DNA of 64,000 nt from an uncultured Psychroserpens sp. (GTDB taxonomy: Bacteria; Bacteroidota; Bacteroidia; Flavobacteriales; Flavobacteriaceae), in NCBI GenBank assembly GCA_947488655.1, contig CANKZZ010000004.1:248001-312000 (forward strand), read 5' to 3'. The notes beneath the pieces are model-generated. The model was not told where the DNA came from and made no database searches. It worked only from the letters and a program-made list of their open reading frames with translations. The position numbers were made by a program, and so were the translations under genes. Below are positions 1 through 64,000 of this stretch, in pieces (positions within the stretch are counted from its first letter, which is position 1; each line of letters begins with the position of its first letter).

Positions 1-2
1 AA

Positions 3-1067
3 CTTACTACTCAAAGTTCTTCTCGTATAGAGCGTTTCAAGATAATTGAGACTAAAGACTTAAAGAACGCATCAAGCTTTTTTAATTATTTATTTATTAA
101 TTCTCAAAATTTAAATGACGAGCACTATCTCAAAAGTGTAATAAAGCATGAGCAAATTCATAGTAAAGATTTACATACTATAGATGTTATATTTATTGAA
201 TTGATACTTTGCTTTTTCTGGTTTAATCCATTTGTATGGTTGTATAAAAGGGTAATGATTCAAAATCATGAATTTATAGCAGATAGTCTCACAGTTAAAT
301 CAGGTTTTAATCTTGAAGACTACTCGCAAACCATTATAAATGCAGGATATAAGGAATACCGTGTTCCTCTAACCAGCGGATTTAATTTCATTCAAATCAA
401 AAATAGAATTATTATGCTACATCAATCAAAATCATCATTATTAAAACGAACTTTAAAAATTTCTACTGCCTTACTTATTTTTTCATGTATTTTTATTTTT
501 AGTTGTACTTACAGAGATTTAAATAAAGAGCCATTAGTCGTGGTCATAGATGCTGCTCATGGTGGTAATGACTCTGGCAATTTGAGCGCGAGTAGAGAAG
601 AAAAACAAATTGTACTGCAAATTTCTAATATTTTAGAAACTTTTAGTAATGATAAAGTTGAAATAATTCTCACTAGGAGTCATGACGAGTTTTTAAGTTT
701 AAGGTCTCGCGTAGCCTTAATAAATAATAGAAATCCAGATCTATTTTTAAGTTTACATACTAATGCGAGTTCAAACAAAGCAATTAAAGGTATAGAAGCT
801 TATTATGATATAGATAATGTGCATCATGATAAGAGTTTAATTTATGCTGAAATTTTAATTGAAAATCAATTAGATAATTTTACGAGTCGAGGCGTTAAGA
901 CCGCAAATTTTTATATTACAAAAAATACAACTGTACCTGGTGTACTATTAGAATTAGGTTTTCTAACAAACGAAAGTGATAGAGCAGTGCTTATTGATGA
1001 CAATCAACAAATTAAAATAGCGACTTCAATCTTTGAAAGTTTGTTAGATATAAGAGAAATTAAATAG
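3..1067 (+). CDS. M56 (BlaR1-like) peptidase domain fused to C-terminal N-acetylmuramoyl-L-alanine amidase (Amidase_3-like); 5' end outside window
   Basis: Frame is open from base 3; the stretch upstream of the listed ORF reads ...KSVIKHEQIHSKDLHTIDVIFIE (HExxH) then FFWFNPFVWLYKR typical of M56. After a TM/lipobox-like segment (IFSCIFIFSCTY) come HGGNDSG, SLHTNA and LLELGFLTN motifs of Amidase_3. Confidence 0.85.
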   Translation, partial: LTTQSSSRIERFKIIETKDLKNASSFFNYLFINSQNLNDEHYLKSVIKHEQIHSKDLHTIDVIFIELILCFFWFNPFVWLYKRVMIQNHEFIADSLTVKSGFNLEDYSQTIINAGYKEYRVPLTSGFNFIQIKNRIIMLHQSKSSLLKRTLKISTALLIFSCIFIFSCTYRDLNKEPLVVVIDAAHGGNDSGNLSASREEKQIVLQISNILETFSNDKVEIILTRSHDEFLSLRSRVALINNRNPDLFLSLHTNASSNKAIKGIEAYYDIDNVHHDKSLIYAEILIENQLDNFTSRGVKTANFYITKNTTVPGVLLELGFLTNESDRAVLIDDNQQIKIATSIFESLLDIREIK

Positions 1068-1261
1068 TAGTTTTTTTGCTTTACTCAGGTTAAATTCTAA
1101 ATCTTTAATATAGTATTGTATTGCGTTTTGCGCTTATACAATAGTGCTATCTTTAGAAAATAGATTATACTAAATTAGTAATATATAAACGAGCAAGAAT
1201 TGAAAATAAATGTTAATAGTTTGAATAGTTTCTTGTTTCCGAAGGTTATAAAAATAAAAAA

Positions 1262-1286
1262 AGCTAAACCTTGAGTTGGTTTAGCT
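1262..1286 (-). terminator. intrinsic terminator downstream of mscS-like gene
   Basis: AGCTAAACC-TTGAGTT-GGTTTAGCT stem, A-tract on + strand side (U-tract for - strand transcript). Confidence 0.7.
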
Positions 1287-1308
1287 ATAATGGTATTAAT
1301 TATAAATT

Positions 1309-2244
1309 TTATTCTTCTTCACTGTTTTTTTTGAGTTTCATCATTTCTTTAGCTTCTTTGTGATCATGAGCATTTTGAATTTCGATATTAGTAGGAAATG
1401 GTAAGTCTATACCAGCATCATCCATTGCATTTTGAGTATTTAAAATCACGCTAGAAAAGACTTTAACGACATTAGCACGCTCGCTCTCTGTCCACCATCT
1501 AACTCTAACTGTTAACCAGCTATCTGCCTGGTCCCAAGGTAAAACATCAACTGGTTTATCTTTGCTAACTCCTGATGTGTTTTCTATTGTTTCCTTTAAA
1601 ATTTTAAACGCTTTATCTCTATCTTGATCGTAACCTAAACCAATATCGTATTGTGAACGTATGAGTTCATTAGCAGTAATTACTTTAACTGAGTTGGTAT
1701 ATATTTCGCTATTTGGCACAACAATTCTTTGTCCATCATATTGTCTTATAATAGTTGCTCGCGTTTGAATGCGCTCAACTGTTCCTTCAAAGTTGTTAAC
1801 TATGATTTGATCACCAATTTCAAATGGCTGACGCATTAATATTAGAATTCCTGCGAGCCAATTTTGTAGAATGTCTTTAAATGCAAAACCAATTGCAACA
1901 GAACTTACACCAAGACCAGCAATTAAATCGGCAGGACTTAAATTTGGAGAAATAATTGTTAAACTCAACATTAAACCAACAATGGTTAATGCCCATCTTA
2001 GAAAACCTCCTAAGATTTCACCAAAATTGGGTCTACCTCTCTTTTCTAATAGTTTCTTAATACTTTTACCTATCCATCTAGATATGTAAATCATGGCTAC
2101 AAAAACTAAAATACCAACTAATATATTTGGTAAGTTTTTTATAAAACCATCTAGCCATGTATCTAATTTTTCAACAATACTAGTTGTATTAATATCAATT
2201 TCTCCTTTTTGGTCTTTTGGTGTTTCTTGTATGTAATTAAGCAT
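1309..2244 (-). CDS. MscS family mechanosensitive ion channel
   Basis: AGLGVSSVAIGFAFKDILQNWLAGILIL...QPFEIGDQI motif of MscS. Confidence 0.92.
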   Translation of the reverse strand: MLNYIQETPKDQKGEIDINTTSIVEKLDTWLDGFIKNLPNILVGILVFVAMIYISRWIGKSIKKLLEKRGRPNFGEILGGFLRWALTIVGLMLSLTIISPNLSPADLIAGLGVSSVAIGFAFKDILQNWLAGILILMRQPFEIGDQIIVNNFEGTVERIQTRATIIRQYDGQRIVVPNSEIYTNSVKVITANELIRSQYDIGLGYDQDRDKAFKILKETIENTSGVSKDKPVDVLPWDQADSWLTVRVRWWTESERANVVKVFSSVILNTQNAMDDAGIDLPFPTNIEIQNAHDHKEAKEMMKLKKNSEEE

Positions 2245-2480
2245 AATATATTATAATAGTTAGAAAATAGTTTAGAATTTTTAATAATTGGTCAACAGTC
2301 AAATAACATATGAAGTCGTTATTTGATGAGTATAGTATAACTTCGTTATAATGTATAGTTGATTGTTTATTAAATTATCTAAGGGTCTTCTAAGATAATT
2401 ATAATAATTTATGATTTTTAAGAATTTACTTGATAGAGTTAAAATTATTAGCTTTTTAGTTTAAAAAACTTATTGGCATA

Positions 2481-2526
2481 AAAAAAACCAATTCAAATCC
2501 AATATATATTGGCAGAATTGGCTTTT
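2481..2526 (-). terminator. intrinsic terminator of the beta-oxidation operon
   Basis: CCAATTC...GAATTGG outer stem with inner CCAATATATATTGG palindrome, A-tract on the + strand. Confidence 0.6.
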
Positions 2527-2546
2527 TAATAGTCAACTAAACTAAA

Positions 2547-4355
2547 CTAAAAGCAGTATTTATTCTCTGCTTTAACTTTTTCAGCTATCTCAATACGTAA
2601 GTCTACAATATCTGGATAGTTTGTATATTTTGTAAAACGCTTAAGACCCATTAACATCATTCGTTGCTCGTCACCTTCAGCAAAAGAAATAATACTTTCT
2701 TTTCCTTTTTCTTCTACGATATCAACTGCGTGATATAAATATAATTTAGCCATAGCAATTTGAGCAGATTGCTCTTTTTCGCTAGTGCGTTTAACATTTT
2801 TCTCTGTTCTTAAAATTGCAGATTCTGCCATGTAGATTTCAATTAAAATATCTGCAGCAGCAATTAATAATTGTTGATGTTCTTCTAGCTTAGGTCCAAA
2901 TTTTTGAACTGCTCCACCTGCAACCATTAAAAATGTTTTCTTAAGTTTTGCAATCATTTGTTTTTCTTCTGAAAATAATTCAGAATAATCTGGAGTATCA
3001 AAAGATGGTATTCCCATTAATTCTTCTTGTACTGCTTGTGCAGGACCTAATAAGTCAACATGACCTTTCATCGCCTTTTTAACAAGCATGCCAACAGCTA
3101 ACATTCTATTAATTTCGTTAGTACCTTCATAAATACGAGCAATTCGCGCATCTCTCCAAGCAGCTTCCATTGGTGTTTCTTCAGAGAATCCCATACCACC
3201 AAAAATCTGGATACCCTCATCAGCACAGTTTTGAACATCTTCTGAAACAGCTACTTTTAAGATAGAACATTCAATAGCATATTCTTCTACACCTTTAAGC
3301 TCTGCTTCTTGATGCGTGTTACCTGCAGCTTCTCTAATTGCAATTCTGTCTTCGATATTTTTTGCAGCTCTATATGTGGCAGACTCACCAGCATATGCAC
3401 TTGCAGCCATTTCGGCTAATTTGGTTTTTATAGCTCCAAAGTTTGCAATAGGAGTTTTAAACTGTTTACGTTCGTTAGCATAATTAACAGCAGTAGTTAA
3501 GATTCTACGTTGAGAATCTAAACATGCAGCAGCTAGTTTTATACGACCAACATTTAATGCGTTCATAGCAATTTTAAAACCTTCACCACGACCAGCTAAC
3601 ATATTTTCTACTGGTACAACTGTATCATTAAAAAATACCTGACGTGTAGAACTAGCTCTAATTCCTAATTTGTGCTCTTCTTCTCCTAAAGTAATTCCAT
3701 TAGGATTTTCTCCATCGTATTCTACGATAAAACCTGTAATATTTTTATCATCTTCAATACGAGCAAAAACAATCATCAAACTACAGAAACCTGCATTTGA
3801 AATCCACATTTTTTGTCCGTTAATTTTATAAGACTTACCATCTGCCGATAGTTCAGCAGTAGTTTTACCAGAGTTAGCATCAGAACCTGCTCCAGGCTCT
3901 GTTAAACAATAAGCTCCAAACCACTCGCCAGAAGCTAATTTTGGTACATATTTTTGCTTTTGTGCTTCTGTACCATATAGAGTAATTGGCATCGTACCAA
4001 TACCTGTATGCGCACCAAAAGCTGTACTAAAAGAACCAGTACCAGATGAAATATAGTCACATGTTAAACATGTAGAAACAAAGCCCATTCCCATTCCGCC
4101 ATAAGCTTCAGGAACAGAAACACTTAAAAATCCCATGTCTCCAGCTTTACGCATAACGTCTTCAGTTAATGCATAATCTTTAGCTTCAAAACGTGCTTTA
4201 TGAGGAATAATTTCACGATCATTAAATTCCATTACAGAATCTTTCATCATTGCTTGCTCTTCTGAAAAATCTTCAGGAGTAAACACATCATCACAATTTG
4301 TTTCTTTTACTAAGAATTGACCTCCACGAAGGATATCTTTTTCTAAATCTGCCAT
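2547..4355 (-). CDS. fadE: acyl-CoA dehydrogenase (FadE-like)
   Basis: WFGAYCLTEPGAGSDANSGKTTAE, QIFGGMGFSEETPMEAAWRDARIARIYEGTNEINRML. Confidence 0.9.
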   Translation of the reverse strand: MADLEKDILRGGQFLVKETNCDDVFTPEDFSEEQAMMKDSVMEFNDREIIPHKARFEAKDYALTEDVMRKAGDMGFLSVSVPEAYGGMGMGFVSTCLTCDYISSGTGSFSTAFGAHTGIGTMPITLYGTEAQKQKYVPKLASGEWFGAYCLTEPGAGSDANSGKTTAELSADGKSYKINGQKMWISNAGFCSLMIVFARIEDDKNITGFIVEYDGENPNGITLGEEEHKLGIRASSTRQVFFNDTVVPVENMLAGRGEGFKIAMNALNVGRIKLAAACLDSQRRILTTAVNYANERKQFKTPIANFGAIKTKLAEMAASAYAGESATYRAAKNIEDRIAIREAAGNTHQEAELKGVEEYAIECSILKVAVSEDVQNCADEGIQIFGGMGFSEETPMEAAWRDARIARIYEGTNEINRMLAVGMLVKKAMKGHVDLLGPAQAVQEELMGIPSFDTPDYSELFSEEKQMIAKLKKTFLMVAGGAVQKFGPKLEEHQQLLIAAADILIEIYMAESAILRTEKNVKRTSEKEQSAQIAMAKLYLYHAVDIVEEKGKESIISFAEGDEQRMMLMGLKRFTKYTNYPDIVDLRIEIAEKVKAENKYCF

Positions 4356-4382
4356 TTTATAGTATTGTATTAAGTTCTTTAA

Positions 4383-5576
4383 TTAGTTTAAAAATTCGAA
4401 TATTCCGCAAGCACCTTGACCTGTTCCAACACACATGGTAACTGCACCATATTTACCTGTCATGTCTTGCTTACGCATTTCGTCAAATAGTTGTACAGAT
4501 AATTTTGCTCCTGTACATCCTAATGGGTGACCCAATGCAATTGCACCACCATTTACGTTAATTATATCTGGATTAAGATTTAGTTCTCTAATTACAGCTA
4601 AAGATTGCGAAGCAAAAGCTTCATTTAACTCAATTAAAGCTAAATCGTCTTGTTTTAATCCTGCTTGTTTTAATGCTTTTGGAATTGCTTTTACTGGTCC
4701 AATACCCATAATACGAGGCTCAACACCTGCAGCAGCATAGTTTACCATTCTTGCAATTGGTTCTAAACCTAGCTCTTTAACCATGTCTTCACTCATAACC
4801 ATTACAAAAGCTGCACCATCACTCATTTGCGATGAGTTACCTGCTGTTACACTTCCTCCAGCAGCAAATACTGCTCGTAATTTTGCTAAAGCTTCTTTAC
4901 TTGTTCCTGCTCTAGGACCTTCATCTTTAGTTACCGTATAACATTTTGTTGCTTTCTTTCCGTTAGCATCAACATAAGTTTGTTCAACTTCAATTGGTAC
5001 TATTTGATCTTGAAAACGATTTTCTGCCTGCGCTCTTAATGCTTTCATATGAGAGTTGTACGCAAATTCATCTTGATCTTCTCGAGAAACATTAAATTGT
5101 TTTGCAACTGCCTCAGCAGTATTTCCCATTCCCCAATAATAATCTTCATGACCATTTTTTACAATGGCATCATAATTTAATTCTGGTTTAAAACCAGTCA
5201 TTGGCACACTACTCATGCTCTCTGCACCACCTGCTATAATACAATCTGCCATACCAGCTTGAATTTTTGCAGTAGCCATACCGATAGTCTCTACTCCAGA
5301 TGAGCAAAAACGGTTTACAGTTACACCAGGAACATCAATTACTTCTAATCCCATTAAAGAAATTAATCGTGCCATATTTAATCCTTGAGAACCTTCTGGC
5401 ATTGCGTTACCCACAATAACATCATCAATTCGCTTTGGGTCTAAACCTGGCAATTCATTCATCATATATTTGATGGTTTCTGCTGCCAATTCATCTGTTC
5501 TTTTAAAACGGAACACACCTTTTGGAGCTTTGCCAACTGCGGTTCTATATGCTTTTACTATATATGCTGTTTTCAT
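4383..5576 (-). CDS. fadA: acetyl-CoA C-acyltransferase (thiolase)
   Basis: VNRFCSSGVETI, NVNGGAIALGHPLGCTGAK, CVGTGQGACG thiolase signatures. Confidence 0.93.
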   Translation of the reverse strand: MKTAYIVKAYRTAVGKAPKGVFRFKRTDELAAETIKYMMNELPGLDPKRIDDVIVGNAMPEGSQGLNMARLISLMGLEVIDVPGVTVNRFCSSGVETIGMATAKIQAGMADCIIAGGAESMSSVPMTGFKPELNYDAIVKNGHEDYYWGMGNTAEAVAKQFNVSREDQDEFAYNSHMKALRAQAENRFQDQIVPIEVEQTYVDANGKKATKCYTVTKDEGPRAGTSKEALAKLRAVFAAGGSVTAGNSSQMSDGAAFVMVMSEDMVKELGLEPIARMVNYAAAGVEPRIMGIGPVKAIPKALKQAGLKQDDLALIELNEAFASQSLAVIRELNLNPDIINVNGGAIALGHPLGCTGAKLSVQLFDEMRKQDMTGKYGAVTMCVGTGQGACGIFEFLN

Positions 5577-5581
5577 TTTTA

Positions 5582-7990
5582 TTAGTTTCTTAAAGGTTTA
5601 CCTTTGGTTAACATGTGCTGAATACGTTCTAAAGTTTTACGTTCTGTACATAAACTTAAAAAAGCTTCACGCTCTAAATCCAATAAATATTGTTCACTAA
5701 CTAAAGTTGGTTCAGATAAATCTCCACCAGCCATTACATAAGCTAATTTATTAGCAATTTTCATATCGTGTTCAGATATGTAGTTAGAGTCTTTCATAGA
5801 ATCTGTTCCAACCATAAACATACCTAACGCTTGTTTACCAAGTACTTTTACATCTGTACGTTTTACTGGTTGTGTATAACCCATATCTGCCATTAGTTTA
5901 GCGTGTTGTTTTGCAACTGCTATTTGACGATCTTTATTAACAACCACAACATCTTTTCCTTTTTGAAGAATACCTAAATCGAAAGCTTCATAAGCAGATG
6001 TTGCTACTTTTGCCATACCAATGGTTAAAAAATAGTCTTGTAATGTGTTTAATTGCACATCACCTTTTCTAAATGTGTCTGATGCTCTTAAAGCCATTTC
6101 TTTAGAACCACCACCACCAGGAATCACACCAACACCAAACTCTACAAGTCCAATATAAGTTTCTGCTGCTGCAACAACTTTATCTGCGTGCATTGATAGC
6201 TCACATCCACCTCCTAATGCCATACCATGAGGTGCAGCAACGGTTGGAATTGCAGAGTAACGCATACGCATCATAGTATCCTGGAAGTATTTGATAGCCA
6301 TATTAAGCTCATCATACTCTTGCTCGGCAGCCATCATAAAAATCATACCAATGTTTGCACCAACCGAGAAGTTAGCTGCTTGGTTACCAACCACTAATCC
6401 TGCAAAATCTTTTTCGGCTAAATCAATTGCTTTATTTAAACCTGCAAGCACATCACCTCCAATGGTGTTCATTTTAGATTGGAACTCTACATTAAGGATT
6501 CCATCTCCTAAATCTTCAACAACAACGCCAGAGTTTTTGAATACTTCAGACGTTTTTCTAATATTGTCTAAAATGATAAAACTGTCTTGTCCAGGTATTT
6601 TTTCTTGTGTTTTCTTCGGAATATCGTAAGCATAAGTTGCTCCATCTTTAATAGAGTAGAAGCTATCGCTACCAGATTGAAGCATATCTTGAACCCAATC
6701 AGCAGGAGTTAAACCTTCTGCCTTCATCATTTCTATTCCTTTTTCTACACCAATTGCGTCCCAAATTTGAAAAGGTCCATGTTCCCATCCAAATCCAGCT
6801 TTCATAGCATCATCAATCTTATAAAGGTCATCTGTGATTTCAGGTATACGGTTTGATACGTATGCAAATAATGCAGAAAAACTCTTTCTATAGAATTCAC
6901 CAGCTTTATCTTTACCTTTAACTAATACTTTAAAACGATCTGCTACTTTATCTATAGTTTTAGTGAGTTCTAAAGTGGCAAATTTTGCACGTTTAGCAGT
7001 GCGATATTCTAGAGTGTTTAAGTCTAGAGATAAAATTTCTTTTTTACCATCTGACGAAACATTCTTTTTATAAAATCCTTGACCTGTTTTACTTCCTAAC
7101 CAATTGTTCTCCATCATTGTGTTGATGAAATCTGGTAATTCAAAAAGTTCTAATCGTTCGTCATTTGGGCAGTTTTCTCTAATTCCGTTTGCAACATGAA
7201 CTAAAGTGTCTAAACCAACAACATCAACCGTACGGAAGGTTGCCGATTTTGGACGACCAATTACTGGTCCTGATAATTTATCAACTTCTTCAATAGTAAG
7301 ATCTAAATCTTTTACTGCGTGAAATAAACTTTGAATACTAAAAATCCCTATTCTATTTCCAATAAAAGCAGGTGTATCTTTAGCAATTACAGAAGTCTTT
7401 CCTAAAAATTGCTCACCATAACCATTTAAAAACTCTAATACAGAAGCATCAGTTTTTGGTCCTGGTATAATTTCAAATAATTTAAGGTAGCGAGCAGGAT
7501 TAAAGAAGTGCGTACCGCAGAAGTGCTTTTGAAAATCTTCACTTCGACCTTCACTCATAAATTTAATAGGAATACCAGAGGTGTTTGAAGTAATTAACGT
7601 TCCTGGTGTTCTATATTTTTCTAGTTTTTCAAAAACTTGTTGTTTTATATCTAGTCTTTCAACCACTACTTCCATGATCCAATCTACATCGGCAACTTTT
7701 GCAATATCATCTTCTAAGTTTCCTGTAGAAATGCGGTTTGCAAATGATGGATGATAGAGTGGTGCAGGTTTAGATTTTATAGATGCTGTTAAGGCATCAT
7801 TTACTAATCTATTTCTTACGACTTTATCTTCTAAAGTTAAGCCTTTAGCTTTTTCTTTAGCGTTAAGTTCTCTAGGTACGATGTCTAATAATAAAACATC
7901 TACACCAATGTTGGCAAAATGACAAGCGATACCGCTACCCATAATACCTGAGCCTATAATGGCTATTTTTTTAATTCTACGTTTGCTCAT
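5582..7990 (-). CDS. fadN: 3-hydroxyacyl-CoA dehydrogenase / enoyl-CoA hydratase fusion (HAD domain N-terminal, FadN-like order)
   Basis: N-term IAIIGSGIMGSGIACHFA Rossmann motif; C-term crotonase segment AAPHGMALGGGCELSMHADKVVA. Confidence 0.88.
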   Translation of the reverse strand: MSKRRIKKIAIIGSGIMGSGIACHFANIGVDVLLLDIVPRELNAKEKAKGLTLEDKVVRNRLVNDALTASIKSKPAPLYHPSFANRISTGNLEDDIAKVADVDWIMEVVVERLDIKQQVFEKLEKYRTPGTLITSNTSGIPIKFMSEGRSEDFQKHFCGTHFFNPARYLKLFEIIPGPKTDASVLEFLNGYGEQFLGKTSVIAKDTPAFIGNRIGIFSIQSLFHAVKDLDLTIEEVDKLSGPVIGRPKSATFRTVDVVGLDTLVHVANGIRENCPNDERLELFELPDFINTMMENNWLGSKTGQGFYKKNVSSDGKKEILSLDLNTLEYRTAKRAKFATLELTKTIDKVADRFKVLVKGKDKAGEFYRKSFSALFAYVSNRIPEITDDLYKIDDAMKAGFGWEHGPFQIWDAIGVEKGIEMMKAEGLTPADWVQDMLQSGSDSFYSIKDGATYAYDIPKKTQEKIPGQDSFIILDNIRKTSEVFKNSGVVVEDLGDGILNVEFQSKMNTIGGDVLAGLNKAIDLAEKDFAGLVVGNQAANFSVGANIGMIFMMAAEQEYDELNMAIKYFQDTMMRMRYSAIPTVAAPHGMALGGGCELSMHADKVVAAAETYIGLVEFGVGVIPGGGGSKEMALRASDTFRKGDVQLNTLQDYFLTIGMAKVATSAYEAFDLGILQKGKDVVVVNKDRQIAVAKQHAKLMADMGYTQPVKRTDVKVLGKQALGMFMVGTDSMKDSNYISEHDMKIANKLAYVMAGGDLSEPTLVSEQYLLDLEREAFLSLCTERKTLERIQHMLTKGKPLRN

Positions 7991-7991
7991 C

Positions 7992-8447
7992 TTATTTTAA
8001 GGTGTGTTCTTTTTGGTTGTAAATTTTCTTGTTTGAAATCATATTGTTTATAACTTCGGCTACTTTATAGAAGTTTAATAATTCATCTTCTGTGACATTA
8101 GCTTTAATACTATTATTAAAGGTTAGTACTTTTTCTTTAGAATACTCTCTCTTTTCTCTACCAAACTCAGTCAAAAAAATTAAGACACCACGTCCATCTT
8201 CTGGATTTGGCTTTCTAATAATCAAACCTTTCTCTTCCATTGTTTTAAGCGTCCTAGAAAGACTAGTAGCTTCCATGCCCATTTTAGGTCCTAAGGATGT
8301 AGAAGGCGTACCATTTTCTGGATCAATACTTAATAAAGCAAAGCCTGTTGCCATTGTTGACTCAAATTTAAGAGCCTCTTCATTATACATTTTGTTTACA
8401 GCTAACCAAGTGGTTCTAAGCACGTAATCAATGGTTTTATCTTTCAT
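7992..8447 (-). CDS. MarR family transcriptional regulator
   Basis: MarR winged-helix: LGPKMGMEATSLSRTLKTMEEKGLIIRKPNPEDGRGVLIFLTEFG; start at MKDKTIDY (8447) preferred over the listed 8468. Confidence 0.88.
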   Translation of the reverse strand: MKDKTIDYVLRTTWLAVNKMYNEEALKFESTMATGFALLSIDPENGTPSTSLGPKMGMEATSLSRTLKTMEEKGLIIRKPNPEDGRGVLIFLTEFGREKREYSKEKVLTFNNSIKANVTEDELLNFYKVAEVINNMISNKKIYNQKEHTLK

Positions 8448-8481
8448 GTTAATCCTGATAGAAGTCAAAGATAATAAAAAA

Positions 8482-8499
8482 TACTATGCGTGCATAATA
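8482..8499. promoter_or_regulatory. candidate MarR operator (dyad TATGC-GT-GCATA)
   Basis: TATGCGTGCATA at 8485-8496 with further pairing outward, about 40 bp upstream of the marR start codon. Confidence 0.5.
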
Positions 8500-8531
8500 A
8501 ATTAATATAATTTTATGCTTGAGTAGATGTC

Positions 8532-8563
8532 AAAAAAAAGAACCTTAAATAAGGTTCTCTTTT
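8532..8563 (-). terminator. intrinsic terminator of acyl-CoA ligase gene
   Basis: AGAACCTT-AAAT-AAGGTTCT with A8 on the + strand (U-tract for - strand transcript). Confidence 0.75.
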
Positions 8564-8573
8564 GTGTATGTTT

Positions 8574-10346
8574 TTATGGACGATATATCTTTTCATAAAG
8601 CACTTCGTATTTGGCTTTAATTATATTACGCTTCATTTTCATGGTAGGAGTAAGGTGTCCTCCATCTACAGACCAAACTTCTGGAGTGAGTTCAAAACGT
8701 TTAATTTGTTCCCATTTTCCGAAGTGTTTATTATACTTATCTACTTCTTTTTGAATACGATTTACTATGATTTCTGAATTTGCTATTTCGGCATCTGTGG
8801 TGCCAATATCATGACCTTTTAATTTTATCCAATCTCTAATAAATTCGAAATTAGGTTGTATAATAGCAGCTGGCATCTTTTCGCCTTCCCCTACTACCAT
8901 AATTTGTTCTATGAAAAGCGATTGTTTCATATCGTTTTCTAATAATGGAGGGATTACATATTTACCACCCGACGTTTTAAACATTTCTTTTTTACGACCA
9001 GTAATTTTTAAAAACCCTTCGGCATCAACTTCTCCTTTATCTCCAGTATGAAAATAGTCTCCTGTCATTACACTAGCAGTTTTTTCTGGATCTTTATAAT
9101 AACCCATCATAACATTTGGCCCTTTTATAAGGAGTTCACCATCGTCTGCAATTTTTATTTCTACATTGTCAATAGCTTTTCCAACTGTACCTACTTTATA
9201 CATGTTATCGGCATATAAACCTACAGTTACAACAGGAGAGGTTTCGGTAAGTCCGTAACCTTCCATAACTCTCATTTTTGCAGCTCCAAAAACTCTGGCA
9301 AGTCTTGGTTGTAATGCAGCACTACCAGATACCATGGTGCCTAAGTTGCCACCTAAAGCTTCTCTCCACTTGCTAAAAATAAGTTTGTTAGCAATTTTTA
9401 GCTTAAACTCATACCATGCTCCATTGGCTCCATAAGGTTCCCATTGTTCTCCTAATCTCACTGCCCAAAAAAACAAGCCTTTTTTTATACCTGTTAAGTC
9501 TTCGCCTTTAAGCATTATTTTATCAAATACTTTTTCTAATAGACGAGGCACAACACTCATTAAGTTAGGTTTTACTTCTTTAGCATTTTCACCAATTTTA
9601 TCAATGCCTTCGGCATAATATATAGATGTACCTGCATATTGGTACACATAAATTAATACACGCTCAAAAATATGGCAAATTGGTAAGAAGCTTAAAACTC
9701 TATTTTCTCCTTCTACCAATGGCACTCTTGGTGAGCTGTCTAAGGCATTACTTGTAATATTCCAATGAGATAGCATTACACCTTTTGGTCTTCCTGTTGT
9801 ACCAGATGTATAAATTATAGTAGCTAAATCTTCTGGTTTTACAGCATCTTTACGCGCTTCTACTTCGGGTTGATTGCTTTGGTCCTTACCAAGTTCTAAT
9901 AATTCAGAATAATGCTTACAACCCTCAATACGATTAAATGAATAAACTTCTTTTATACTCGTATTTGCTTGTACTTTTCTAACTTTTTCTAAAACTTCAA
10001 CATCAGATACAAAACAGTATATAGATTCACTATGATTTAAAACATACTCGTAATCTTCTGCGCAAATAGTAGGATATATTGGTATATTTTGTGCTCCTAA
10101 TTGTAGGATACCAATATCCATAATATTCCATTCTGTTCTATTGGTAGATGAAATAACAGCTATTTTATCGTCTTTTTGTATGCCAAGTTTTAAGAGTGCT
10201 CGACTCATTGCGTTAGCTTTATCAACATATTCTTGAGTAGATGTTGGTGTCCACTCACCATCGTATTTTGTTACTAATGCAGATGCATTAGGCTTATTAT
10301 TAAGCTGGTAGTACGGAAAATCAAAAAGGCGTGTTACTTTTGACAT
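8574..10346 (-). CDS. long-chain acyl-CoA synthetase / AMP-dependent ligase
   Basis: ATIIYTSGTTGRPKGVMLSH AMP-binding motif; VMEGYGLTETSPVV; start at MSKVTRLF assumed. Confidence 0.92.
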   Translation of the reverse strand: MSKVTRLFDFPYYQLNNKPNASALVTKYDGEWTPTSTQEYVDKANAMSRALLKLGIQKDDKIAVISSTNRTEWNIMDIGILQLGAQNIPIYPTICAEDYEYVLNHSESIYCFVSDVEVLEKVRKVQANTSIKEVYSFNRIEGCKHYSELLELGKDQSNQPEVEARKDAVKPEDLATIIYTSGTTGRPKGVMLSHWNITSNALDSSPRVPLVEGENRVLSFLPICHIFERVLIYVYQYAGTSIYYAEGIDKIGENAKEVKPNLMSVVPRLLEKVFDKIMLKGEDLTGIKKGLFFWAVRLGEQWEPYGANGAWYEFKLKIANKLIFSKWREALGGNLGTMVSGSAALQPRLARVFGAAKMRVMEGYGLTETSPVVTVGLYADNMYKVGTVGKAIDNVEIKIADDGELLIKGPNVMMGYYKDPEKTASVMTGDYFHTGDKGEVDAEGFLKITGRKKEMFKTSGGKYVIPPLLENDMKQSLFIEQIMVVGEGEKMPAAIIQPNFEFIRDWIKLKGHDIGTTDAEIANSEIIVNRIQKEVDKYNKHFGKWEQIKRFELTPEVWSVDGGHLTPTMKMKRNIIKAKYEVLYEKIYRP

Positions 10347-10438
10347 ATATATAATTAGCAAATTTTATTAAGGAATTTTACGAAAATAAGAAAATAAGTC
10401 CTAAAAAATCTAAAATAATGCTAATTGCTTTGATTTGT

Positions 10439-13400
10439 TTAATTGTTTTCTACCCAAAGTCTCGCATTTACAAAAGCATCTATCCATGGCGAAACTTCAT
10501 CTTTTCTATTAGCAGGATAGTTTGCCCAATTCCATTGAAAAGTTGAACGTTCAATATGTGGCATCATAACAAGATGACGTCCAGTTTTGTCACACATCAT
10601 TGCAGTGTTATAGTCTGAGCCATTAGGATTTGATGGATAATTTTCATAACCATATTTGGCTACAATATTATATGTATTTTCATCTTTTGGAAGGTTAAAT
10701 TTTCCTTCACCATGGCTAATCCAAACACCTAAAGTGGCATCTTTTAAATTTGAAAGCATGACCGAGTTATTTTCTTGTATGACCACAGATGTAAATGCGC
10801 TCTCATGTTTTTTAGAATCATTATGTAACATTTTTCCATGCTCATCATGCTCTGGATTAATGAGTTCTAACTCCATAAATAACTGGCAACCATTGCAAAT
10901 ACCTACAGATAAAGTATCTTCTCTCTCAAAAAAGTTTTTAATTGCTTTATTAGCGTTTTCATTATACTTAATTGCGCCAGCCCAACCTTTGGCAGAGCCT
11001 AATACATCGCTATTAGAGAAGCCACCAACTGCTCCCAAAAACTTAATATCTTCAAGAGTTTCACGACCAGAAATTAAATCTGTCATGTGTACATCTTTAA
11101 CATCAAAACCAGCTAAATACATAGCATTAGCCATTTCGCGCTCTGAGTTTGAGCCTTTTTCTCTTAAAATAGCAGCTTTAGGTCTAGATTGACTCTTGTC
11201 TATTTTTGGAAGTTTTCCTTTAAAGTTCTTCGGAAATTTATAAACTAGTGGTTGCTTAGCAAAATTTTCAAATCTAGCTTTAGCTAACCCATTTGCAGTT
11301 TGTTTTTGATCTAATAAAAAAGACGTTTTGTACCAAATGTCTCTCATTTCAGAAACATTAAATGAAAAGTCATCGTCATTATTTTTAATGGTAACATTCT
11401 CTGTACTGTTAACAGACCCAATTTTATAAAACTCTATATTATTATCTGTTAAACTACTTTCTGCTGAAATATCTGCTTGAAAAACTATACCTGCGTTTTC
11501 AGCAAATAATAGTTTTATAGAATCTTCTTCATTGAGTTGCGACAAATCAAAATTTGCACCTAAATCTCTTTCAGCAAAACACATTTCTAATAGAGTAGTA
11601 ATTAAACCACCAGAGGCTACATCATGTCCTGCCAAGATTTTATCAGCCTTAATTAATTCTTGTATAGTGTTAAAAACGTTTTTAACAAAAGCTGCATTTT
11701 TTACATCTGGAGCCTCATTACCTATAGTGTTTAGAGACTGGTTAAATGAGCTACCTCCTAATTTAAATTCATCTTGAGATATATTAATATAGTAAATAGC
11801 ATTATCGGTTTGTTGTAAAACAGGCTCTACAACTTTTGTGATTTCGTTGCAATTTGCAGCTGCCGAAATGATGACAGTACCAGGAGAAATAACATCGCCA
11901 TCAGGATATTTTTGTTTCATTGACAATGAATCTTTACCTGTTGGTACATTGATGCCTAAATCTATAGAAAATTCTGAAATAGCTTTAACAGCCTCATATA
12001 ATCTTGCATCTTCACCTTCATTTTTACAAGGCCACATCCAGTTTGCAGATAGCGACACAGACTTTAAATTATCTTTTAATGGTGCCCAAATTATGTTTGT
12101 TAACGCTTCTGTAATTGAATTTCTACTTCCTGCTTTTGGTTGTATTAGACCTGATATGGGTGAGTGACCAATTGATGTTGCAATACCCTCTTTACCATGA
12201 TAATCTAATGCCATTACACCAACATTGTTTAATGGTATTTGTAATGAGCCAACACATTGTTGCTTAGCAACTTTTCCACCAACACAACGATCTACTTTAT
12301 TTGTGAGCCAATCTTTACATGCTACAGCTTCTAATTGTAAAACTTGCTTTAAGTAAATATCTAAATTTTTAGTTTTATATCTTGGGTTTTTATAGTTTCG
12401 TTCTACAGTGTTGTCGGTTAAAATAGTTTTTGGAGAACTACCAAACATGTCTTCTAATGCTAAATCCATAGGTTTATCACCTTTAGATTGAGACTCAAAA
12501 GTAAATCTATTATTGCCAGTTACATCACCTACTGTGTATATAGGAGAACGTTCTCTTTCTGCAATTTTTTGTAACGTATCTATGTGTTTGTCGGCTATTA
12601 CTAATCCCATTCTTTCTTGGGACTCATTACCAATAATTTCTTTGGCAGATAATGTAGGGTCTCCAACAGGGAGTTTATCTAAATCTATTTTACCTCCTGT
12701 GTCTTCTACTAATTCTGAAAGACAATTTAAATGTCCTCCTGCACCATGATCATGTATAGAAACAATAAAATTTTCATCGCTCTCTACCATACCACGAATA
12801 GCATTTGCAGCACGTTTTTGCATTTCGGGATTAGATCGCTGTACAGCATTTAGTTCAATACCAGAAGAAAACTCTCCTGTATCTGCACTAGAAACTGCAG
12901 CTCCACCCATACCAATTCTATAATTTTCTCCACCAAGTATTACAATTTTATCACCTATTTTTGGTGTGTCTTTTAAAGCTTGGTCTGCTTTACCATAACC
13001 TATACCACCAGCTTGCATGATAACTTTATCATAACCTAATCGTCTTGCTTTTGCAGTACTCGATGATGCGTTTTCTTCGTGCTCAAAGGTTAAAACCGAA
13101 CCTGTTATTAAAGGTTGCCCAAATTTGTTTCCAAAATCTGATGCACCATTAGAAGCTTTTATTAAAATATCCATTGGTGTTTGGTATAACCAATCTCTGG
13201 CTTCAAATTTTTGCTCCCATGGACGGTTATCTTCTAAGCGAGAATATGATGTCATGTAAACCGCTGTTCCTGCCAAGGGTAAAGAACCCTTACCACCAGC
13301 AAGTCTATCTCTAATTTCTCCTCCAGATCCTGTTGCTGCTCCATTAAAAGGTTCTACAGTGGTTGGAAAATTATGTGTCTCTGCTTTTAGTGAAATTACA

Positions 13401-14119
13401 GATTCAAATTCTTTTGTGGTATAATAGGCTGGTATATCTGCACGCTTTGGTGCAAACTGTGCTACTTTAGGTCCTTTTATAAAAGCAACGTTATCTTTGT
13501 AAGCCGATACAATATCATTAGGATGTTGTTTAGACGTTTCTTTTATCATTTTAAAAAGAGAAACTGGCTTTTCTTCTCCATCTATTACAAATGTGCCATT
13601 AAAGATTTTATGACGACAATGCTCACTATTTACTTGTGAAAATCCAAAAACTTCAGAGTCTGTTAATGGTCTTCCTATTTTTTTTGCAACACCTTTTAAA
13701 TATTCTATTTCTTCATCGTTAAGCGCTAAACCTTCTTGTTGGTTATATGCCGAAATATCTTCTATGTCAAGTATTTCTCTTGGTTGAATATCTATAGTAA
13801 AAGAGTTTTGATTTAGACCATTGTATTTTTCTGAAATCATTGGGTCAAATCCTTTAAAATCTTCTGTACAGTTTTGAAACGCTTCTATACGAATAATCCC
13901 ATCGATACCCATATTTTGTGTAATCTCAACTGCATTAGTACTCCATGGAGTTATCATTGCTGCACGAGGGCCAACAAAAAAAGCATCGAGTGATGCTTGT
14001 TCTAGTTTTGATTGGTTACCAAAAAGCCATGTTAATTTTGCTATGGTCTCGGTTGATAATTCTTTTGTTGCTTGAACAGCATATACATTGCTGTTTTGGT
14101 TTCCGAAGAAATGAATCAT
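10439..14119 (-). CDS. purL: phosphoribosylformylglycinamidine synthase
   Basis: 1226 aa; SEVFGFSQVNSEHCRHKIFNG, SLKAETHNFPTTVEPFNGAATGSGGEIRD; C-term glutaminase GICNGCQLFMEL. Confidence 0.97.
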   Translation of the reverse strand: MIHFFGNQNSNVYAVQATKELSTETIAKLTWLFGNQSKLEQASLDAFFVGPRAAMITPWSTNAVEITQNMGIDGIIRIEAFQNCTEDFKGFDPMISEKYNGLNQNSFTIDIQPREILDIEDISAYNQQEGLALNDEEIEYLKGVAKKIGRPLTDSEVFGFSQVNSEHCRHKIFNGTFVIDGEEKPVSLFKMIKETSKQHPNDIVSAYKDNVAFIKGPKVAQFAPKRADIPAYYTTKEFESVISLKAETHNFPTTVEPFNGAATGSGGEIRDRLAGGKGSLPLAGTAVYMTSYSRLEDNRPWEQKFEARDWLYQTPMDILIKASNGASDFGNKFGQPLITGSVLTFEHEENASSSTAKARRLGYDKVIMQAGGIGYGKADQALKDTPKIGDKIVILGGENYRIGMGGAAVSSADTGEFSSGIELNAVQRSNPEMQKRAANAIRGMVESDENFIVSIHDHGAGGHLNCLSELVEDTGGKIDLDKLPVGDPTLSAKEIIGNESQERMGLVIADKHIDTLQKIAERERSPIYTVGDVTGNNRFTFESQSKGDKPMDLALEDMFGSSPKTILTDNTVERNYKNPRYKTKNLDIYLKQVLQLEAVACKDWLTNKVDRCVGGKVAKQQCVGSLQIPLNNVGVMALDYHGKEGIATSIGHSPISGLIQPKAGSRNSITEALTNIIWAPLKDNLKSVSLSANWMWPCKNEGEDARLYEAVKAISEFSIDLGINVPTGKDSLSMKQKYPDGDVISPGTVIISAAANCNEITKVVEPVLQQTDNAIYYINISQDEFKLGGSSFNQSLNTIGNEAPDVKNAAFVKNVFNTIQELIKADKILAGHDVASGGLITTLLEMCFAERDLGANFDLSQLNEEDSIKLLFAENAGIVFQADISAESSLTDNNIEFYKIGSVNSTENVTIKNNDDDFSFNVSEMRDIWYKTSFLLDQKQTANGLAKARFENFAKQPLVYKFPKNFKGKLPKIDKSQSRPKAAILREKGSNSEREMANAMYLAGFDVKDVHMTDLISGRETLEDIKFLGAVGGFSNSDVLGSAKGWAGAIKYNENANKAIKNFFEREDTLSVGICNGCQLFMELELINPEHDEHGKMLHNDSKKHESAFTSVVIQENNSVMLSNLKDATLGVWISHGEGKFNLPKDENTYNIVAKYGYENYPSNPNGSDYNTAMMCDKTGRHLVMMPHIERSTFQWNWANYPANRKDEVSPWIDAFVNARLWVENN

Positions 14120-14234
14120 TATATCGTATTTAGGTTTATTTTTGAAAGCTCAAATTTACACTTTTTAGATAAATTTTAAGGGCTTATTATTGCTGAAATT
14201 TTATAGTTATTCACGCTTTATTAACTATAAAAAA

Positions 14235-14283
14235 AAAGAGCAATTCTACATTTAAACTTGTTAGTTTGTAGAATTGCTCTTTT
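14235..14283 (-). terminator. intrinsic terminator downstream of T9SS nuclease gene
   Basis: AAAGAGCAATTCTACA ... TGTAGAATTGCTCTTT long perfect stem. Confidence 0.8.
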
Positions 14284-14301
14284 TTAAAGGTTGTTAAATG
14301 C

Positions 14302-15390
14302 TTATTGCTTTATCAACTTTTTTGTAATGCTTCCGTTTTCAGAATTAAGTCTTACTAAATAAATACCTTTTGATAATCCTGAAATATTGACTTTAGTTTG
14401 GTTGGCTGAAATGTTTTGAATCTTTACTTTTTTACCTAAAATATCATAAACCTCTACAGCTAAATTTTGATTCGAAAGAATTGTTACTTCGTCTCCATTA
14501 ACTGGGTTAGGGAACATTTTAACTGTTTCTACGGTCTCAAACTCATCAACAGAGAGACTTTCCCATCTGTCTTGTGCATCTGGTCCTCCCCAAATTAACG
14601 TCGCTAAATATGGGTTGTCTATAAAAGGGTTTCTGTTTCCTTGTGCATATGTGTTGCTGGCATTGCCATGATAATCATTACGAGCAATTTCTATAGCTGA
14701 AACTGGATCTTCTGCATTCCATTGTAAGAATAGATCGATCATTTCATCTGGCGTAGCAGCACTACTACCTATACCAACTACAGATGGTAAACATTGATCG
14801 CCATAATGTAAATACATATACATTATAATACGTGCACAATCTCCTTTCCATTCGTTACCTGGATACCAACCACCATTAGCGTCTCCAGACTCTCCATTTA
14901 TGTATTGACCTGGACTTTTATCTGCAAATCTTTGGTTACCACGAGCACCATTTCTTTGTACATCACTTGGTCTCAACATTTGAGCGTCTGATCCTGGACC
15001 CGAAGAGCCAAGGTTTGGGTTTCCTAAAGATCTAGGGTAAACGTGTTCTCTGTTCCAATCTCCAACGTTTCCTCCATTGTCAAATTTACCTCTAGAGCGA
15101 TCTGTAGTAACATCTCCATCTAAAGGTGGATTGTCATAACCATAAATTAATAGTACATTATTTGGGTTGTCTGGATCTTCGTCTGTAATTCTTGATGCAT
15201 CCCAAACTTCACCATATGATAAAAAATTGGTGTGATTATTTATAGTTAAATCTATTAACTCGCTTTTTAAAGCAAGACCTGTAGTGTTAATTTCTGTTCC
15301 GTAGTAAGATTGTAAGTCTGCAGGAGGTGTTAATTGCGCAAAGGCAATTGAGGTTACCAGTGCAAATAATAATGTGTAAAATTGTTTCAT
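14302..15390 (-). CDS. secreted endonuclease I (EndA-like) with T9SS type A C-terminal sorting domain
   Basis: DWNREHVYPRSLG, DAQMLRPSDVQRNGARGNQRF; C-term MFPNPVNGDEVTIL...YDILGKKV...GIYLVRLNSENGSITKKLIKQ. Confidence 0.9.
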   Translation of the reverse strand: MKQFYTLLFALVTSIAFAQLTPPADLQSYYGTEINTTGLALKSELIDLTINNHTNFLSYGEVWDASRITDEDPDNPNNVLLIYGYDNPPLDGDVTTDRSRGKFDNGGNVGDWNREHVYPRSLGNPNLGSSGPGSDAQMLRPSDVQRNGARGNQRFADKSPGQYINGESGDANGGWYPGNEWKGDCARIIMYMYLHYGDQCLPSVVGIGSSAATPDEMIDLFLQWNAEDPVSAIEIARNDYHGNASNTYAQGNRNPFIDNPYLATLIWGGPDAQDRWESLSVDEFETVETVKMFPNPVNGDEVTILSNQNLAVEVYDILGKKVKIQNISANQTKVNISGLSKGIYLVRLNSENGSITKKLIKQ

Positions 15391-15402
15391 GTAATTTGTG
15401 TA

Positions 15403-16617
15403 TTATTTTTTCTTTTCAAGTAATGCCATGTAAAACCCATCGTATCCTGTTTGGTGGGATAAAATGCTCTTATCTTTTACAAAGGTAAAATCTTTTCCCA
15501 TTTCAGATGTTAAAAAAGTATCAACTTGTGCTTTGTTCTCAGACGGTAGGATAGAGCATGTTGCGTAGACTAATTTACCACCAGCTTTAACAATTCTAGA
15601 ATATTGTTGTAAGATTTCTTGTTGAGTGGTCTTTATATTTTCAATAAACTCTGGTTGTAATTTCCATTTTGCATCAGGATTACGACGTAAAACACCTAAT
15701 CCAGAGCATGGAGCATCTATTAAAACACGATCTGCTTTGTCATATAATTTCTTAACGACTTTAGTAGATTCTATTGGTCTTGTTTCGATATTAAAAGCGC
15801 CATTACGTTTTGCTCTACGTTTTAGTTCGTGCAATTTATTGGCATAAATATCTAAAGCTATAACTTGCCCTTTATTTTCCATTAATGAGGCAATGTGTAA
15901 TGCTTTTCCGCCAGCACCAGCGCAAGTATCTACAACTCTCATACCTGGTTTCACATCGAGAAATTCTGCAACGAGTTGAGAGGATGCGTCTTGTACTTCA
16001 AAAAAACCATTTTTAAAAGATTCTGTTTGAAACACATTTGCTCTTTCTACAAGTTTAAGTGCATTTGGGTAACCTTTAATGCTTTCGGTTTCTATACCAT
16101 CATCAAATAGAAGTGATTGTAATTTTTCTTTAGTTGTATTGAGAGTGTTTACTCTTAAAATCACATCTGCTTGTTCATTAAGAGCAGCGATTTCTTTAGT
16201 CCAGACAGACTCTCCTAATTCTTTAACACCTACCTCGTCTAACCAATCAGGAATAGACTCTTTAAATTTTCTAATTTTTGATAATTCATCAAAACGACCT
16301 TTAATTTTTCTTACAGGTGTTTTATCAAAATAACCCCAATCTGGTAATTTAATACCTCTTAAAGTAGCCCAAACTGCAAATATACGCCAGATGTTATCTC
16401 TGTCATAAGGAGCTTTTACTTCGGCAATCTCAGTATATAAACGTTTCCATCTTACAATATCGTAAGTGGTTTCTGCAACAAAACCGCGATCGCGACTTCC
16501 CCAACGCTTGTCGCGCTTTAAAAGTTGTTGTATTACTTTATCTGCATACTTACCTTCGTTAAGGATTAAAGTTAATCCATCAACGACTGCAAAGCATAAA
16601 TTTCTGTGTAAACGCAT
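15403..16617 (-). CDS. RsmB/NOL1/Sun-family rRNA (cytosine-C5) methyltransferase
   Basis: VVDTCAGAGGKALHIASLM, VLIDAPCSGLGVLRRNPDAKW, LVYATCSILPSEN. Confidence 0.92.
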   Translation of the reverse strand: MRLHRNLCFAVVDGLTLILNEGKYADKVIQQLLKRDKRWGSRDRGFVAETTYDIVRWKRLYTEIAEVKAPYDRDNIWRIFAVWATLRGIKLPDWGYFDKTPVRKIKGRFDELSKIRKFKESIPDWLDEVGVKELGESVWTKEIAALNEQADVILRVNTLNTTKEKLQSLLFDDGIETESIKGYPNALKLVERANVFQTESFKNGFFEVQDASSQLVAEFLDVKPGMRVVDTCAGAGGKALHIASLMENKGQVIALDIYANKLHELKRRAKRNGAFNIETRPIESTKVVKKLYDKADRVLIDAPCSGLGVLRRNPDAKWKLQPEFIENIKTTQQEILQQYSRIVKAGGKLVYATCSILPSENKAQVDTFLTSEMGKDFTFVKDKSILSHQTGYDGFYMALLEKKK

Positions 16618-16708
16618 TATAAAAAATTAGGCATGCAAAGGTACATTAAAAGTTGATATATTGTAGACTCTTAAATTGTTATATTCTGAAATTAAATTAA
16701 AAATTGGC

Positions 16709-16737
16709 GCAAGTTTTTATTTTAAATCACATCTAAA
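16709..16737 (+). promoter_or_regulatory. copy A of repeated promoter-like motif GCAAGTT-N14-CATCTA (upstream of ECF sigma)
   Basis: GCAAGTTTTTATTTTAAATCACATCTAAA; same two boxes and 14-nt spacer as four other sites. Confidence 0.8.
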
Positions 16738-16767
16738 AATAATTAAGCATTAGATAACCAACTTTTT

Positions 16768-17346
16768 TTGACCGAAACTGTATTTATAGAGCAATTAAAA
16801 AATCAAACTAGGGCAGCTTATAGTAAGCTGTTAGATGATTATGAGCAAAAGGTTTTTGCAACCTGCATTTCATTTGTGCCTAATAGGGAAGATGCAGAAG
16901 ATATTGCTCAAGAGGTTTTTGTAGAAGTCTTTAAATCTATTAAAGGCTTTAAAGAGAATTCATCATTATCAACATGGATTTATAAAATTGCAACTAATAA
17001 ATGTTTAGAATTTATTAGAAAACGAAATACAAAAAAGCGCTTTGCATTTTTACAATCCTTATCAGGAAATAACTTTGCAATTGATAAAACTAATTACTTT
17101 ACTGAAATGAGTCATCCTGGTATAATTTTAGAAAATAAAGAAACTAGTGAAACCTTGTTTTATGCTATAAATCAATTACCAGAGTCACAAAGAATTGTTT
17201 TTACACTACATAAAGTAGATGGAAAGAGTTACCAAGAAATTAGTGAGATCATAGAGAAAAGTGTATCATCTGTTGAGTCATTAATGTTTAGGTCTAAAAA
17301 GAATTTACAGAGTTTACTAGAAAATTTTTATAAAAATGAGAACTGA
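16768..17346 (+). CDS. ECF-type RNA polymerase sigma-70 factor (TTG start)
   Basis: NREDAEDIAQEVFVEVFKSIKGFKENSSLSTWIYKIATNKCLEFIRKRN; sigma4 KSYQEISEIIEKSVSSVESLMFRSKKNL. Confidence 0.93.
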   Translation: MTETVFIEQLKNQTRAAYSKLLDDYEQKVFATCISFVPNREDAEDIAQEVFVEVFKSIKGFKENSSLSTWIYKIATNKCLEFIRKRNTKKRFAFLQSLSGNNFAIDKTNYFTEMSHPGIILENKETSETLFYAINQLPESQRIVFTLHKVDGKSYQEISEIIEKSVSSVESLMFRSKKNLQSLLENFYKNEN

Positions 17347-17347
17347 T

Positions 17348-17376
17348 GCAAGTTTTTTAAAGTTTTTGCATCTAAA
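17348..17376 (+). promoter_or_regulatory. copy B of repeated promoter-like motif
   Basis: GCAAGTTTTTTAAAGTTTTTGCATCTAAA; 14-nt spacer; CATCTA ends only 10 nt before the next ATG. Confidence 0.75.
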
Positions 17377-17384
17377 AGTATAAT

Positions 17385-17699
17385 ATGGAAACAAATAAAA
17401 ATATAACTAAAAAGGTTGATTTAGTTTTAGATAGTGCTAATACTATTATAAAACCTAACGTATCTCCTTTTTTTAAGGACAAAACATTACAGCGTTTATT
17501 TGCTGAAAAAGAAGTTAAAAAGAGTGCTTGGAGTTGGTTTAATCCTAAACTACAATTAGCAACATTAGCAGGTGTTTTGTTTTTAAATATTTATGCCATA
17601 AAGGAGATACAAAACACAAATTATAATCAATCGATTTCTAGTTTTGCGCAAAATTATGGTTTAATTTCTAGTGAAGAGTCTTCATTATTTAATCTTTAA
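17385..17699 (+). CDS. small single-pass membrane protein, candidate anti-sigma factor
   Basis: Sits between ECF sigma and sensor-like gene; cytoplasmic-like N-term then one hydrophobic segment (LATLAGVLFLNIYAI). Confidence 0.55.
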   Translation: METNKNITKKVDLVLDSANTIIKPNVSPFFKDKTLQRLFAEKEVKKSAWSWFNPKLQLATLAGVLFLNIYAIKEIQNTNYNQSISSFAQNYGLISSEESSLFNL

Positions 17700-17701
17700 T
17701 T

Positions 17702-18166
17702 ATGAAAAAAAATAATATACTTTATTTATTGTTAATCGTACTTATTATAATGAATGGATTTTTTCTGTTTAATTATTTAGGTAAACCAAATCATGATGAC
17801 TCAATAAGGCCTAGAAACTTTATAGCTAAGCAATTAGATTTTAATGAAGCTCAATTAAAAGAGTTTGAAATACTAGAGGCTAAACATCATAAAAAAATGA
17901 GAAGTCTTGGAGACAATGTAAAGTCTATAAAAGATGACTTATTTAAAAAAATTACAGCAAACTCTGTAAATCAAGCTGAAGTTGATAGTTTGATTACCAG
18001 AATTTCTAATAAAGACTTTCAAAAAGAACGAGAAATGTTTTCTAGATTGAGAAGTATCTACGAATTGTGTGATGAGGAACAAAAAGAAAAATTTTCTGCC
18101 ATATTAATAGATGCAAGAAAATTTGATAGACCAGATAGGCCTGAGAAACCTCATAAACCAGAGTAA
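17702..18166 (+). CDS. Spy/CnrX-like periplasmic (heavy-metal sensor type) protein
   Basis: N-terminal TM anchor; FIAKQLDFNEAQLKEFEILEAKHHKKMRSL ... helical LTXXQ-like layout. Confidence 0.65.
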   Translation: MKKNNILYLLLIVLIIMNGFFLFNYLGKPNHDDSIRPRNFIAKQLDFNEAQLKEFEILEAKHHKKMRSLGDNVKSIKDDLFKKITANSVNQAEVDSLITRISNKDFQKEREMFSRLRSIYELCDEEQKEKFSAILIDARKFDRPDRPEKPHKPE

Positions 18167-18184
18167 CATCTTTAAATATTTTAA

Positions 18185-18216
18185 AAAAAAGCCTTCATTT
18201 TTGAAGGCTTTTTTTT
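18185..18216 (+). terminator. intrinsic terminator
   Basis: AAGCCTTCA-TTTT-TGAAGGCTT followed by T-run. Confidence 0.8.
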
Positions 18217-18241
18217 GTGTTTTATTTAACAAAAGGCGACA

Positions 18242-18269
18242 CAAGTTATTTAATAGTATGTCATCTAAA
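18242..18269 (+). promoter_or_regulatory. copy C of repeated promoter-like motif
   Basis: (A)CAAGTTATTTAATAGTATGTCATCTAAA; 14-nt spacer. Confidence 0.78.
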
Positions 18270-18294
18270 AGTATATAACATAAAATTTAAGAAG

Positions 18295-18582
18295 ATGAAA
18301 AGTAACACATTAAAAACAGTAGTATTAGTATTTGGCTTAGGACTATTTATGTCAAATTATTCTTTTGGACAGCAAGGTCGTCAAGAAAGAAAAGAACCTC
18401 CAACTTTTGAGCAGTTATTAAAAGAAATGGATAAAAACGAAGACGGTAAACTTGCAAAGGATGAAGTTAAAGGACCTCTAAAAGATAGTTTTACTGAGAT
18501 AGACACAAATGAAGATGGCTTTATTTCAGAAAAAGAATTAAAAGATGCACCAAAACCAGAACGTAAAAAAAGAAATAAATAA
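18295..18582 (+). CDS. secreted EF-hand protein (two EF-hand loops)
   Basis: Signal peptide MKSNTLKTVVLVFGLGLFMSNYSFG; loops DKNEDGKLAKDE and DTNEDGFISEKE. Confidence 0.85.
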   Translation: MKSNTLKTVVLVFGLGLFMSNYSFGQQGRQERKEPPTFEQLLKEMDKNEDGKLAKDEVKGPLKDSFTEIDTNEDGFISEKELKDAPKPERKKRNK

Positions 18583-18615
18583 AATTTGATTGTTTGGTTA
18601 ATAGTTTGGTTTTTT

Positions 18616-18645
18616 AAAGGCTTCGTGAGACATCATGAAGCTTTT
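18616..18645 (+). terminator. hairpin/terminator with GCTTCGTGA...TCATGAAGC core
   Basis: AAGGCTTCGTGAGACATCATGAAGCTTTT. Confidence 0.6.
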
Positions 18646-18711
18646 AATTACCAAAAGTTTTAAGATTAAAAATCCACGCATGACAGTAATTATTAAAATA
18701 AAAATCTCAAC

Positions 18712-20133
18712 ATGAAATTAATTAAAAATAACATCAATACTTTTTTCATCGTGCTTGTTTTTGGCACATCATTATTAACTTTTAATGCGTGTACTAATGA
18801 TGATGATATTATCCTCACTGAGGAAGAAACAGAAGAATTTGATGATTCAGACTTTGAAGCTACAGATTGGACTACAGAAACACACAGTAAAGATGCAGAT
18901 CCAAATTTTGATGAGGTCTTTGAAGATAATGCAGTAAAAAGACTCGATATCGTAATAACTGAAGCACGTTGGCAAAATATGCTAGATGATATGACTGATC
19001 TTTATGGAGCATTTGGAGTTGGTGGACAACCTGGCGGATTGACAGAAACTGACGAAAATCCAATTTTTGTGCCTGCAGAAGTATTCTATAATGGAGTAGA
19101 ATGGTATAGAGTAGGTGTTCGTTTTAAAGGGAATTCTAGTTTACAAACTAGTTGGCAAAATGGCATCTTAAAACTATCATTTAAATTAGATTTTGATGAG
19201 TTTGAAGATGATTATCCTCAAATAGATAATCAGCGTTTTTACGGTTTTAAAAAACTAAGTCTTAAAAATAATTTTGATGACAAATCGATGTTACGCGAAA
19301 AAGTAGCTACAGATGTATTTAGAAATGCAGGATTAGCAGTTTCTCATACTGCTTTTTATACATTATATGTAGATCATGGTGATGGACCTCAATATTTTGG
19401 TTTATATACTCTAGTAGAAGAAGTTGATGATACAGTAATAGATGAGCAGTTTTCAAGTGACGATGGTAATTTATACAAACCAGATGGCGATGCAGCAAGT
19501 TTTGCAGCAGGTACTTATGATGAAGATGAATACGTTAAGAAAACGAACGAAGATAAGGCAGATTTTAGTGATGTGTCTAATTTATTAGCAGTTATTAATG
19601 ACGAAACAAGAATAACAGATGCTGCAACTTGGAGAACAAGTTTAGATGCTGTTTTTGATACAGATGTGTTTTTAAAATATTTGGCAGTGAACACAGTAAT
19701 TCAAAATTGGGACACCTATGGTAAAATGACACATAATTATTTTCTATATAATAATCCAGAAACGAGTAAGTTAACCTGGATCCCATGGGATAATAACGAA
19801 GCATTACAACTTGGCAAAAGAGGTGGTTCGTTACCATTAGACTTTTCTGGGTTATCTGCATCAGAATGGCCATTAATAGAACATATGTATGAAGATGAAG
19901 TATACAAAACACAATATGATTTTTATGTTCAAGACGTGGTTGATGATGCATTTAATGTCAATACAATACAGTCTTTATATGCAACATATTCATCTTTAAT
20001 TGAGCCTTATGCAACCTCTGAAATTACTGGTTATACCTTTTTAAATAACAGTTCAGAATTTCAAATTGCAGTAAACGAATTGAACTCACATGTGGTCTCT
20101 CGTGCAGCTGCAGTAAGTGATTATTTGAATTAA
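18712..20133 (+). CDS. CotH kinase family lipoprotein
   Basis: Lipobox LLTFNAC; YGFKKLSLKNNFDDKSMLREKVATDVFRNAG, YFGLYTLVEEVD, NWDTYGKMTHNYFLYNNPETSKLTWIPWDNNEAL. Confidence 0.9.
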   Translation: MKLIKNNINTFFIVLVFGTSLLTFNACTNDDDIILTEEETEEFDDSDFEATDWTTETHSKDADPNFDEVFEDNAVKRLDIVITEARWQNMLDDMTDLYGAFGVGGQPGGLTETDENPIFVPAEVFYNGVEWYRVGVRFKGNSSLQTSWQNGILKLSFKLDFDEFEDDYPQIDNQRFYGFKKLSLKNNFDDKSMLREKVATDVFRNAGLAVSHTAFYTLYVDHGDGPQYFGLYTLVEEVDDTVIDEQFSSDDGNLYKPDGDAASFAAGTYDEDEYVKKTNEDKADFSDVSNLLAVINDETRITDAATWRTSLDAVFDTDVFLKYLAVNTVIQNWDTYGKMTHNYFLYNNPETSKLTWIPWDNNEALQLGKRGGSLPLDFSGLSASEWPLIEHMYEDEVYKTQYDFYVQDVVDDAFNVNTIQSLYATYSSLIEPYATSEITGYTFLNNSSEFQIAVNELNSHVVSRAAAVSDYLN

Positions 20134-20164
20134 ATAGAAAAAGTTTTTTTGATTAGTTAGTGTT

Positions 20165-20197
20165 AAAAGGCTTCGTGAGCGATTGCGAAGCTTTTTA
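20165..20197 (+). terminator. hairpin/terminator with GCTTCG...CGAAGC core
   Basis: AAAAGGCTTCGTGAGCGATTGCGAAGCTTTTT. Confidence 0.65.
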
Positions 20198-20238
20198 AGT
20201 AAGCCTAGAAGTGTCAAATACTCTAAATGTTGTTAGGT

Positions 20239-20988
20239 ATGAAAATATTCAGAAAAATTAGAAGAACATTATTAGCTTCAGGAAAAACTAAAAGCTATTG
20301 TATGTATGCTTTTGGTGAAATTGTATTAATTGTGATTGGGATTTTAATTGCTTGGAAGATTAATAGTTTAAATGAAATTAGAAAAAATAAAATAGTTGAG
20401 TTAAAAATATACCAAACCTTAATACAAGAGTTAGATGCAAACTCGAAAGTTTTAGACTCTTCAATAACTAATTACACTAGTAACTTAAAAACCATACGAA
20501 CAACTATAAAAAGTATCGGTTTGAAGCCAGAGGAATTTACCGATAAAATTAGAGAAGGAATAGTTAACGTTAATTATAAACCAGTACAATTGCATAATGG
20601 AGCAATAAATTCTATTAACAGCACAAACAAGTTTGAATTTATAGAAAGTGTACTGTTAAAAGATTTGATAGCATCTTATCCTAATGAATTAGACAATTTT
20701 GCAACTCAAGAAACAAAAATTAAAAATATTGTAATTAATAGATTGCAACCAGCAATAGAAAAACATGTGTCATTAATTGATATTCTTTCAGATCGTGATT
20801 TAGAATATAAAAGAATTCAAAACATTTTAGAAGAATCAAATTATGAGGAGTTGTTAAATAGTCGAGATTACCAAAATGCTTTGGTAGATAGACTTTTACA
20901 AACCGAAAATCAATTAGAAATTGCTAAAAGTTTGAAAGAGAAAACACAAATTATGGCTATAAAACTTAACAAAGAGTTAGGTGGTTAG
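20239..20988 (+). CDS. DUF6090-like membrane protein
   Basis: MKIFRKIRRTLLASGKTKSYCMYAFGEIVLIVIGILIAWKINSLNE N-terminal signature. Confidence 0.7.
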   Translation: MKIFRKIRRTLLASGKTKSYCMYAFGEIVLIVIGILIAWKINSLNEIRKNKIVELKIYQTLIQELDANSKVLDSSITNYTSNLKTIRTTIKSIGLKPEEFTDKIREGIVNVNYKPVQLHNGAINSINSTNKFEFIESVLLKDLIASYPNELDNFATQETKIKNIVINRLQPAIEKHVSLIDILSDRDLEYKRIQNILEESNYEELLNSRDYQNALVDRLLQTENQLEIAKSLKEKTQIMAIKLNKELGG

Positions 20989-21020
20989 CTGTGTTGCATT
21001 AAAAAATTAAATAACAAACA

Positions 21021-21049
21021 GCAAGTTTTTAAACAATATCACATCTAAA
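21021..21049 (+). promoter_or_regulatory. copy D of repeated promoter-like motif
   Basis: GCAAGTTTTTAAACAATATCACATCTAAA; 14-nt spacer. Confidence 0.8.
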
Positions 21050-21066
21050 GATTAAATACAAAACAA

Positions 21067-21588
21067 ATGAAAAATACAAACTTAAAAATGTCAATCACAA
21101 TTTTTTCAATGTTACTATGCTTTGGTCTTTTTGCACAAGGATCTCCAAGAGGTGGACAAGGAGGAAGAGGTGGACAAGATAGATCTCAAAGAGAAACACC
21201 AAGTGCTTCAAAAATTATGGAATTATTAGATACAAATAATGATAACAAAATTGATAAGGACGAAGCGTCACAGGATAAACGCGGAAAAATTTCAGAAGAT
21301 TTTGACGAAATTGATGCTAATACAGATGGTTTTATTGATTATGAAGAGCTAGATGCTTCATTAAAAAATAGAAAACCGAAAGAAATTTCCGCAGAAAAAA
21401 TTATTAAGCAAGTAGATGATAATGGTGATGGTACATTAAATGAGTTAGAAGTTGCAGCAAAAAATAAGCGACAACTTTTAAAAGAGTTTGAAAACATAGA
21501 TCTCAATAAAGATAATGAGCTCGATTTAGAAGAATTAAAAGCATTTTACTCAAAAAGGAATAAGAAAAAAGGTAAACGAAAAAATTAA
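21067..21588 (+). CDS. secreted EF-hand protein (four EF-hand-like loops)
   Basis: DTNNDNKIDKDE, DANTDGFIDYEE, DDNGDGTLNELE, DLNKDNELDLEE; signal peptide plus Gly/Arg-rich linker. Confidence 0.85.
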   Translation: MKNTNLKMSITIFSMLLCFGLFAQGSPRGGQGGRGGQDRSQRETPSASKIMELLDTNNDNKIDKDEASQDKRGKISEDFDEIDANTDGFIDYEELDASLKNRKPKEISAEKIIKQVDDNGDGTLNELEVAAKNKRQLLKEFENIDLNKDNELDLEELKAFYSKRNKKKGKRKN

Positions 21589-21609
21589 ACTAGTACGTAT
21601 AAATAAATC

Positions 21610-22722
21610 ATGAAAAACGTAACACAAGTCATCGGTTTTACAGCTTTATTATTAGTCTTAAGTTGTAACACTCACAAAGGTAATACAGAGCATTCTCATG
21701 ATGGCGAAAGTTCGCATAGTCATAATGATTATTTTGGATCATATACTTTAAATGATAGTAATTATGAGACTCAAACAACGGTAACCTTAAATGGAGATAC
21801 GAGAACAATGGTAACTAATGCGTTGCCTAATCATAAAACTGGAGATTTTCCTAACTCAGGTAATCCCAATACTATTTCAGCTCAAAATAAAACCTATACG
21901 TTTCCTGTAACTCCTAAATATACAGGACAAGCGCAATGGGTTAGAGAGCCAGGAGTTGCCCTAAACGGTATTAAATTTGAACCAGGCACTGCTGAGGTTG
22001 TAGTTTGTGATACTGGAGAAAATTATAGGGTAGAAGCATTACAAGATCTCATAGATTTAGGCTTAGATTTTAATCATGCACATGTACAGCCAACAGGAGC
22101 GTATCATTATCATGGTACACCAACATCTGTAATTGAAAAATTTGATACTGGAGAAGATTTAGTTCATATTGGTTTTGCTCATGATGGTTTCCCTATGTAT
22201 TACTCAAAAAGTGGTAAATATAAACCTAGTTTTATAGCTGTTAATGGAGATAGAGAAGGTGAAGACTGTACTTATGACAATCCACATCATTCTATTGATG
22301 TTTCGGTTGGAGGCCATCATGATGGTACCTTCACTTCAGATTTTGAATTTGTAGAGGGTTCTGGAGATTTAGATGAATGTAACGGAATTACATTAAACGG
22401 AAAATACATGTATTTAGTAACCGCAGAGTTTCCTTATGTAAGTCGTTGTCTCATGGGAGAAGTTTCTCAAGAAGAGCTTAAAGGTCCTCCAAGAGATCAG
22501 CAAGGTCAACCTGGAGGAGCACAAGAAGGACGTCCAACTGTTGATCAACTATTTGAGCGAATGGATGAGAATAACGATGGTAAATTATCACCTAAAGAAG
22601 TTAAAGGACCATTAGCAGAAAATTTTTTAAAAGTTGACGCTAATAATGATGGCTATCTAACTAAAGAAGAATTAAAAAATATGCCAAAACCGCAAGGTCA
22701 AAACACTAGAAGGCGAAATTAA
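21610..22722 (+). CDS. YHYH-domain lipoprotein with C-terminal EF-hand pair
   Basis: Lipobox LVLSCN; GAYHYHGTP; C-term DENNDGKLSPKE, DANNDGYLTKEE. Confidence 0.85.
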   Translation: MKNVTQVIGFTALLLVLSCNTHKGNTEHSHDGESSHSHNDYFGSYTLNDSNYETQTTVTLNGDTRTMVTNALPNHKTGDFPNSGNPNTISAQNKTYTFPVTPKYTGQAQWVREPGVALNGIKFEPGTAEVVVCDTGENYRVEALQDLIDLGLDFNHAHVQPTGAYHYHGTPTSVIEKFDTGEDLVHIGFAHDGFPMYYSKSGKYKPSFIAVNGDREGEDCTYDNPHHSIDVSVGGHHDGTFTSDFEFVEGSGDLDECNGITLNGKYMYLVTAEFPYVSRCLMGEVSQEELKGPPRDQQGQPGGAQEGRPTVDQLFERMDENNDGKLSPKEVKGPLAENFLKVDANNDGYLTKEELKNMPKPQGQNTRRRN

Positions 22723-22735
22723 TTTTAAATAATGC

Positions 22736-22764
22736 GCAAGTTATTTTTTAAAACCGCATCTATA
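22736..22764 (+). promoter_or_regulatory. copy E of repeated promoter-like motif
   Basis: GCAAGTTATTTTTTAAAACCGCATCTATA; 14-nt spacer. Confidence 0.78.
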
Positions 22765-22796
22765 GATATAACACAAACTAATACAAACAATAAAAA

Positions 22797-23900
22797 ATGA
22801 AAAATTATTTTAAACTATTTTTAGTCATCTTATCATTGTCTACAGCGTTCTATGCTTGTTCAAGTGATGATGACTCTAGTAATGGAAACATAAACACAGA
22901 TAATCAAGCTCCATCTACATTCTCAGTTACGGTAAGTGCAACAGCAGCGACAGGAGCAACGATAAACTGGACGCAAGCAACAGATGCAGATGGCGATACC
23001 GTTACTTACAATGTTAATTTAGAAGACGCTGAAGTGGCAAGTAATTTATCGGTTCAAAACTATACATTTTCTGCACTAAGTACATCAACAACTTATTCTG
23101 GTACAGTAATAGCACAAGATGGCAATGGAGGAGAGACCACCTCTACATTCAGTTTTACAACAAGTGATGAAACTACTCCATCAACGCTGCATTTAGCCTT
23201 TGCAGAATTTGATGTTGATAATACAGATATTATGTTAAGTGGTACAAATGTGGTTATAGAAACTAACGGTTTACCAAATCATACCTCACCATACTGGTCT
23301 AATACAGTCTCTAGATCCATAACTGGTCCTAATGGTAATACAATGACAACTGTTTCAGACTCTAACCATCCACTATGGGTAGAACCAACGGTAACATCAT
23401 ATGATCAAATGGCACCAGGAAATATTGATGATTTTAATGGTTCATATTCATTAACAGTGTCTGCAAATCCTCAATTAGCTGCAAATTCTACATCAACAGG
23501 ACTAGGTGCTATAGGAATTTCAATTTCAGGGTCTGTAATTTATAATGATGAAGAAGGACCAAACGTGCCTTTAGACAATGCAGTTGGATCTTTAGATTAT
23601 ACTGCAGCGCACACTGGTCCGCAAAGTTATCATTATCACTTAGAGCCAAAAGCATGGTCTAATGATGATGAAAATCTCATTGGGATTATTGCAGACGGAT
23701 TTTTTCTCTACGGGAGACAATGTAACTCCACCAACGATTATCCTACAAATTTGGATGCATCTGGAGGACATACAAGTACAACACAGCATAGTGAAGGCGA
23801 ATCAGAATATCACTACCATATTCAAAACGAATTATATTTAAATCAATACTATATTTTATTTCCAGGTGACTATCAAGGAACTCCAAGTAATATTCAATAA
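22797..23900 (+). CDS. fibronectin-III / YHYH-domain lipoprotein
   Basis: Lipobox TAFYACS; FN3-like APSTFSVTVSATAATGATINWTQATDADGDTVTYNV; SYHYHLEPK and EYHYHIQNE. Confidence 0.82.
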   Translation: MKNYFKLFLVILSLSTAFYACSSDDDSSNGNINTDNQAPSTFSVTVSATAATGATINWTQATDADGDTVTYNVNLEDAEVASNLSVQNYTFSALSTSTTYSGTVIAQDGNGGETTSTFSFTTSDETTPSTLHLAFAEFDVDNTDIMLSGTNVVIETNGLPNHTSPYWSNTVSRSITGPNGNTMTTVSDSNHPLWVEPTVTSYDQMAPGNIDDFNGSYSLTVSANPQLAANSTSTGLGAIGISISGSVIYNDEEGPNVPLDNAVGSLDYTAAHTGPQSYHYHLEPKAWSNDDENLIGIIADGFFLYGRQCNSTNDYPTNLDASGGHTSTTQHSEGESEYHYHIQNELYLNQYYILFPGDYQGTPSNIQ

Positions 23901-24495
23901 AACAGCTTTAAGTATATGTCTGTTAATAATTGTTTCTTGTAAAAAAGAAACGCAAAAACCTATGGCACTTGCAGAAGTTGCCATAAGTACAACAGATTAT
24001 ATAACAGCAAATAAGAGTGCGTTAGAGTTAAAACCAAATTTAGGGTTGATGTATCATAATAATCAACCCTTTACAGGTGTTTCACAAGTTTTTTATTCTG
24101 AAATGGTAAAGGCTGAAACTATAGAATATAAAAATGGAAAACGTCACGGACTTTATAAAAAATGGTTTCCAGATGGAACATTAAGTTTTGAAGCAACATA
24201 TCAAAATGGGCTTCAACAAGGCACTGCAAAATCATGGTGGAGTAATGGGAATTTGCGATCTATTGCAAACTATGATAAAGGTATTGTAAACGGTGTGCAA
24301 AAACAATGGTATAAATCTGGAAACATTTTTAAAGAAATGAATATTTTAAATGGTAAAGAAGAAGGGATGCAAAAAGCCTGGAGAGAAAACGGAAAAATTT
24401 ATAATAACTACGAAGCAAAAAACGGACGCATTTTTGGATTAAAACGTGCTAGTCTATGCTTTCAATTAGAAGATGAAATTGTACAGAATAATTAG
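23866..24495 (+). CDS. MORN/YwqK-repeat lipoprotein
   Basis: Lipobox LLIIVSC; NGKRHGLYKKWFPDGTLSFEATYQNGLQQGTAKSWWSNGNLRSIANYDKG repeats; overlaps upstream and downstream ORFs. Confidence 0.78.
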   Translation: MTIKELQVIFNKTALSICLLIIVSCKKETQKPMALAEVAISTTDYITANKSALELKPNLGLMYHNNQPFTGVSQVFYSEMVKAETIEYKNGKRHGLYKKWFPDGTLSFEATYQNGLQQGTAKSWWSNGNLRSIANYDKGIVNGVQKQWYKSGNIFKEMNILNGKEEGMQKAWRENGKIYNNYEAKNGRIFGLKRASLCFQLEDEIVQNN

Positions 24496-25135
24496 TTGTT
24501 TAATGGTTTTAGTTTTGGCGTCTTGCAATGAGGCAACAAAAAAAGAAAAATCCAGTCGAGTAGATACATTACCGTATTATGCTGAGGCTTCATTTACACC
24601 AAATTGGTTAGTTGGAGAATCTAATGATGTTAATAGTTTTCATAAAATCCCATCATTTAGTCTAACAAATCAACTAGGAGAAACCGTTACAGAAAAAACA
24701 TTTGAAAATAAAATTTATGTTGCCGATTTTTTCTTTACAACTTGTCCTGGAATTTGCCCTAAGATGACCGCTAATATGAAGGTGCTACAAGATGAGTTTT
24801 TAGATGATAATGAGGTTTTGTTATTGTCGCACTCGGTAACTCCAGAGACAGACTCTGTTGCTGCTTTAAAACAGTATGCAGATAATAAAGAGGTTATTAG
24901 TGATAAGTGGCATTTAGTAACAGGAGACAGAAAACAAATTTATGATTTAGGTAGGCAATCTTATTTTGCTGAAGAAGATTTAGGCGAAATTAAAACCGAA
25001 GACGATTTTCTACATACCGAAAACTTTGTACTCATTGATAAGAAAAGACATATTAGAGGTATTTATAACGGTTTAAATAAAACTGCTGTGCAACAATTAA
25101 TAGCAGATATAAAAACATTACAAAAAGAAGATTAA
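24473..25135 (+). CDS. SCO1/SenC family lipoprotein
   Basis: FFFTTCPGICPKMTANMKVLQ (CxxxC) and conserved downstream H (SHSVTPETDS). Confidence 0.9.
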   Translation: MKLYRIISCLMVLVLASCNEATKKEKSSRVDTLPYYAEASFTPNWLVGESNDVNSFHKIPSFSLTNQLGETVTEKTFENKIYVADFFFTTCPGICPKMTANMKVLQDEFLDDNEVLLLSHSVTPETDSVAALKQYADNKEVISDKWHLVTGDRKQIYDLGRQSYFAEEDLGEIKTEDDFLHTENFVLIDKKRHIRGIYNGLNKTAVQQLIADIKTLQKED

Positions 25136-25172
25136 CATATTGTATTGGTTGATTAGTTATTTGTTAATCTTC

Positions 25173-25205
25173 AAAGCTTCGTGATTATGTCACGAAGCTT
25201 TTCTA
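25173..25205 (+). terminator. intrinsic terminator (perfect 12-bp stem)
   Basis: AAAGCTTCGTGA-TTATG-TCACGAAGCTTT. Confidence 0.85.
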
Positions 25206-25227
25206 TTTTTACTAAAATTGTAATTAC

Positions 25228-26340
25228 ATGAGAAGACTCTTGGTTTTAGTATTAGGCCCAATTATTATAATTGGATTAGGAAGTTGTGGATTATTTAGAG
25301 TTAATAAGTTTAAATACGAACCTACGGTTAAAAAGATTCCTAAACTAGACATTGAAATTTTAATGCAGGATTCTACTTTAAATGTGAGAGCTTTAGAAGT
25401 TGACCAAGCAGGAACAGGTATTTTTGCGACTTCAAATGGTAAGGTTGGTTTTATTTTTACATCTAAATATTTAAGCTTAGATTATACTAATACAGAAACC
25501 TTAGAATGTCAAATTTTCTATGATTTTAATTATTCTAAAGATTCTGTGCCTAACTTTAGATCGGTTGCAAAAACGAAGAAGCAATTTTTTGCATTAGCTA
25601 TTGGTAGTCCAGCAGCAATGTTTACTGTTGCCAATGATTCGATTTGGCCTATAGTTTATAGAGAAAACCATCCAAAAGCTTTCTACGACTCTATGGAATT
25701 TTGGAACGACGATGAAGGTATCGCGATAGGTGATAGTACAGATGGCTGTTTATCTGTAATCATTACAAGAGATGGAGGTAAAACATGGACAAAATTAACT
25801 TGCGACCAATTACCAAAAGGTATTGAAGGAGAAGGAGCTTTTGCAGCAAGTGATACTAATATTGCAATTGTAGGCAACAAAACTTGGGTTGCCACCACAA
25901 CAGGAAGAATTTACTATTCAGATGATAAGGGAGTTACATGGACAACTGTAAATACACCAATAGTTAAAAATAAAGACACCGAAGGTATCTATTCTATAGA
26001 TTTTTATGACGAGAATAATGGCTTTGGTATTGGAGGAGATTATACAAAACCAGCAGATAGTACTGCTAATAAGATAAGAACCAAAGATGGTGGTAAAACG
26101 TGGCAGCTTGTCGCGGAAAACCAATCTCCAGGATATAGAAGTTGTGTACAATATATCCCTAACTCAAATGCGCAAAAATTAGTTGCGATAGGCTTTAAGG
26201 GTATTGATTATTCAAACGATGCTGGTGATTCTTGGACTCATTTAAGTGACGAAGGTTTTTACACGATTAGATTTTTAAATGATAGTGTCGCTTATGCTGC
26301 AGGAAGTAAAAGGATAGCAAAACTTACATTTAAGGACTAA
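25228..26340 (+). CDS. BNR/Ycf48-like repeat lipoprotein
   Basis: Repeated DGGKTWTKL, DDKGVTWTTV, DGGKTWQLV, NDAGDSWTHL motifs; N-terminal lipobox. Confidence 0.75.
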   Translation: MRRLLVLVLGPIIIIGLGSCGLFRVNKFKYEPTVKKIPKLDIEILMQDSTLNVRALEVDQAGTGIFATSNGKVGFIFTSKYLSLDYTNTETLECQIFYDFNYSKDSVPNFRSVAKTKKQFFALAIGSPAAMFTVANDSIWPIVYRENHPKAFYDSMEFWNDDEGIAIGDSTDGCLSVIITRDGGKTWTKLTCDQLPKGIEGEGAFAASDTNIAIVGNKTWVATTTGRIYYSDDKGVTWTTVNTPIVKNKDTEGIYSIDFYDENNGFGIGGDYTKPADSTANKIRTKDGGKTWQLVAENQSPGYRSCVQYIPNSNAQKLVAIGFKGIDYSNDAGDSWTHLSDEGFYTIRFLNDSVAYAAGSKRIAKLTFKD

Positions 26341-26342
26341 AT

Positions 26343-26375
26343 AAAAAAAGAAGCCATTAGGCTTCTTTTTTTTTT
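26343..26375. terminator. bidirectional intrinsic terminator between convergent genes
   Basis: AGAAGCC-ATTA-GGCTTCT flanked by A and T runs. Confidence 0.8.
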
Positions 26376-26823
26376 AATTCTTACTCTTTTTATACTTGTC
26401 TTTACGCTTTTGAAACTCATCAAGCATTTGCCTTTTAAATTCATCTTCGGCAACTTTAAGCGCTATAATCTTTTTTGCAGGTATAGCTGTAAGTAGACTC
26501 TCTATTAAATCTGTTTTTAGGTTTTGTTGTTCTTCTTCAAAAGCTAAATAATCTATAAGTGCTTTTTTTGCTTCAGCTTCAGTTAGAGATTCTAATTTTA
26601 GATTGTGTCGTTTCTCTCTGGCAGTATGACGAAGCATATCTTTTTCTTTTTCGTAAGCATTATAGATAGGCCAAAATTTTTGAGCCTCAGTCTCGCTAAG
26701 TTCTAGTCGCTCTGTTAGAAAAGCCACTTTTAAAGCTTTTATGCGTTCTCGTTTATCTTTATCTTGTGAGTAACCAGTAAAGGTTAGTGCACAAACAAAT
26801 AGGGTTAAAATTATTTTTTTCAT
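26374..26823 (-). CDS. secreted helical protein (sensor-like, third gene of sigma module)
   Basis: Signal peptide; FLTERLELSETEAQKFWPIYNAYEKEKDML; position parallel to 17702 gene. Confidence 0.5.
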   Translation of the reverse strand: MKKIILTLFVCALTFTGYSQDKDKRERIKALKVAFLTERLELSETEAQKFWPIYNAYEKEKDMLRHTAREKRHNLKLESLTEAEAKKALIDYLAFEEEQQNLKTDLIESLLTAIPAKKIIALKVAEDEFKRQMLDEFQKRKDKYKKSKN

Positions 26824-26827
26824 GAGT

Positions 26828-27328
26828 TTATTCTATTAAAAAATCTTCTAGATTAGAACTATTTAATAAATAGTCTTCTAGTTGATCTTGGGAAATTCTA
26901 TTATCTATAAAATTATCTTTGCTAAGTTCTTCATAAGTTAATAACTCAGATAAATCATAACTTGTGTAATTTTCATCTACTAAATAATCTTCAATCGAAG
27001 CAGTGTCTATAGAGCTAAATGTTAGTTCATCATTAGTGTTGTAAAATACATTAAACATTAAAATTATAGAAGCTGCAATTGTTAAAGCATACGCTATATT
27101 TCTACGTTTAAACAATGGAATTACTTTTGTCTCTTGTTGTTTAGTAACGTTAGAAATTATTTTATTATCTAAAGTATTAAAATAAGCGTCAGGAACATTA
27201 AAGCCAGATGAATTAACTTTATCTTTTAGACGTACTTCACCAAGAATTTGCTCTTCTACTTGAGAAAAGTAATCCTTAGGAACTTTAAATCCTGAGGTGT
27301 TAATATGGTCTAATTTTTTCTGTTTCAT
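26828..27328 (-). CDS. single-pass membrane protein, candidate anti-sigma factor
   Basis: Between sigma gene and secreted sensor-like gene; one TM (IAYALTIAASIILMFNVFY); duplicated SGF(K/N)VP.. YF motif. Confidence 0.55.
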   Translation of the reverse strand: MKQKKLDHINTSGFKVPKDYFSQVEEQILGEVRLKDKVNSSGFNVPDAYFNTLDNKIISNVTKQQETKVIPLFKRRNIAYALTIAASIILMFNVFYNTNDELTFSSIDTASIEDYLVDENYTSYDLSELLTYEELSKDNFIDNRISQDQLEDYLLNSSNLEDFLIE

Positions 27329-27358
27329 AGTTATAAGACTAAATATTTGGTCATTGGT

Positions 27359-27901
27359 TTAATCTTGAGTTAAAAATGCTTCAATTTTTTTTACAGCTAT
27401 ATGGTAGGAGGCTTTGAGTGCACCTTCTGTAGTATCTAATATATCTGACATGTCTTTGTATTTAATATCTTCAAAATATCTCATATTAAAAACAAGTTGT
27501 TGTTTCTCTGGTAAAGTCGCAATGGCTTGTTGCAATTTTAATTGTATATCGTCACCTTCAAAATAAACATCTGCTTTTAAATTTGTGATAGATTGTTGCT
27601 GCAATTCTTCCGAAGAAAAATTAATGCGCTTTGCATTTTTAGAGAGATGCGTGAGTGATTCGTTAGTGGCAATACGATACATCCATGAAAATAATTTACT
27701 ATCTTCTTTAAAGTTTTGAATGTTTTTATACACTTTAATAAAGGTGTTTTGCAAAACATCATCTGCATCATCGTGAGATTTCACAATATGACGAATATGC
27801 CAATATAAACGCTCCTTATAAAGTATAAGTAACTCTTTATAAGCAAGATCTTTTGTGTTTGGCTGCTTGAGGCGTTGTATTAAAAGTTGTTCGTTGTTCA
27901 A
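27359..27901 (-). CDS. ECF-type RNA polymerase sigma-70 factor
   Basis: SHDDADDVLQNTFIKVYKNIQNFKEDSKLFSWMYRIATNESLTHL; sigma4 DMSDILDTTEGALKASYHIAVKKIEAFL. Confidence 0.93.
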   Translation of the reverse strand: MNNEQLLIQRLKQPNTKDLAYKELLILYKERLYWHIRHIVKSHDDADDVLQNTFIKVYKNIQNFKEDSKLFSWMYRIATNESLTHLSKNAKRINFSSEELQQQSITNLKADVYFEGDDIQLKLQQAIATLPEKQQLVFNMRYFEDIKYKDMSDILDTTEGALKASYHIAVKKIEAFLTQD

Positions 27902-28130
27902 TAAAACGTTTTTAATTTAGACTCAACAATTTACAGAAAGTTTAATGAAAAAAAATATAAATTATAAGTATTTGATATACAATTAATTAAGTAAAATTTA
28001 ATCGATAAAGTGTATATTAATAACGATGAAATGCAAATTTTTCTTGTTTTATAGTGTTATTTAATATATGTTTGTCAAAGCCTTACCTACTTAAATATTG
28101 TCATTGTCCCCAAATGATGACAATAAACTG

Positions 28131-28161
28131 AAAAGGATGCGACCTAACGGAGCATCCTTTT
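28131..28161 (-). terminator. hairpin downstream of MsbA-like gene
   Basis: AAAAGGATGC-N11-GCATCCTTTT. Confidence 0.65.
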
Positions 28162-28195
28162 CTATTTAATAATTATTACTTCGGAAAATATCTAT

Positions 28196-30028
28196 TTATT
28201 CAAAACTTTGCATATCTACTAACTTTTTATAGATACCATTTTTTATTATAAGTTCATTATGAGTGCCTTGCTCTGCAATTTCACCTTTATGCATTACAAT
28301 AATTTCATCTGCATTTTGAATGGTAGATAAACGGTGTGCTATGATTATAGATGTTCTATTTTTCATCATCTTTTCTAATGCATCTTGAACTAAGCGTTCG
28401 CTTTCTGTATCAAGTGCAGATGTAGCTTCATCTAAAATCATTATTGGTGGATTTTTAAGAACTGCTCTTGCAATACTTAAACGTTGTTGTTGACCGCCAG
28501 AAAGTTTGCCTCCAGAATCTCCAATATTTGTTTCAATGCCTTTAGGTAAATCTTTTACAAATTCCCATGCATTGGCAATTTGTAAAGCTTCAACGATTTC
28601 CTCGTCTGTGGCATTTTCCTTTCCAATGAGAATATTGTTTTTTACTGTATCATTAAAGAGAATAGAGTCTTGTGTGACTAATCCCATTAAGCTACGTAAC
28701 GAGTGCTTGGTTAGTGACCTTATGTCTTGACCATCTATAGCAATATGTCCTTCATTAACGTCGTAAAAACGAGTAACGAGGTTGGCTATAGTTGATTTAC
28801 CGCTACCAGATTGTCCAACAAGTGCAACACTTTTTCCTTTAGGTACTTTTATAGAAAAGTTTTTTAAGACCAAATCATCTTCATATTTAAATGAAATGTT
28901 GTTAATGCCAATTTCCGAAGTAAAATCTGATTTAATTATAGCATCGTTGGTATCTTCTAAGCTACTTTTTGTTTCTATAATTTCTAGTACACGATCTGCT
29001 GCTGCATTACCTCTTTTAACACTGTAGGAAGCTTTACTTATTGCTTTTGCAGGTGTTAAAATTTGATAGGCTAGAGCCATAAAACCTATAAAAGCTCCTC
29101 CAGAAAGAGTTTTGTCTATTAATACCATGCTACCACCATACCAGAGTAGGGTTGCAATGGTTACAATACCTAAAAACTCACTTGTTGGTGATGCTAAATT
29201 TTGACGATTTATCAATTGGTTTGAAAATCCAAAAAATCGTTGAGTAGAGTTTTTAAATTTTGAAATAAAACTAGACTCTGCATTAAAGCCTTTAATAACT
29301 TTTAAACCGCCAAGGGTTTCTTCTAAAGTAGATAAAAATACTCCTTGCTCACTTTGAACGTTTTCCGAATGTTTTTTTAATTTTTTGCCAATTGCAGATA
29401 TTACAAATCCAGATACTGGTATAAATAAAAACACAAATATGGTGAGTTTTACACTGGTTAAAAACATCGCTATTATTGCAAATAGAATGGTCAATGGCTC
29501 TTTTACAATGAGTTCTAGAATTGATAATAGAGAGGTTTGTACTTCATTTACATCTCCAGAAATTCTTGCAATAATGTCTCCTTTCTTTTTCTCTGAAAAG
29601 AATGATATTGGGAGTCTTAGCGTCTTTTCATAAATTTCATTCCTAAGATCCTTTAAAACTCCATTACGTAAAAATGTGATGTAATAGAGTCCTAAGTAAT
29701 TGAATAAATTTTTAAGTAAAAAAAGAGATATTATTATGATAATCATAAAGGTTAATGTTGCCTTGGGACCATCTACTTCTAATTTATTGGTAACAAAAAA
29801 ATTGAAGTAATCTACTATTTTATCTTTTGAAAAATAATCTCCAAACCCTAAAAACTCTGGCTCAATGTATTCTTTTTTAGTCTCATTAAATAAGATGTTA
29901 ATCATTGGCATTAATGATACCATGGCTAGCGTGCCAAACAGAGCATAGAAGACATTGCAAATTATATTTAATATTGCAAAGCGTTTATAGGGAACTATAA
30001 ATCTTAAAAGTTTTTTTATATAATTCAT
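28196..30028 (-). CDS. ABC transporter, fused permease-ATPase (MsbA-like)
   Basis: VALVGQSGSGKSTIANLV, LSGGQQQRLSIARAVLKNPPIMILDEATSALD. Confidence 0.93.
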   Translation of the reverse strand: MNYIKKLLRFIVPYKRFAILNIICNVFYALFGTLAMVSLMPMINILFNETKKEYIEPEFLGFGDYFSKDKIVDYFNFFVTNKLEVDGPKATLTFMIIIIISLFLLKNLFNYLGLYYITFLRNGVLKDLRNEIYEKTLRLPISFFSEKKKGDIIARISGDVNEVQTSLLSILELIVKEPLTILFAIIAMFLTSVKLTIFVFLFIPVSGFVISAIGKKLKKHSENVQSEQGVFLSTLEETLGGLKVIKGFNAESSFISKFKNSTQRFFGFSNQLINRQNLASPTSEFLGIVTIATLLWYGGSMVLIDKTLSGGAFIGFMALAYQILTPAKAISKASYSVKRGNAAADRVLEIIETKSSLEDTNDAIIKSDFTSEIGINNISFKYEDDLVLKNFSIKVPKGKSVALVGQSGSGKSTIANLVTRFYDVNEGHIAIDGQDIRSLTKHSLRSLMGLVTQDSILFNDTVKNNILIGKENATDEEIVEALQIANAWEFVKDLPKGIETNIGDSGGKLSGGQQQRLSIARAVLKNPPIMILDEATSALDTESERLVQDALEKMMKNRTSIIIAHRLSTIQNADEIIVMHKGEIAEQGTHNELIIKNGIYKKLVDMQSFE

Positions 30029-31758
30029 TAATTGAGTTTCATATCCTTAAGGATAGCATCGATACGATCTTCCAATTTTTGTTCCGTAGCTTTAAATGCT
30101 GACACATTGTCTAGCGTTGTATTTACACTAATGTAAAACTTTATTTTTGGTTCTGTACCACTCGGTCTTAGTGCTATTTTTGTTCCATCCTCTGTATAAT
30201 AGATTAATACATTAGATTTTGGGATGTCTATGGTTTTATTGGTATTATTGATAACGTCTTTCTCTATAGATAATTGATAATCTTCAACTTTAACCACTTT
30301 AGAGCCATTAACTTCTTTTAAAGGATTCTCACGAGCATCAATCATCATTTGTTTAATTTCTTGAGCGCCTTCAATACCTTTTTTAGTTATTGATACGAGA
30401 CGTTCTTTATAAAATCCATGCTCAACATATAAATCAATTAAAGATTCATACATTGTTTTGTTATTGGCTTTTGCTTGAGCTGCAATTTCGCAGGCTAAAA
30501 GGGTAGAGGTGACAGCATCTTTATCTCTAACAAAGTCGCCAACCATAAATCCAAAACTTTCTTCTCCACCACCAATGAAATCCATAGTAGGAAAATCTTT
30601 AATCATTTTAGCAATCCACTTAAATCCTGTTAAACCTATTTTGCATTCTACATTATATGCCTTAGCTAAAACAGACATCATTGGAGTAGAAACAATTGTA
30701 GATCCAATAAATTGATTGCCATTAATTTTATTGGCTTTTTTCCATTGTTTTAACAGGAAATCTGTCATTAATAACATGGTTTGATTACCATTAAGAATTA
30801 CTAAGTGGCCTTCTAAGTTTCTAACAACGACTCCTAGACGATCACAATCTGGATCTGTACCAATAACAATATCACCATCTACTTTGTTGGCTAATTCTAT
30901 AGCCAATTTTAATGCTTCTGGTTCTTCTGGATTTGGCGATACTACCGTTGGGAAATCTCCATTTGGCTCACGTTGCTCTTCAACTATACTAACATTAGTA
31001 TAGCCTGCTCGCCTTAAGGTTTCTGGTATAGCGGTAATAGACGTGCCATGTAATGATGTAAAAACAACATTAAGATTTTCTCTAGCTGCTTTTGAGGTAT
31101 CAAAACTCCCGTTTTTTACAGATTGATCAATAAAAACATCATCAACTTCTTTACCTATATATTTAATTTTATCCTCGTTGGCTTCAAATTTTATTTCATC
31201 GTAGGCTAGACTGTTTATCTCTGCAATAATTTCTGCATCTTGAGGTGGTACTAACTGTCCGCCATCTTGCCAATACACTTTATATCCATTATACTCTGGC
31301 GGATTATGAGATGCTGTTAAAACAATACCACAATGGCAATTAAGATGTTTTAGAGCAAATGATAGTTCTGGAGTAGGACGTAAGTCTTCAAATAAGTAAA
31401 CTTGTATATCGTTAGCAGAAAACACATTGGCAACCACTTTTGCTAATGATTTACTATTGTGTCTACAATCGTACGCAATGGCAACTTTTAAAGTTTCCGA
31501 AGGAAATTGAGCTTTCATATAATTGCTTAAGCCTTGCGTATTTTTTCCTAATGTGTATTTGTTAATTCGGTTGGTCCCAACTCCCATAATGCCACGCATT
31601 CCGCCAGTTCCAAACTCAAGGTCTTTATAAAAACTCTCATTAAGATCTTTGGTGTTGTTAGCAATTAAATCTTTTATTTTATTTTGAGTGTCTTGATCAA
31701 AAGTTGGTGTTAACCAAGAGTTTACGCGTTCTAGTAATTGTGGTTCTATGTGTGTCAT
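30028..31758 (-). CDS. phospho-sugar mutase (phosphoglucomutase/phosphomannomutase)
   Basis: [59 protein letters not shown]. Confidence 0.94.
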
Positions 31759-31834
31759 TTGATATGTTTATTAATGTAAAAATACGTAATTCAATAATTT
31801 TGAAGAGCTCAGCAAGTATTTAATACGTTGGTTT

Positions 31835-32782
31835 TTAAAAATTAAGTTCTTGCTTAATTAAATAGCGACTACTATTTCGTTTGGAGCGTAAAATAAGTTC
31901 TCCTAAAAATCCAGCTACAAAGAACTGAGATCCTAAAATCATAGTTGTTAATGCAATATAGAATTGCGGACGCTCAGTAATTAATCGCCCTGTTTGATTT
32001 AAAAATAATTTGTCTATTCCAAGATACATTGCAAATACAAGTCCTACAGCAAGCATAAGAACGCCTAAAGCGCCAAATAAGTGCATTGGTCTTTTGCCAA
32101 AACGGGACAGAAACCAAATCGTAATTAAATCTAAGAAACCGTTTATAAAACGATCCATTCCAAATTTAGTTACTCCATATTTTCTAGCCTGATGTTGTAC
32201 AACTTTCTCACCAATTTTAGTAAATCCTGCATTTTTTGCAAGTACAGGTATGTATCGATGCATTTCGCCATTAACATCTATATTTTTAACCACATTATTG
32301 TTGTAGGCTTTAAGACCACAATTAAAGTCGTTAAGCTTTACGCCAGAGGTGCGTCTTGCTGCCCAATTAAATAGTTTTGAAGGTAAGTTTTTGGAAATTA
32401 CCGAATCGTATCGCTTCTTTTTCCAGCCAGAAACTAAATCAAATTTATCAACTACAATCATGTTGTAGAGTTCTGGGATTTCTTCAGGATTGTCTTGTAA
32501 ATCGGCATCCATTGTAATGACAACATCTCCTTCGGCTTTTGCGAAACCTGCATGCAACGCTTGAGATTTACCAAAATTTTTAAGAAAACGAATTCCTTTT
32601 ACGTTATCATCTTTTTGAGAAAGAGACATTATAATTGACCAAGAATCGTCTGTACTACCATCATCAATAAAAATGATTTCATACGAAAAACGATTGGATT
32701 GCATGACTTTTGCAATCCAATCGTGTAATTCTGTTAATGAGTCTTGTTCGTTAAGTAGTGGTATGACTACTGATATATTCAT
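31835..32782 (-). CDS. glycosyltransferase family 2 (DPM/undecaprenyl-type)
   Basis: SVVIPLLNEQDSL, FIDDGSTDDSW, VITMDADLQDNPEEIP; C-terminal TMs. Confidence 0.92.
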   Translation of the reverse strand: MNISVVIPLLNEQDSLTELHDWIAKVMQSNRFSYEIIFIDDGSTDDSWSIIMSLSQKDDNVKGIRFLKNFGKSQALHAGFAKAEGDVVITMDADLQDNPEEIPELYNMIVVDKFDLVSGWKKKRYDSVISKNLPSKLFNWAARRTSGVKLNDFNCGLKAYNNNVVKNIDVNGEMHRYIPVLAKNAGFTKIGEKVVQHQARKYGVTKFGMDRFINGFLDLITIWFLSRFGKRPMHLFGALGVLMLAVGLVFAMYLGIDKLFLNQTGRLITERPQFYIALTTMILGSQFFVAGFLGELILRSKRNSSRYLIKQELNF

Positions 32783-32840
32783 TTAGTGCTTTTGAAAATT
32801 TAATACTTCAAAAATACTGAAATTATTTAAGCTCTATAGA

Positions 32841-33353
32841 TTATTTGCTTTTCATCACTAATCCGCCAATTAAAGACCAGATAAGTCCAAAAAACGCACT
32901 ACCAGCAATCCAAAATGCAGAGCCAATTAATGGACTCATCATTTTTTCTACCCATACCATTTGTTGGTCTACTTGATCTTCGGTAAAATTAGGATTTTCA
33001 AGCATCTTATCTCTAACAACTTCTTTCATTTGTCCCATAAATTCAGGATCTATGATATAATTAAAAATCATACCATAAATAATGTAAACTATAGCACTAA
33101 TTATTGCAATTATAACTCCTACTTTAATAGCTTCACCCAATGATAAAGAATTTGCATTATGAGCTTTGTATTTACTTATAGCATAAAAAATTATAACAGG
33201 GAAAATAATATAGTAAGTGTATTGTGGCCATTGTGCACCTTCTAAAGTTTGACCAGTTACATAGCCAATTACTGATAAAGCAATCATTACAACACCCAAT
33301 ATGATGCCATAATTCATACCAAATTTACCTGTAGACATTTTTTGTGTTTCCAT
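32841..33353 (-). CDS. DUF4199-like membrane protein
   Basis: Four hydrophobic segments and GEAIKVGVIIAIISAIVYIIYGMIFNYIIDPEF. Confidence 0.65.
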   Translation of the reverse strand: METQKMSTGKFGMNYGIILGVVMIALSVIGYVTGQTLEGAQWPQYTYYIIFPVIIFYAISKYKAHNANSLSLGEAIKVGVIIAIISAIVYIIYGMIFNYIIDPEFMGQMKEVVRDKMLENPNFTEDQVDQQMVWVEKMMSPLIGSAFWIAGSAFFGLIWSLIGGLVMKSK

Positions 33354-33515
33354 AATTTTAGTTGATTATTTAGTTAATATAATTGGTTAGTATATATTTG
33401 TTTTAAAACGTTACATTTTTCTTCGGAATAAAAAAAGAAATAATTTATTGGTAATTTACAAAAATTACTTAAATTTGCACCTCCAAAATAGTAAGGAATT
33501 TTAAAGTTAAAAGAG

Positions 33516-33767
33516 ATGAGAAAAGGAATACATCCAGAAAATTATAGATTAGTAGCATTTAAAGATATGTCTAACGAAGACGTGTTTTTAACTAAATCTA
33601 CTGCTGAGACAAGTGAAACAATTGAAGTTGATGGTGTTGAATATCCAGTGGTTAAATTGGAAATTTCTAGAACATCTCACCCTTTTTACACTGGTAAATC
33701 TAAATTAGTAGATACAGCAGGTCGTATTGATAAGTTCAAAAACAAATACGCTAAGTTTAAGAAATAA
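33516..33767 (+). CDS. rpmE2: 50S ribosomal protein L31 type B
   Basis: [29 protein letters not shown]...[25 protein letters not shown]. Confidence 0.95.
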
Positions 33768-33788
33768 GCTTAGATTTATAATAGATAC

Positions 33789-33821
33789 AAAGCCTTCAGG
33801 ATTTTTCTCGAAGGCTTTTTT
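33789..33821 (+). terminator. intrinsic terminator of rpmE2
   Basis: AAAGCCTTC...GAAGGCTTT + T-run. Confidence 0.75.
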
Positions 33822-33915
33822 GTTGTCTATAATTAATCTATTTTTGATGTATAATTTAATTTATAAGTTTGAGGGAGACTCTTCTAACTTCTAATTACTA
33901 ACGTCTTATTTTATT

Positions 33916-35091
33916 ATGAATTATATTCTATTTGATGGTCCTTCACGAAATAACCTTTTGCCATTTACTTTTACGAGACCAGTTGCCGATATTAGAGTTG
34001 GGATACTTACCATAAGAGAAAAATGGGAAAATCATTTGGGATCTACAATTACGACAATTACAGAAGATTATCTCTCTGAAAAATATCCGATGGTAGAGTT
34101 AGAAGAAAATGTGATGATAAATGCATCGTATTTACCAAATGCAACATTGGTTCATTTAATTAAAGACTTAGGAGCAAATCAAGCAATTTTTTCGGGAGAA
34201 GATGTTATAGCATTTTATGCTAAAGAATCTCAAGAAGAAATAAATTTTGATACTTACGAAGCTATTGAGTATAACGAAGATGTCTTAAAAATAGAACATA
34301 CTTGGGATATTTTTACCTTTAATGGTGATGCAATTAAGGCAGATTTTGATTTTCTTACCCAAGACAGACAATCACAGCCTATACCAAGTTCGTGTAACAT
34401 TATAGGTGCAGAACACATATTTATAGAAGAAGGTGCTACTTTAGAATTTGCAACCTTAAATGCCAGCTCTGGTCCAATTTATATAGGTAAAGATGCAGAG
34501 GTTATGGAAGGTAGTTTAATTAGAGGTCCATTTGCGCTTTGTGAACATGCAACCGTAAAATTAGGTGCTAAAATTTATGGACCAACTACCGTTGGACCTC
34601 ATAGTAAAGTTGGAGGAGAAGTTAATAACTCTGTGATTTTTGGGTATTCTAATAAGGGTCACGATGGCTTTTTAGGAAACTCTGTATTAGGAGAATGGTG
34701 TAACCTTGGAGCAGATACAAATAATTCTAATCTTAAAAATAATTATGCCGAAGTACGACTTTGGGATTATGATACCGAAGGTTTTGCAAAAACAGGACTA
34801 CAATTTTGTGGGCTCATGATGGGAGATCATAGTAAATGCGGAATTAACACCATGTTTAATACTGGTACAGTTGTTGGAGTTAGTGCAAATATCTTTGGCA
34901 GTGGATTTCCAAGAAATTTTGTGTCAAGTTTTTCTTGGGGAGGAAACTCAGGCTTTACAACATATCTAACTAAAAAAGCGTTTGAAGTAGCTGAGGTTGT
35001 TATGAAACGTAGAGATATAGAGTTTACAGAAGTAGATAAAAAGATATTAGAGCACGTTTTTGAGGAGACAAAAAAATGGAGAAAAAGTTAA
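33916..35091 (+). CDS. GlmU-family putative sugar nucleotidyltransferase
   Basis: LFDGPSRNNLLPFTFTRPVADIRVGILTIREKW; left-handed beta-helix repeats. Confidence 0.85.
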   Translation: MNYILFDGPSRNNLLPFTFTRPVADIRVGILTIREKWENHLGSTITTITEDYLSEKYPMVELEENVMINASYLPNATLVHLIKDLGANQAIFSGEDVIAFYAKESQEEINFDTYEAIEYNEDVLKIEHTWDIFTFNGDAIKADFDFLTQDRQSQPIPSSCNIIGAEHIFIEEGATLEFATLNASSGPIYIGKDAEVMEGSLIRGPFALCEHATVKLGAKIYGPTTVGPHSKVGGEVNNSVIFGYSNKGHDGFLGNSVLGEWCNLGADTNNSNLKNNYAEVRLWDYDTEGFAKTGLQFCGLMMGDHSKCGINTMFNTGTVVGVSANIFGSGFPRNFVSSFSWGGNSGFTTYLTKKAFEVAEVVMKRRDIEFTEVDKKILEHVFEETKKWRKS

Positions 35092-35108
35092 TTTTAAAAT
35101 ATAAAAAC

Positions 35109-36008
35109 ATGAAGTTTATTAGCCTTATCACCTTATTATTGGCATTAAATTTTGGGTTTGCCCAAACCTATTCAATAAAAAATCTTGAGCTTAACGACGA
35201 TAAAAGTCAATATGGTGTAGTTTTTTATAAAGGAGACAAAGTCTATTACACATCTTACATGTTAGATAATAGAAATAAAGCAAGACGTGATAATGACAAA
35301 CGTTTAATCTTTACCATGTTTGAAGGAGAAATGACTAGTGACGGTGAGATTATAAACCCTAAACAGTTTAATAAGTCAGAGAAATTTGTATTTAATACCT
35401 CAAGCGCTGGTTTTAGTAAAGATGGCAAGTACATGTACATTACAACTAACTTTATGAAACGTGGTAAATCTTACAAAAGAAAATTAAAGTCTATTAATTT
35501 AAATATCCAAAGGGGAGAATATATAGAAGGTCGCGGTTGGACAAATTTTGAACCACTACCATTTTGCAAACCTAATTATAATTATGGTCATGCTACATTA
35601 AGTCCAGATGGATCAACAATGTATTTTACGTCTAATGCAGATGGAGCGCATGGTCAAACCGATTTGTTTAAAGTAAAAATTCTTGGTAATGGAGAATATG
35701 GTGAGGTAGAAAACTTAGGAAAAAAAATTAATTCGCCTAGAAAGGACATGTTTCCTTTTGTGAGCAATGATAACATTCTATACTTTGCATCAGATCGTGT
35801 TGGAGGAAAAGGAGGTTTAGATATTTATAGCTATGACCTTAATGGAGACCCAGAAACGACTGAGCCAATTAACTTACCACCACCTATAAATAGTAGAAGT
35901 GACGATTTTTGTTATATCATAAACGACGATGGCACAAATGGTTATTTTTCTTCTAGACGACCAAAAGGTAAAGGAGAAGATGATATTTATTTTTTTACTC
36001 TAGAGTAG
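35109..36008 (+). CDS. secreted PD40/WD40-like beta-propeller protein
   Basis: Signal peptide LITLLLALNFGFAQ; NYGHATLSPDGSTMYFTSNADGAHGQTDLF, MFPFVSNDNILYFASDRVGGKGGLDIY. Confidence 0.8.
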   Translation: MKFISLITLLLALNFGFAQTYSIKNLELNDDKSQYGVVFYKGDKVYYTSYMLDNRNKARRDNDKRLIFTMFEGEMTSDGEIINPKQFNKSEKFVFNTSSAGFSKDGKYMYITTNFMKRGKSYKRKLKSINLNIQRGEYIEGRGWTNFEPLPFCKPNYNYGHATLSPDGSTMYFTSNADGAHGQTDLFKVKILGNGEYGEVENLGKKINSPRKDMFPFVSNDNILYFASDRVGGKGGLDIYSYDLNGDPETTEPINLPPPINSRSDDFCYIINDDGTNGYFSSRRPKGKGEDDIYFFTLE

Positions 36009-37608
36009 TCTTTTTTACGCGTTTTAAATCCAGCATATTAATAGGATTAATTCCTAAACCACTCACATTTTTTCTAGTAAAGCGAACAACTTCATCATAA
36101 AATAGTGTAACCACTGGTGCTTTAGACATTAATAAGCTATCCATTTTAGTATACATTGCCTCTCGTTGCTTTGTGTCTACAATAGTAAATGCTTCTTGGT
36201 ACCATCTATCAAATTGTTCACTCTTAAAATGCGTGTAATTTGGACCATTAGGTGCAAAATTTTTGCTAGAATACAGAGATAAATAGTTTTCGGCATCAGG
36301 ATAATCTGCAACCCAACTTGCTCTAAACATATCTAGTTTTCCATTAGCTTTAGCATCCTTTAATGTAGCAGCAGGTATAACATCTACGTTTACCATAATA
36401 CCAATTTTTTGAAGCTCACGCTGTATGTATTCACAAAAACTTAAATAATTACTTGTTGTTGTGATGGTTATTTCTGGATTAGAAATTCCTGTCTCTGCTT
36501 TAAATTGTTGCACTAATTGTTTTGCTTTCTCTGGCTCAAATGTAAAACCTATTGATTCATTATATCCAGGAAGTCCCTTTGGGATAAAACCACCATAAGC
36601 TGGAATTCCAATACCATTACGTAAATAGGTCATCATTTTTTGTTTATCAAACCCATAATTAATGGCTTGTCGTAAAAGGTTCGATTGCATTTCTAATACT
36701 TGAGATTCCATATAAAAACCTAAATACTCTGTGTTAAGGTATGGACCTCTAATCATATTTACATCGCTAGCATATTGCTCACGAAGGTTTCCTGTAGCAG
36801 TAAGAATTTCATCTTTGTAGGAGGCGTCTAAGCCAGAAACAAAGTCTATGTTACCTTGGGCAAATTGCAAAAACTCACTCTGCTTGTCTGGTAAAAAAGT
36901 AATGGCTACTGCCTCTAAATATGGTAGCTTTTCACCGGTTTCATCAGTTTCAAAATAATTTTTATTTCTTCGGAAAACGAGCTTCAAATTTTCTTCCCAT
37001 CGTTTAAACTGAAATGGTCCTGTACCTATTGGGTTTGCTCTAAAATCATTATTATAATGCTCTACAATTTCTTTTGGCACTACAGAGCAATATTTCATTG
37101 TTAATAACCCTAAAAATGCAGGAAAGGGCTGTGTAAGCTTTATTTGAAACAAAGTATCGTTTACAGCTTTAAATGTGTCTACTTTATTGAGTGTCCAACG
37201 TCCTGGTGATGCTATTTGTTTATCTAATAATCTATTAAAACTATACACCACATCAGATGCTATAACGGTTCTTGTCGAGTCTTTTCCGAAGCGTTTATGC
37301 TTATGGAATTTTACATCATTACGCAACGTAAACGAGTAGGTGAGTGCGTCATCAGAAATCGTCCAATCTTTTGCAATGCAAGGTTGTACATTGAGATCTT
37401 CATCCATTTGTACCAAACCGTTAAATAGTTGGTTAATTGCCCAATTATCTGCATTATCTTTTGCAAACGCAGGATCTAACGAGCCTATATTTTTATGTTC
37501 GTTGTATCTAAAAACAAGATGCTCTTTTTGGGTAGTTGTTTCATTTCCGCAGGAAAAAATATTTACTACCAAAAGCAATAAGAGTATGTATTTAAAAAGG
37601 TTGTTCAT
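35995..37608 (-). CDS. ABC transporter substrate-binding lipoprotein (oligopeptide/DppA family)
   Basis: Lipobox VVNIFSC; SBP_bac_5 features TYSFTLRNDVKFHKH..., ASDVVYSFNRLLD. Confidence 0.88.
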   Translation of the reverse strand: MNNLFKYILLLLLVVNIFSCGNETTTQKEHLVFRYNEHKNIGSLDPAFAKDNADNWAINQLFNGLVQMDEDLNVQPCIAKDWTISDDALTYSFTLRNDVKFHKHKRFGKDSTRTVIASDVVYSFNRLLDKQIASPGRWTLNKVDTFKAVNDTLFQIKLTQPFPAFLGLLTMKYCSVVPKEIVEHYNNDFRANPIGTGPFQFKRWEENLKLVFRRNKNYFETDETGEKLPYLEAVAITFLPDKQSEFLQFAQGNIDFVSGLDASYKDEILTATGNLREQYASDVNMIRGPYLNTEYLGFYMESQVLEMQSNLLRQAINYGFDKQKMMTYLRNGIGIPAYGGFIPKGLPGYNESIGFTFEPEKAKQLVQQFKAETGISNPEITITTTSNYLSFCEYIQRELQKIGIMVNVDVIPAATLKDAKANGKLDMFRASWVADYPDAENYLSLYSSKNFAPNGPNYTHFKSEQFDRWYQEAFTIVDTKQREAMYTKMDSLLMSKAPVVTLFYDEVVRFTRKNVSGLGINPINMLDLKRVKKTTLE

Positions 37609-37611
37609 AGA

Positions 37612-39417
37612 TTATCCTTCGGGTAATGATTTCCAGTTTTTAATAACGTTAGTGTATAAGTATATAAATAATATTCCGCAGAAAAATAAAACCCAACTCC
37701 AACCAAACTCAAAGAGATCAAATAGGGTATCGCATTTATAATAGGTTTTATAATAATTAATATCATTATCACAAATGTCTCTTTGATGCATGCTTATTAT
37801 TGAAATAATTAGCAATAGATATAATGGAAACCCTACTATTGAAATATTTAAGCAAATTGATACAATTAGTTTTTTAATCTTTTTATAAAAGGCAATTGGG
37901 ATTATTAAAATTAATGTAGCTAACGCTAACGTAAAATAGGCTACAAAGTAAAGCCCTAAATCTTCATTACTGTTAATCATATAAAAAATTAATGCAGTAA
38001 ACAGAGATATGGTTAGGGCGAGAACTCCAACAGTAATTATACTAAATAAAAGGTGCTTAAGTCCTGTAGTTCTAAAAATAAAAATGATGGTTGCTATCAT
38101 AAACGCTAGCCATATAAAAATGTGTATACCTTCTAACGGGTCACTGGCTTTGATACTTTCTATATTTTCAAAAACATTACGCAGTGCACTGTTTTGATAA
38201 TGATAGTTTGTGAGGTGGTTGTAATAAAACTCTTCGGTTTTTGTTCTGTCTACAGCTATTGGACTATCGTAAGCATATTTGCTTTTTTTGGTGTCTCTAA
38301 TAAAGTTTTTGACTTCAAAATTATTAGGATGGTACACTAAATCTAACCACTCATTTGCTGTTAGATTGTGATCAATTTTATAATTATTTGAGAATTTAAG
38401 AAAGTCTTCTAGTAGTTGTTCAATTTCGTCTTTATCATTACGTTTTAAGAGTTCATAATTACGTTTATTTCTTAATTGATGCCTTATAAAAAAAGATGTG
38501 TTGTAATTATAGTTATAATCGTAATCTAAATACTCATCATAATTATAATCGTATCTATAGTTATCGTCTTTTAAAGTGTCATTGGTAGATACAAAAAATG
38601 TAGAAGAAAAATTGTAATAACTAGGTTTTGCAGTTTTAATAAATGACTGCATATTTACAACTGTATCCTTAAAAAAATAAATTCTTGTAGAGTCTAAAGT
38701 CTCGCTGTAAACATAACCAGTATTAGTAGAAAGACTATCGTTGTCATCTCTAGATCTAACTTCTACACTAGCATTATATGGATCGTCGAGTGGTGTTTCT
38801 ACTTGGCGAAGAGAATAATATTGATAATTGTCATCTTCAAAAGTAAGATGTGGTTTTTCAAAATCTATAAATTTAGCATTGGTCTCGCAATACAAATTAT
38901 AGAATGGTTTTGGAAATCTACGTTTGTTAAGGGTATAGTCTTTAAGGTTTTCAGATAAAAATAAAGCTGCATCGTTAGCAATTTCGATTTCTTTATTAAC
39001 CTGTGCATCAGAATAAGTAGAACCAATATAAGTTTTTAAGCCATATTGATATGATATATAAAAGGTTGTACAACTAAATATTATTAATAAATAAGATAGA
39101 AATTGCCCAAACAACTTTATACGTGTTGTAGGATAAAAGTTTTTAAACGCATTATTTTTAAACATGAAAATGAGCCATGCTACTAAGAGCAAAATTGATA
39201 GAACTATTGATAAAAAAATAGAGCCATTCTCAAAGAATATTTGTTCTACAAAGCGCTCTTGTAACATTATGGGATTTACAAGTGTAAATAAACCAAATAC
39301 AAAAAATAAAAGATGTAGTATTAGAGCAATTGATAACATCCAAACCAATTTGGTATTCCATATTGTAGGGTAGCGCTCAAGTAAAAATTGATTGGTTTTA
39401 TATATAAATTTTTTCAT
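37612..39417 (-). CDS. large polytopic membrane protein of unknown function
   Basis: Several TM segments at both ends, long hydrophilic middle with DYNYDEYLDYDYNYNYN tract. Confidence 0.6.
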   Translation of the reverse strand: MKKFIYKTNQFLLERYPTIWNTKLVWMLSIALILHLLFFVFGLFTLVNPIMLQERFVEQIFFENGSIFLSIVLSILLLVAWLIFMFKNNAFKNFYPTTRIKLFGQFLSYLLIIFSCTTFYISYQYGLKTYIGSTYSDAQVNKEIEIANDAALFLSENLKDYTLNKRRFPKPFYNLYCETNAKFIDFEKPHLTFEDDNYQYYSLRQVETPLDDPYNASVEVRSRDDNDSLSTNTGYVYSETLDSTRIYFFKDTVVNMQSFIKTAKPSYYNFSSTFFVSTNDTLKDDNYRYDYNYDEYLDYDYNYNYNTSFFIRHQLRNKRNYELLKRNDKDEIEQLLEDFLKFSNNYKIDHNLTANEWLDLVYHPNNFEVKNFIRDTKKSKYAYDSPIAVDRTKTEEFYYNHLTNYHYQNSALRNVFENIESIKASDPLEGIHIFIWLAFMIATIIFIFRTTGLKHLLFSIITVGVLALTISLFTALIFYMINSNEDLGLYFVAYFTLALATLILIIPIAFYKKIKKLIVSICLNISIVGFPLYLLLIISIISMHQRDICDNDINYYKTYYKCDTLFDLFEFGWSWVLFFCGILFIYLYTNVIKNWKSLPEG

Positions 39418-39429
39418 TTTGACGCGAGA

Positions 39430-40581
39430 TTAAGAAACGAAGAATCGTCTTGTAGATTTAGTAATATTTCTAGTATAGGTCACATCTACTTTGTGTTTAC
39501 CTAGCGATTCTAATACAGATGAAAATGAAGTGCTCTCATTAAAGTAAGCTACATAAATACCACCATTATAGATAAGCTTTTCTATATGCAAATTTTTAAA
39601 TATACTTAAGAGTTCATCACGTTTGGCCTCACAATCTATTTCTACAATAAGTTGGTTATCTTCATCTGCAACTACCTGTTTATTATCTTTATACTGTCCA
39701 TCTTTTAAATAAATAACTTTATCAGAGATTTTCTCAACCTCATATAATTGCTGTGAACTTAAAATAAGTGCAATTGGGTTATTTATAGAGTTACACATTG
39801 ATTTTAAATCCTCTAAAATTACCTGTTGTGCTAAAACATCTAAATTTGCTAAGGGCTCATCTAGCAATAACAATTCTGGTTGGCGTAGCAAAGTTCTAGC
39901 TAATTCAAATCTCATTTTGTAACCAGATGATAACTCACTCCATTTAAGGTGTTTGTAATTCCATAGCCCAAAACGAGCAATCATCATTAATACTCTTGTT
40001 TCATTTTCCTCTGGTGCAATACCGTAATTAGATAACACAAATTTGAGATTGTCTTTTAAACTACCATACCATTTTTGCGTGCGTTGTGGGATATATACCA
40101 AATTGGTTCTTAGATCATATTCTGAGCTGTAAGGTGTGTCAAAATTAAAATCGAGTGAACCTTCATTATATTTAATCTCCTTAGCTAAAACACGCAGTAG
40201 TGTTGTTTTACCGTTACCATTTTCTCCTACCAAACCATAAACTTCACCTTTATGAATTTTTACAGAAATTGGCCCAAGCTTAAATCTATTATAACCATAA
40301 CTTTTAATTAAATCGCTACCAATAACCACTGGGTTTTTAGTGTTGTATTCTAAAATTGGAATTTTTGCAACCCGTTCTAAAATAGTAAGACATCGCTCAA
40401 TTAACTCTTCTTCTTTCTCAGGGAATTGCTCTTTCCAATCGGTTAAAGCAATAACCTCTCGGTATAAATCTAAATCTTGAGTATCAATAACGCAGTCCAT
40501 GAGTTTACGATAACCAAGAACCGTATCTTTGTTATTAAGAAACGAAATAACCTCTTTAATTCTAGCTTGGGCTTGCGACAT
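39430..40581 (-). CDS. ABC transporter ATP-binding protein with N-terminal extension
   Basis: VYGLVGENGNGKTTLLRVLAKE, WSELSSGYKMRFELARTLLRQPELLLLDEPLANLD. Confidence 0.9.
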   Translation of the reverse strand: MSQAQARIKEVISFLNNKDTVLGYRKLMDCVIDTQDLDLYREVIALTDWKEQFPEKEEELIERCLTILERVAKIPILEYNTKNPVVIGSDLIKSYGYNRFKLGPISVKIHKGEVYGLVGENGNGKTTLLRVLAKEIKYNEGSLDFNFDTPYSSEYDLRTNLVYIPQRTQKWYGSLKDNLKFVLSNYGIAPEENETRVLMMIARFGLWNYKHLKWSELSSGYKMRFELARTLLRQPELLLLDEPLANLDVLAQQVILEDLKSMCNSINNPIALILSSQQLYEVEKISDKVIYLKDGQYKDNKQVVADEDNQLIVEIDCEAKRDELLSIFKNLHIEKLIYNGGIYVAYFNESTSFSSVLESLGKHKVDVTYTRNITKSTRRFFVS

Positions 40582-40725
40582 ACATTTACAAATTATTGAT
40601 TTTAAAACGTAGAGATGGATAATTGATTGCGAAATCTTTAAGTATTGCGTAAATTTGCCAACTCTAAATTAGAAACAAGTAAATATAATAGATTTCTGAG
40701 CCTACAGAAATTCTAAACAGATTTA

Positions 40726-42051
40726 ATGGATAAAAAAGTCGCATTTTACACCTTGGGTTGCAAACTCAATTTTTCTGAAACGTCTACAATTGCACGTAAT
40801 TTTTCTTCGGAAGGTTTTGAGCGCGTTGACTTTAAAGAAAAAGCAGATATTTATGTTATTAATACATGCTCTGTTACAGAAAATGCAGACAAACGTTTTA
40901 AATCTATTGTAAAACAAGCCCAAAAAGTAAACCCAGAAGCCTTTGTTGCAGCAGTAGGATGTTATGCACAACTTAAACCACAAGAGTTGGCAGATGTTGA
41001 TGGCGTAGATTTAGTTTTGGGTGCGACAGAGAAGTTTAAAATAACAGATTATCTCAACGACCTCTCAAAAAATGATATGGGAGAAGTACATAGTTGTGAA
41101 ATAGAAGAGGCAGATTTTTATGTTGGGAGTTATTCTATAGGTGACCGTACACGAGCCTTTTTAAAAGTGCAAGATGGTTGTGATTATAAATGTACCTATT
41201 GCACAATACCATTAGCCAGAGGGATTTCTAGAAGCGATACTTTAGAAAATGTACTTGAAAATGCCAGAGCAATTTCAGCAAAAAATATAAAAGAAATCGT
41301 ACTCACAGGAGTTAATATTGGTGATTACGGAAAAGGAGAGTTTGGTAACAAAAAACACGAGCATACCTTTTACGAGCTGGTACAAGCTTTAGATAAAGTA
41401 GATGGTATAGAGCGATTGAGAATCTCGTCTATAGAACCTAATTTGCTTAAAAACGAAACTATAGAATTTGTATCAAAAAGTGATGCGTTTGTACCTCACT
41501 TTCATATTCCTTTACAAAGTGGTACAAACCAAATGCTTAAATTAATGCGTCGTCGTTACATGAAAGAATTGTATGTAGATCGTGTTAAAAAAATAAAGCA
41601 AGTTATGCCACATGCATGCATTGGTGTAGATGTTATTGTAGGTTTCCCTGGAGAAACAGATGAGTTGTTTTTAGAAACCTATAATTTTTTAAATGAATTG
41701 GAGATATCGTATTTGCATGTCTTCACCTATTCTGAACGAGACAATACTGTTGCAGCAACATTAGAAGGTGTTGTGCCCAAAAAGGTTAGAGCTAAACGTA
41801 GTAAAATGTTAAGAGGACTCTCTGTGAAAAAGAGGCGAGCATTTTATGAAAGTCAAATAGGAAGCTCAAGAGTTGTACTCTTTGAAGGCGAAAATAAAGA
41901 AGGTTACATACATGGTTTTACAGAAAATTATATCAAAGTAAAATCTCCTTGGAATCCAGAATTGGTAAACACTCTTCAAAACGTAGAATTGACAGAAATT
42001 GATAACGATGGTTTAGTACGTTTTAATTTTGAAGAAGCAATAACCGTATAA
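40726..42051 (+). CDS. mtaB: tRNA (t6A37) methylthiotransferase, MtaB family
   Basis: FYTLGCKLNFSETS, FLKVQDGCDYKCTYCTIPLARG, VDVIVGFPGETDE, TRAM-like C-term. Confidence 0.93.
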   Translation: MDKKVAFYTLGCKLNFSETSTIARNFSSEGFERVDFKEKADIYVINTCSVTENADKRFKSIVKQAQKVNPEAFVAAVGCYAQLKPQELADVDGVDLVLGATEKFKITDYLNDLSKNDMGEVHSCEIEEADFYVGSYSIGDRTRAFLKVQDGCDYKCTYCTIPLARGISRSDTLENVLENARAISAKNIKEIVLTGVNIGDYGKGEFGNKKHEHTFYELVQALDKVDGIERLRISSIEPNLLKNETIEFVSKSDAFVPHFHIPLQSGTNQMLKLMRRRYMKELYVDRVKKIKQVMPHACIGVDVIVGFPGETDELFLETYNFLNELEISYLHVFTYSERDNTVAATLEGVVPKKVRAKRSKMLRGLSVKKRRAFYESQIGSSRVVLFEGENKEGYIHGFTENYIKVKSPWNPELVNTLQNVELTEIDNDGLVRFNFEEAITV

Positions 42052-42160
42052 ATAACAGTATAACAATTACAGTTTTAAAACGTTATATGTTAATCTTCTC
42101 TAACTTTTTAGCAAGCAATTAAATATCAATTATCTTTGTTTACCAAATTATTAATCTATT

Positions 42161-42667
42161 ATGTTAACTAAAGTTTCCCTCATACTTTTTACCAGTCTTG
42201 TTATTTTAAATTCTTGTGCTAAAGAAGAAACAGTCAACCAATCTCGAGTAATTGGAGAATGGAAATTAACCAATTATAATATAGGTTCTTCTTTTGATAT
42301 TAATAAAGATGGTACCAGTAATCTTAATTTATTACATGAGATCGCTTGTGCAAATAACGAGGTTTTAACATTTGAAACCACAAGTGTGGTGTCGTCTAAT
42401 GATACCTATAATCCCACACTAAATATTTCAAAATCTCAAATAGATAACACGTATACATTTAACGTAGAATGTGCTCAAGGTGTTATTGGTTTTGCAACAG
42501 AGTTTAGTCAATTAAATGCAAACACGTTTCAATTTAATGATAGCCAATTTACAATTGTAAACGATACTTTTAGCATTACACTTAATGATGAAATTCAAAT
42601 TTTTAATGAAGACTTCACTACAGTAATAGAAACACGAGACATAGTCTTAACTTATACTAAGCAATAA
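42161..42667 (+). CDS. lipocalin-like lipoprotein, hypothetical
   Basis: Lipobox VILNSCAKEE; SRVIGEWKLTNYNIG. Confidence 0.55.
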   Translation: MLTKVSLILFTSLVILNSCAKEETVNQSRVIGEWKLTNYNIGSSFDINKDGTSNLNLLHEIACANNEVLTFETTSVVSSNDTYNPTLNISKSQIDNTYTFNVECAQGVIGFATEFSQLNANTFQFNDSQFTIVNDTFSITLNDEIQIFNEDFTTVIETRDIVLTYTKQ

Positions 42668-42773
42668 CTTACTCTAATTAAATAATTGCGAAGTTTTTTT
42701 CTTCGGAATTTTTATCATTTTAACGTCTAAATATGTTGTTACAACGTTTTATTACTTAAGAATGAAAATAAAA

Positions 42774-42804
42774 TTTGCACACTATAATTCTTAGATTACA
42801 TTTG
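42774..42804 (+). promoter_or_regulatory. Bacteroidota sigma-A promoter (TTTG-N19-TAnnTTTG)
   Basis: TTTG at 42774-42777 and TACATTTG at 42797-42804. Confidence 0.6.
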
Positions 42805-42835
42805 CGCGATTTTAAAAATTGAATCAATAAATAAA

Positions 42836-42895
42836 ATGAAAAAATTACTTATATCTGTCGTAGTACTTGTAGTATTAACTTACTTTTTATCATAA
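42836..42895 (+). CDS. possible 19-aa hydrophobic small protein MKKLLISVVVLVVLTYFLS (or small RNA gene)
   Basis: Good promoter upstream, ATG and stop in frame, strong terminator at 43034-43070; not in ORF track because of size. Confidence 0.4.
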   Translation: MKKLLISVVVLVVLTYFLS

Positions 42896-43033
42896 GCAAC
42901 GTTCAATAACTTTTAACCAAAGTGTTGGTGTTACAATGCATAAAAAGTGTCAGAAATAAAAACCATAAAAGTGTGATTGCTTTTTTGGAATAAGACATTA
43001 CAAGTGGGAATTGAACTTGTGATTAATAGCGAC

Positions 43034-43070
43034 AAAAAAATCCGAAACGATAGTGTTTCGGATTTTTTTA
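43034..43070. terminator. intrinsic terminator hairpin
   Basis: AAATCCGAAAC-GATAGT-GTTTCGGATTT with A/T runs both sides. Confidence 0.8.
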
Positions 43071-43074
43071 TGAT

Positions 43075-43371
43075 CTATATTCTAATGCCTACAGGAAGCA
43101 TTTTTTTGTATTTTCTATGTCGTCTAATAAACTTCGCTATTTCAGGACTTGTGGGTACAACGCTCAAATTGCTTTCGGCAATGTGATCAAACACTAAGGT
43201 TAAAAAATCTTCTTCAAAATTTTCGTCGGTGACACACTCTGGGATGATAAGCTTAGTTAAAAATATTTTTCGATCTTGGCTAGAGTACTCAATTATTGCA
43301 AGTTCCCCTTCTACTTTAAGTTCAAACTGTCGCAAGAATTCGTTGTCTGTTAATTCAGCAGCATCAATCAT
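43075..43371 (-). CDS. small YjdJ-type GNAT acetyltransferase-like protein
   Basis: FELKVEGELAIIEYS...FLTKLIIPECVTDENFEEDFLTLVFDHIAESNLSVVPTSPEIAKFIRRHRKYK. Confidence 0.65.
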   Translation of the reverse strand: MIDAAELTDNEFLRQFELKVEGELAIIEYSSQDRKIFLTKLIIPECVTDENFEEDFLTLVFDHIAESNLSVVPTSPEIAKFIRRHRKYKKMLPVGIRI

Positions 43372-43482
43372 AATAATTTTGTATTTAATTCAATGGTCGG
43401 TAGGGTGGAACTATACTTTTATATAGTTTTGTAGTACAAATTTACGAAAAATATCATAGATACTAAAAAGGCGATAATTTAG

Positions 43483-44151
43483 ATGCTTATGCAACAAGAA
43501 ATTATACATGTTTACCTTATGCCAGGTTTGGCAGCAAATCCTACAATTTTTGAGCACATTAAATTGCCAGAGCATCAATTTGAGTTGCATTGGCTAGAGT
43601 GGATAATTCCGAAGAAAAAAGAATCATTAGAGTCTTACGCAAAGCGAATGATTTTAAATATTAAGCATGATAATGTAGTGTTATTAGGTGTTTCATTTGG
43701 TGGTATTTTAGTGCAGGAAATGAGTAAACATATGGCTTTAAGAAAGTTGTTTGTTGTGTCTAGTGTTAAATCTATGCACGAATTACCAAAGCGCATGAAG
43801 GTAATGAAATACACAAAAGCTTATAAATTATTGCCAACACAATTGGTAGCTAATATAGATTTTTTGGCAAAATATGCTTTTGGAGAGACCATTACTAAAC
43901 GCATAGAGTTGTATAAAAAATATCTTTCGGTAAGCGATAAGCAGTACTTAGATTGGGCAATAGAAAATGTTATAGAATGGAATCAAGATTCTATTAATAA
44001 AAACGCTATTTATATTCATGGAGATAAGGATGCAGTTTTTCCACATTCGTGCGTTGGCAATTGTATAATTTTAAAAGGTGGTACACACATTATGATTATA
44101 AATAAGTATAAATGGTTTAACGAAAATTTACCAAAACTAATTTTGGACTAG
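43483..44151 (+). CDS. alpha/beta hydrolase
   Basis: VVLLGVSFGGILVQEMSKH (GxSxGG nucleophile elbow), IYIHGDKDAVFP, GGTHIMI. Confidence 0.8.
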   Translation: MLMQQEIIHVYLMPGLAANPTIFEHIKLPEHQFELHWLEWIIPKKKESLESYAKRMILNIKHDNVVLLGVSFGGILVQEMSKHMALRKLFVVSSVKSMHELPKRMKVMKYTKAYKLLPTQLVANIDFLAKYAFGETITKRIELYKKYLSVSDKQYLDWAIENVIEWNQDSINKNAIYIHGDKDAVFPHSCVGNCIILKGGTHIMIINKYKWFNENLPKLILD

Positions 44152-44223
44152 CTTGAAAGCCATCATTAAATTTTATACATTTGAAATGCAGTCAATTAAT
44201 GGCTAGCCCTAAATAAAAAGATT

Positions 44224-45183
44224 ATGACAATTATAAAAAATATATTAGCTGCTATAGGTTTAGTATGCGTTTCTGGACTATTTATTTTCGCAGTGCAGTC
44301 TGATCAGGTTGATGAAAAAGATACACCTGTATCTGATAATGAAGTGGTAGAGACACCAAAATTAATAAATGATTATAACGTTTATGCATTATCTGTACCA
44401 GATCATTTAGATTTTGCAGGAGAAGAAATGCCATTAAGTGATCCAGATATTTTGGAGAGAATGGACAGAGAGTTATTGGTAAATACCTATTGGCAATCTA
44501 ATGGCTTGTTAATGTTTAAACGTGCCGAAAAGTATTTTCCTATTATTGAGCCTATATTAAAGAAAAATGGTATTCCAGAAGATTTTAAATATCTAGCAGT
44601 GATAGAAAGCGGTTTAACAAATGCTGTCTCTCCTGCAGGAGCTAGAGGTGTATGGCAAATTATGCCTGCAACAGGTCGAGAAAATGGTTTAGAAATAAAT
44701 AGTAACGTAGATGAACGCTACCATTTAGAAATGGCTACAGAGGTAGCTTGTAAGTATTTATTAAAATCGAAAGAAAATTTAGGATCATGGACGCTGGCTG
44801 CTGCAGCTTACAATGCTGGAAATGCAGGTGTTTCTAATCGTTTAAAAGATCAAGCAGTAGATAGCTACTATGATTTACTTTTAGGGGAAGAAACTGGTCG
44901 ATACCTTTTTAGAATTGTTGCTTTAAAAGAAATTTTAAGCCATCCAAAAAAGTACGGTTTTAATTTTACAACTCAAGATTTGTACAAACCAATTCCTACT
45001 TATAAAGTTGAGGTTGATACTGCAGTTACAGATTTTACAAAGTTTGCTGAGCGTTATGGTATTAATTATAAAATACTAAAAATTCACAACCCTTGGTTAA
45101 GAGAGCCAAAGCTTAATAATGCTTCTAGAAAAAAGTATACTATAGAAATTCCTAAAGAGGGTTATTACTCAACAAAACCTTAA
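44224..45183 (+). CDS. lytic transglycosylase (MltD/SLT-type)
   Basis: FKYLAVIESGLTNAVSPAGARGVWQIMPATGRENGL, AAAAYNAGNAGV. Confidence 0.9.
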   Translation: MTIIKNILAAIGLVCVSGLFIFAVQSDQVDEKDTPVSDNEVVETPKLINDYNVYALSVPDHLDFAGEEMPLSDPDILERMDRELLVNTYWQSNGLLMFKRAEKYFPIIEPILKKNGIPEDFKYLAVIESGLTNAVSPAGARGVWQIMPATGRENGLEINSNVDERYHLEMATEVACKYLLKSKENLGSWTLAAAAYNAGNAGVSNRLKDQAVDSYYDLLLGEETGRYLFRIVALKEILSHPKKYGFNFTTQDLYKPIPTYKVEVDTAVTDFTKFAERYGINYKILKIHNPWLREPKLNNASRKKYTIEIPKEGYYSTKP

Positions 45184-46637
45184 TGATTGATTATGTAACA
45201 AGTAATACGTGGGTTATCTTAATTGTCATAAATTATCTTTTGGCTTTAGGAGCAGTTATTACTATTTTACTTAAAAATATTAATCCAACAAAAACCATTT
45301 CCTATATAATGGTTTTAGTCTTTGTTCCGTTTTTTGGGCTCTTTGTTTATTATATGTTTGGACAAGAGTATAGAAAAACTAAGCTTTTTAATAGAAAGGA
45401 TATTTCTAATACAAGTGTCATAAAATCTGTTGGAAAAAATCTGCGAATTAAAGAGAGAGATTTAGAAAAATTAAATGTTGCTTTAGATGATAAGATAAAA
45501 CTTGTAAAGCTTTTAAAGGCAAGTGAAAAATCTCCCGTAACACTCAAAAATAAAATTGATTTTCTAGTAAACGGAAAGTTGAAATTTGAACGACTTTTTC
45601 AAGATTTAAAAAATGCTAAAAACTATATTCATATTGAGTATTATGTCTTAAAGGATGATAATATAGGAACTGAGTTTTTAGATATTCTATGCTCAAAAGC
45701 TAAAGAGGGTCTAGAAGTTAAAATGACATATGATGATGTAGGAAGTAAGTTATCAGCTAAAATGAAACGTAAAATGAATGAGAGCGGTATTGAGCACCAT
45801 CCATTTATGCCAGTTTGGTTTTCTAGTCTTACAGGTAAATCTAACTATAGAAATCATAGAAAAATTGCAATTATTGATGGAGAAATAGGATATGTTGGAG
45901 GTATTAATATATCTGATAGCTATGTAAATTATGGCGATGACGCTCGTTATTGGAGAGATACACATTTGAGAATTCATGGAGAGGCAGTTAAAGTATTACA
46001 ATTTCATTTTTTAACAACCTGGGATTTTGTTACCGAGCAAGAAATAGAAATTAAAAAAGAATATTTTCCAGAGATAGAGTGTGATTACGAAATTCCAGTA
46101 CAAATTGCAGCAAGTGGTCCAGATACAGATTGGGCTAATATTATGGAAGCTATATTAACTGCTATAAATAATGCCGAAAAATATATTTATCTAACCACTC
46201 CTTATTTTATTCCAAATGATCAAATTGTAACAGCTCTGCAAATTGCTTCAAGAATTGGCGTTGATGTTAAACTTATTATACCTAAAAAAGCCGATTCATT
46301 AATAGCAGAGCGAGCAACCGCATCTTATTTAGAACCATTGTTAGAAGCAGGAGTTGATGTGTTTTTATATACTAAAGGCTTTATACATGCAAAAACAATG
46401 GTTGTAGATGATATGTTTAGTACCATAGGAACATGTAATATGGATAATCGTAGCTTTAACATTAATTTCGAAATCAATGCACTCATCTACCATAAAGAGA
46501 AAAGTATAGAATTAAAAAATATATTTTTAGACGATTTAGAAAATTGCGAACAAATAGAATATGAGCGTTGGATAGAACGGTCTAAATTTTGTAAACTCCA
46601 AGAATCTTTTAGTAGACTTTGGGCACCTTTATTATAG
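45183..46637 (+). CDS. cls: cardiolipin synthase
   Basis: Two HxK(x)4D phospholipase D motifs: NHRKIAIIDGEIGYVGGIN and HAKTMVVDDMFSTIGTCNMDNRSF. Confidence 0.93.
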   Translation: MIDYVTSNTWVILIVINYLLALGAVITILLKNINPTKTISYIMVLVFVPFFGLFVYYMFGQEYRKTKLFNRKDISNTSVIKSVGKNLRIKERDLEKLNVALDDKIKLVKLLKASEKSPVTLKNKIDFLVNGKLKFERLFQDLKNAKNYIHIEYYVLKDDNIGTEFLDILCSKAKEGLEVKMTYDDVGSKLSAKMKRKMNESGIEHHPFMPVWFSSLTGKSNYRNHRKIAIIDGEIGYVGGINISDSYVNYGDDARYWRDTHLRIHGEAVKVLQFHFLTTWDFVTEQEIEIKKEYFPEIECDYEIPVQIAASGPDTDWANIMEAILTAINNAEKYIYLTTPYFIPNDQIVTALQIASRIGVDVKLIIPKKADSLIAERATASYLEPLLEAGVDVFLYTKGFIHAKTMVVDDMFSTIGTCNMDNRSFNINFEINALIYHKEKSIELKNIFLDDLENCEQIEYERWIERSKFCKLQESFSRLWAPLL

Positions 46638-47324
46638 TTATTCTAATGTAGAAATGATACCTTCATTTGTTGGCTCATCATTAAAAAGCATCCATTTAAT
46701 CTTTTCATGCATAACGTTAAATGCTACTTCAGACCTGTTATTGGCATTAGAGATTGTAAATTTCTTATCAATTTTTAAAAGTTGTTTTTCTTCGGAAATA
46801 AAGAAACACGCAGGAGCTCCAAAAGAATGCTTAAACGGTTTTATAATGTGATTAGCGTTATTATCTCTTTCATCTACATAAGTAACAATTACATTAGAAT
46901 TGTAATTTTTAGAATTTGCTTTGGCTTTATCTTTAGAATCCCAAAATAAAATAACGATATCTACTTGACCTTTATACATTTTAGACATTCTATTGATCTC
47001 ATTAACCTCTTCATCCTTAATAATCTCCCAAGACGATTTAGTAATAAGTAAAAAAGGCTTATCAATAGATGCAGTTTTTAGTGTACCACCTTTAACTTTG
47101 TTAAGAGACACATCTCTAACATGACTAAATTTTAAATGATTTTCAAAAAGTGAATCAAAAAGAAACTCTGCGCGCTCATTATCACCATTTTGTATGGCAA
47201 TTTCTGATTTCGCTTTGTAAGCTTTTAAATGTTGGGCAATCTGTGAATCAAAGTAAGTTTTTTGCTGTTGAGGGAACGCTAAAAACATACAACCTAACAT
47301 TAGTATAGTAATATATACCCTCAT
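46638..47324 (-). CDS. secreted thioredoxin-like protein without a CxxC
   Basis: Signal peptide; DIVILFWDSKDKAKANSKNYNSNVIVTYVDE ... FGAPACFFISEEKQLL layout. Confidence 0.5.
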   Translation of the reverse strand: MRVYITILMLGCMFLAFPQQQKTYFDSQIAQHLKAYKAKSEIAIQNGDNERAEFLFDSLFENHLKFSHVRDVSLNKVKGGTLKTASIDKPFLLITKSSWEIIKDEEVNEINRMSKMYKGQVDIVILFWDSKDKAKANSKNYNSNVIVTYVDERDNNANHIIKPFKHSFGAPACFFISEEKQLLKIDKKFTISNANNRSEVAFNVMHEKIKWMLFNDEPTNEGIISTLE

Positions 47325-47468
47325 GTTTTATTATTTGTTATTAACTATACAGCAAATGTAGACTGATTAGTCGGGAGGGCTTAAAAAACTCGTTAAAAAG
47401 CTCTATTTACTAGAGAAATGAATGCGAAGTGAACAATAAATCGATAAAATGAACGATGCAAAACGATA

Positions 47469-48029
47469 TTATCGTCTTCGCATGTTACGATTACCGTAGT
47501 GTTGCTTAGGGCCTTGAGACTTTTTCATACCATCTTTCATCATCTTAATTTGCTCTGTTAAAATCCCTCTTTTGTCTAATTTTTGAGCTTCGTTTAATAG
47601 TTGTTTAGCCTCAATTACTCTTCGTTTGCTAAAAGCAATACCAGCAAGATTTAACTTTGCCATGGCTACATCATGATCCATAGAAAGACCAAGACTTAAT
47701 GCTTTTTTAAAGTATTTCTCGGCTTCACTCATGTTGGTTTGAGAAACCATAACACCATGAAGATAATTATAATATCCTTCCTGCTTTTTTACAAGTGCTC
47801 CAGGTGGGTTTTTAATTTTATTTAACCAATTTTTAGCACCTTCAAAATCTTGTTTTCTAAGCTTTAAAAATGCTAGTAAAATAAACTCATTTTTAAAGTA
47901 TAAGAAAATAAAAATTAATGATAGTAAAATATACATTATACCATTACCAATGTAACCTTCGGTAAATTCGTAAATAGCATACGCTATAATTAATCCTGCT
48001 ATAACAAGTTTTATATTTTTATTGAACAT
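47469..48029 (-). CDS. tetratricopeptide-like repeat membrane protein
   Basis: Two N-terminal TMs, then EAEKYFKKALSLGLSMDHDVAMAKLNLAGIAFSKRRVIEAKQLLNEA. Confidence 0.7.
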   Translation of the reverse strand: MFNKNIKLVIAGLIIAYAIYEFTEGYIGNGIMYILLSLIFIFLYFKNEFILLAFLKLRKQDFEGAKNWLNKIKNPPGALVKKQEGYYNYLHGVMVSQTNMSEAEKYFKKALSLGLSMDHDVAMAKLNLAGIAFSKRRVIEAKQLLNEAQKLDKRGILTEQIKMMKDGMKKSQGPKQHYGNRNMRRR

Positions 48030-48918
48030 GCTTTTCTATTTTATATGTAACGTTAGATGTAATTGTTGTAGGTACTTTAGTATTATTCATGTTACGCATG
48101 ATTGAGTTCCCTTTAACTTTAGATAATGTAGACATGGTTTTTACAAAACCCGTTTTTTTTGATGTGGTTAAATTAGAAGTCATATCTCCTTCAAGGTTCA
48201 TTTCTATATCAGCATCCTTATTAGTAAATAGAACCGTACTGTTACCTGTTATAGTTATATCATCCTTTGTAATGCCTTCTAAAGTCCATATGTTATTGGT
48301 TGATAAATCTCCTTCAAACTTATTCTCCCAAGTATCTCCAATGTTTACCAATTTATTAGGGTAAATGTAGGTCATTTGCTCAAAACTTTTTGATAGACTT
48401 TCATTACTAAACTCACCCTTCATAGATTCTTTCATGACCTCTTTAGTAAACTCGTCTAGATCACCTACTGCATTTACCATGTTAGAAATAAGTTCATTAG
48501 AACCTTCAATAGATTTAATTTTACCAGTTTTATACATAGTCATATATAAATCTACCTTTACCAATTGCGCAAAGATTTTACCTTCAATATTATCGTCTGT
48601 AATACTATCTTGAGTATTTACATTCATAATTTCACCAATTAAATTTGAAGTTGAGACCATTTTAAAACGATCAAACTTAAATTTAATTCCATATAAACTG
48701 TCATTAACTTCTTCAACAATAAATGTAAAATCTCCTTCTAATAGATTTTTCATTTCATGTTTTTGTCCATTCATATCCTGAACTATATCTTGAGTAGCGA
48801 CTTGAAAGACTTTAAATTGATCACCAATCTCCAAGTTATAAGCTAAGCTAGTTTGTGCATTTATTATATTTGTAGCTATTATAAAAACAACTAAAATACT
48901 AGTAAGAAGAGACTTCAT
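48019..48918 (-). CDS. secreted DUF6263-like protein
   Basis: Signal peptide; LEIGDQFKVFQVATQDIVQDMNGQ ... NIGDTWENK. Confidence 0.6.
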   Translation of the reverse strand: MKSLLTSILVVFIIATNIINAQTSLAYNLEIGDQFKVFQVATQDIVQDMNGQKHEMKNLLEGDFTFIVEEVNDSLYGIKFKFDRFKMVSTSNLIGEIMNVNTQDSITDDNIEGKIFAQLVKVDLYMTMYKTGKIKSIEGSNELISNMVNAVGDLDEFTKEVMKESMKGEFSNESLSKSFEQMTYIYPNKLVNIGDTWENKFEGDLSTNNIWTLEGITKDDITITGNSTVLFTNKDADIEMNLEGDMTSNLTTSKKTGFVKTMSTLSKVKGNSIMRNMNNTKVPTTITSNVTYKIEKHVQ

Positions 48919-49019
48919 TTATATTGTGATTTTTCGGTTTACAAAGAAACTAATTTTTTGTGAATTTGTAACTAGTATACTAAAGGATATAAATAATAGA
49001 AAATAATTTTAAATTTAGG

Positions 49020-49050
49020 TTTGGCAAAGTAAAAACTCTTTGTATATTTG
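49020..49050 (+). promoter_or_regulatory. Bacteroidota sigma-A promoter for rpmH
   Basis: TTTG-N19-TATATTTG. Confidence 0.75.
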
Positions 49051-49115
49051 CACGCAGTTTTGAGAATAGTTCAAAACCAGAAAAAAGAATTAAAGTTTTT
49101 TAAAAATATACGACA

Positions 49116-49277
49116 ATGCCAAAAAGAACGTTTCAACCGTCAAAAAGAAAGAGAAGAAATAAGCACGGATTTAGAGAAAGAATGGCTTCTGTAAACGGAA
49201 GAAAAGTTTTAGCACGTAGAAGAGCTAAAGGAAGAAAGAAATTGTCTGTATCATCTGAAACTAGACATAAAAGATAA
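49116..49277 (+). CDS. rpmH: 50S ribosomal protein L34 (53 aa; missing from ORF track)
   Basis: Translation [53 protein letters not shown]. Confidence 0.97.
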
Positions 49278-49300
49278 TGATTAACAATTGTTAATATAAT

Positions 49301-49332
49301 AAAGGTGTTACTTAGGTGTAACGCCTTTTTTT
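49301..49332 (+). terminator. intrinsic terminator of rpmH
   Basis: AAGGTGTTAC...GTAACGCCTT + T7. Confidence 0.75.
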
Positions 49333-49375
49333 GTACCTATAAGTTACCTATTTTTGAACTTTTAAAAACACAAAA

Positions 49376-52228
49376 ATGCCAAAGAACAGCAAATTAAAAT
49401 CTATCCTTATTATTGGCTCAGGACCTATAGTTATTGGTCAAGCCTGTGAATTTGATTATTCTGGAACGCAAGCACTTCGCTCACTTCGTGAAGATGGAAT
49501 AGAAACCATACTAATCAATTCTAATCCTGCAACAATTATGACAGATCCCACAATGGCCGACCATGTGTATCTGTTACCATTAACAACAAAGTCACTTATA
49601 AAAATTTTAAAAGAGCATCCTCAAATTGATGCTGTTTTACCAACAATGGGTGGACAAACTGCATTGAATCTTTGTATTCAAGCAGATGAAAAAGGAATTT
49701 GGAGCGATTTTGATGTAGATATTATTGGTGTAGATATTGATGCTATTAATATTACCGAAGATAGAGAGAAGTTTAGAGAACTTATGCTTAAAATTGGTAT
49801 TCCAATGGCACCTCAAGCTACTGCTACGTCTTATTTAAAAGGAAAGGAGATTGCTCAAGAGTTTGGGTTTCCATTAGTAATTAGAGCATCTTTTACTTTG
49901 GGTGGTGATGGTGCTGCTATAGTTCATAAAGAAGAAGATTTTGATGAATTGTTAACTCGCGGATTAGAAATTTCTCCAATTCATGAGGTTATGATTGATA
50001 AAGCCTTAATTGGTTGGAAAGAATATGAATTAGAGTTGCTTAGAGATTCAAACGACAATGTCGTTATTATTTGTACCATTGAAAATATGGATCCTATGGG
50101 TATTCATACTGGAGATTCAATTACTGTAGCTCCAGCAATGACATTATCTGATAAAACATTTCAAAAAATGCGTGATATGGCAATTCATATGATGCGTAGT
50201 ATAGGTGATTTTGCAGGAGGATGTAATGTGCAATTTGCAGTAAGTCCAGATGAGAAAGAAGATATCATAGCTATAGAAATTAATCCTCGTGTATCACGAT
50301 CATCTGCATTGGCAAGTAAAGCTACGGGTTATCCTATTGCAAAAGTTGCAGCTAAACTAGCTACAGGTTATACCTTAGATGAATTAAATAATCAAATTAC
50401 AGGATCTACATCTGCGTTGTTTGAACCAACGTTAGATTACGTAGTGGTAAAAATACCACGTTGGAATTTTGATAAATTTGAAGGGTCAGATAGAACTTTA
50501 GGTCTGCAAATGAAAGCAGTAGGTGAAGTAATGGCTATTGGTCGTTCTTTTCAAGAAGCATTGCATAAAGCAACACAATCTCTTGAAATAAAAAGAAATG
50601 GTTTAGGAGCAGATGGTAAAGGGTATAAAGATTATCAGCAAATTTTAGATAAGCTTACTTTTGCAAGTTGGGATCGTGTATTTGCGATTTACGATGCTAT
50701 ACAAATGGGAATTCCTTTAAGTAGAATTCATGAAATCACTAAAATAGATATGTGGTTTCTAAAGCAATATGAAGAACTATATTATCTAGAAAAAGAAATT
50801 TCGACATTTACAATAGACACAATAGAAAGAGATTTATTATTAGAAGCAAAGCAAAAAGGATATGGAGACAGACAAATTGCTCATATGCTCAAGTGCTTAG
50901 AAAGTCAAGTATATAATAAAAGGGATGAATTAAAAATTAATAGAGTATATAAATTAGTAGATACATGTGCTGCGGAATTTAAAGCGCAAACGCCTTACTA
51001 TTACTCTACGTTTGAAAACGAGGTAGAAACTGCTGATGGAAAAATTTTTCCAGCCAATGAAAGCGTAGTCTCAGACAAAAAGAAGATAATTGTTTTAGGA
51101 TCTGGTCCTAATAGAATTGGTCAAGGTATCGAGTTTGATTATTGTTGTGTACATGGTGTCTTAGCAGCTGCAGAGTGTGGTTATGAAACCATCATGATTA
51201 ATTGTAATCCAGAAACAGTATCTACAGATTTTGACATCGCAGATAAGTTATATTTCGAACCCGTATTCTGGGAACATATTTATGATATTATTCGTCATGA
51301 GAAGCCTGAAGGTGTCATTGTTCAATTAGGAGGACAAACTGCTTTAAAATTAGCCGAAAAATTAGATCGCTACGGAATTAAAATTTTAGGTACCACTTAT
51401 CAATCTTTAGATCTAGCCGAAGATAGAGGCTTATTCTCTAATCTTTTAAAAGAAAATAATATTCCTTATCCGCAATTTGATATCGCAACAACTGCAGATG
51501 AAGCTGCTGCCATTGCAGATGTTTTAGATTTTCCAATATTGGTAAGACCATCTTACGTACTTGGAGGACAAGGAATGAAAATCGTAATTAATAAACAAGA
51601 GCTAGAAGAGCATGTTGTTGATTTATTAAGACGAATGCCAGGCAATCAATTACTTTTAGACCACTATCTTGATGGAGCTATTGAGGCAGAAGCTGATGCT
51701 ATATGTGACGGTGAAAACGTATACATTATTGGTATTATGGAGCATATTGAACCGTGTGGTATTCACTCAGGAGATAGTAATGCAACATTGCCTCCTTTTA
51801 ATTTAGGCGAGTTTGTGATGCAGCAAATAAAAGATCATACCAAAAAAATCGCGTTGGCTTTAAATACGGTAGGTTTAATAAATATTCAATTTGCTATAAA
51901 AGATGATATGGTTTATATCATAGAAGCTAACCCAAGAGCATCTCGTACAGTACCTTTTATTGCCAAGGCCTATGGAGAACCTTATGTAAATTATGCAACT
52001 AAGGTTATGTTGGGAGAAAAGAAAGTTACAGATTTTGAGTTTAATCCAAAATTAGAAGGTTACGCTATAAAACAACCTGTTTTTTCTTTTAACAAATTTC
52101 CAAATGTGAATAAACAACTAGGTCCAGAAATGAAAAGTACTGGAGAAAGTATTTTATTTATAGATAGTTTAAAAGATGACGAATTCTATAATTTATACTC
52201 TAGACGTAAAATGTATTTGAGCAAATAA
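49376..52228 (+). CDS. carB: carbamoyl-phosphate synthase large subunit
   Basis: Duplicated ATP-grasp halves: ILIIGSGPIVIGQACEFDYSGTQALRSL and IIVLGSGPNRIGQGIEFDYCCVH. Confidence 0.97.
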   Translation: MPKNSKLKSILIIGSGPIVIGQACEFDYSGTQALRSLREDGIETILINSNPATIMTDPTMADHVYLLPLTTKSLIKILKEHPQIDAVLPTMGGQTALNLCIQADEKGIWSDFDVDIIGVDIDAINITEDREKFRELMLKIGIPMAPQATATSYLKGKEIAQEFGFPLVIRASFTLGGDGAAIVHKEEDFDELLTRGLEISPIHEVMIDKALIGWKEYELELLRDSNDNVVIICTIENMDPMGIHTGDSITVAPAMTLSDKTFQKMRDMAIHMMRSIGDFAGGCNVQFAVSPDEKEDIIAIEINPRVSRSSALASKATGYPIAKVAAKLATGYTLDELNNQITGSTSALFEPTLDYVVVKIPRWNFDKFEGSDRTLGLQMKAVGEVMAIGRSFQEALHKATQSLEIKRNGLGADGKGYKDYQQILDKLTFASWDRVFAIYDAIQMGIPLSRIHEITKIDMWFLKQYEELYYLEKEISTFTIDTIERDLLLEAKQKGYGDRQIAHMLKCLESQVYNKRDELKINRVYKLVDTCAAEFKAQTPYYYSTFENEVETADGKIFPANESVVSDKKKIIVLGSGPNRIGQGIEFDYCCVHGVLAAAECGYETIMINCNPETVSTDFDIADKLYFEPVFWEHIYDIIRHEKPEGVIVQLGGQTALKLAEKLDRYGIKILGTTYQSLDLAEDRGLFSNLLKENNIPYPQFDIATTADEAAAIADVLDFPILVRPSYVLGGQGMKIVINKQELEEHVVDLLRRMPGNQLLLDHYLDGAIEAEADAICDGENVYIIGIMEHIEPCGIHSGDSNATLPPFNLGEFVMQQIKDHTKKIALALNTVGLINIQFAIKDDMVYIIEANPRASRTVPFIAKAYGEPYVNYATKVMLGEKKVTDFEFNPKLEGYAIKQPVFSFNKFPNVNKQLGPEMKSTGESILFIDSLKDDEFYNLYSRRKMYLSK

Positions 52229-52306
52229 CCTATTTATTCGTTAAATGACGCTTTAAAAAACTTTTTTATTTATTAATTTAGCAATTTGTTACTATAACCT
52301 ATTATT

Positions 52307-52831
52307 TTGAATATCAAACAATTCTGTCTAATTAGTTGCCTGTTAGCAACATCATTTACTTTTGCTCAAAAAGATATTTTTGATGTAGCACGAAGTGGTA
52401 CTATTGACGAAGTAAAAGCTTTGATGGCTATAAATGCAGACACAATTAATGTGGCAAATAAAGAAGGATATGTTCCTCTAACACTATCTTGTTATAAAGG
52501 TAATACCGAAGTTGCTTTGTATTTAGCAACAAAAGTGAAAGATGTAGATGGTAATAGTAACTATGGCACACCATTAATGGCTGCTGTTTATAAAAATAGA
52601 CCAATAATTGTTGAGCGTTTATTGCAGTTAGATGCAAATCCAAATTTAGCAGATGTTAATGGGACAACACCATTACATTATGCTATTATTTTTAGAAATG
52701 AAAAACTAATTAAATTGCTTATGGATGCTGAAGCAGATGTCGATTTTAAAGATAAAAGAGGAAATTCAGCAAAAAATTATGCAGCTATGACTAATAATGA
52801 ATCCATAATAGCTCTTATTAATAAAAAATAA
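52307..52831 (+). CDS. secreted ankyrin-repeat protein (TTG start)
   Basis: Signal peptide then NKEGYVPLTLSCYKGNTEVALYLATK..., NGTTPLHYAIIFRNEKLIKLLMDAEADVDFKDKRGNSAKNYA. Confidence 0.85.
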   Translation: MNIKQFCLISCLLATSFTFAQKDIFDVARSGTIDEVKALMAINADTINVANKEGYVPLTLSCYKGNTEVALYLATKVKDVDGNSNYGTPLMAAVYKNRPIIVERLLQLDANPNLADVNGTTPLHYAIIFRNEKLIKLLMDAEADVDFKDKRGNSAKNYAAMTNNESIIALINKK

Positions 52832-52836
52832 TAATT

Positions 52837-53640
52837 ATGAACAAAATTACTTTAGCCTTAATTGGTATTTTATACTTTAACATGGCTTTTAGTCAAAGCT
52901 ATACCACAGGTATGATGAACTTTGCCAATAATTCTGGCATAACTTATTCTGTGCAAATAGATGTAGACGCGACCACAACAACATTAACTATGATTGGACC
53001 AGATACAAGATGGTTTGGTGTAGGATTTGGAGTTCAAAGTATGACCTCTGGTGGAGATGTTGTTATCTTTGATGGCACTTCAGTTACAGATAGATTTTAT
53101 GGTTTTGAAGGTCAGCCAGAAGGACAAGACGCAACTGGTATTACGCCTACCGAAGATAGAGAAGGAGAGCGTGACTGGGTAACAGTTTCTAATACATTAG
53201 ATGAACCTACAACCGTTAGAACAGTAGTTGCAACGAGATTAAATAATACTGGTAATCCTAATGACTATGTCTTTTCAGCAAGCGCTACATCAATTGATTT
53301 GGTTTGGGCAATAGCTAGATTTGATAATGATCCTTTAGTATGGCATGGAAACAATAGAGGTATTACGATGCAAGCTTTAACACTTAGCGAAGAATCTGTT
53401 GTAACTAATGATTTTAAAATTTCACCTAATCCAGCTAAAAATAGTTTCACTTTAGAGTTGGGAGCATTTAATAATGATGTTAGTGTTGAAATTTATGACG
53501 TTTTAGGTAAAAAAGTTTTAAATAGAAAAATTAATGCATTAACCACTTCGTTTGATATTTCTAAGTGGAATACTGGATTATATATAATTAAAATTTCTTC
53601 TGAAAATTCTGTATTAATGAAGAGATTTGTAAAGCAATAA
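52837..53640 (+). CDS. DOMON-domain secreted protein with T9SS type A sorting domain
   Basis: RWFGVGFGVQSMTSGGDVVIFDGTSVTDRFYG; C-term ISPNPAKNSFTLEL...YDVLGKKV...MKRFVKQ. Confidence 0.82.
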   Translation: MNKITLALIGILYFNMAFSQSYTTGMMNFANNSGITYSVQIDVDATTTTLTMIGPDTRWFGVGFGVQSMTSGGDVVIFDGTSVTDRFYGFEGQPEGQDATGITPTEDREGERDWVTVSNTLDEPTTVRTVVATRLNNTGNPNDYVFSASATSIDLVWAIARFDNDPLVWHGNNRGITMQALTLSEESVVTNDFKISPNPAKNSFTLELGAFNNDVSVEIYDVLGKKVLNRKINALTTSFDISKWNTGLYIIKISSENSVLMKRFVKQ

Positions 53641-53659
53641 ACATTTTCTTACGCAATAA

Positions 53660-53697
53660 AAAAAAAGCTACAAACTGTGTTTTGTAGCTTTTTTTTA
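53660..53697 (+). terminator. intrinsic terminator
   Basis: AAGCTACAAA...TTTGTAGCTT + T-run. Confidence 0.85.
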
Positions 53698-53830
53698 TTT
53701 TAAATAATGGCGTTAACTATATATTAATATAGTTAATTTAGCTAAAAATTTAATTGTGATTAAAAACGGAATCATTTTTGCTATACTGTATGTAATAAGC
53801 TAAATAGATTTCAGAAGAAAAATATAAACT

Positions 53831-54703
53831 ATGAAAATAAAATTACTTTTTTTATCAATGTTGTTTACATCTGCATTAGCTATTTCTCAAGTAGCTGCAG
53901 GACAAGTAAACGATTTTGAGGATGGAACTACTCAAAACTGGATTATAGGAAATCCTGCAGGTGCGGTTTCGCCTCCATCAAATGTAGCATCAGGTGGTCC
54001 AGATGGAGTCAATGATAATTATTTAACTTATACGTCTACACCTCCAGATACAGGAGGAGCAGGCAGTAAAATGATTATTTTCAATGCTTCGTCAAATTGG
54101 TCATCAAACTACACTAGTGAAGGGATTATTGCAATTAAATTTGATGTTAGAGTAGAAACAACAGATGTAAATTTACGAATCGCATTTCAAGGACCAAACG
54201 GTAAACGTATTTGCACAACAAATGCAGTAAACGTAGTTGCAGGTTCAGGTTGGCAAGCAGTTACTATACCTATTTCAGCATCAGATTTTACAGCTGTTGG
54301 TGGTTCGAGCGCTGTTAGTATAAGTGATGCTTTAGCTGCAGTTAACACTATGAGAATTTTAAGTAGCAATAGTCCAACATGGCTAAATGCTGATCAAATA
54401 ATATCTACAATTAATTTAGATAATATTACAGCAGCAACTACATTAAGTACACAAGATTTAAATAAACAAAGTAGTTTTGAAATTTCTCCTAATCCTGCAT
54501 CGTCAAAATTAAATATTAATTTAACTCAAAACTTCGATAATGCGACAGTTACAGTTTATGATGTATTAGGGAAAAAAGTGTATAATAATAGTATAAAACG
54601 TTTAAACTCATCAATTGATGTCTCTAGATGGAATTCTGGTGTATATCTCGTTAGAATTTCTACAAATAATCAAACGTTTACCAAGAGATTTGTAAAGCAA
54701 TAA
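53831..54703 (+). CDS. T9SS-secreted protein (carbohydrate-binding-like domain)
   Basis: Signal peptide; C-term EISPNPASSKLNINL...YDVLGKKV...GVYLVRISTNNQTFTKRFVKQ. Confidence 0.8.
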   Translation: MKIKLLFLSMLFTSALAISQVAAGQVNDFEDGTTQNWIIGNPAGAVSPPSNVASGGPDGVNDNYLTYTSTPPDTGGAGSKMIIFNASSNWSSNYTSEGIIAIKFDVRVETTDVNLRIAFQGPNGKRICTTNAVNVVAGSGWQAVTIPISASDFTAVGGSSAVSISDALAAVNTMRILSSNSPTWLNADQIISTINLDNITAATTLSTQDLNKQSSFEISPNPASSKLNINLTQNFDNATVTVYDVLGKKVYNNSIKRLNSSIDVSRWNSGVYLVRISTNNQTFTKRFVKQ

Positions 54704-54724
54704 GTACATAAAATAACTTAAAGT

Positions 54725-54760
54725 TAAAACCCATTAATACTCATTAATGGGTTTTTATTT
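54725..54760 (+). terminator. intrinsic terminator
   Basis: AAAACCCATTAAT-ACTC-ATTAATGGGTTTTT. Confidence 0.85.
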
Positions 54761-54830
54761 ATATCGAATATAAAAATTTGTAAAAAAATCACTAAATTGT
54801 AAGATAAAATACACCTTAAATCTTAGAATT

Positions 54831-55598
54831 ATGAGAAAAAAATACACAATCTATTGCCTTATAATTATGATTTATTTTGGATTTACGGTCCAAAATACAA
54901 ATGCTCAGTTGAGAATAACTGAAGTTGATCCTGCTACTGAGCGCATTCAAATTAAAAATTTTGGAGCAACTGCCATAGACATTTCTAGTTATAGGCTTTG
55001 TTCAAAATTTAAATATGGAACTTTAAGTAATATGACAGTTACTAATGGATTACTCAACCTTATGCCTAATGCTACGGTTGATGTAACGGTTGCACTGTCT
55101 GGCGGAACCGCAATAGACGATGCTGCCGATATGGGCTTATATTTACCAACAGGTAATTTTGGTTCAGCTGCAAATATGATCGATTTTACTCAATGGGGAA
55201 GTGGAGGCAATGGTAGAGAATCCCAAGCGGTCCAAAATGGTTTCTGGACAGCAGGTACATTTATAAACGTTTCTGCACCTTATGAATTTATTGGTGGAGC
55301 TAATGATACTGGAGTAGCCTTTTGGGACACTTTATTAGGTGCTAATGGATTTGATAACATTAATAAGTTTAATATTTCTCCCAATCCTGCTTATACAAAT
55401 TTAAATATTACTATTCCAAATAATATTGAGAATGCTACAGTTAGAGTTTTTGATATTTTAGGCAAAAAAGTATTAGAAAAAGAAGTAGGTAGCTTACAAA
55501 CTTTTACTATAAATGTAGGTAAATGGAATACAGGAGTATATATTGTGCGAGTATCAAGCGAAGATGTCACTCAAACTAAACGATTTATTAAACAATAG
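54831..55598 (+). CDS. T9SS-secreted protein, lamin-tail-like N-terminal domain
   Basis: LRITEVDPATERIQIKNFGATAIDISSYRLC; C-term NISPNPAYTNLNITI...FDILGKKV...GVYIVRVSSEDVTQTKRFIKQ. Confidence 0.75.
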   Translation: MRKKYTIYCLIIMIYFGFTVQNTNAQLRITEVDPATERIQIKNFGATAIDISSYRLCSKFKYGTLSNMTVTNGLLNLMPNATVDVTVALSGGTAIDDAADMGLYLPTGNFGSAANMIDFTQWGSGGNGRESQAVQNGFWTAGTFINVSAPYEFIGGANDTGVAFWDTLLGANGFDNINKFNISPNPAYTNLNITIPNNIENATVRVFDILGKKVLEKEVGSLQTFTINVGKWNTGVYIVRVSSEDVTQTKRFIKQ

Positions 55599-55608
55599 AT
55601 ATTAATTA

Positions 55609-55638
55609 AAAAACCATCTCTTAGAGATGGTTTTTTTA
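55609..55638 (+). terminator. intrinsic terminator
   Basis: AAAAACCATCTCT-TAG-AGATGGTTTTTTT. Confidence 0.75.
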
Positions 55639-55695
55639 TAACCTATAATTATGAAATTTCGAACTGCGCATTCAATATACGTAGTAGAGTGTCAT

Positions 55696-56244
55696 CTAAA
55701 GTTCTGGAAGCTCAATTCTAACTCTGTATTTTTTAAGGTCGTCTAAATAGTCAGTATGAGAAAAATCAGAGCGTTCAAACTCAGTTTTTCTAGATCTTTT
55801 TGTATCCATTCTTTTAATGGCTTTTAAAAAGCGTTTAACTTCGGTTTTATCGTTAACTATCAAACCAGGTACTTCAGCCGAATTACCCATTTCATCTTTA
55901 GCAACCATTGTAAAATAGGAAGAGTTACAGTGTTTAACCTGACCAGTTCTAATATTTTCGGCTTCCACTCTAATACCAACTACCATAGAGGTGCGACCCA
56001 CATAATTTATAGAAGCTTTCATGGTAACGAGTTCTCCAATTTCTATAGGATTTAAAAAATCAACCGTATCTACAGATGCTGTTACGCAATAGGTCTTTGA
56101 GTGTTTAGATGCACAAGCAAATGCGATTTGATCCATGAGATTTAAAATATAACCACCATGAATTTTACCACCAAAATTAGAATGTGATGGTTGCATTAAT
56201 TCTGAAATGCTAATTCTCGAAGAATCTATCGTTTTATAATTCAT
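55696..56244 (-). CDS. acyl-CoA thioesterase (hotdog fold)
   Basis: NFGGKIHGGYILNLMDQIAFACASKHSKTYCVTASVDTVDFLNPIEIGELV. Confidence 0.9.
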   Translation of the reverse strand: MNYKTIDSSRISISELMQPSHSNFGGKIHGGYILNLMDQIAFACASKHSKTYCVTASVDTVDFLNPIEIGELVTMKASINYVGRTSMVVGIRVEAENIRTGQVKHCNSSYFTMVAKDEMGNSAEVPGLIVNDKTEVKRFLKAIKRMDTKRSRKTEFERSDFSHTDYLDDLKKYRVRIELPEL

Positions 56245-56248
56245 GCTC

Positions 56249-56614
56249 TTAATTTCTAAAATGAGGCGAAGACTCTTTATCTACTTTCGTAATGAAATAT
56301 TTAGAATCTCCTAACCAGAAAAACGTGCCAAAACGCTCTGTATATGTTAGTTTAACATACTCGCCTTGAAAATTCTTTAAATCTTCAATAACTTGTTTGT
56401 CTTTATCTAATACTGAAAAAGAAAAAATTTGAGCTCCAGATATGCCTTGGCTTATTTCTCCTTCCCAAGTTTTAATAATTACCCCTTTGTTACTAAACTT
56501 TATAAGCTCTCCAGAGCGATAACCTTCACTGTAAGGCACAAAGTAGATGACAGCATAATAAATGCCAAGTAGGGCTATAAAACCTATAATTAGAAAACTT
56601 AATATTTTTTTCAT
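56249..56614 (-). CDS. small membrane-anchored protein of unknown function
   Basis: N-terminal TM; SEGYRSGELIKFSNKGVIIKTWEGEI conserved-looking. Confidence 0.55.
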   Translation of the reverse strand: MKKILSFLIIGFIALLGIYYAVIYFVPYSEGYRSGELIKFSNKGVIIKTWEGEISQGISGAQIFSFSVLDKDKQVIEDLKNFQGEYVKLTYTERFGTFFWLGDSKYFITKVDKESSPHFRN

Positions 56615-56676
56615 TGTTATGTATTTAAAATTGTTACAATTTTCTAACAGAAAAAGGTGTGTTAATGTATGTACTG

Positions 56677-58062
56677 TTATTCTTTATCCTTGGCTCTTTT
56701 AATTATAGACTCTGGTAAAGATTTTTTTGCTTTAGCTCCCATTTTTTTTAGTTTCTCTACACTCGTTATTAAATTTCCTCGACCTTCAACTAATTTATTC
56801 ATTGCAGACGAGTAGTCTTTTTTAGCATCGTCAATCTTTTTGCCAACACCTGTTAAATCTTTAACTAACCCTTCAAATTTATCATACAAAGCACCAGCTT
56901 GTCTTGCAATTTCTATAGCATTACGTTGTTGTTTTTCATTGTTCCACATAGTATCAATAGTACGTAAAGTGGCTAACAATGTAGAAGGTGTTACGATAAC
57001 AATATTTTTCTCGAAAGCTTTATTATATAATGCATTATCTTCATTTATGGCTACAGCAAAAGCTGGTTCTATAGGTATAAAAAGTAGAACAAAATCTGGA
57101 GACTCAATATCATATAAATCTTGATAATTTTTTTCTGAAAGTTGATCTACATGTTTTCTAATAGAGTTAATATGAGCTTTTAAAAATAGAGGTCGTTGCT
57201 CATCATCTGCATTTACAAACCGTTCATAATCTGTTAATGATACCTTACTATCAATTATCATTTTTTTATTATTTGGTAAATGTAAAACCACATCTGGTAA
57301 TACACGAGAGCCATCTGGTAATGTAAAACTTTGTTGTACGTAATATTCTCTGTCTTTCTCTAAACCAGATTTTTCTAAAACGCGCTCTAATACTAATTCG
57401 CCCCAATTACCTTGCATTTTACTATCACCTTTTAGAGCTTTAGTCAAATTTGTAGCCTCTTTGGTCATTTGCTGATTTAAATCTTTTAAACCAAGTAATT
57501 GCTCTTTTAATGACGAGTGCATAGAAATACTTTCCTTTTGCGTATCATCTACTTTTTTCTCAAATAGCTGTATTTTTTCTTGTAACGGATTTAAAATATT
57601 CTTTATGTTCTCTTTGTTTTGAAGCGTAAACTTTTCAGATTTTTCATCAAGAATTTTAGTTGCTAAAAGCTCAAAATCTTTTCTAAGTTGCTCTTGTCTA
57701 GCTTCTATTTCTTCGTCTCGTTTTAAATTTAATTTCTGTAAATTATCATACTCTGTATTACGTCGCGCTAATTCGGTATTCAAAAAATCTTTTTCCTGTC
57801 TTATAGCCTCACGATCTATTTCAATTTTAGAAATAGTATCATTAAGTTCTCCTAATTTTGTATTAAAATAATGGTTTTGTTTCTCATTCTCAGTATGATG
57901 ATATGTCTTAAGTTCATCTATTTGTAGAGCTAAATTAGAGTTACGCTCTTCTAATGTACTTTGTTCACTTTTACTTTTCAGCTTAATAAAAAGCATACCT
58001 AAATATGCACCAATTGCTGCCGAAACTAGGATTGCTAAAATGAGAATGAGATTGTCGTTCAT
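56677..58062 (-). CDS. rmuC: DNA recombination protein RmuC
   Basis: Coiled-coil N-term; GNWGELVLERVLEKSGLEKDREYYVQQSF, LPDVVLHLPNNKKMIIDSKVSLTDYERF. Confidence 0.92.
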   Translation of the reverse strand: MNDNLILILAILVSAAIGAYLGMLFIKLKSKSEQSTLEERNSNLALQIDELKTYHHTENEKQNHYFNTKLGELNDTISKIEIDREAIRQEKDFLNTELARRNTEYDNLQKLNLKRDEEIEARQEQLRKDFELLATKILDEKSEKFTLQNKENIKNILNPLQEKIQLFEKKVDDTQKESISMHSSLKEQLLGLKDLNQQMTKEATNLTKALKGDSKMQGNWGELVLERVLEKSGLEKDREYYVQQSFTLPDGSRVLPDVVLHLPNNKKMIIDSKVSLTDYERFVNADDEQRPLFLKAHINSIRKHVDQLSEKNYQDLYDIESPDFVLLFIPIEPAFAVAINEDNALYNKAFEKNIVIVTPSTLLATLRTIDTMWNNEKQQRNAIEIARQAGALYDKFEGLVKDLTGVGKKIDDAKKDYSSAMNKLVEGRGNLITSVEKLKKMGAKAKKSLPESIIKRAKDKE

Positions 58063-58171
58063 AAAAAGAATAGAAATTTACTCAAAGATAGGTATTTTGT
58101 TATTTAGAGCGAAGTGAAGAAACTATATAAATGCAATAGATTTTTTACAAACTTGGTAAGAGGTAATCCTA

Positions 58172-58966
58172 TTATTTTTTAACCCTAAAACTACCAGTGT
58201 TTTTATCAAAACCAATTAGATCTTTTGGGAATAGGGTCTCAAAAACACCTTGCTCAATCAAATGACATGGCGAATTTGATACAACTTTATCTTTGGTCAT
58301 TACAATCATTGTATCGCACAATTGAATGGCTAAATCAATCTCATGAGATGAAAATAAAATGGTTTTATTAGTTTCTTGAGCTAATTTTTGAAGCAATTTT
58401 AAAATATAGGCTTTGTGATACATGTCTAAATGGGTTGTCGGCTCATCTAAAATAATCAAATCTGTATCTTGAGCAAGCGCACGAGCAATCATTACTTTTT
58501 GTAGTTGACCATCACTTAATTCAAAACACTTACGATGTTTTAAATTGGTTAAGTTAGTTTGCTCTATAGCTTTTTTTACTGCGGAAATATCTTTCTCAGA
58601 TAAGTTGCCAACCCAATTAGTATATGGCTGTCTGCCTAAAGCCACCAATTCATAAACCGAAAGGTTTTTAGCCATAAGTTGCTCAGTCAGCACCAAACTC
58701 ATAGTTTTTGCTAAATCTAAAGCAGCGTAATTTTCTAGCGTATTATTATTTATTTCTATAACACCATTTAATGGTTTTTGAATTGCACTTAGGGTTCTAA
58801 GTAATGTTGATTTACCTATCCCATTGGCACCAACAAGACCAATGAGTTCTCCTTGCTTGAGATCTAAATTGATGTTATCTGCGATAACAGATGTTCCTTT
58901 CTTGGTTTTATAGCCTATAGAAAGTTGTTTAGTTTTTAAAATAGTATGTTTAATTTTTTCTGTCAT
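58172..58966 (-). CDS. ABC transporter ATP-binding protein (FecE/BtuD-like)
   Basis: LVGANGIGKSTLLRTL, ELSDGQLQKVMIARALAQDTDLIILDEPTTHLD. Confidence 0.9.
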   Translation of the reverse strand: MTEKIKHTILKTKQLSIGYKTKKGTSVIADNINLDLKQGELIGLVGANGIGKSTLLRTLSAIQKPLNGVIEINNNTLENYAALDLAKTMSLVLTEQLMAKNLSVYELVALGRQPYTNWVGNLSEKDISAVKKAIEQTNLTNLKHRKCFELSDGQLQKVMIARALAQDTDLIILDEPTTHLDMYHKAYILKLLQKLAQETNKTILFSSHEIDLAIQLCDTMIVMTKDKVVSNSPCHLIEQGVFETLFPKDLIGFDKNTGSFRVKK

Positions 58967-60012
58967 TAAAATACCATTTTACGTTGTCTTACTAGTAACC
59001 AAATCACTACAGGAGCACCAATTAATGACGTTATCGCATTTATAGGCAGTGTATAATCACTAGATGGTAATTGTGCAATACTATCACAAATAAGCATCAC
59101 AATAGCACCAAATAAAAATACAGCTGGTAATAATAGTTTATGATTAGAAGTATTAAAAATCTGTCTTGTCATGTGAGGTATTGCCAACCCAATAAACGCA
59201 ATAGGTCCAGCAAAAGCTGTTATAGTTCCAGCTAATAAACTGGTAGCAATAATAATTATAAATCTGCTGGTTTTTACATTTAAACCTAAGCTTTTAGCGT
59301 AGTTTTCACCTAATAAAAATGTGTTTAAGGCTTTAATTGAGTAGATGGCGAGTAAAATTCCGAAGAGATAAATTAAGAAGAAAATAAACAATTCATTCCA
59401 CGAGAGATTTCCTAAACTTCCAAAGCCCCAAAATATATATTGCTGTAATTGCTCTGCTGAACTAAAATAGGAAAGCACACTTACAACAGCTGCTGTAATG
59501 CTACCAAACATGAGACCAATAATTAAAATTGCCATTGTGTCTCTCATTTTTGAGGATACAAGTAATACTGCTAATAAAACTAGAAAACTGCCTAAACTTG
59601 CAGCAATTACAATACTCCATTTAGTTATTAGCAAACTTGCAAAAATACCTCCAAATAAACCAGAACCTAAAATTACTAAAGCTACACCTAAACTTGCGCC
59701 AGAGCTAATCCCTAAAACAAAAGGTCCAGCTAAAGGATTTCGAAATAAGGTTTGCATTAATAAACCAGAAATACCTAAACCAGAACCTACCAAAATAGCA
59801 GTAAATGCCTTTGGTAATCTATAGTCTAAAATGATATATTGCCAAGATTCGTTGTTTGAATTTCCAAAAACACTTGCAATAACTTCGGAAAAAGGAATAC
59901 TCACAGACCCTAAACTAATATTCATAACAAAGCAAAGCAATAAGATTATTGCTAAGATGATAAATGTATATGTGTGTTTAGTGTTCATAATATTTTTTGT
60001 CATTAAGGGCAA
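58966..60012 (-). CDS. FecCD/BtuC-family ABC permease
   Basis: YRLPKAFTAILVGSGLGISGLLMQTLFRNPLAGPFVLGISSGASLG, GPIAFIGLAIPHMTRQIF. Confidence 0.93.
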   Translation of the reverse strand: MPLMTKNIMNTKHTYTFIILAIILLLCFVMNISLGSVSIPFSEVIASVFGNSNNESWQYIILDYRLPKAFTAILVGSGLGISGLLMQTLFRNPLAGPFVLGISSGASLGVALVILGSGLFGGIFASLLITKWSIVIAASLGSFLVLLAVLLVSSKMRDTMAILIIGLMFGSITAAVVSVLSYFSSAEQLQQYIFWGFGSLGNLSWNELFIFFLIYLFGILLAIYSIKALNTFLLGENYAKSLGLNVKTSRFIIIIATSLLAGTITAFAGPIAFIGLAIPHMTRQIFNTSNHKLLLPAVFLFGAIVMLICDSIAQLPSSDYTLPINAITSLIGAPVVIWLLVRQRKMVF

Positions 60013-60082
60013 TGGGTTGTCTCCTTTTTTAAAATTAGAAGTTTGAGATTCTTTGCTTTACTCTATATGACATTAATCTGTT

Positions 60083-61252
60083 TTATTCTTTTAATTTTAA
60101 AGGTTTAAAAAACGTCGTTTCATAATCTGGTAATAATTCTGGATGACAAATTTTTATTATATCCTTGAGAACCAAATCTGGTCGTGCCATTCCTAATTCA
60201 TAATAAGTTACACCTCCAGATTTACCTGTAGTGTTAGAAAATGTAAATATCTTTTTATTTTGAAAGGCGCTAAATTGCGTGTAATGAGAATTTGATTTCT
60301 CTAAGGCTTCGTAACTTGTGTAATAAGATGGACTCAACCACAAATCTGTAGTTTTAGCTTTATCAAAAACAGCTTCAAAACTTAGTGCAATGCTACCTTT
60401 TTCTTTTGTATCGCTCCATAAGTAATTTGCGTTGGCATCATTTAAAAACTGAGCTTCTGCGCTTGTGCCATTTGGTAAATACCATACATCTTTATACATA
60501 GCACCACATAAAACTGTTGGGCGAGTCGTAGCACTTAAAGCAATTTTTTTAGCATCGAGATAATCTTTTTCGATTTGATTAAAAATAGAGTCTGCTTCTT
60601 TTTCTTTGCTATAAAGTAATCCAAAAAACTTAATCCACTCTGCTTTTGCTAAAGGCGATGTTTCAACCCAATCTCCATTATATAGTACTGGTATTCTAGC
60701 TTTTTGGATGGTTTCCATACTTTTATTCGTGCCATCTACTCCAAATGCAACAACAATATCTGGACGCAATTCTAATAAAACTTCGGTGTTTATACCTTCA
60801 TTTTTTCCTAACTCTCTTATATCTCCATTATCTATACGAGTTCTTGTTTTTTCCGAAGAAATATAATCTGTGCCAGGAAATCCAACCAAGGTTTCATCAA
60901 CACCTAAGAGTTCTAGTGCAGGAATATGAGTGGTAGAAGTTGCCACTAGTTTTTTAATTGGAGTAATTAAAATACCATCATAGGCGTCTTTCATAAATGT
61001 GGTTTTTGCAGCTTCTTCTGCAGAAATTAATACATATTTATAAACTTTTTCACTCTTTGGCCAAGGGCTATTTATTGTTAGTATTTTATGATTGTTAGCA
61101 TTGGTAACTGTAAAACCTTTGGCATATTTTAAATTTTGAAATTCTGCATTAGGTGTTTCTGTTTCTAATGGTGGTAACGTTCTAGATAACCCTTTATCTT
61201 CTTTACAAGATAGAGTTACACAAATAACTAGGAGTAATAATAAATGTTTCAA
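60083..61252 (-). CDS. ABC substrate-binding lipoprotein (BtuF-like)
   Basis: Lipobox VTLSCKE; ELLGVDETLVGFPGTDYIS, EVLLELRPDIVVAFG. Confidence 0.85.
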   Translation of the reverse strand: MKHLLLLLVICVTLSCKEDKGLSRTLPPLETETPNAEFQNLKYAKGFTVTNANNHKILTINSPWPKSEKVYKYVLISAEEAAKTTFMKDAYDGILITPIKKLVATSTTHIPALELLGVDETLVGFPGTDYISSEKTRTRIDNGDIRELGKNEGINTEVLLELRPDIVVAFGVDGTNKSMETIQKARIPVLYNGDWVETSPLAKAEWIKFFGLLYSKEKEADSIFNQIEKDYLDAKKIALSATTRPTVLCGAMYKDVWYLPNGTSAEAQFLNDANANYLWSDTKEKGSIALSFEAVFDKAKTTDLWLSPSYYTSYEALEKSNSHYTQFSAFQNKKIFTFSNTTGKSGGVTYYELGMARPDLVLKDIIKICHPELLPDYETTFFKPLKLKE

Positions 61253-61399
61253 TTGTTTTTATTTTTCATCAAAAGTAAGATTATTTAAAGATTTGGATAA
61301 ATCATTAAACAAAATGTTTACTTTCGCAGCGAATTTTGGTTTGACTTACTCGCTAATCATGAGTATAAATGCATGATGAGATTCTAAATTTATTTAGAG

Positions 61400-61566
61400 T
61401 TGCGATAAAGTCAATTAAAAGGGAATCTGGTGAGATAATTATTTTCAATTCCAGAACTGTTCCCGCAACTGTAAGCTAGAAAGCTTGTTATTACCTTCAA
61501 TGTCACTGGAAGTTTATCTTTTGGGAAGACCAATAACAAGACGCAAGTCAGGAGACCTGCCAAATT
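61400..61566 (+). ncRNA. cobalamin riboswitch
   Basis: GGGAATCTGGTGAG ... GTTCCCGCAACTGTAAGC ... TCACTGG ... GGGAAGACCAATAACAAGACGCAAGTCAGGAGACCTGCC, upstream of TonB receptor. Confidence 0.9.
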
Positions 61567-61644
61567 CAAACTAATAAGTCAAACTTTCGGGATAAAAGTT
61601 TTGGTATGAGATTTTCATGCTATTCCGATTATTTTAAAATTAAA

Positions 61645-63576
61645 ATGAACACAAAAACAATTTTTTTTGGTGTACTAGCTTCTAGTATATCAGTATTGGG
61701 TTTTGCCCAACAAGCAGCAGACTCTTTAAAGGTAGAGCAGTTAGAAGAGGTAGTCGTTACAGATTCTAGATTTAATTTAAAACGAGAAAACTCTGGTAAG
61801 GTAATTACCAAAATTACTCAAAAAGAACTTCAAAATTTACAAGGAAAATCTATTGCAGAGATTATTAATAATACTGCAGGTATTGAGATTAACGGTGTAA
61901 AAAGTAATGCAGGACAAAACCTGAGCTATTTTATTCGAGGTAGTAGAAATCGTCAAGTTTTAATACTTATAGATGGCATTGCTGTTACAGATGCTTCTCA
62001 AATTGCGAGTACTTACGATTTACGTTTACTTAATGCAGATCAAGTAGAAAGTATTGAGATTTTAAAAGGAGCAGCAAGTACACTTTACGGTACAGGAGCT
62101 GCTAGTGCTGTAATTAATATAAAACTTAAAAAAGCCTCAAAAGACGCTTTTGCTATTAATTTAAAAAGTACGTTGGGTACTAATCAAAATCAGTACGAAA
62201 ATGATTATGCAGTTGAGAATTTTGTAAATAGTGTATCTATTAATGGTACTGTAGAGAAATTTAATTATTTAGCAAGTTTTGGTCATCAATTTACAGATGG
62301 TTTATCTGCAATTGCAGTAGGCGAAGAGGCTGATGCGTTTAATGCTCAAAACGGAAATGTAAGATTAGGCTATAATTTTTCTAAGGCATTTACATTTAAT
62401 GCCTATGCAAGTTTTGATAAGTTTAAAGCAGAGTTTGATGATGGTTTTGGATTTGCAGATGCAGATAATGAATCTATCACAGACCAATACAGAGTGGGTA
62501 TTGCTCCAGAGTATAGCTATAAAAATGGTAGTGTAACTTTAAATGTAGCTTACAACGATGTTGAGCGCGAGATTAAATCTAGTTTTCCAACTCGTTTCTT
62601 AGCACGTAGTTTTGTAGGTGACCTATTTAATCGTTATAATTTTAATGATAAATTTTACACAGTATTGGGTGTAAATGCGCAAAAAAATGAAATCGAATCG
62701 TATTCTATACCATTTGGACAAAGCGAATTTGCTCAAGATATAAGTTCTCAAGAAGGTAATTTTGATATTGTAGATCCTTATGCAAATGTGGTTTACATCT
62801 CAGACTCAGGGTTAAGTCTTAATGCAGGTTTGCGTTTAAATAATCATAGCGAGTATGGTAGCCATTTGGTGTATAGTTTTAATCCGTCGTTTAAAAAAGA
62901 TGTCAATTTTGGCTACATTAAAGGTTTAGCAAGTTACAGTACATCATTTATTGCACCTTCATTATATCAATTATTTGAACCTTCCTTCGGAAATGTTGAT
63001 TTGCAACCAGAAGAGAATCGTACCATAGAAGTAGGAGCAGAGGTAAAAATTAAGGATAAAGCAACCGTAAGTGTTGTTTATTTTAATCGTTTAGAAGAAA
63101 ATTTTGTTGACTTTGTAGATTTAGGAAGTTTCCAATTTCAGTATAATAACATAGAAGAAGATTTTACAGCTAGTGGTATTGAAGTCGTTGCAGATGTGGC
63201 TCTAACAAAAGCGTTACAACTAAGAGCTAACGGTACTTACACTAAAGTAGATGAAGATTTAAATCTTAGAATTCCTGAGTTAAAAGTAAATGCAACATTA
63301 AATTACCAAATTTGTGATGCTACCTTTATGAGTTTGAGTTATCAATTTAATGATGATCGTAATGATTCATTCTTTAACAGCAACACTTTTGCGAGTGAGA
63401 CAGTGATGTTAGAATCTTACAGTTTATTAGATTTTTACATAAGTCATAAGCTTGTTGAAAATAAGTTAATGCTATTTGCAAATGTTAGTAATATTTTAAA
63501 CGAAGAGTATAGAGAGTTATTTGGTTATACAACCAAGGGACGAAATATTAATATAGGGTTTACTTTAAGTTTATAA
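61645..63576 (+). CDS. TonB-dependent receptor (BtuB-like)
   Basis: Signal peptide; EEVVVTDSRF, IAEIINNTAGIEINGV plug, ...NILNEEYRELFGYTTKGRNINIGFTLSL; downstream of cobalamin riboswitch; start at MNTKTIFF preferred over 61606. Confidence 0.88.
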   Translation: MNTKTIFFGVLASSISVLGFAQQAADSLKVEQLEEVVVTDSRFNLKRENSGKVITKITQKELQNLQGKSIAEIINNTAGIEINGVKSNAGQNLSYFIRGSRNRQVLILIDGIAVTDASQIASTYDLRLLNADQVESIEILKGAASTLYGTGAASAVINIKLKKASKDAFAINLKSTLGTNQNQYENDYAVENFVNSVSINGTVEKFNYLASFGHQFTDGLSAIAVGEEADAFNAQNGNVRLGYNFSKAFTFNAYASFDKFKAEFDDGFGFADADNESITDQYRVGIAPEYSYKNGSVTLNVAYNDVEREIKSSFPTRFLARSFVGDLFNRYNFNDKFYTVLGVNAQKNEIESYSIPFGQSEFAQDISSQEGNFDIVDPYANVVYISDSGLSLNAGLRLNNHSEYGSHLVYSFNPSFKKDVNFGYIKGLASYSTSFIAPSLYQLFEPSFGNVDLQPEENRTIEVGAEVKIKDKATVSVVYFNRLEENFVDFVDLGSFQFQYNNIEEDFTASGIEVVADVALTKALQLRANGTYTKVDEDLNLRIPELKVNATLNYQICDATFMSLSYQFNDDRNDSFFNSNTFASETVMLESYSLLDFYISHKLVENKLMLFANVSNILNEEYRELFGYTTKGRNINIGFTLSL

Positions 63577-63578
63577 TT

Positions 63579-63610
63579 GAAAAAGCCACTCGAGAGAGTG
63601 GCTTTTTTTA
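63579..63610. terminator. bidirectional intrinsic terminator
   Basis: AAAGCCACTC-GAGA-GAGTGGCTTT with A/T runs. Confidence 0.8.
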
Positions 63611-63624
63611 TCTTAAAATTTAAA

Positions 63625-64000
63625 CTAATTAAATTCTATCTTATTAATAAAGATATCATCTGTATCAATATACATGCCTTCTTCAAAAGGTTTTAAATTA
63701 ATATCTTTTTTTACTGCTTTAAATTCTAAACGGTCTTGTTGACCAATGCGTCCTAACCCTTGTATATCTGCAAGTGCTGCTGCTAAAAGAGGTTCGTTAA
63801 CATCACCTAAAGTACCAAAGTTTCTTGGAGATTCAATTACAGTGATATCTGGTGCTAATCCATTTCCGGGAACAGCCTCGTCATTTACATTTATAGAATT
63901 AGCCACTAAAGGTTGCATAGCGTATGTATGATTTGGGTTTATATCGCTAGCTGATAAATCTGGAGAATCATAAATTGTAACCGATGCCTGCGTTTTACCA
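63625..64000 (-). CDS. C-terminal part of S41-family peptidase; 5' end outside window
   Basis: Frame stays open to base 64000: GKTQASVTIYDSPDLSASDINPNHTYAMQPLV... GLAPDITVIESPRNFGTLGDVNEPLLAAALADI. Confidence 0.72.
   Translation of the reverse strand, partial: GKTQASVTIYDSPDLSASDINPNHTYAMQPLVANSINVNDEAVPGNGLAPDITVIESPRNFGTLGDVNEPLLAAALADIQGLGRIGQQDRLEFKAVKKDINLKPFEEGMYIDTDDIFINKIEFN

Follow-up and report, generated by a model that had tools for sequence, protein, structure and literature searches.

Within the window, the whole 64,000-nt stretch of DNA that we analyzed, the gene for an ECF sigma factor is followed on the same strand by genes for an anti-sigma-like protein, a sensor and a series of mostly exported proteins. 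Five exact copies of a putative ECF-type promoter, CAAGTT-N14-CATCTA, are distributed through the locus, each just upstream of a gene. Every component that a first-pass annotation had assigned to the locus was recovered where that annotation had placed it. The features are as follows.

16710..16735 (+): putative sigma-dependent promoter P1, exact match, 32 nt 5' of the sigma gene
16768..17346 (+): ECF sigma factor (PF04542 and PF08281 above cut-off)
17349..17374 (+): putative promoter P2, exact match, upstream of the anti-sigma gene
17385..17699 (+): single-TM anti-sigma-like protein of 104 aa without a Pfam match; putative function from position and hydrophobic segment
17702..18166 (+): periplasmic sensor of predicted CnrX/Spy fold, LTXXQ, with N-terminal TM anchor (PF07813, Foldseek, conservation)
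18182..18217 (+): terminator-like hairpin ending the sigma/anti-sigma/sensor block
18242..18267 (+): putative promoter P3, exact match, upstream of the EF-hand protein 1 gene
18295..18582 (+): EF-hand protein 1, small, secreted, 2 loops, basic tail (PF00036/PF13202)
18712..20133 (+): CotH-family kinase-like lipoprotein (PF08757, 234 bits)
20227..20988 (+): DUF6090-like membrane protein, accessory (below Pfam cut-off)
21022..21047 (+): putative promoter P4, exact match, upstream of the EF-hand protein 2 gene
21067..21588 (+): EF-hand protein 2, secreted, 4 loops, Arg/Gly-rich N terminus
21610..22722 (+): YHYH lipoprotein carrying 2 EF-hand loops at its C terminus (PF14240, 179 bits)
22737..22762 (+): putative promoter P5, exact match, upstream of the core triad
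22797..23900 (+): fn3+YHYH lipoprotein, core triad gene 1 (33.5 bits)
23866..24495 (+): MORN_2/YwqK-like lipoprotein, core triad gene 2 (PF07661); ORF overlaps gene 1
24473..25135 (+): SCO1/SenC lipoprotein, core triad gene 3 (PF02630, 91.5 bits)
25173..25201 (+): terminator-like hairpin ending the regulon

The sigma factor comprises Sigma-70 regions 2 and 4 only. The position of P3 indicates that EF-hand protein 1 starts at the ATG at 18295 and not at the GTG at 18217. About eight EF-hand loops had been proposed for three of the proteins, and we counted exactly that number (2 + 4 + 2 = 8). The predicted export of the products also held on inspection by eye, with a signal peptide or lipobox on everything past the sensor except the DUF6090-like protein, whose gene is present in 12 of 83 orthologous Flavobacteriaceae loci. 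A second, convergent sigma/anti-sigma/sensor module adjoins the locus at 26374-27901 on the minus strand and lacks the CAAGTT-N14-CATCTA promoter. This second module and the repeated promoter were missing from the first-pass annotation, which also did not set the YHYH-MORN-SCO core apart.

Promoter and extent of the regulon

The 3.6-Mb genome contains no exact copy of CAAGTT-N14-CATCTA other than the five in the locus. Across the 83 orthologous loci, the exact motif occurs 214 times, against 0 for the reversed pattern, and its spacing is essentially 14 only. Using a leave-one-locus-out matrix to count promoters per gene, we find the motif ahead of the anti-sigma gene in 75/77 cases, EF-hand gene 1 in 42/49, EF-hand gene 2 in 15/20 and the fn3+YHYH gene in 37/75, as well as, in a minority (33/92), the sigma gene itself. 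CotH genes have it upstream in some loci. By the same matrix, the count is 1/42 for the kelch gene and 0 for the methyltransferase, second sigma module, MORN, SCO and sensor genes. The BNR/kelch-like neighbor and the second sigma module were considered as regulon members and rejected, as neither has the promoter. A scan of the window that allowed two mismatches performed at chance level, which restricted the analysis to exact and matrix matches, and a sigma-70-type promoter scan did no better than a shuffle.

Off the locus, the exact 12-base motif is found at control level in 18 sampled genomes (12 matches versus 18 for the control), and we therefore used a stricter form for members in trans. 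In 50 genomes, this form gives 140 matches against 2 for the control. Thirteen of the 140 are off-locus, nearly all of them before secreted proteins that mostly belong to the same families. In Polaribacter, an EF-hand/CotH pair and a VTC-DUF4956-DUF2490 set bear the same promoter in trans, and the regulon of relatives also takes in sulfatase and Cthe_2159-type proteins. In relatives, VTC/DUF4956, sulfatase or MauG-like haem enzymes would be optional attachments. Genomes that lack the sigma factor show motif matches at background level only, and none at their triads. The most distant loci, from Chitinophagaceae (L151, L152, L155, L157 and L158), were left out of the counts because they have the sigma and sensor genes but neither the motif nor a YHYH gene.

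Sigma orthologues, taken in the co-occurrence count as sequences of at least 59% identity, are present in 19 of 151 family genomes, a sample in which nearly every genome represents a different genus. A YHYH gene lies within about 8 kb of the orthologue in 18 of these 19, as the proposed co-occurrence would have it, and presence and absence of the two genes across the sample are strongly associated (Fisher p = 6e-11). Linkage of this kind could reflect synteny only, with neighbors retained through common descent and not as a functional unit, and many relatives do keep the same flanks, namely the RNA methyltransferase-like gene, the BNR/kelch-like gene and the second sigma module. These flanking genes, however, are without the promoter, which the members in trans share. 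The linkage also persists in other gene orders and strands (Flagellimonas/Allomuricauda, Polaribacter, Hyunsoonleella), and the triad reappears in other classes of the phylum. We regard synteny alone as highly improbable and largely refuted.

Taken together, the promoter counts in the genome, the 83 loci and the 50 genomes argue that this is a real, local and self-controlled sigma regulon, as predicted from sequence. The earlier proposal of one envelope system under the sigma factor is borne out by the shared promoter, the conserved linkage and the regulon members elsewhere in the genome. The regulon can be delimited in about 80 Flavobacteriaceae genomes by promoter, boundaries and off-locus members.

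Sigma factor, anti-sigma-like protein and sensor

The sigma factor very probably reads CAAGTT-N14-CATCTA before its own gene, the anti-sigma gene and three blocks of genes for secreted proteins, an arrangement that would give positive and negative feedback plus output. The anti-sigma-like protein shares a hydrophobic 19-mer across 73 of 77 orthologues. From the architecture, we infer with reasonable confidence that this single-TM protein holds the sigma factor, keeping it at the membrane at rest, and that the periplasmic CnrX-fold sensor leads to its release.

The CnrX-like character first proposed for the sensor is supported by its predicted fold, for which CnrX structures occupy Foldseek ranks 1-9. 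The E-values are weak (7e-3) at a probability of 1.00, and the TM-score by target is 0.73-0.83 for the top CnrX entries. A full-length profile alignment to CnrX gives E = 4.9e-5 as a single comparison. The metal ligands are another matter. The CnrX ligands H42, H46, E63, H119 and M123 align with R38, A42, E59, R115 and I119 here, so that the five-ligand set of CnrX is not preserved, and an efflux pump is absent from the regulon; a metal response in the CnrX sense, as the first-pass annotation had suggested, is not upheld. The sensor instead conserves a different His/Met/Cys set, H62, M66 and C123, around which it probably detects its signal through a ligand set or a redox residue before the sigma factor is released. 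C123 is lost in two loci (L276 and L278), and together with the altered CnrX positions this suggests that the sensor may not bind metal.

Output module and its possible function

The near-invariant conserved core of the predicted output is the YHYH-MORN/YwqK-SCO triad, whose gene order is kept in 71 of 71 triads. It occurs across Bacteroidota, including other classes of the phylum, and two loci (L276 and L278) carry it immediately downstream of a diverged operon for sigma, anti-sigma and sensor proteins. In the absence of the sigma factor, these genes frequently adjoin a LytS/LytTR two-component pair, which indicates that the output module is conserved while the apparent regulator changes.

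The fn3+YHYH protein has its domain above cut-off with the YHYH motif, six invariant histidines and, after the lipobox cysteine, acidic residues; it is probably a surface lipoprotein with a His-rich putative metal site. We claim no fold for the YHYH domain, since a PDB search with its profile returned T-cell-receptor noise only and a Foldseek search of the model matched mainly through the fn3 domain, beyond which there was no PDB match. In the SCO protein, the CXXXC motif and distal histidine are kept, with C91, C95 and H181 at 100% in 72 sequences. These correspond to the copper-ligand positions by alignment to BsSco (1on4/1xzo), and SCO would be the copper/thiol partner of this surface or periplasmic module.

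The invariant SCO ligands and the His/Met/Cys set of the sensor both hint at copper. Further hints come from relatives: in some, genes for MauG/MbnH-like enzymes carry the regulon promoter, and a locus of one relative (L079) reads sigma/anti-sigma/sensor-MbnP-MauG-YHYH. A 2013 paper remarked that data tying MbnP homologues to copper were lacking (PMC3621798). No gene known for copper efflux or uptake belongs to the regulon. Our best guess, held at slightly less than even confidence, is that the module handles a soft metal, most likely copper, through binding, loading or redox chemistry.

The same regulon could instead deliver a cell-wall or surface-polymer hydrolase, a Zn-dependent YHYH protein induced by envelope damage, with SCO as a thiol-disulfide partner that would keep the YHYH proteins folded or reduced. 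Spy/CpxP-like sensors are envelope stress reporters, D267, D300 and D320 of YHYH are invariant beside the histidine set, and the sulfatase and Cthe_2159-type proteins in relatives would suit such an output. A Zn-dependent hydrolase has been predicted from conserved His and Asp residues for YHYH domains of jumbo phage tails (PMC7824862). That activity is a prediction only, however, the triad SCO retains the distal histidine needed for copper, and neither a lysozyme or amidase gene nor a classic envelope-stress gene is seen behind the promoter. We consider the hydrolase reading unlikely.

CotH and the EF-hand proteins are accessory by gene content, and neither defines the system: CotH is present in 30 and absent from 53 of the 83 sigma loci, and EF-hand genes, though common (52 of 75 long loci), are missing from about a third. 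Calcium, a theme of the first-pass annotation, is thus demoted. That annotation had envisaged an envelope metal or calcium stress response in which CotH phosphorylates the secreted EF-hand and YHYH proteins; read more widely, this would be a calcium/phosphate surface system, possibly polyphosphate-linked (VTC/DUF4956). CotH aligns with the solved CotH 5jd9, including both catalytic Asp, and D334 and D360 show at least 80% conservation among 26 CotH proteins from the loci. An EF-hand gene lies directly upstream of CotH in 18/30 loci, and the Polaribacter sets in trans share the promoter. The EF-hand proteins have basic tracts, and in CotB, a spore substrate of CotH, phosphorylation falls in the serine-rich repeat region SKRB (PMC7821199). 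Against this stand the many loci lacking these genes and the modest association of the two within loci (EF-hand gene in 25/30 CotH loci versus 27/45 others, p = 0.04). The model as a whole strikes us as quite improbable; phosphorylation of the basic, secreted EF-hand proteins by CotH is conceivable but doubtful. Acidic residues follow the lipobox cysteine of CotH too, and its export to the surface is possible.

On balance, we favor a nearly self-contained, sensor-switched envelope ECF sigma regulon with a soft-metal/redox output. A bolder version, in which YHYH-YwqK-SCO is a new Bacteroidota-wide surface machine for metal (copper) with an SCO-served YHYH protein, a sensor with new His/Met/Cys ligands and CotH decoration in some species, seems distinctly unlikely. 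If true, it would make YHYH a new class of metal-site lipoprotein and, in some species, have a secreted kinase, CotH, act on calcium-binding proteins.

Comparison with known systems

Dozens of related species share the gene set. As first suggested, the system appears undescribed: we found no published description in the largely non-subscription literature searched. The regulon centers on a YHYH domain of predicted function only and on Gram-negative CotH kinases. A single promoter motif marks its members, which makes the signal accessible to reporter fusions and sigma deletion, and the functions of YHYH, YwqK-type lipoproteins and secreted CotH become testable together.

CnrH-CnrY-CnrX is the nickel/cobalt ECF sigma system of Cupriavidus metallidurans. 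Both systems combine an ECF sigma factor (22% identity to CnrH here), a small single-TM anti-sigma-like protein and a membrane-anchored helical sensor. They differ in gene order (sigma-anti-sigma-sensor instead of CnrYXH), in the separate promoter of the anti-sigma gene here and in output, which is an RND efflux pump in Cnr and secreted YHYH, SCO, EF-hand and CotH proteins here. Like Spy, CpxP and ZraP, the sensor matches Pfam LTXXQ above cut-off, and a profile search finds Spy (E = 2e-5); unlike them, it has an N-terminal membrane anchor, its gene lies behind the sigma/anti-sigma pair and the fold search favors CnrX.

The methanotroph copper-linked pairs MbnP-MbnH, MopE-SACCP and CorA-CorB resemble the loci of relatives in which a secreted partner accompanies a MauG-like di-haem enzyme, whereas MbnP and MauG-like enzymes are both absent from the window, where the partners are YHYH, SCO and YwqK. 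The CotH spore-coat kinase of Bacillus shares family membership and both catalytic Asp positions with the protein here, which differs in being a lipoprotein within a sigma regulon alongside EF-hand and YHYH proteins. The YHYH domain (PF14240), mentioned earlier from phage tails and diatoms, is matched here above cut-off and with its His/Asp set; in contrast to those earlier mentions, it stands here at the heart of an operon that also encodes YwqK and SCO.

Gene content and promoter of the locus

All eleven genes of the locus (16709-25135, plus strand) were found. From left to right, they encode an ECF sigma factor, a protein of 104 aa with a single hydrophobic segment (the putative anti-sigma), an N-terminally anchored LTXXQ/Spy-like protein (the sensor), an EF-hand protein with two loops (EF-hand 1), CotH, a DUF6090-like membrane protein, an EF-hand protein with four loops (EF-hand 2), a YHYH protein that carries two EF-hand loops (YHYH-EF), an fn3-YHYH protein, a MORN/YwqK lipoprotein and SCO1/SenC. 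On inspecting the sequence, we observed a two-box element, CAAGTT-N14-CATCTA, repeated in the intergenic DNA. The entire 3.6-Mb genome holds just five exact copies; each lies within the locus, on its coding strand.

Promoter copies (CAAGTT-N14-CATCTA) and neighboring features
16710 (+), promoter copy before the sigma gene
17349 (+), promoter copy before the anti-sigma gene
18182-18217, terminator-like hairpin 3' of the sensor gene
18242 (+), promoter copy before the EF-hand 1 gene
21022 (+), promoter copy before the EF-hand 2 gene
22737 (+), promoter copy before the fn3-YHYH gene
25173-25201, terminator-like hairpin 3' of the SCO gene
25228-26340 (+), BNR/YCF48-like beta-propeller lipoprotein gene behind the regulon terminator, an arrangement seen in half of the loci; no promoter copy of its own
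26374-27901 (-), second module of sigma/anti-sigma/sensor-like type that converges on the regulon, adjoins it in some 40 of the 83 loci and lacks the shared promoter

The third copy falls between the GTG and ATG start candidates of the EF-hand 1 gene, which makes ATG 18295 the most likely start. Over the whole genome, one-mismatch matches outside the locus were no commoner than those of the reversed pattern that served as control (19+9, including the five exact copies, versus 14+28).

Promoter and gene linkage across relatives

A close sigma orthologue (at least 59% identity; next best 46%) occurs in 19 of 151 family genomes, 18 of which have a YHYH gene no more than about 8 kb away from it, as the proposal of a conserved neighborhood had anticipated. 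Eighteen sigma-positive genomes contain 59 exact motif matches, 47 of them inside the locus and the remainder no higher than control; 20 sigma-negative genomes gave 7 matches versus 8 for the control. Across 83 non-redundant Flavobacteriaceae loci (80 named loci plus those from sampled genomes, redundancy removed), the exact motif occurs 214 times and its reversed pattern never, with other spacings nearly empty (N12, N13 and N16, 0; N15, 2). The sites also share bases for which we did not select: C at -1 (93%), T at +7 (89%), A at +27 (97%) and A at +28 (94%).

A matrix scan, trained without the tested locus but with its relatives retained, and thus not fully independent though clean in its negative sets, placed the promoter upstream of 75/77 anti-sigma, 42/49 EF-hand 1, 15/20 EF-hand 2, 37/75 fn3-YHYH, 11/27 YHYH-EF and 8/30 CotH genes, 33/92 genes labeled sigma (a label that includes paralogues) and 1/42 kelch-like (BNR/YCF48-like) genes. 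The same scan found none upstream of MORN (n=73), SCO (n=72), sensor (n=78), methyltransferase (n=54) or second sigma module genes. The order YHYH-MORN-SCO holds in 71 of 71 contiguous triads, and MORN and SCO apparently share an operon with the upstream YHYH gene. CotH, present in 30 of the 83 sigma loci, and EF-hand 1, present in 47, are accessory.

We then consider sites in trans. The stricter pattern CRCAAGTT-N14-CATCTAAA gave 140 matches versus 2 reversed in 50 genomes having a sigma locus; 13 lie off-locus, nearly all upstream of secreted proteins and mostly of the same families. This recurrence in trans is our strongest ground for treating these families as members of a single system rather than passengers.

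Off-locus sites, by region of other genomes (L-numbers) and downstream gene
L251, L252, L255, L256 (strict), YHYH
L254 (strict), EF-hand/CotH pair and VTC-DUF4956-DUF2490
L253, L257 (strict), CotH
L250 (strict), sulfatase
L248, L258, L259 (strict), large T9SS-type surface proteins
L249 (strict), exported protein with no Pfam match
L196 (looser, plausible), YHYH
L197 (looser, plausible), MauG-like enzyme
L195 (looser, plausible), PAP2/haloperoxidase-like protein
L198 (looser, plausible), sulfatase

CotH is grouped with VTC, DUF4956 and DUF2490 genes at L254:3572-7622 and in L112, L115, L123, L134, L138 and L216, a possible link to polyphosphate; in Polaribacter, separate copies of the sigma promoter serve the EF-hand/CotH pair and the VTC block. 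The regulon also includes a second class of YHYH lipoprotein, with a GPWCP motif, behind which a DUF6702-type exported protein is found time and again (L251, L255, L256, L086, L095, L101, L208 and L213).

Genomes without the sigma factor often retain YHYH-MORN-SCO, sometimes with EF-hand 1 and CotH, and these sets carry no motif. Many such sets adjoin a LytS-like kinase and a LytTR regulator (L205, L208, L210-L213, L078 and L284; LytTR domain confirmed by Pfam for L078 only), an apparent replacement of the regulator. The triad extends to further orders and classes of the phylum, and in L276 and L278 it stands immediately behind an operon of sigma (diverged, at about 40% identity), anti-sigma and sensor. 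In the distant Bacteroidota locus L150, whose sigma is 48% identical, the exact promoter lies between sigma and anti-sigma, and a YHYH gene diverges from sigma. The distant sigma/anti-sigma/sensor loci L153 and L154 keep the -35 box CGCAAGTT with a -10 box of CGTCAA or CATCAA, which suggests that promoter and sigma factor drift together. At L079:5932-10293, a diverged sigma/anti-sigma/sensor operon precedes MbnP, a MauG/MbnH-like di-haem enzyme and a T9SS-tailed YHYH protein.

Sensor, output proteins and possible function

The AlphaFold2 model of the sensor (mean pLDDT 89.5) retrieves CnrX structures at ranks 1-9 in a Foldseek search of the PDB, above CpxP, Spy and ZraP (TM-score by target 0.73-0.81, probability 1.00, E ~0.01). 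The CnrX-like sensor of the first-pass annotation thus stands as to fold but not as to metal ligands: in an alignment to CnrX of plasmid pMOL28, the CnrX ligands (H42, H46, E63, H119 and M123) correspond to R38, A42, E59, R115 and I119 and are not conserved as such. Conserved instead are H62 (97%), M66 (81%) and C123 (88%); across the phylum, H62 is kept in the YHYH-linked sensors examined and M66 in most, while C123 is missing from L276 and L278. The sensor plausibly operates as a CnrX-type module. By a curious coincidence, a 40-aa protein annotated as YHYH domain-containing adjoins cnrYXH on pMOL28 (L217:22905-23027); it probably belongs to the unrelated short YHYH_alt family.

Sequence alone gives good support to the regulatory circuit: the sigma factor would drive its anti-sigma gene, a nearly universal negative feedback, often its own gene, and a set of secreted proteins. 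The signal may be a soft metal, copper being our best guess, or redox, because the CnrX-fold sensor carries His, Met and Cys, the SCO copper ligands are intact (C91, C95 and H181 in 72 of 72 locus orthologues, in alignment with BsSco, distal His included), MauG/MbnH-like enzymes join the regulon in some relatives, and the MbnP-MauG-YHYH operon of L079 sits behind a distant sigma/sensor. We hold copper handling as a tentative role, somewhat short of probable. Two points count against it: our search of the regulon found neither a transporter nor an efflux gene for copper, and there is a published prediction of YHYH as a zinc hydrolase (PMC7824862), which would favor a hydrolase or envelope-repair role that we consider unlikely. 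The fn3-YHYH family has invariant H162, H279, H281, H325, H339 and H341, to which the phylum-wide set adds H272, D267, D300 and D320.

A calcium/phosphate role centered on CotH seems rather improbable. Alignment to the solved Bacillus CotH covers both conserved Asp residues of the locus protein, which we take as putative equivalents of D228 and D251; the D228Q and D251A mutants are inactive (PMC7821199). At least two acidic residues directly follow the lipobox Cys in 20/24 CotH and 51/62 fn3-YHYH proteins with a recognised lipobox, and are rarer in SCO and MORN. Because Bacteroidota export lipoproteins to the surface by a similar signal (SDDFE in F. johnsoniae; PMC5080379), these residues suggest that CotH and YHYH are at the surface, with SCO and MORN facing the periplasm.

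In the literature searched, which covered a minority of subscription papers, we found no description of the output set or its promoter, and on that basis the output module is undescribed. The sigma/anti-sigma/sensor front end we class as a CnrYXH-type variant.
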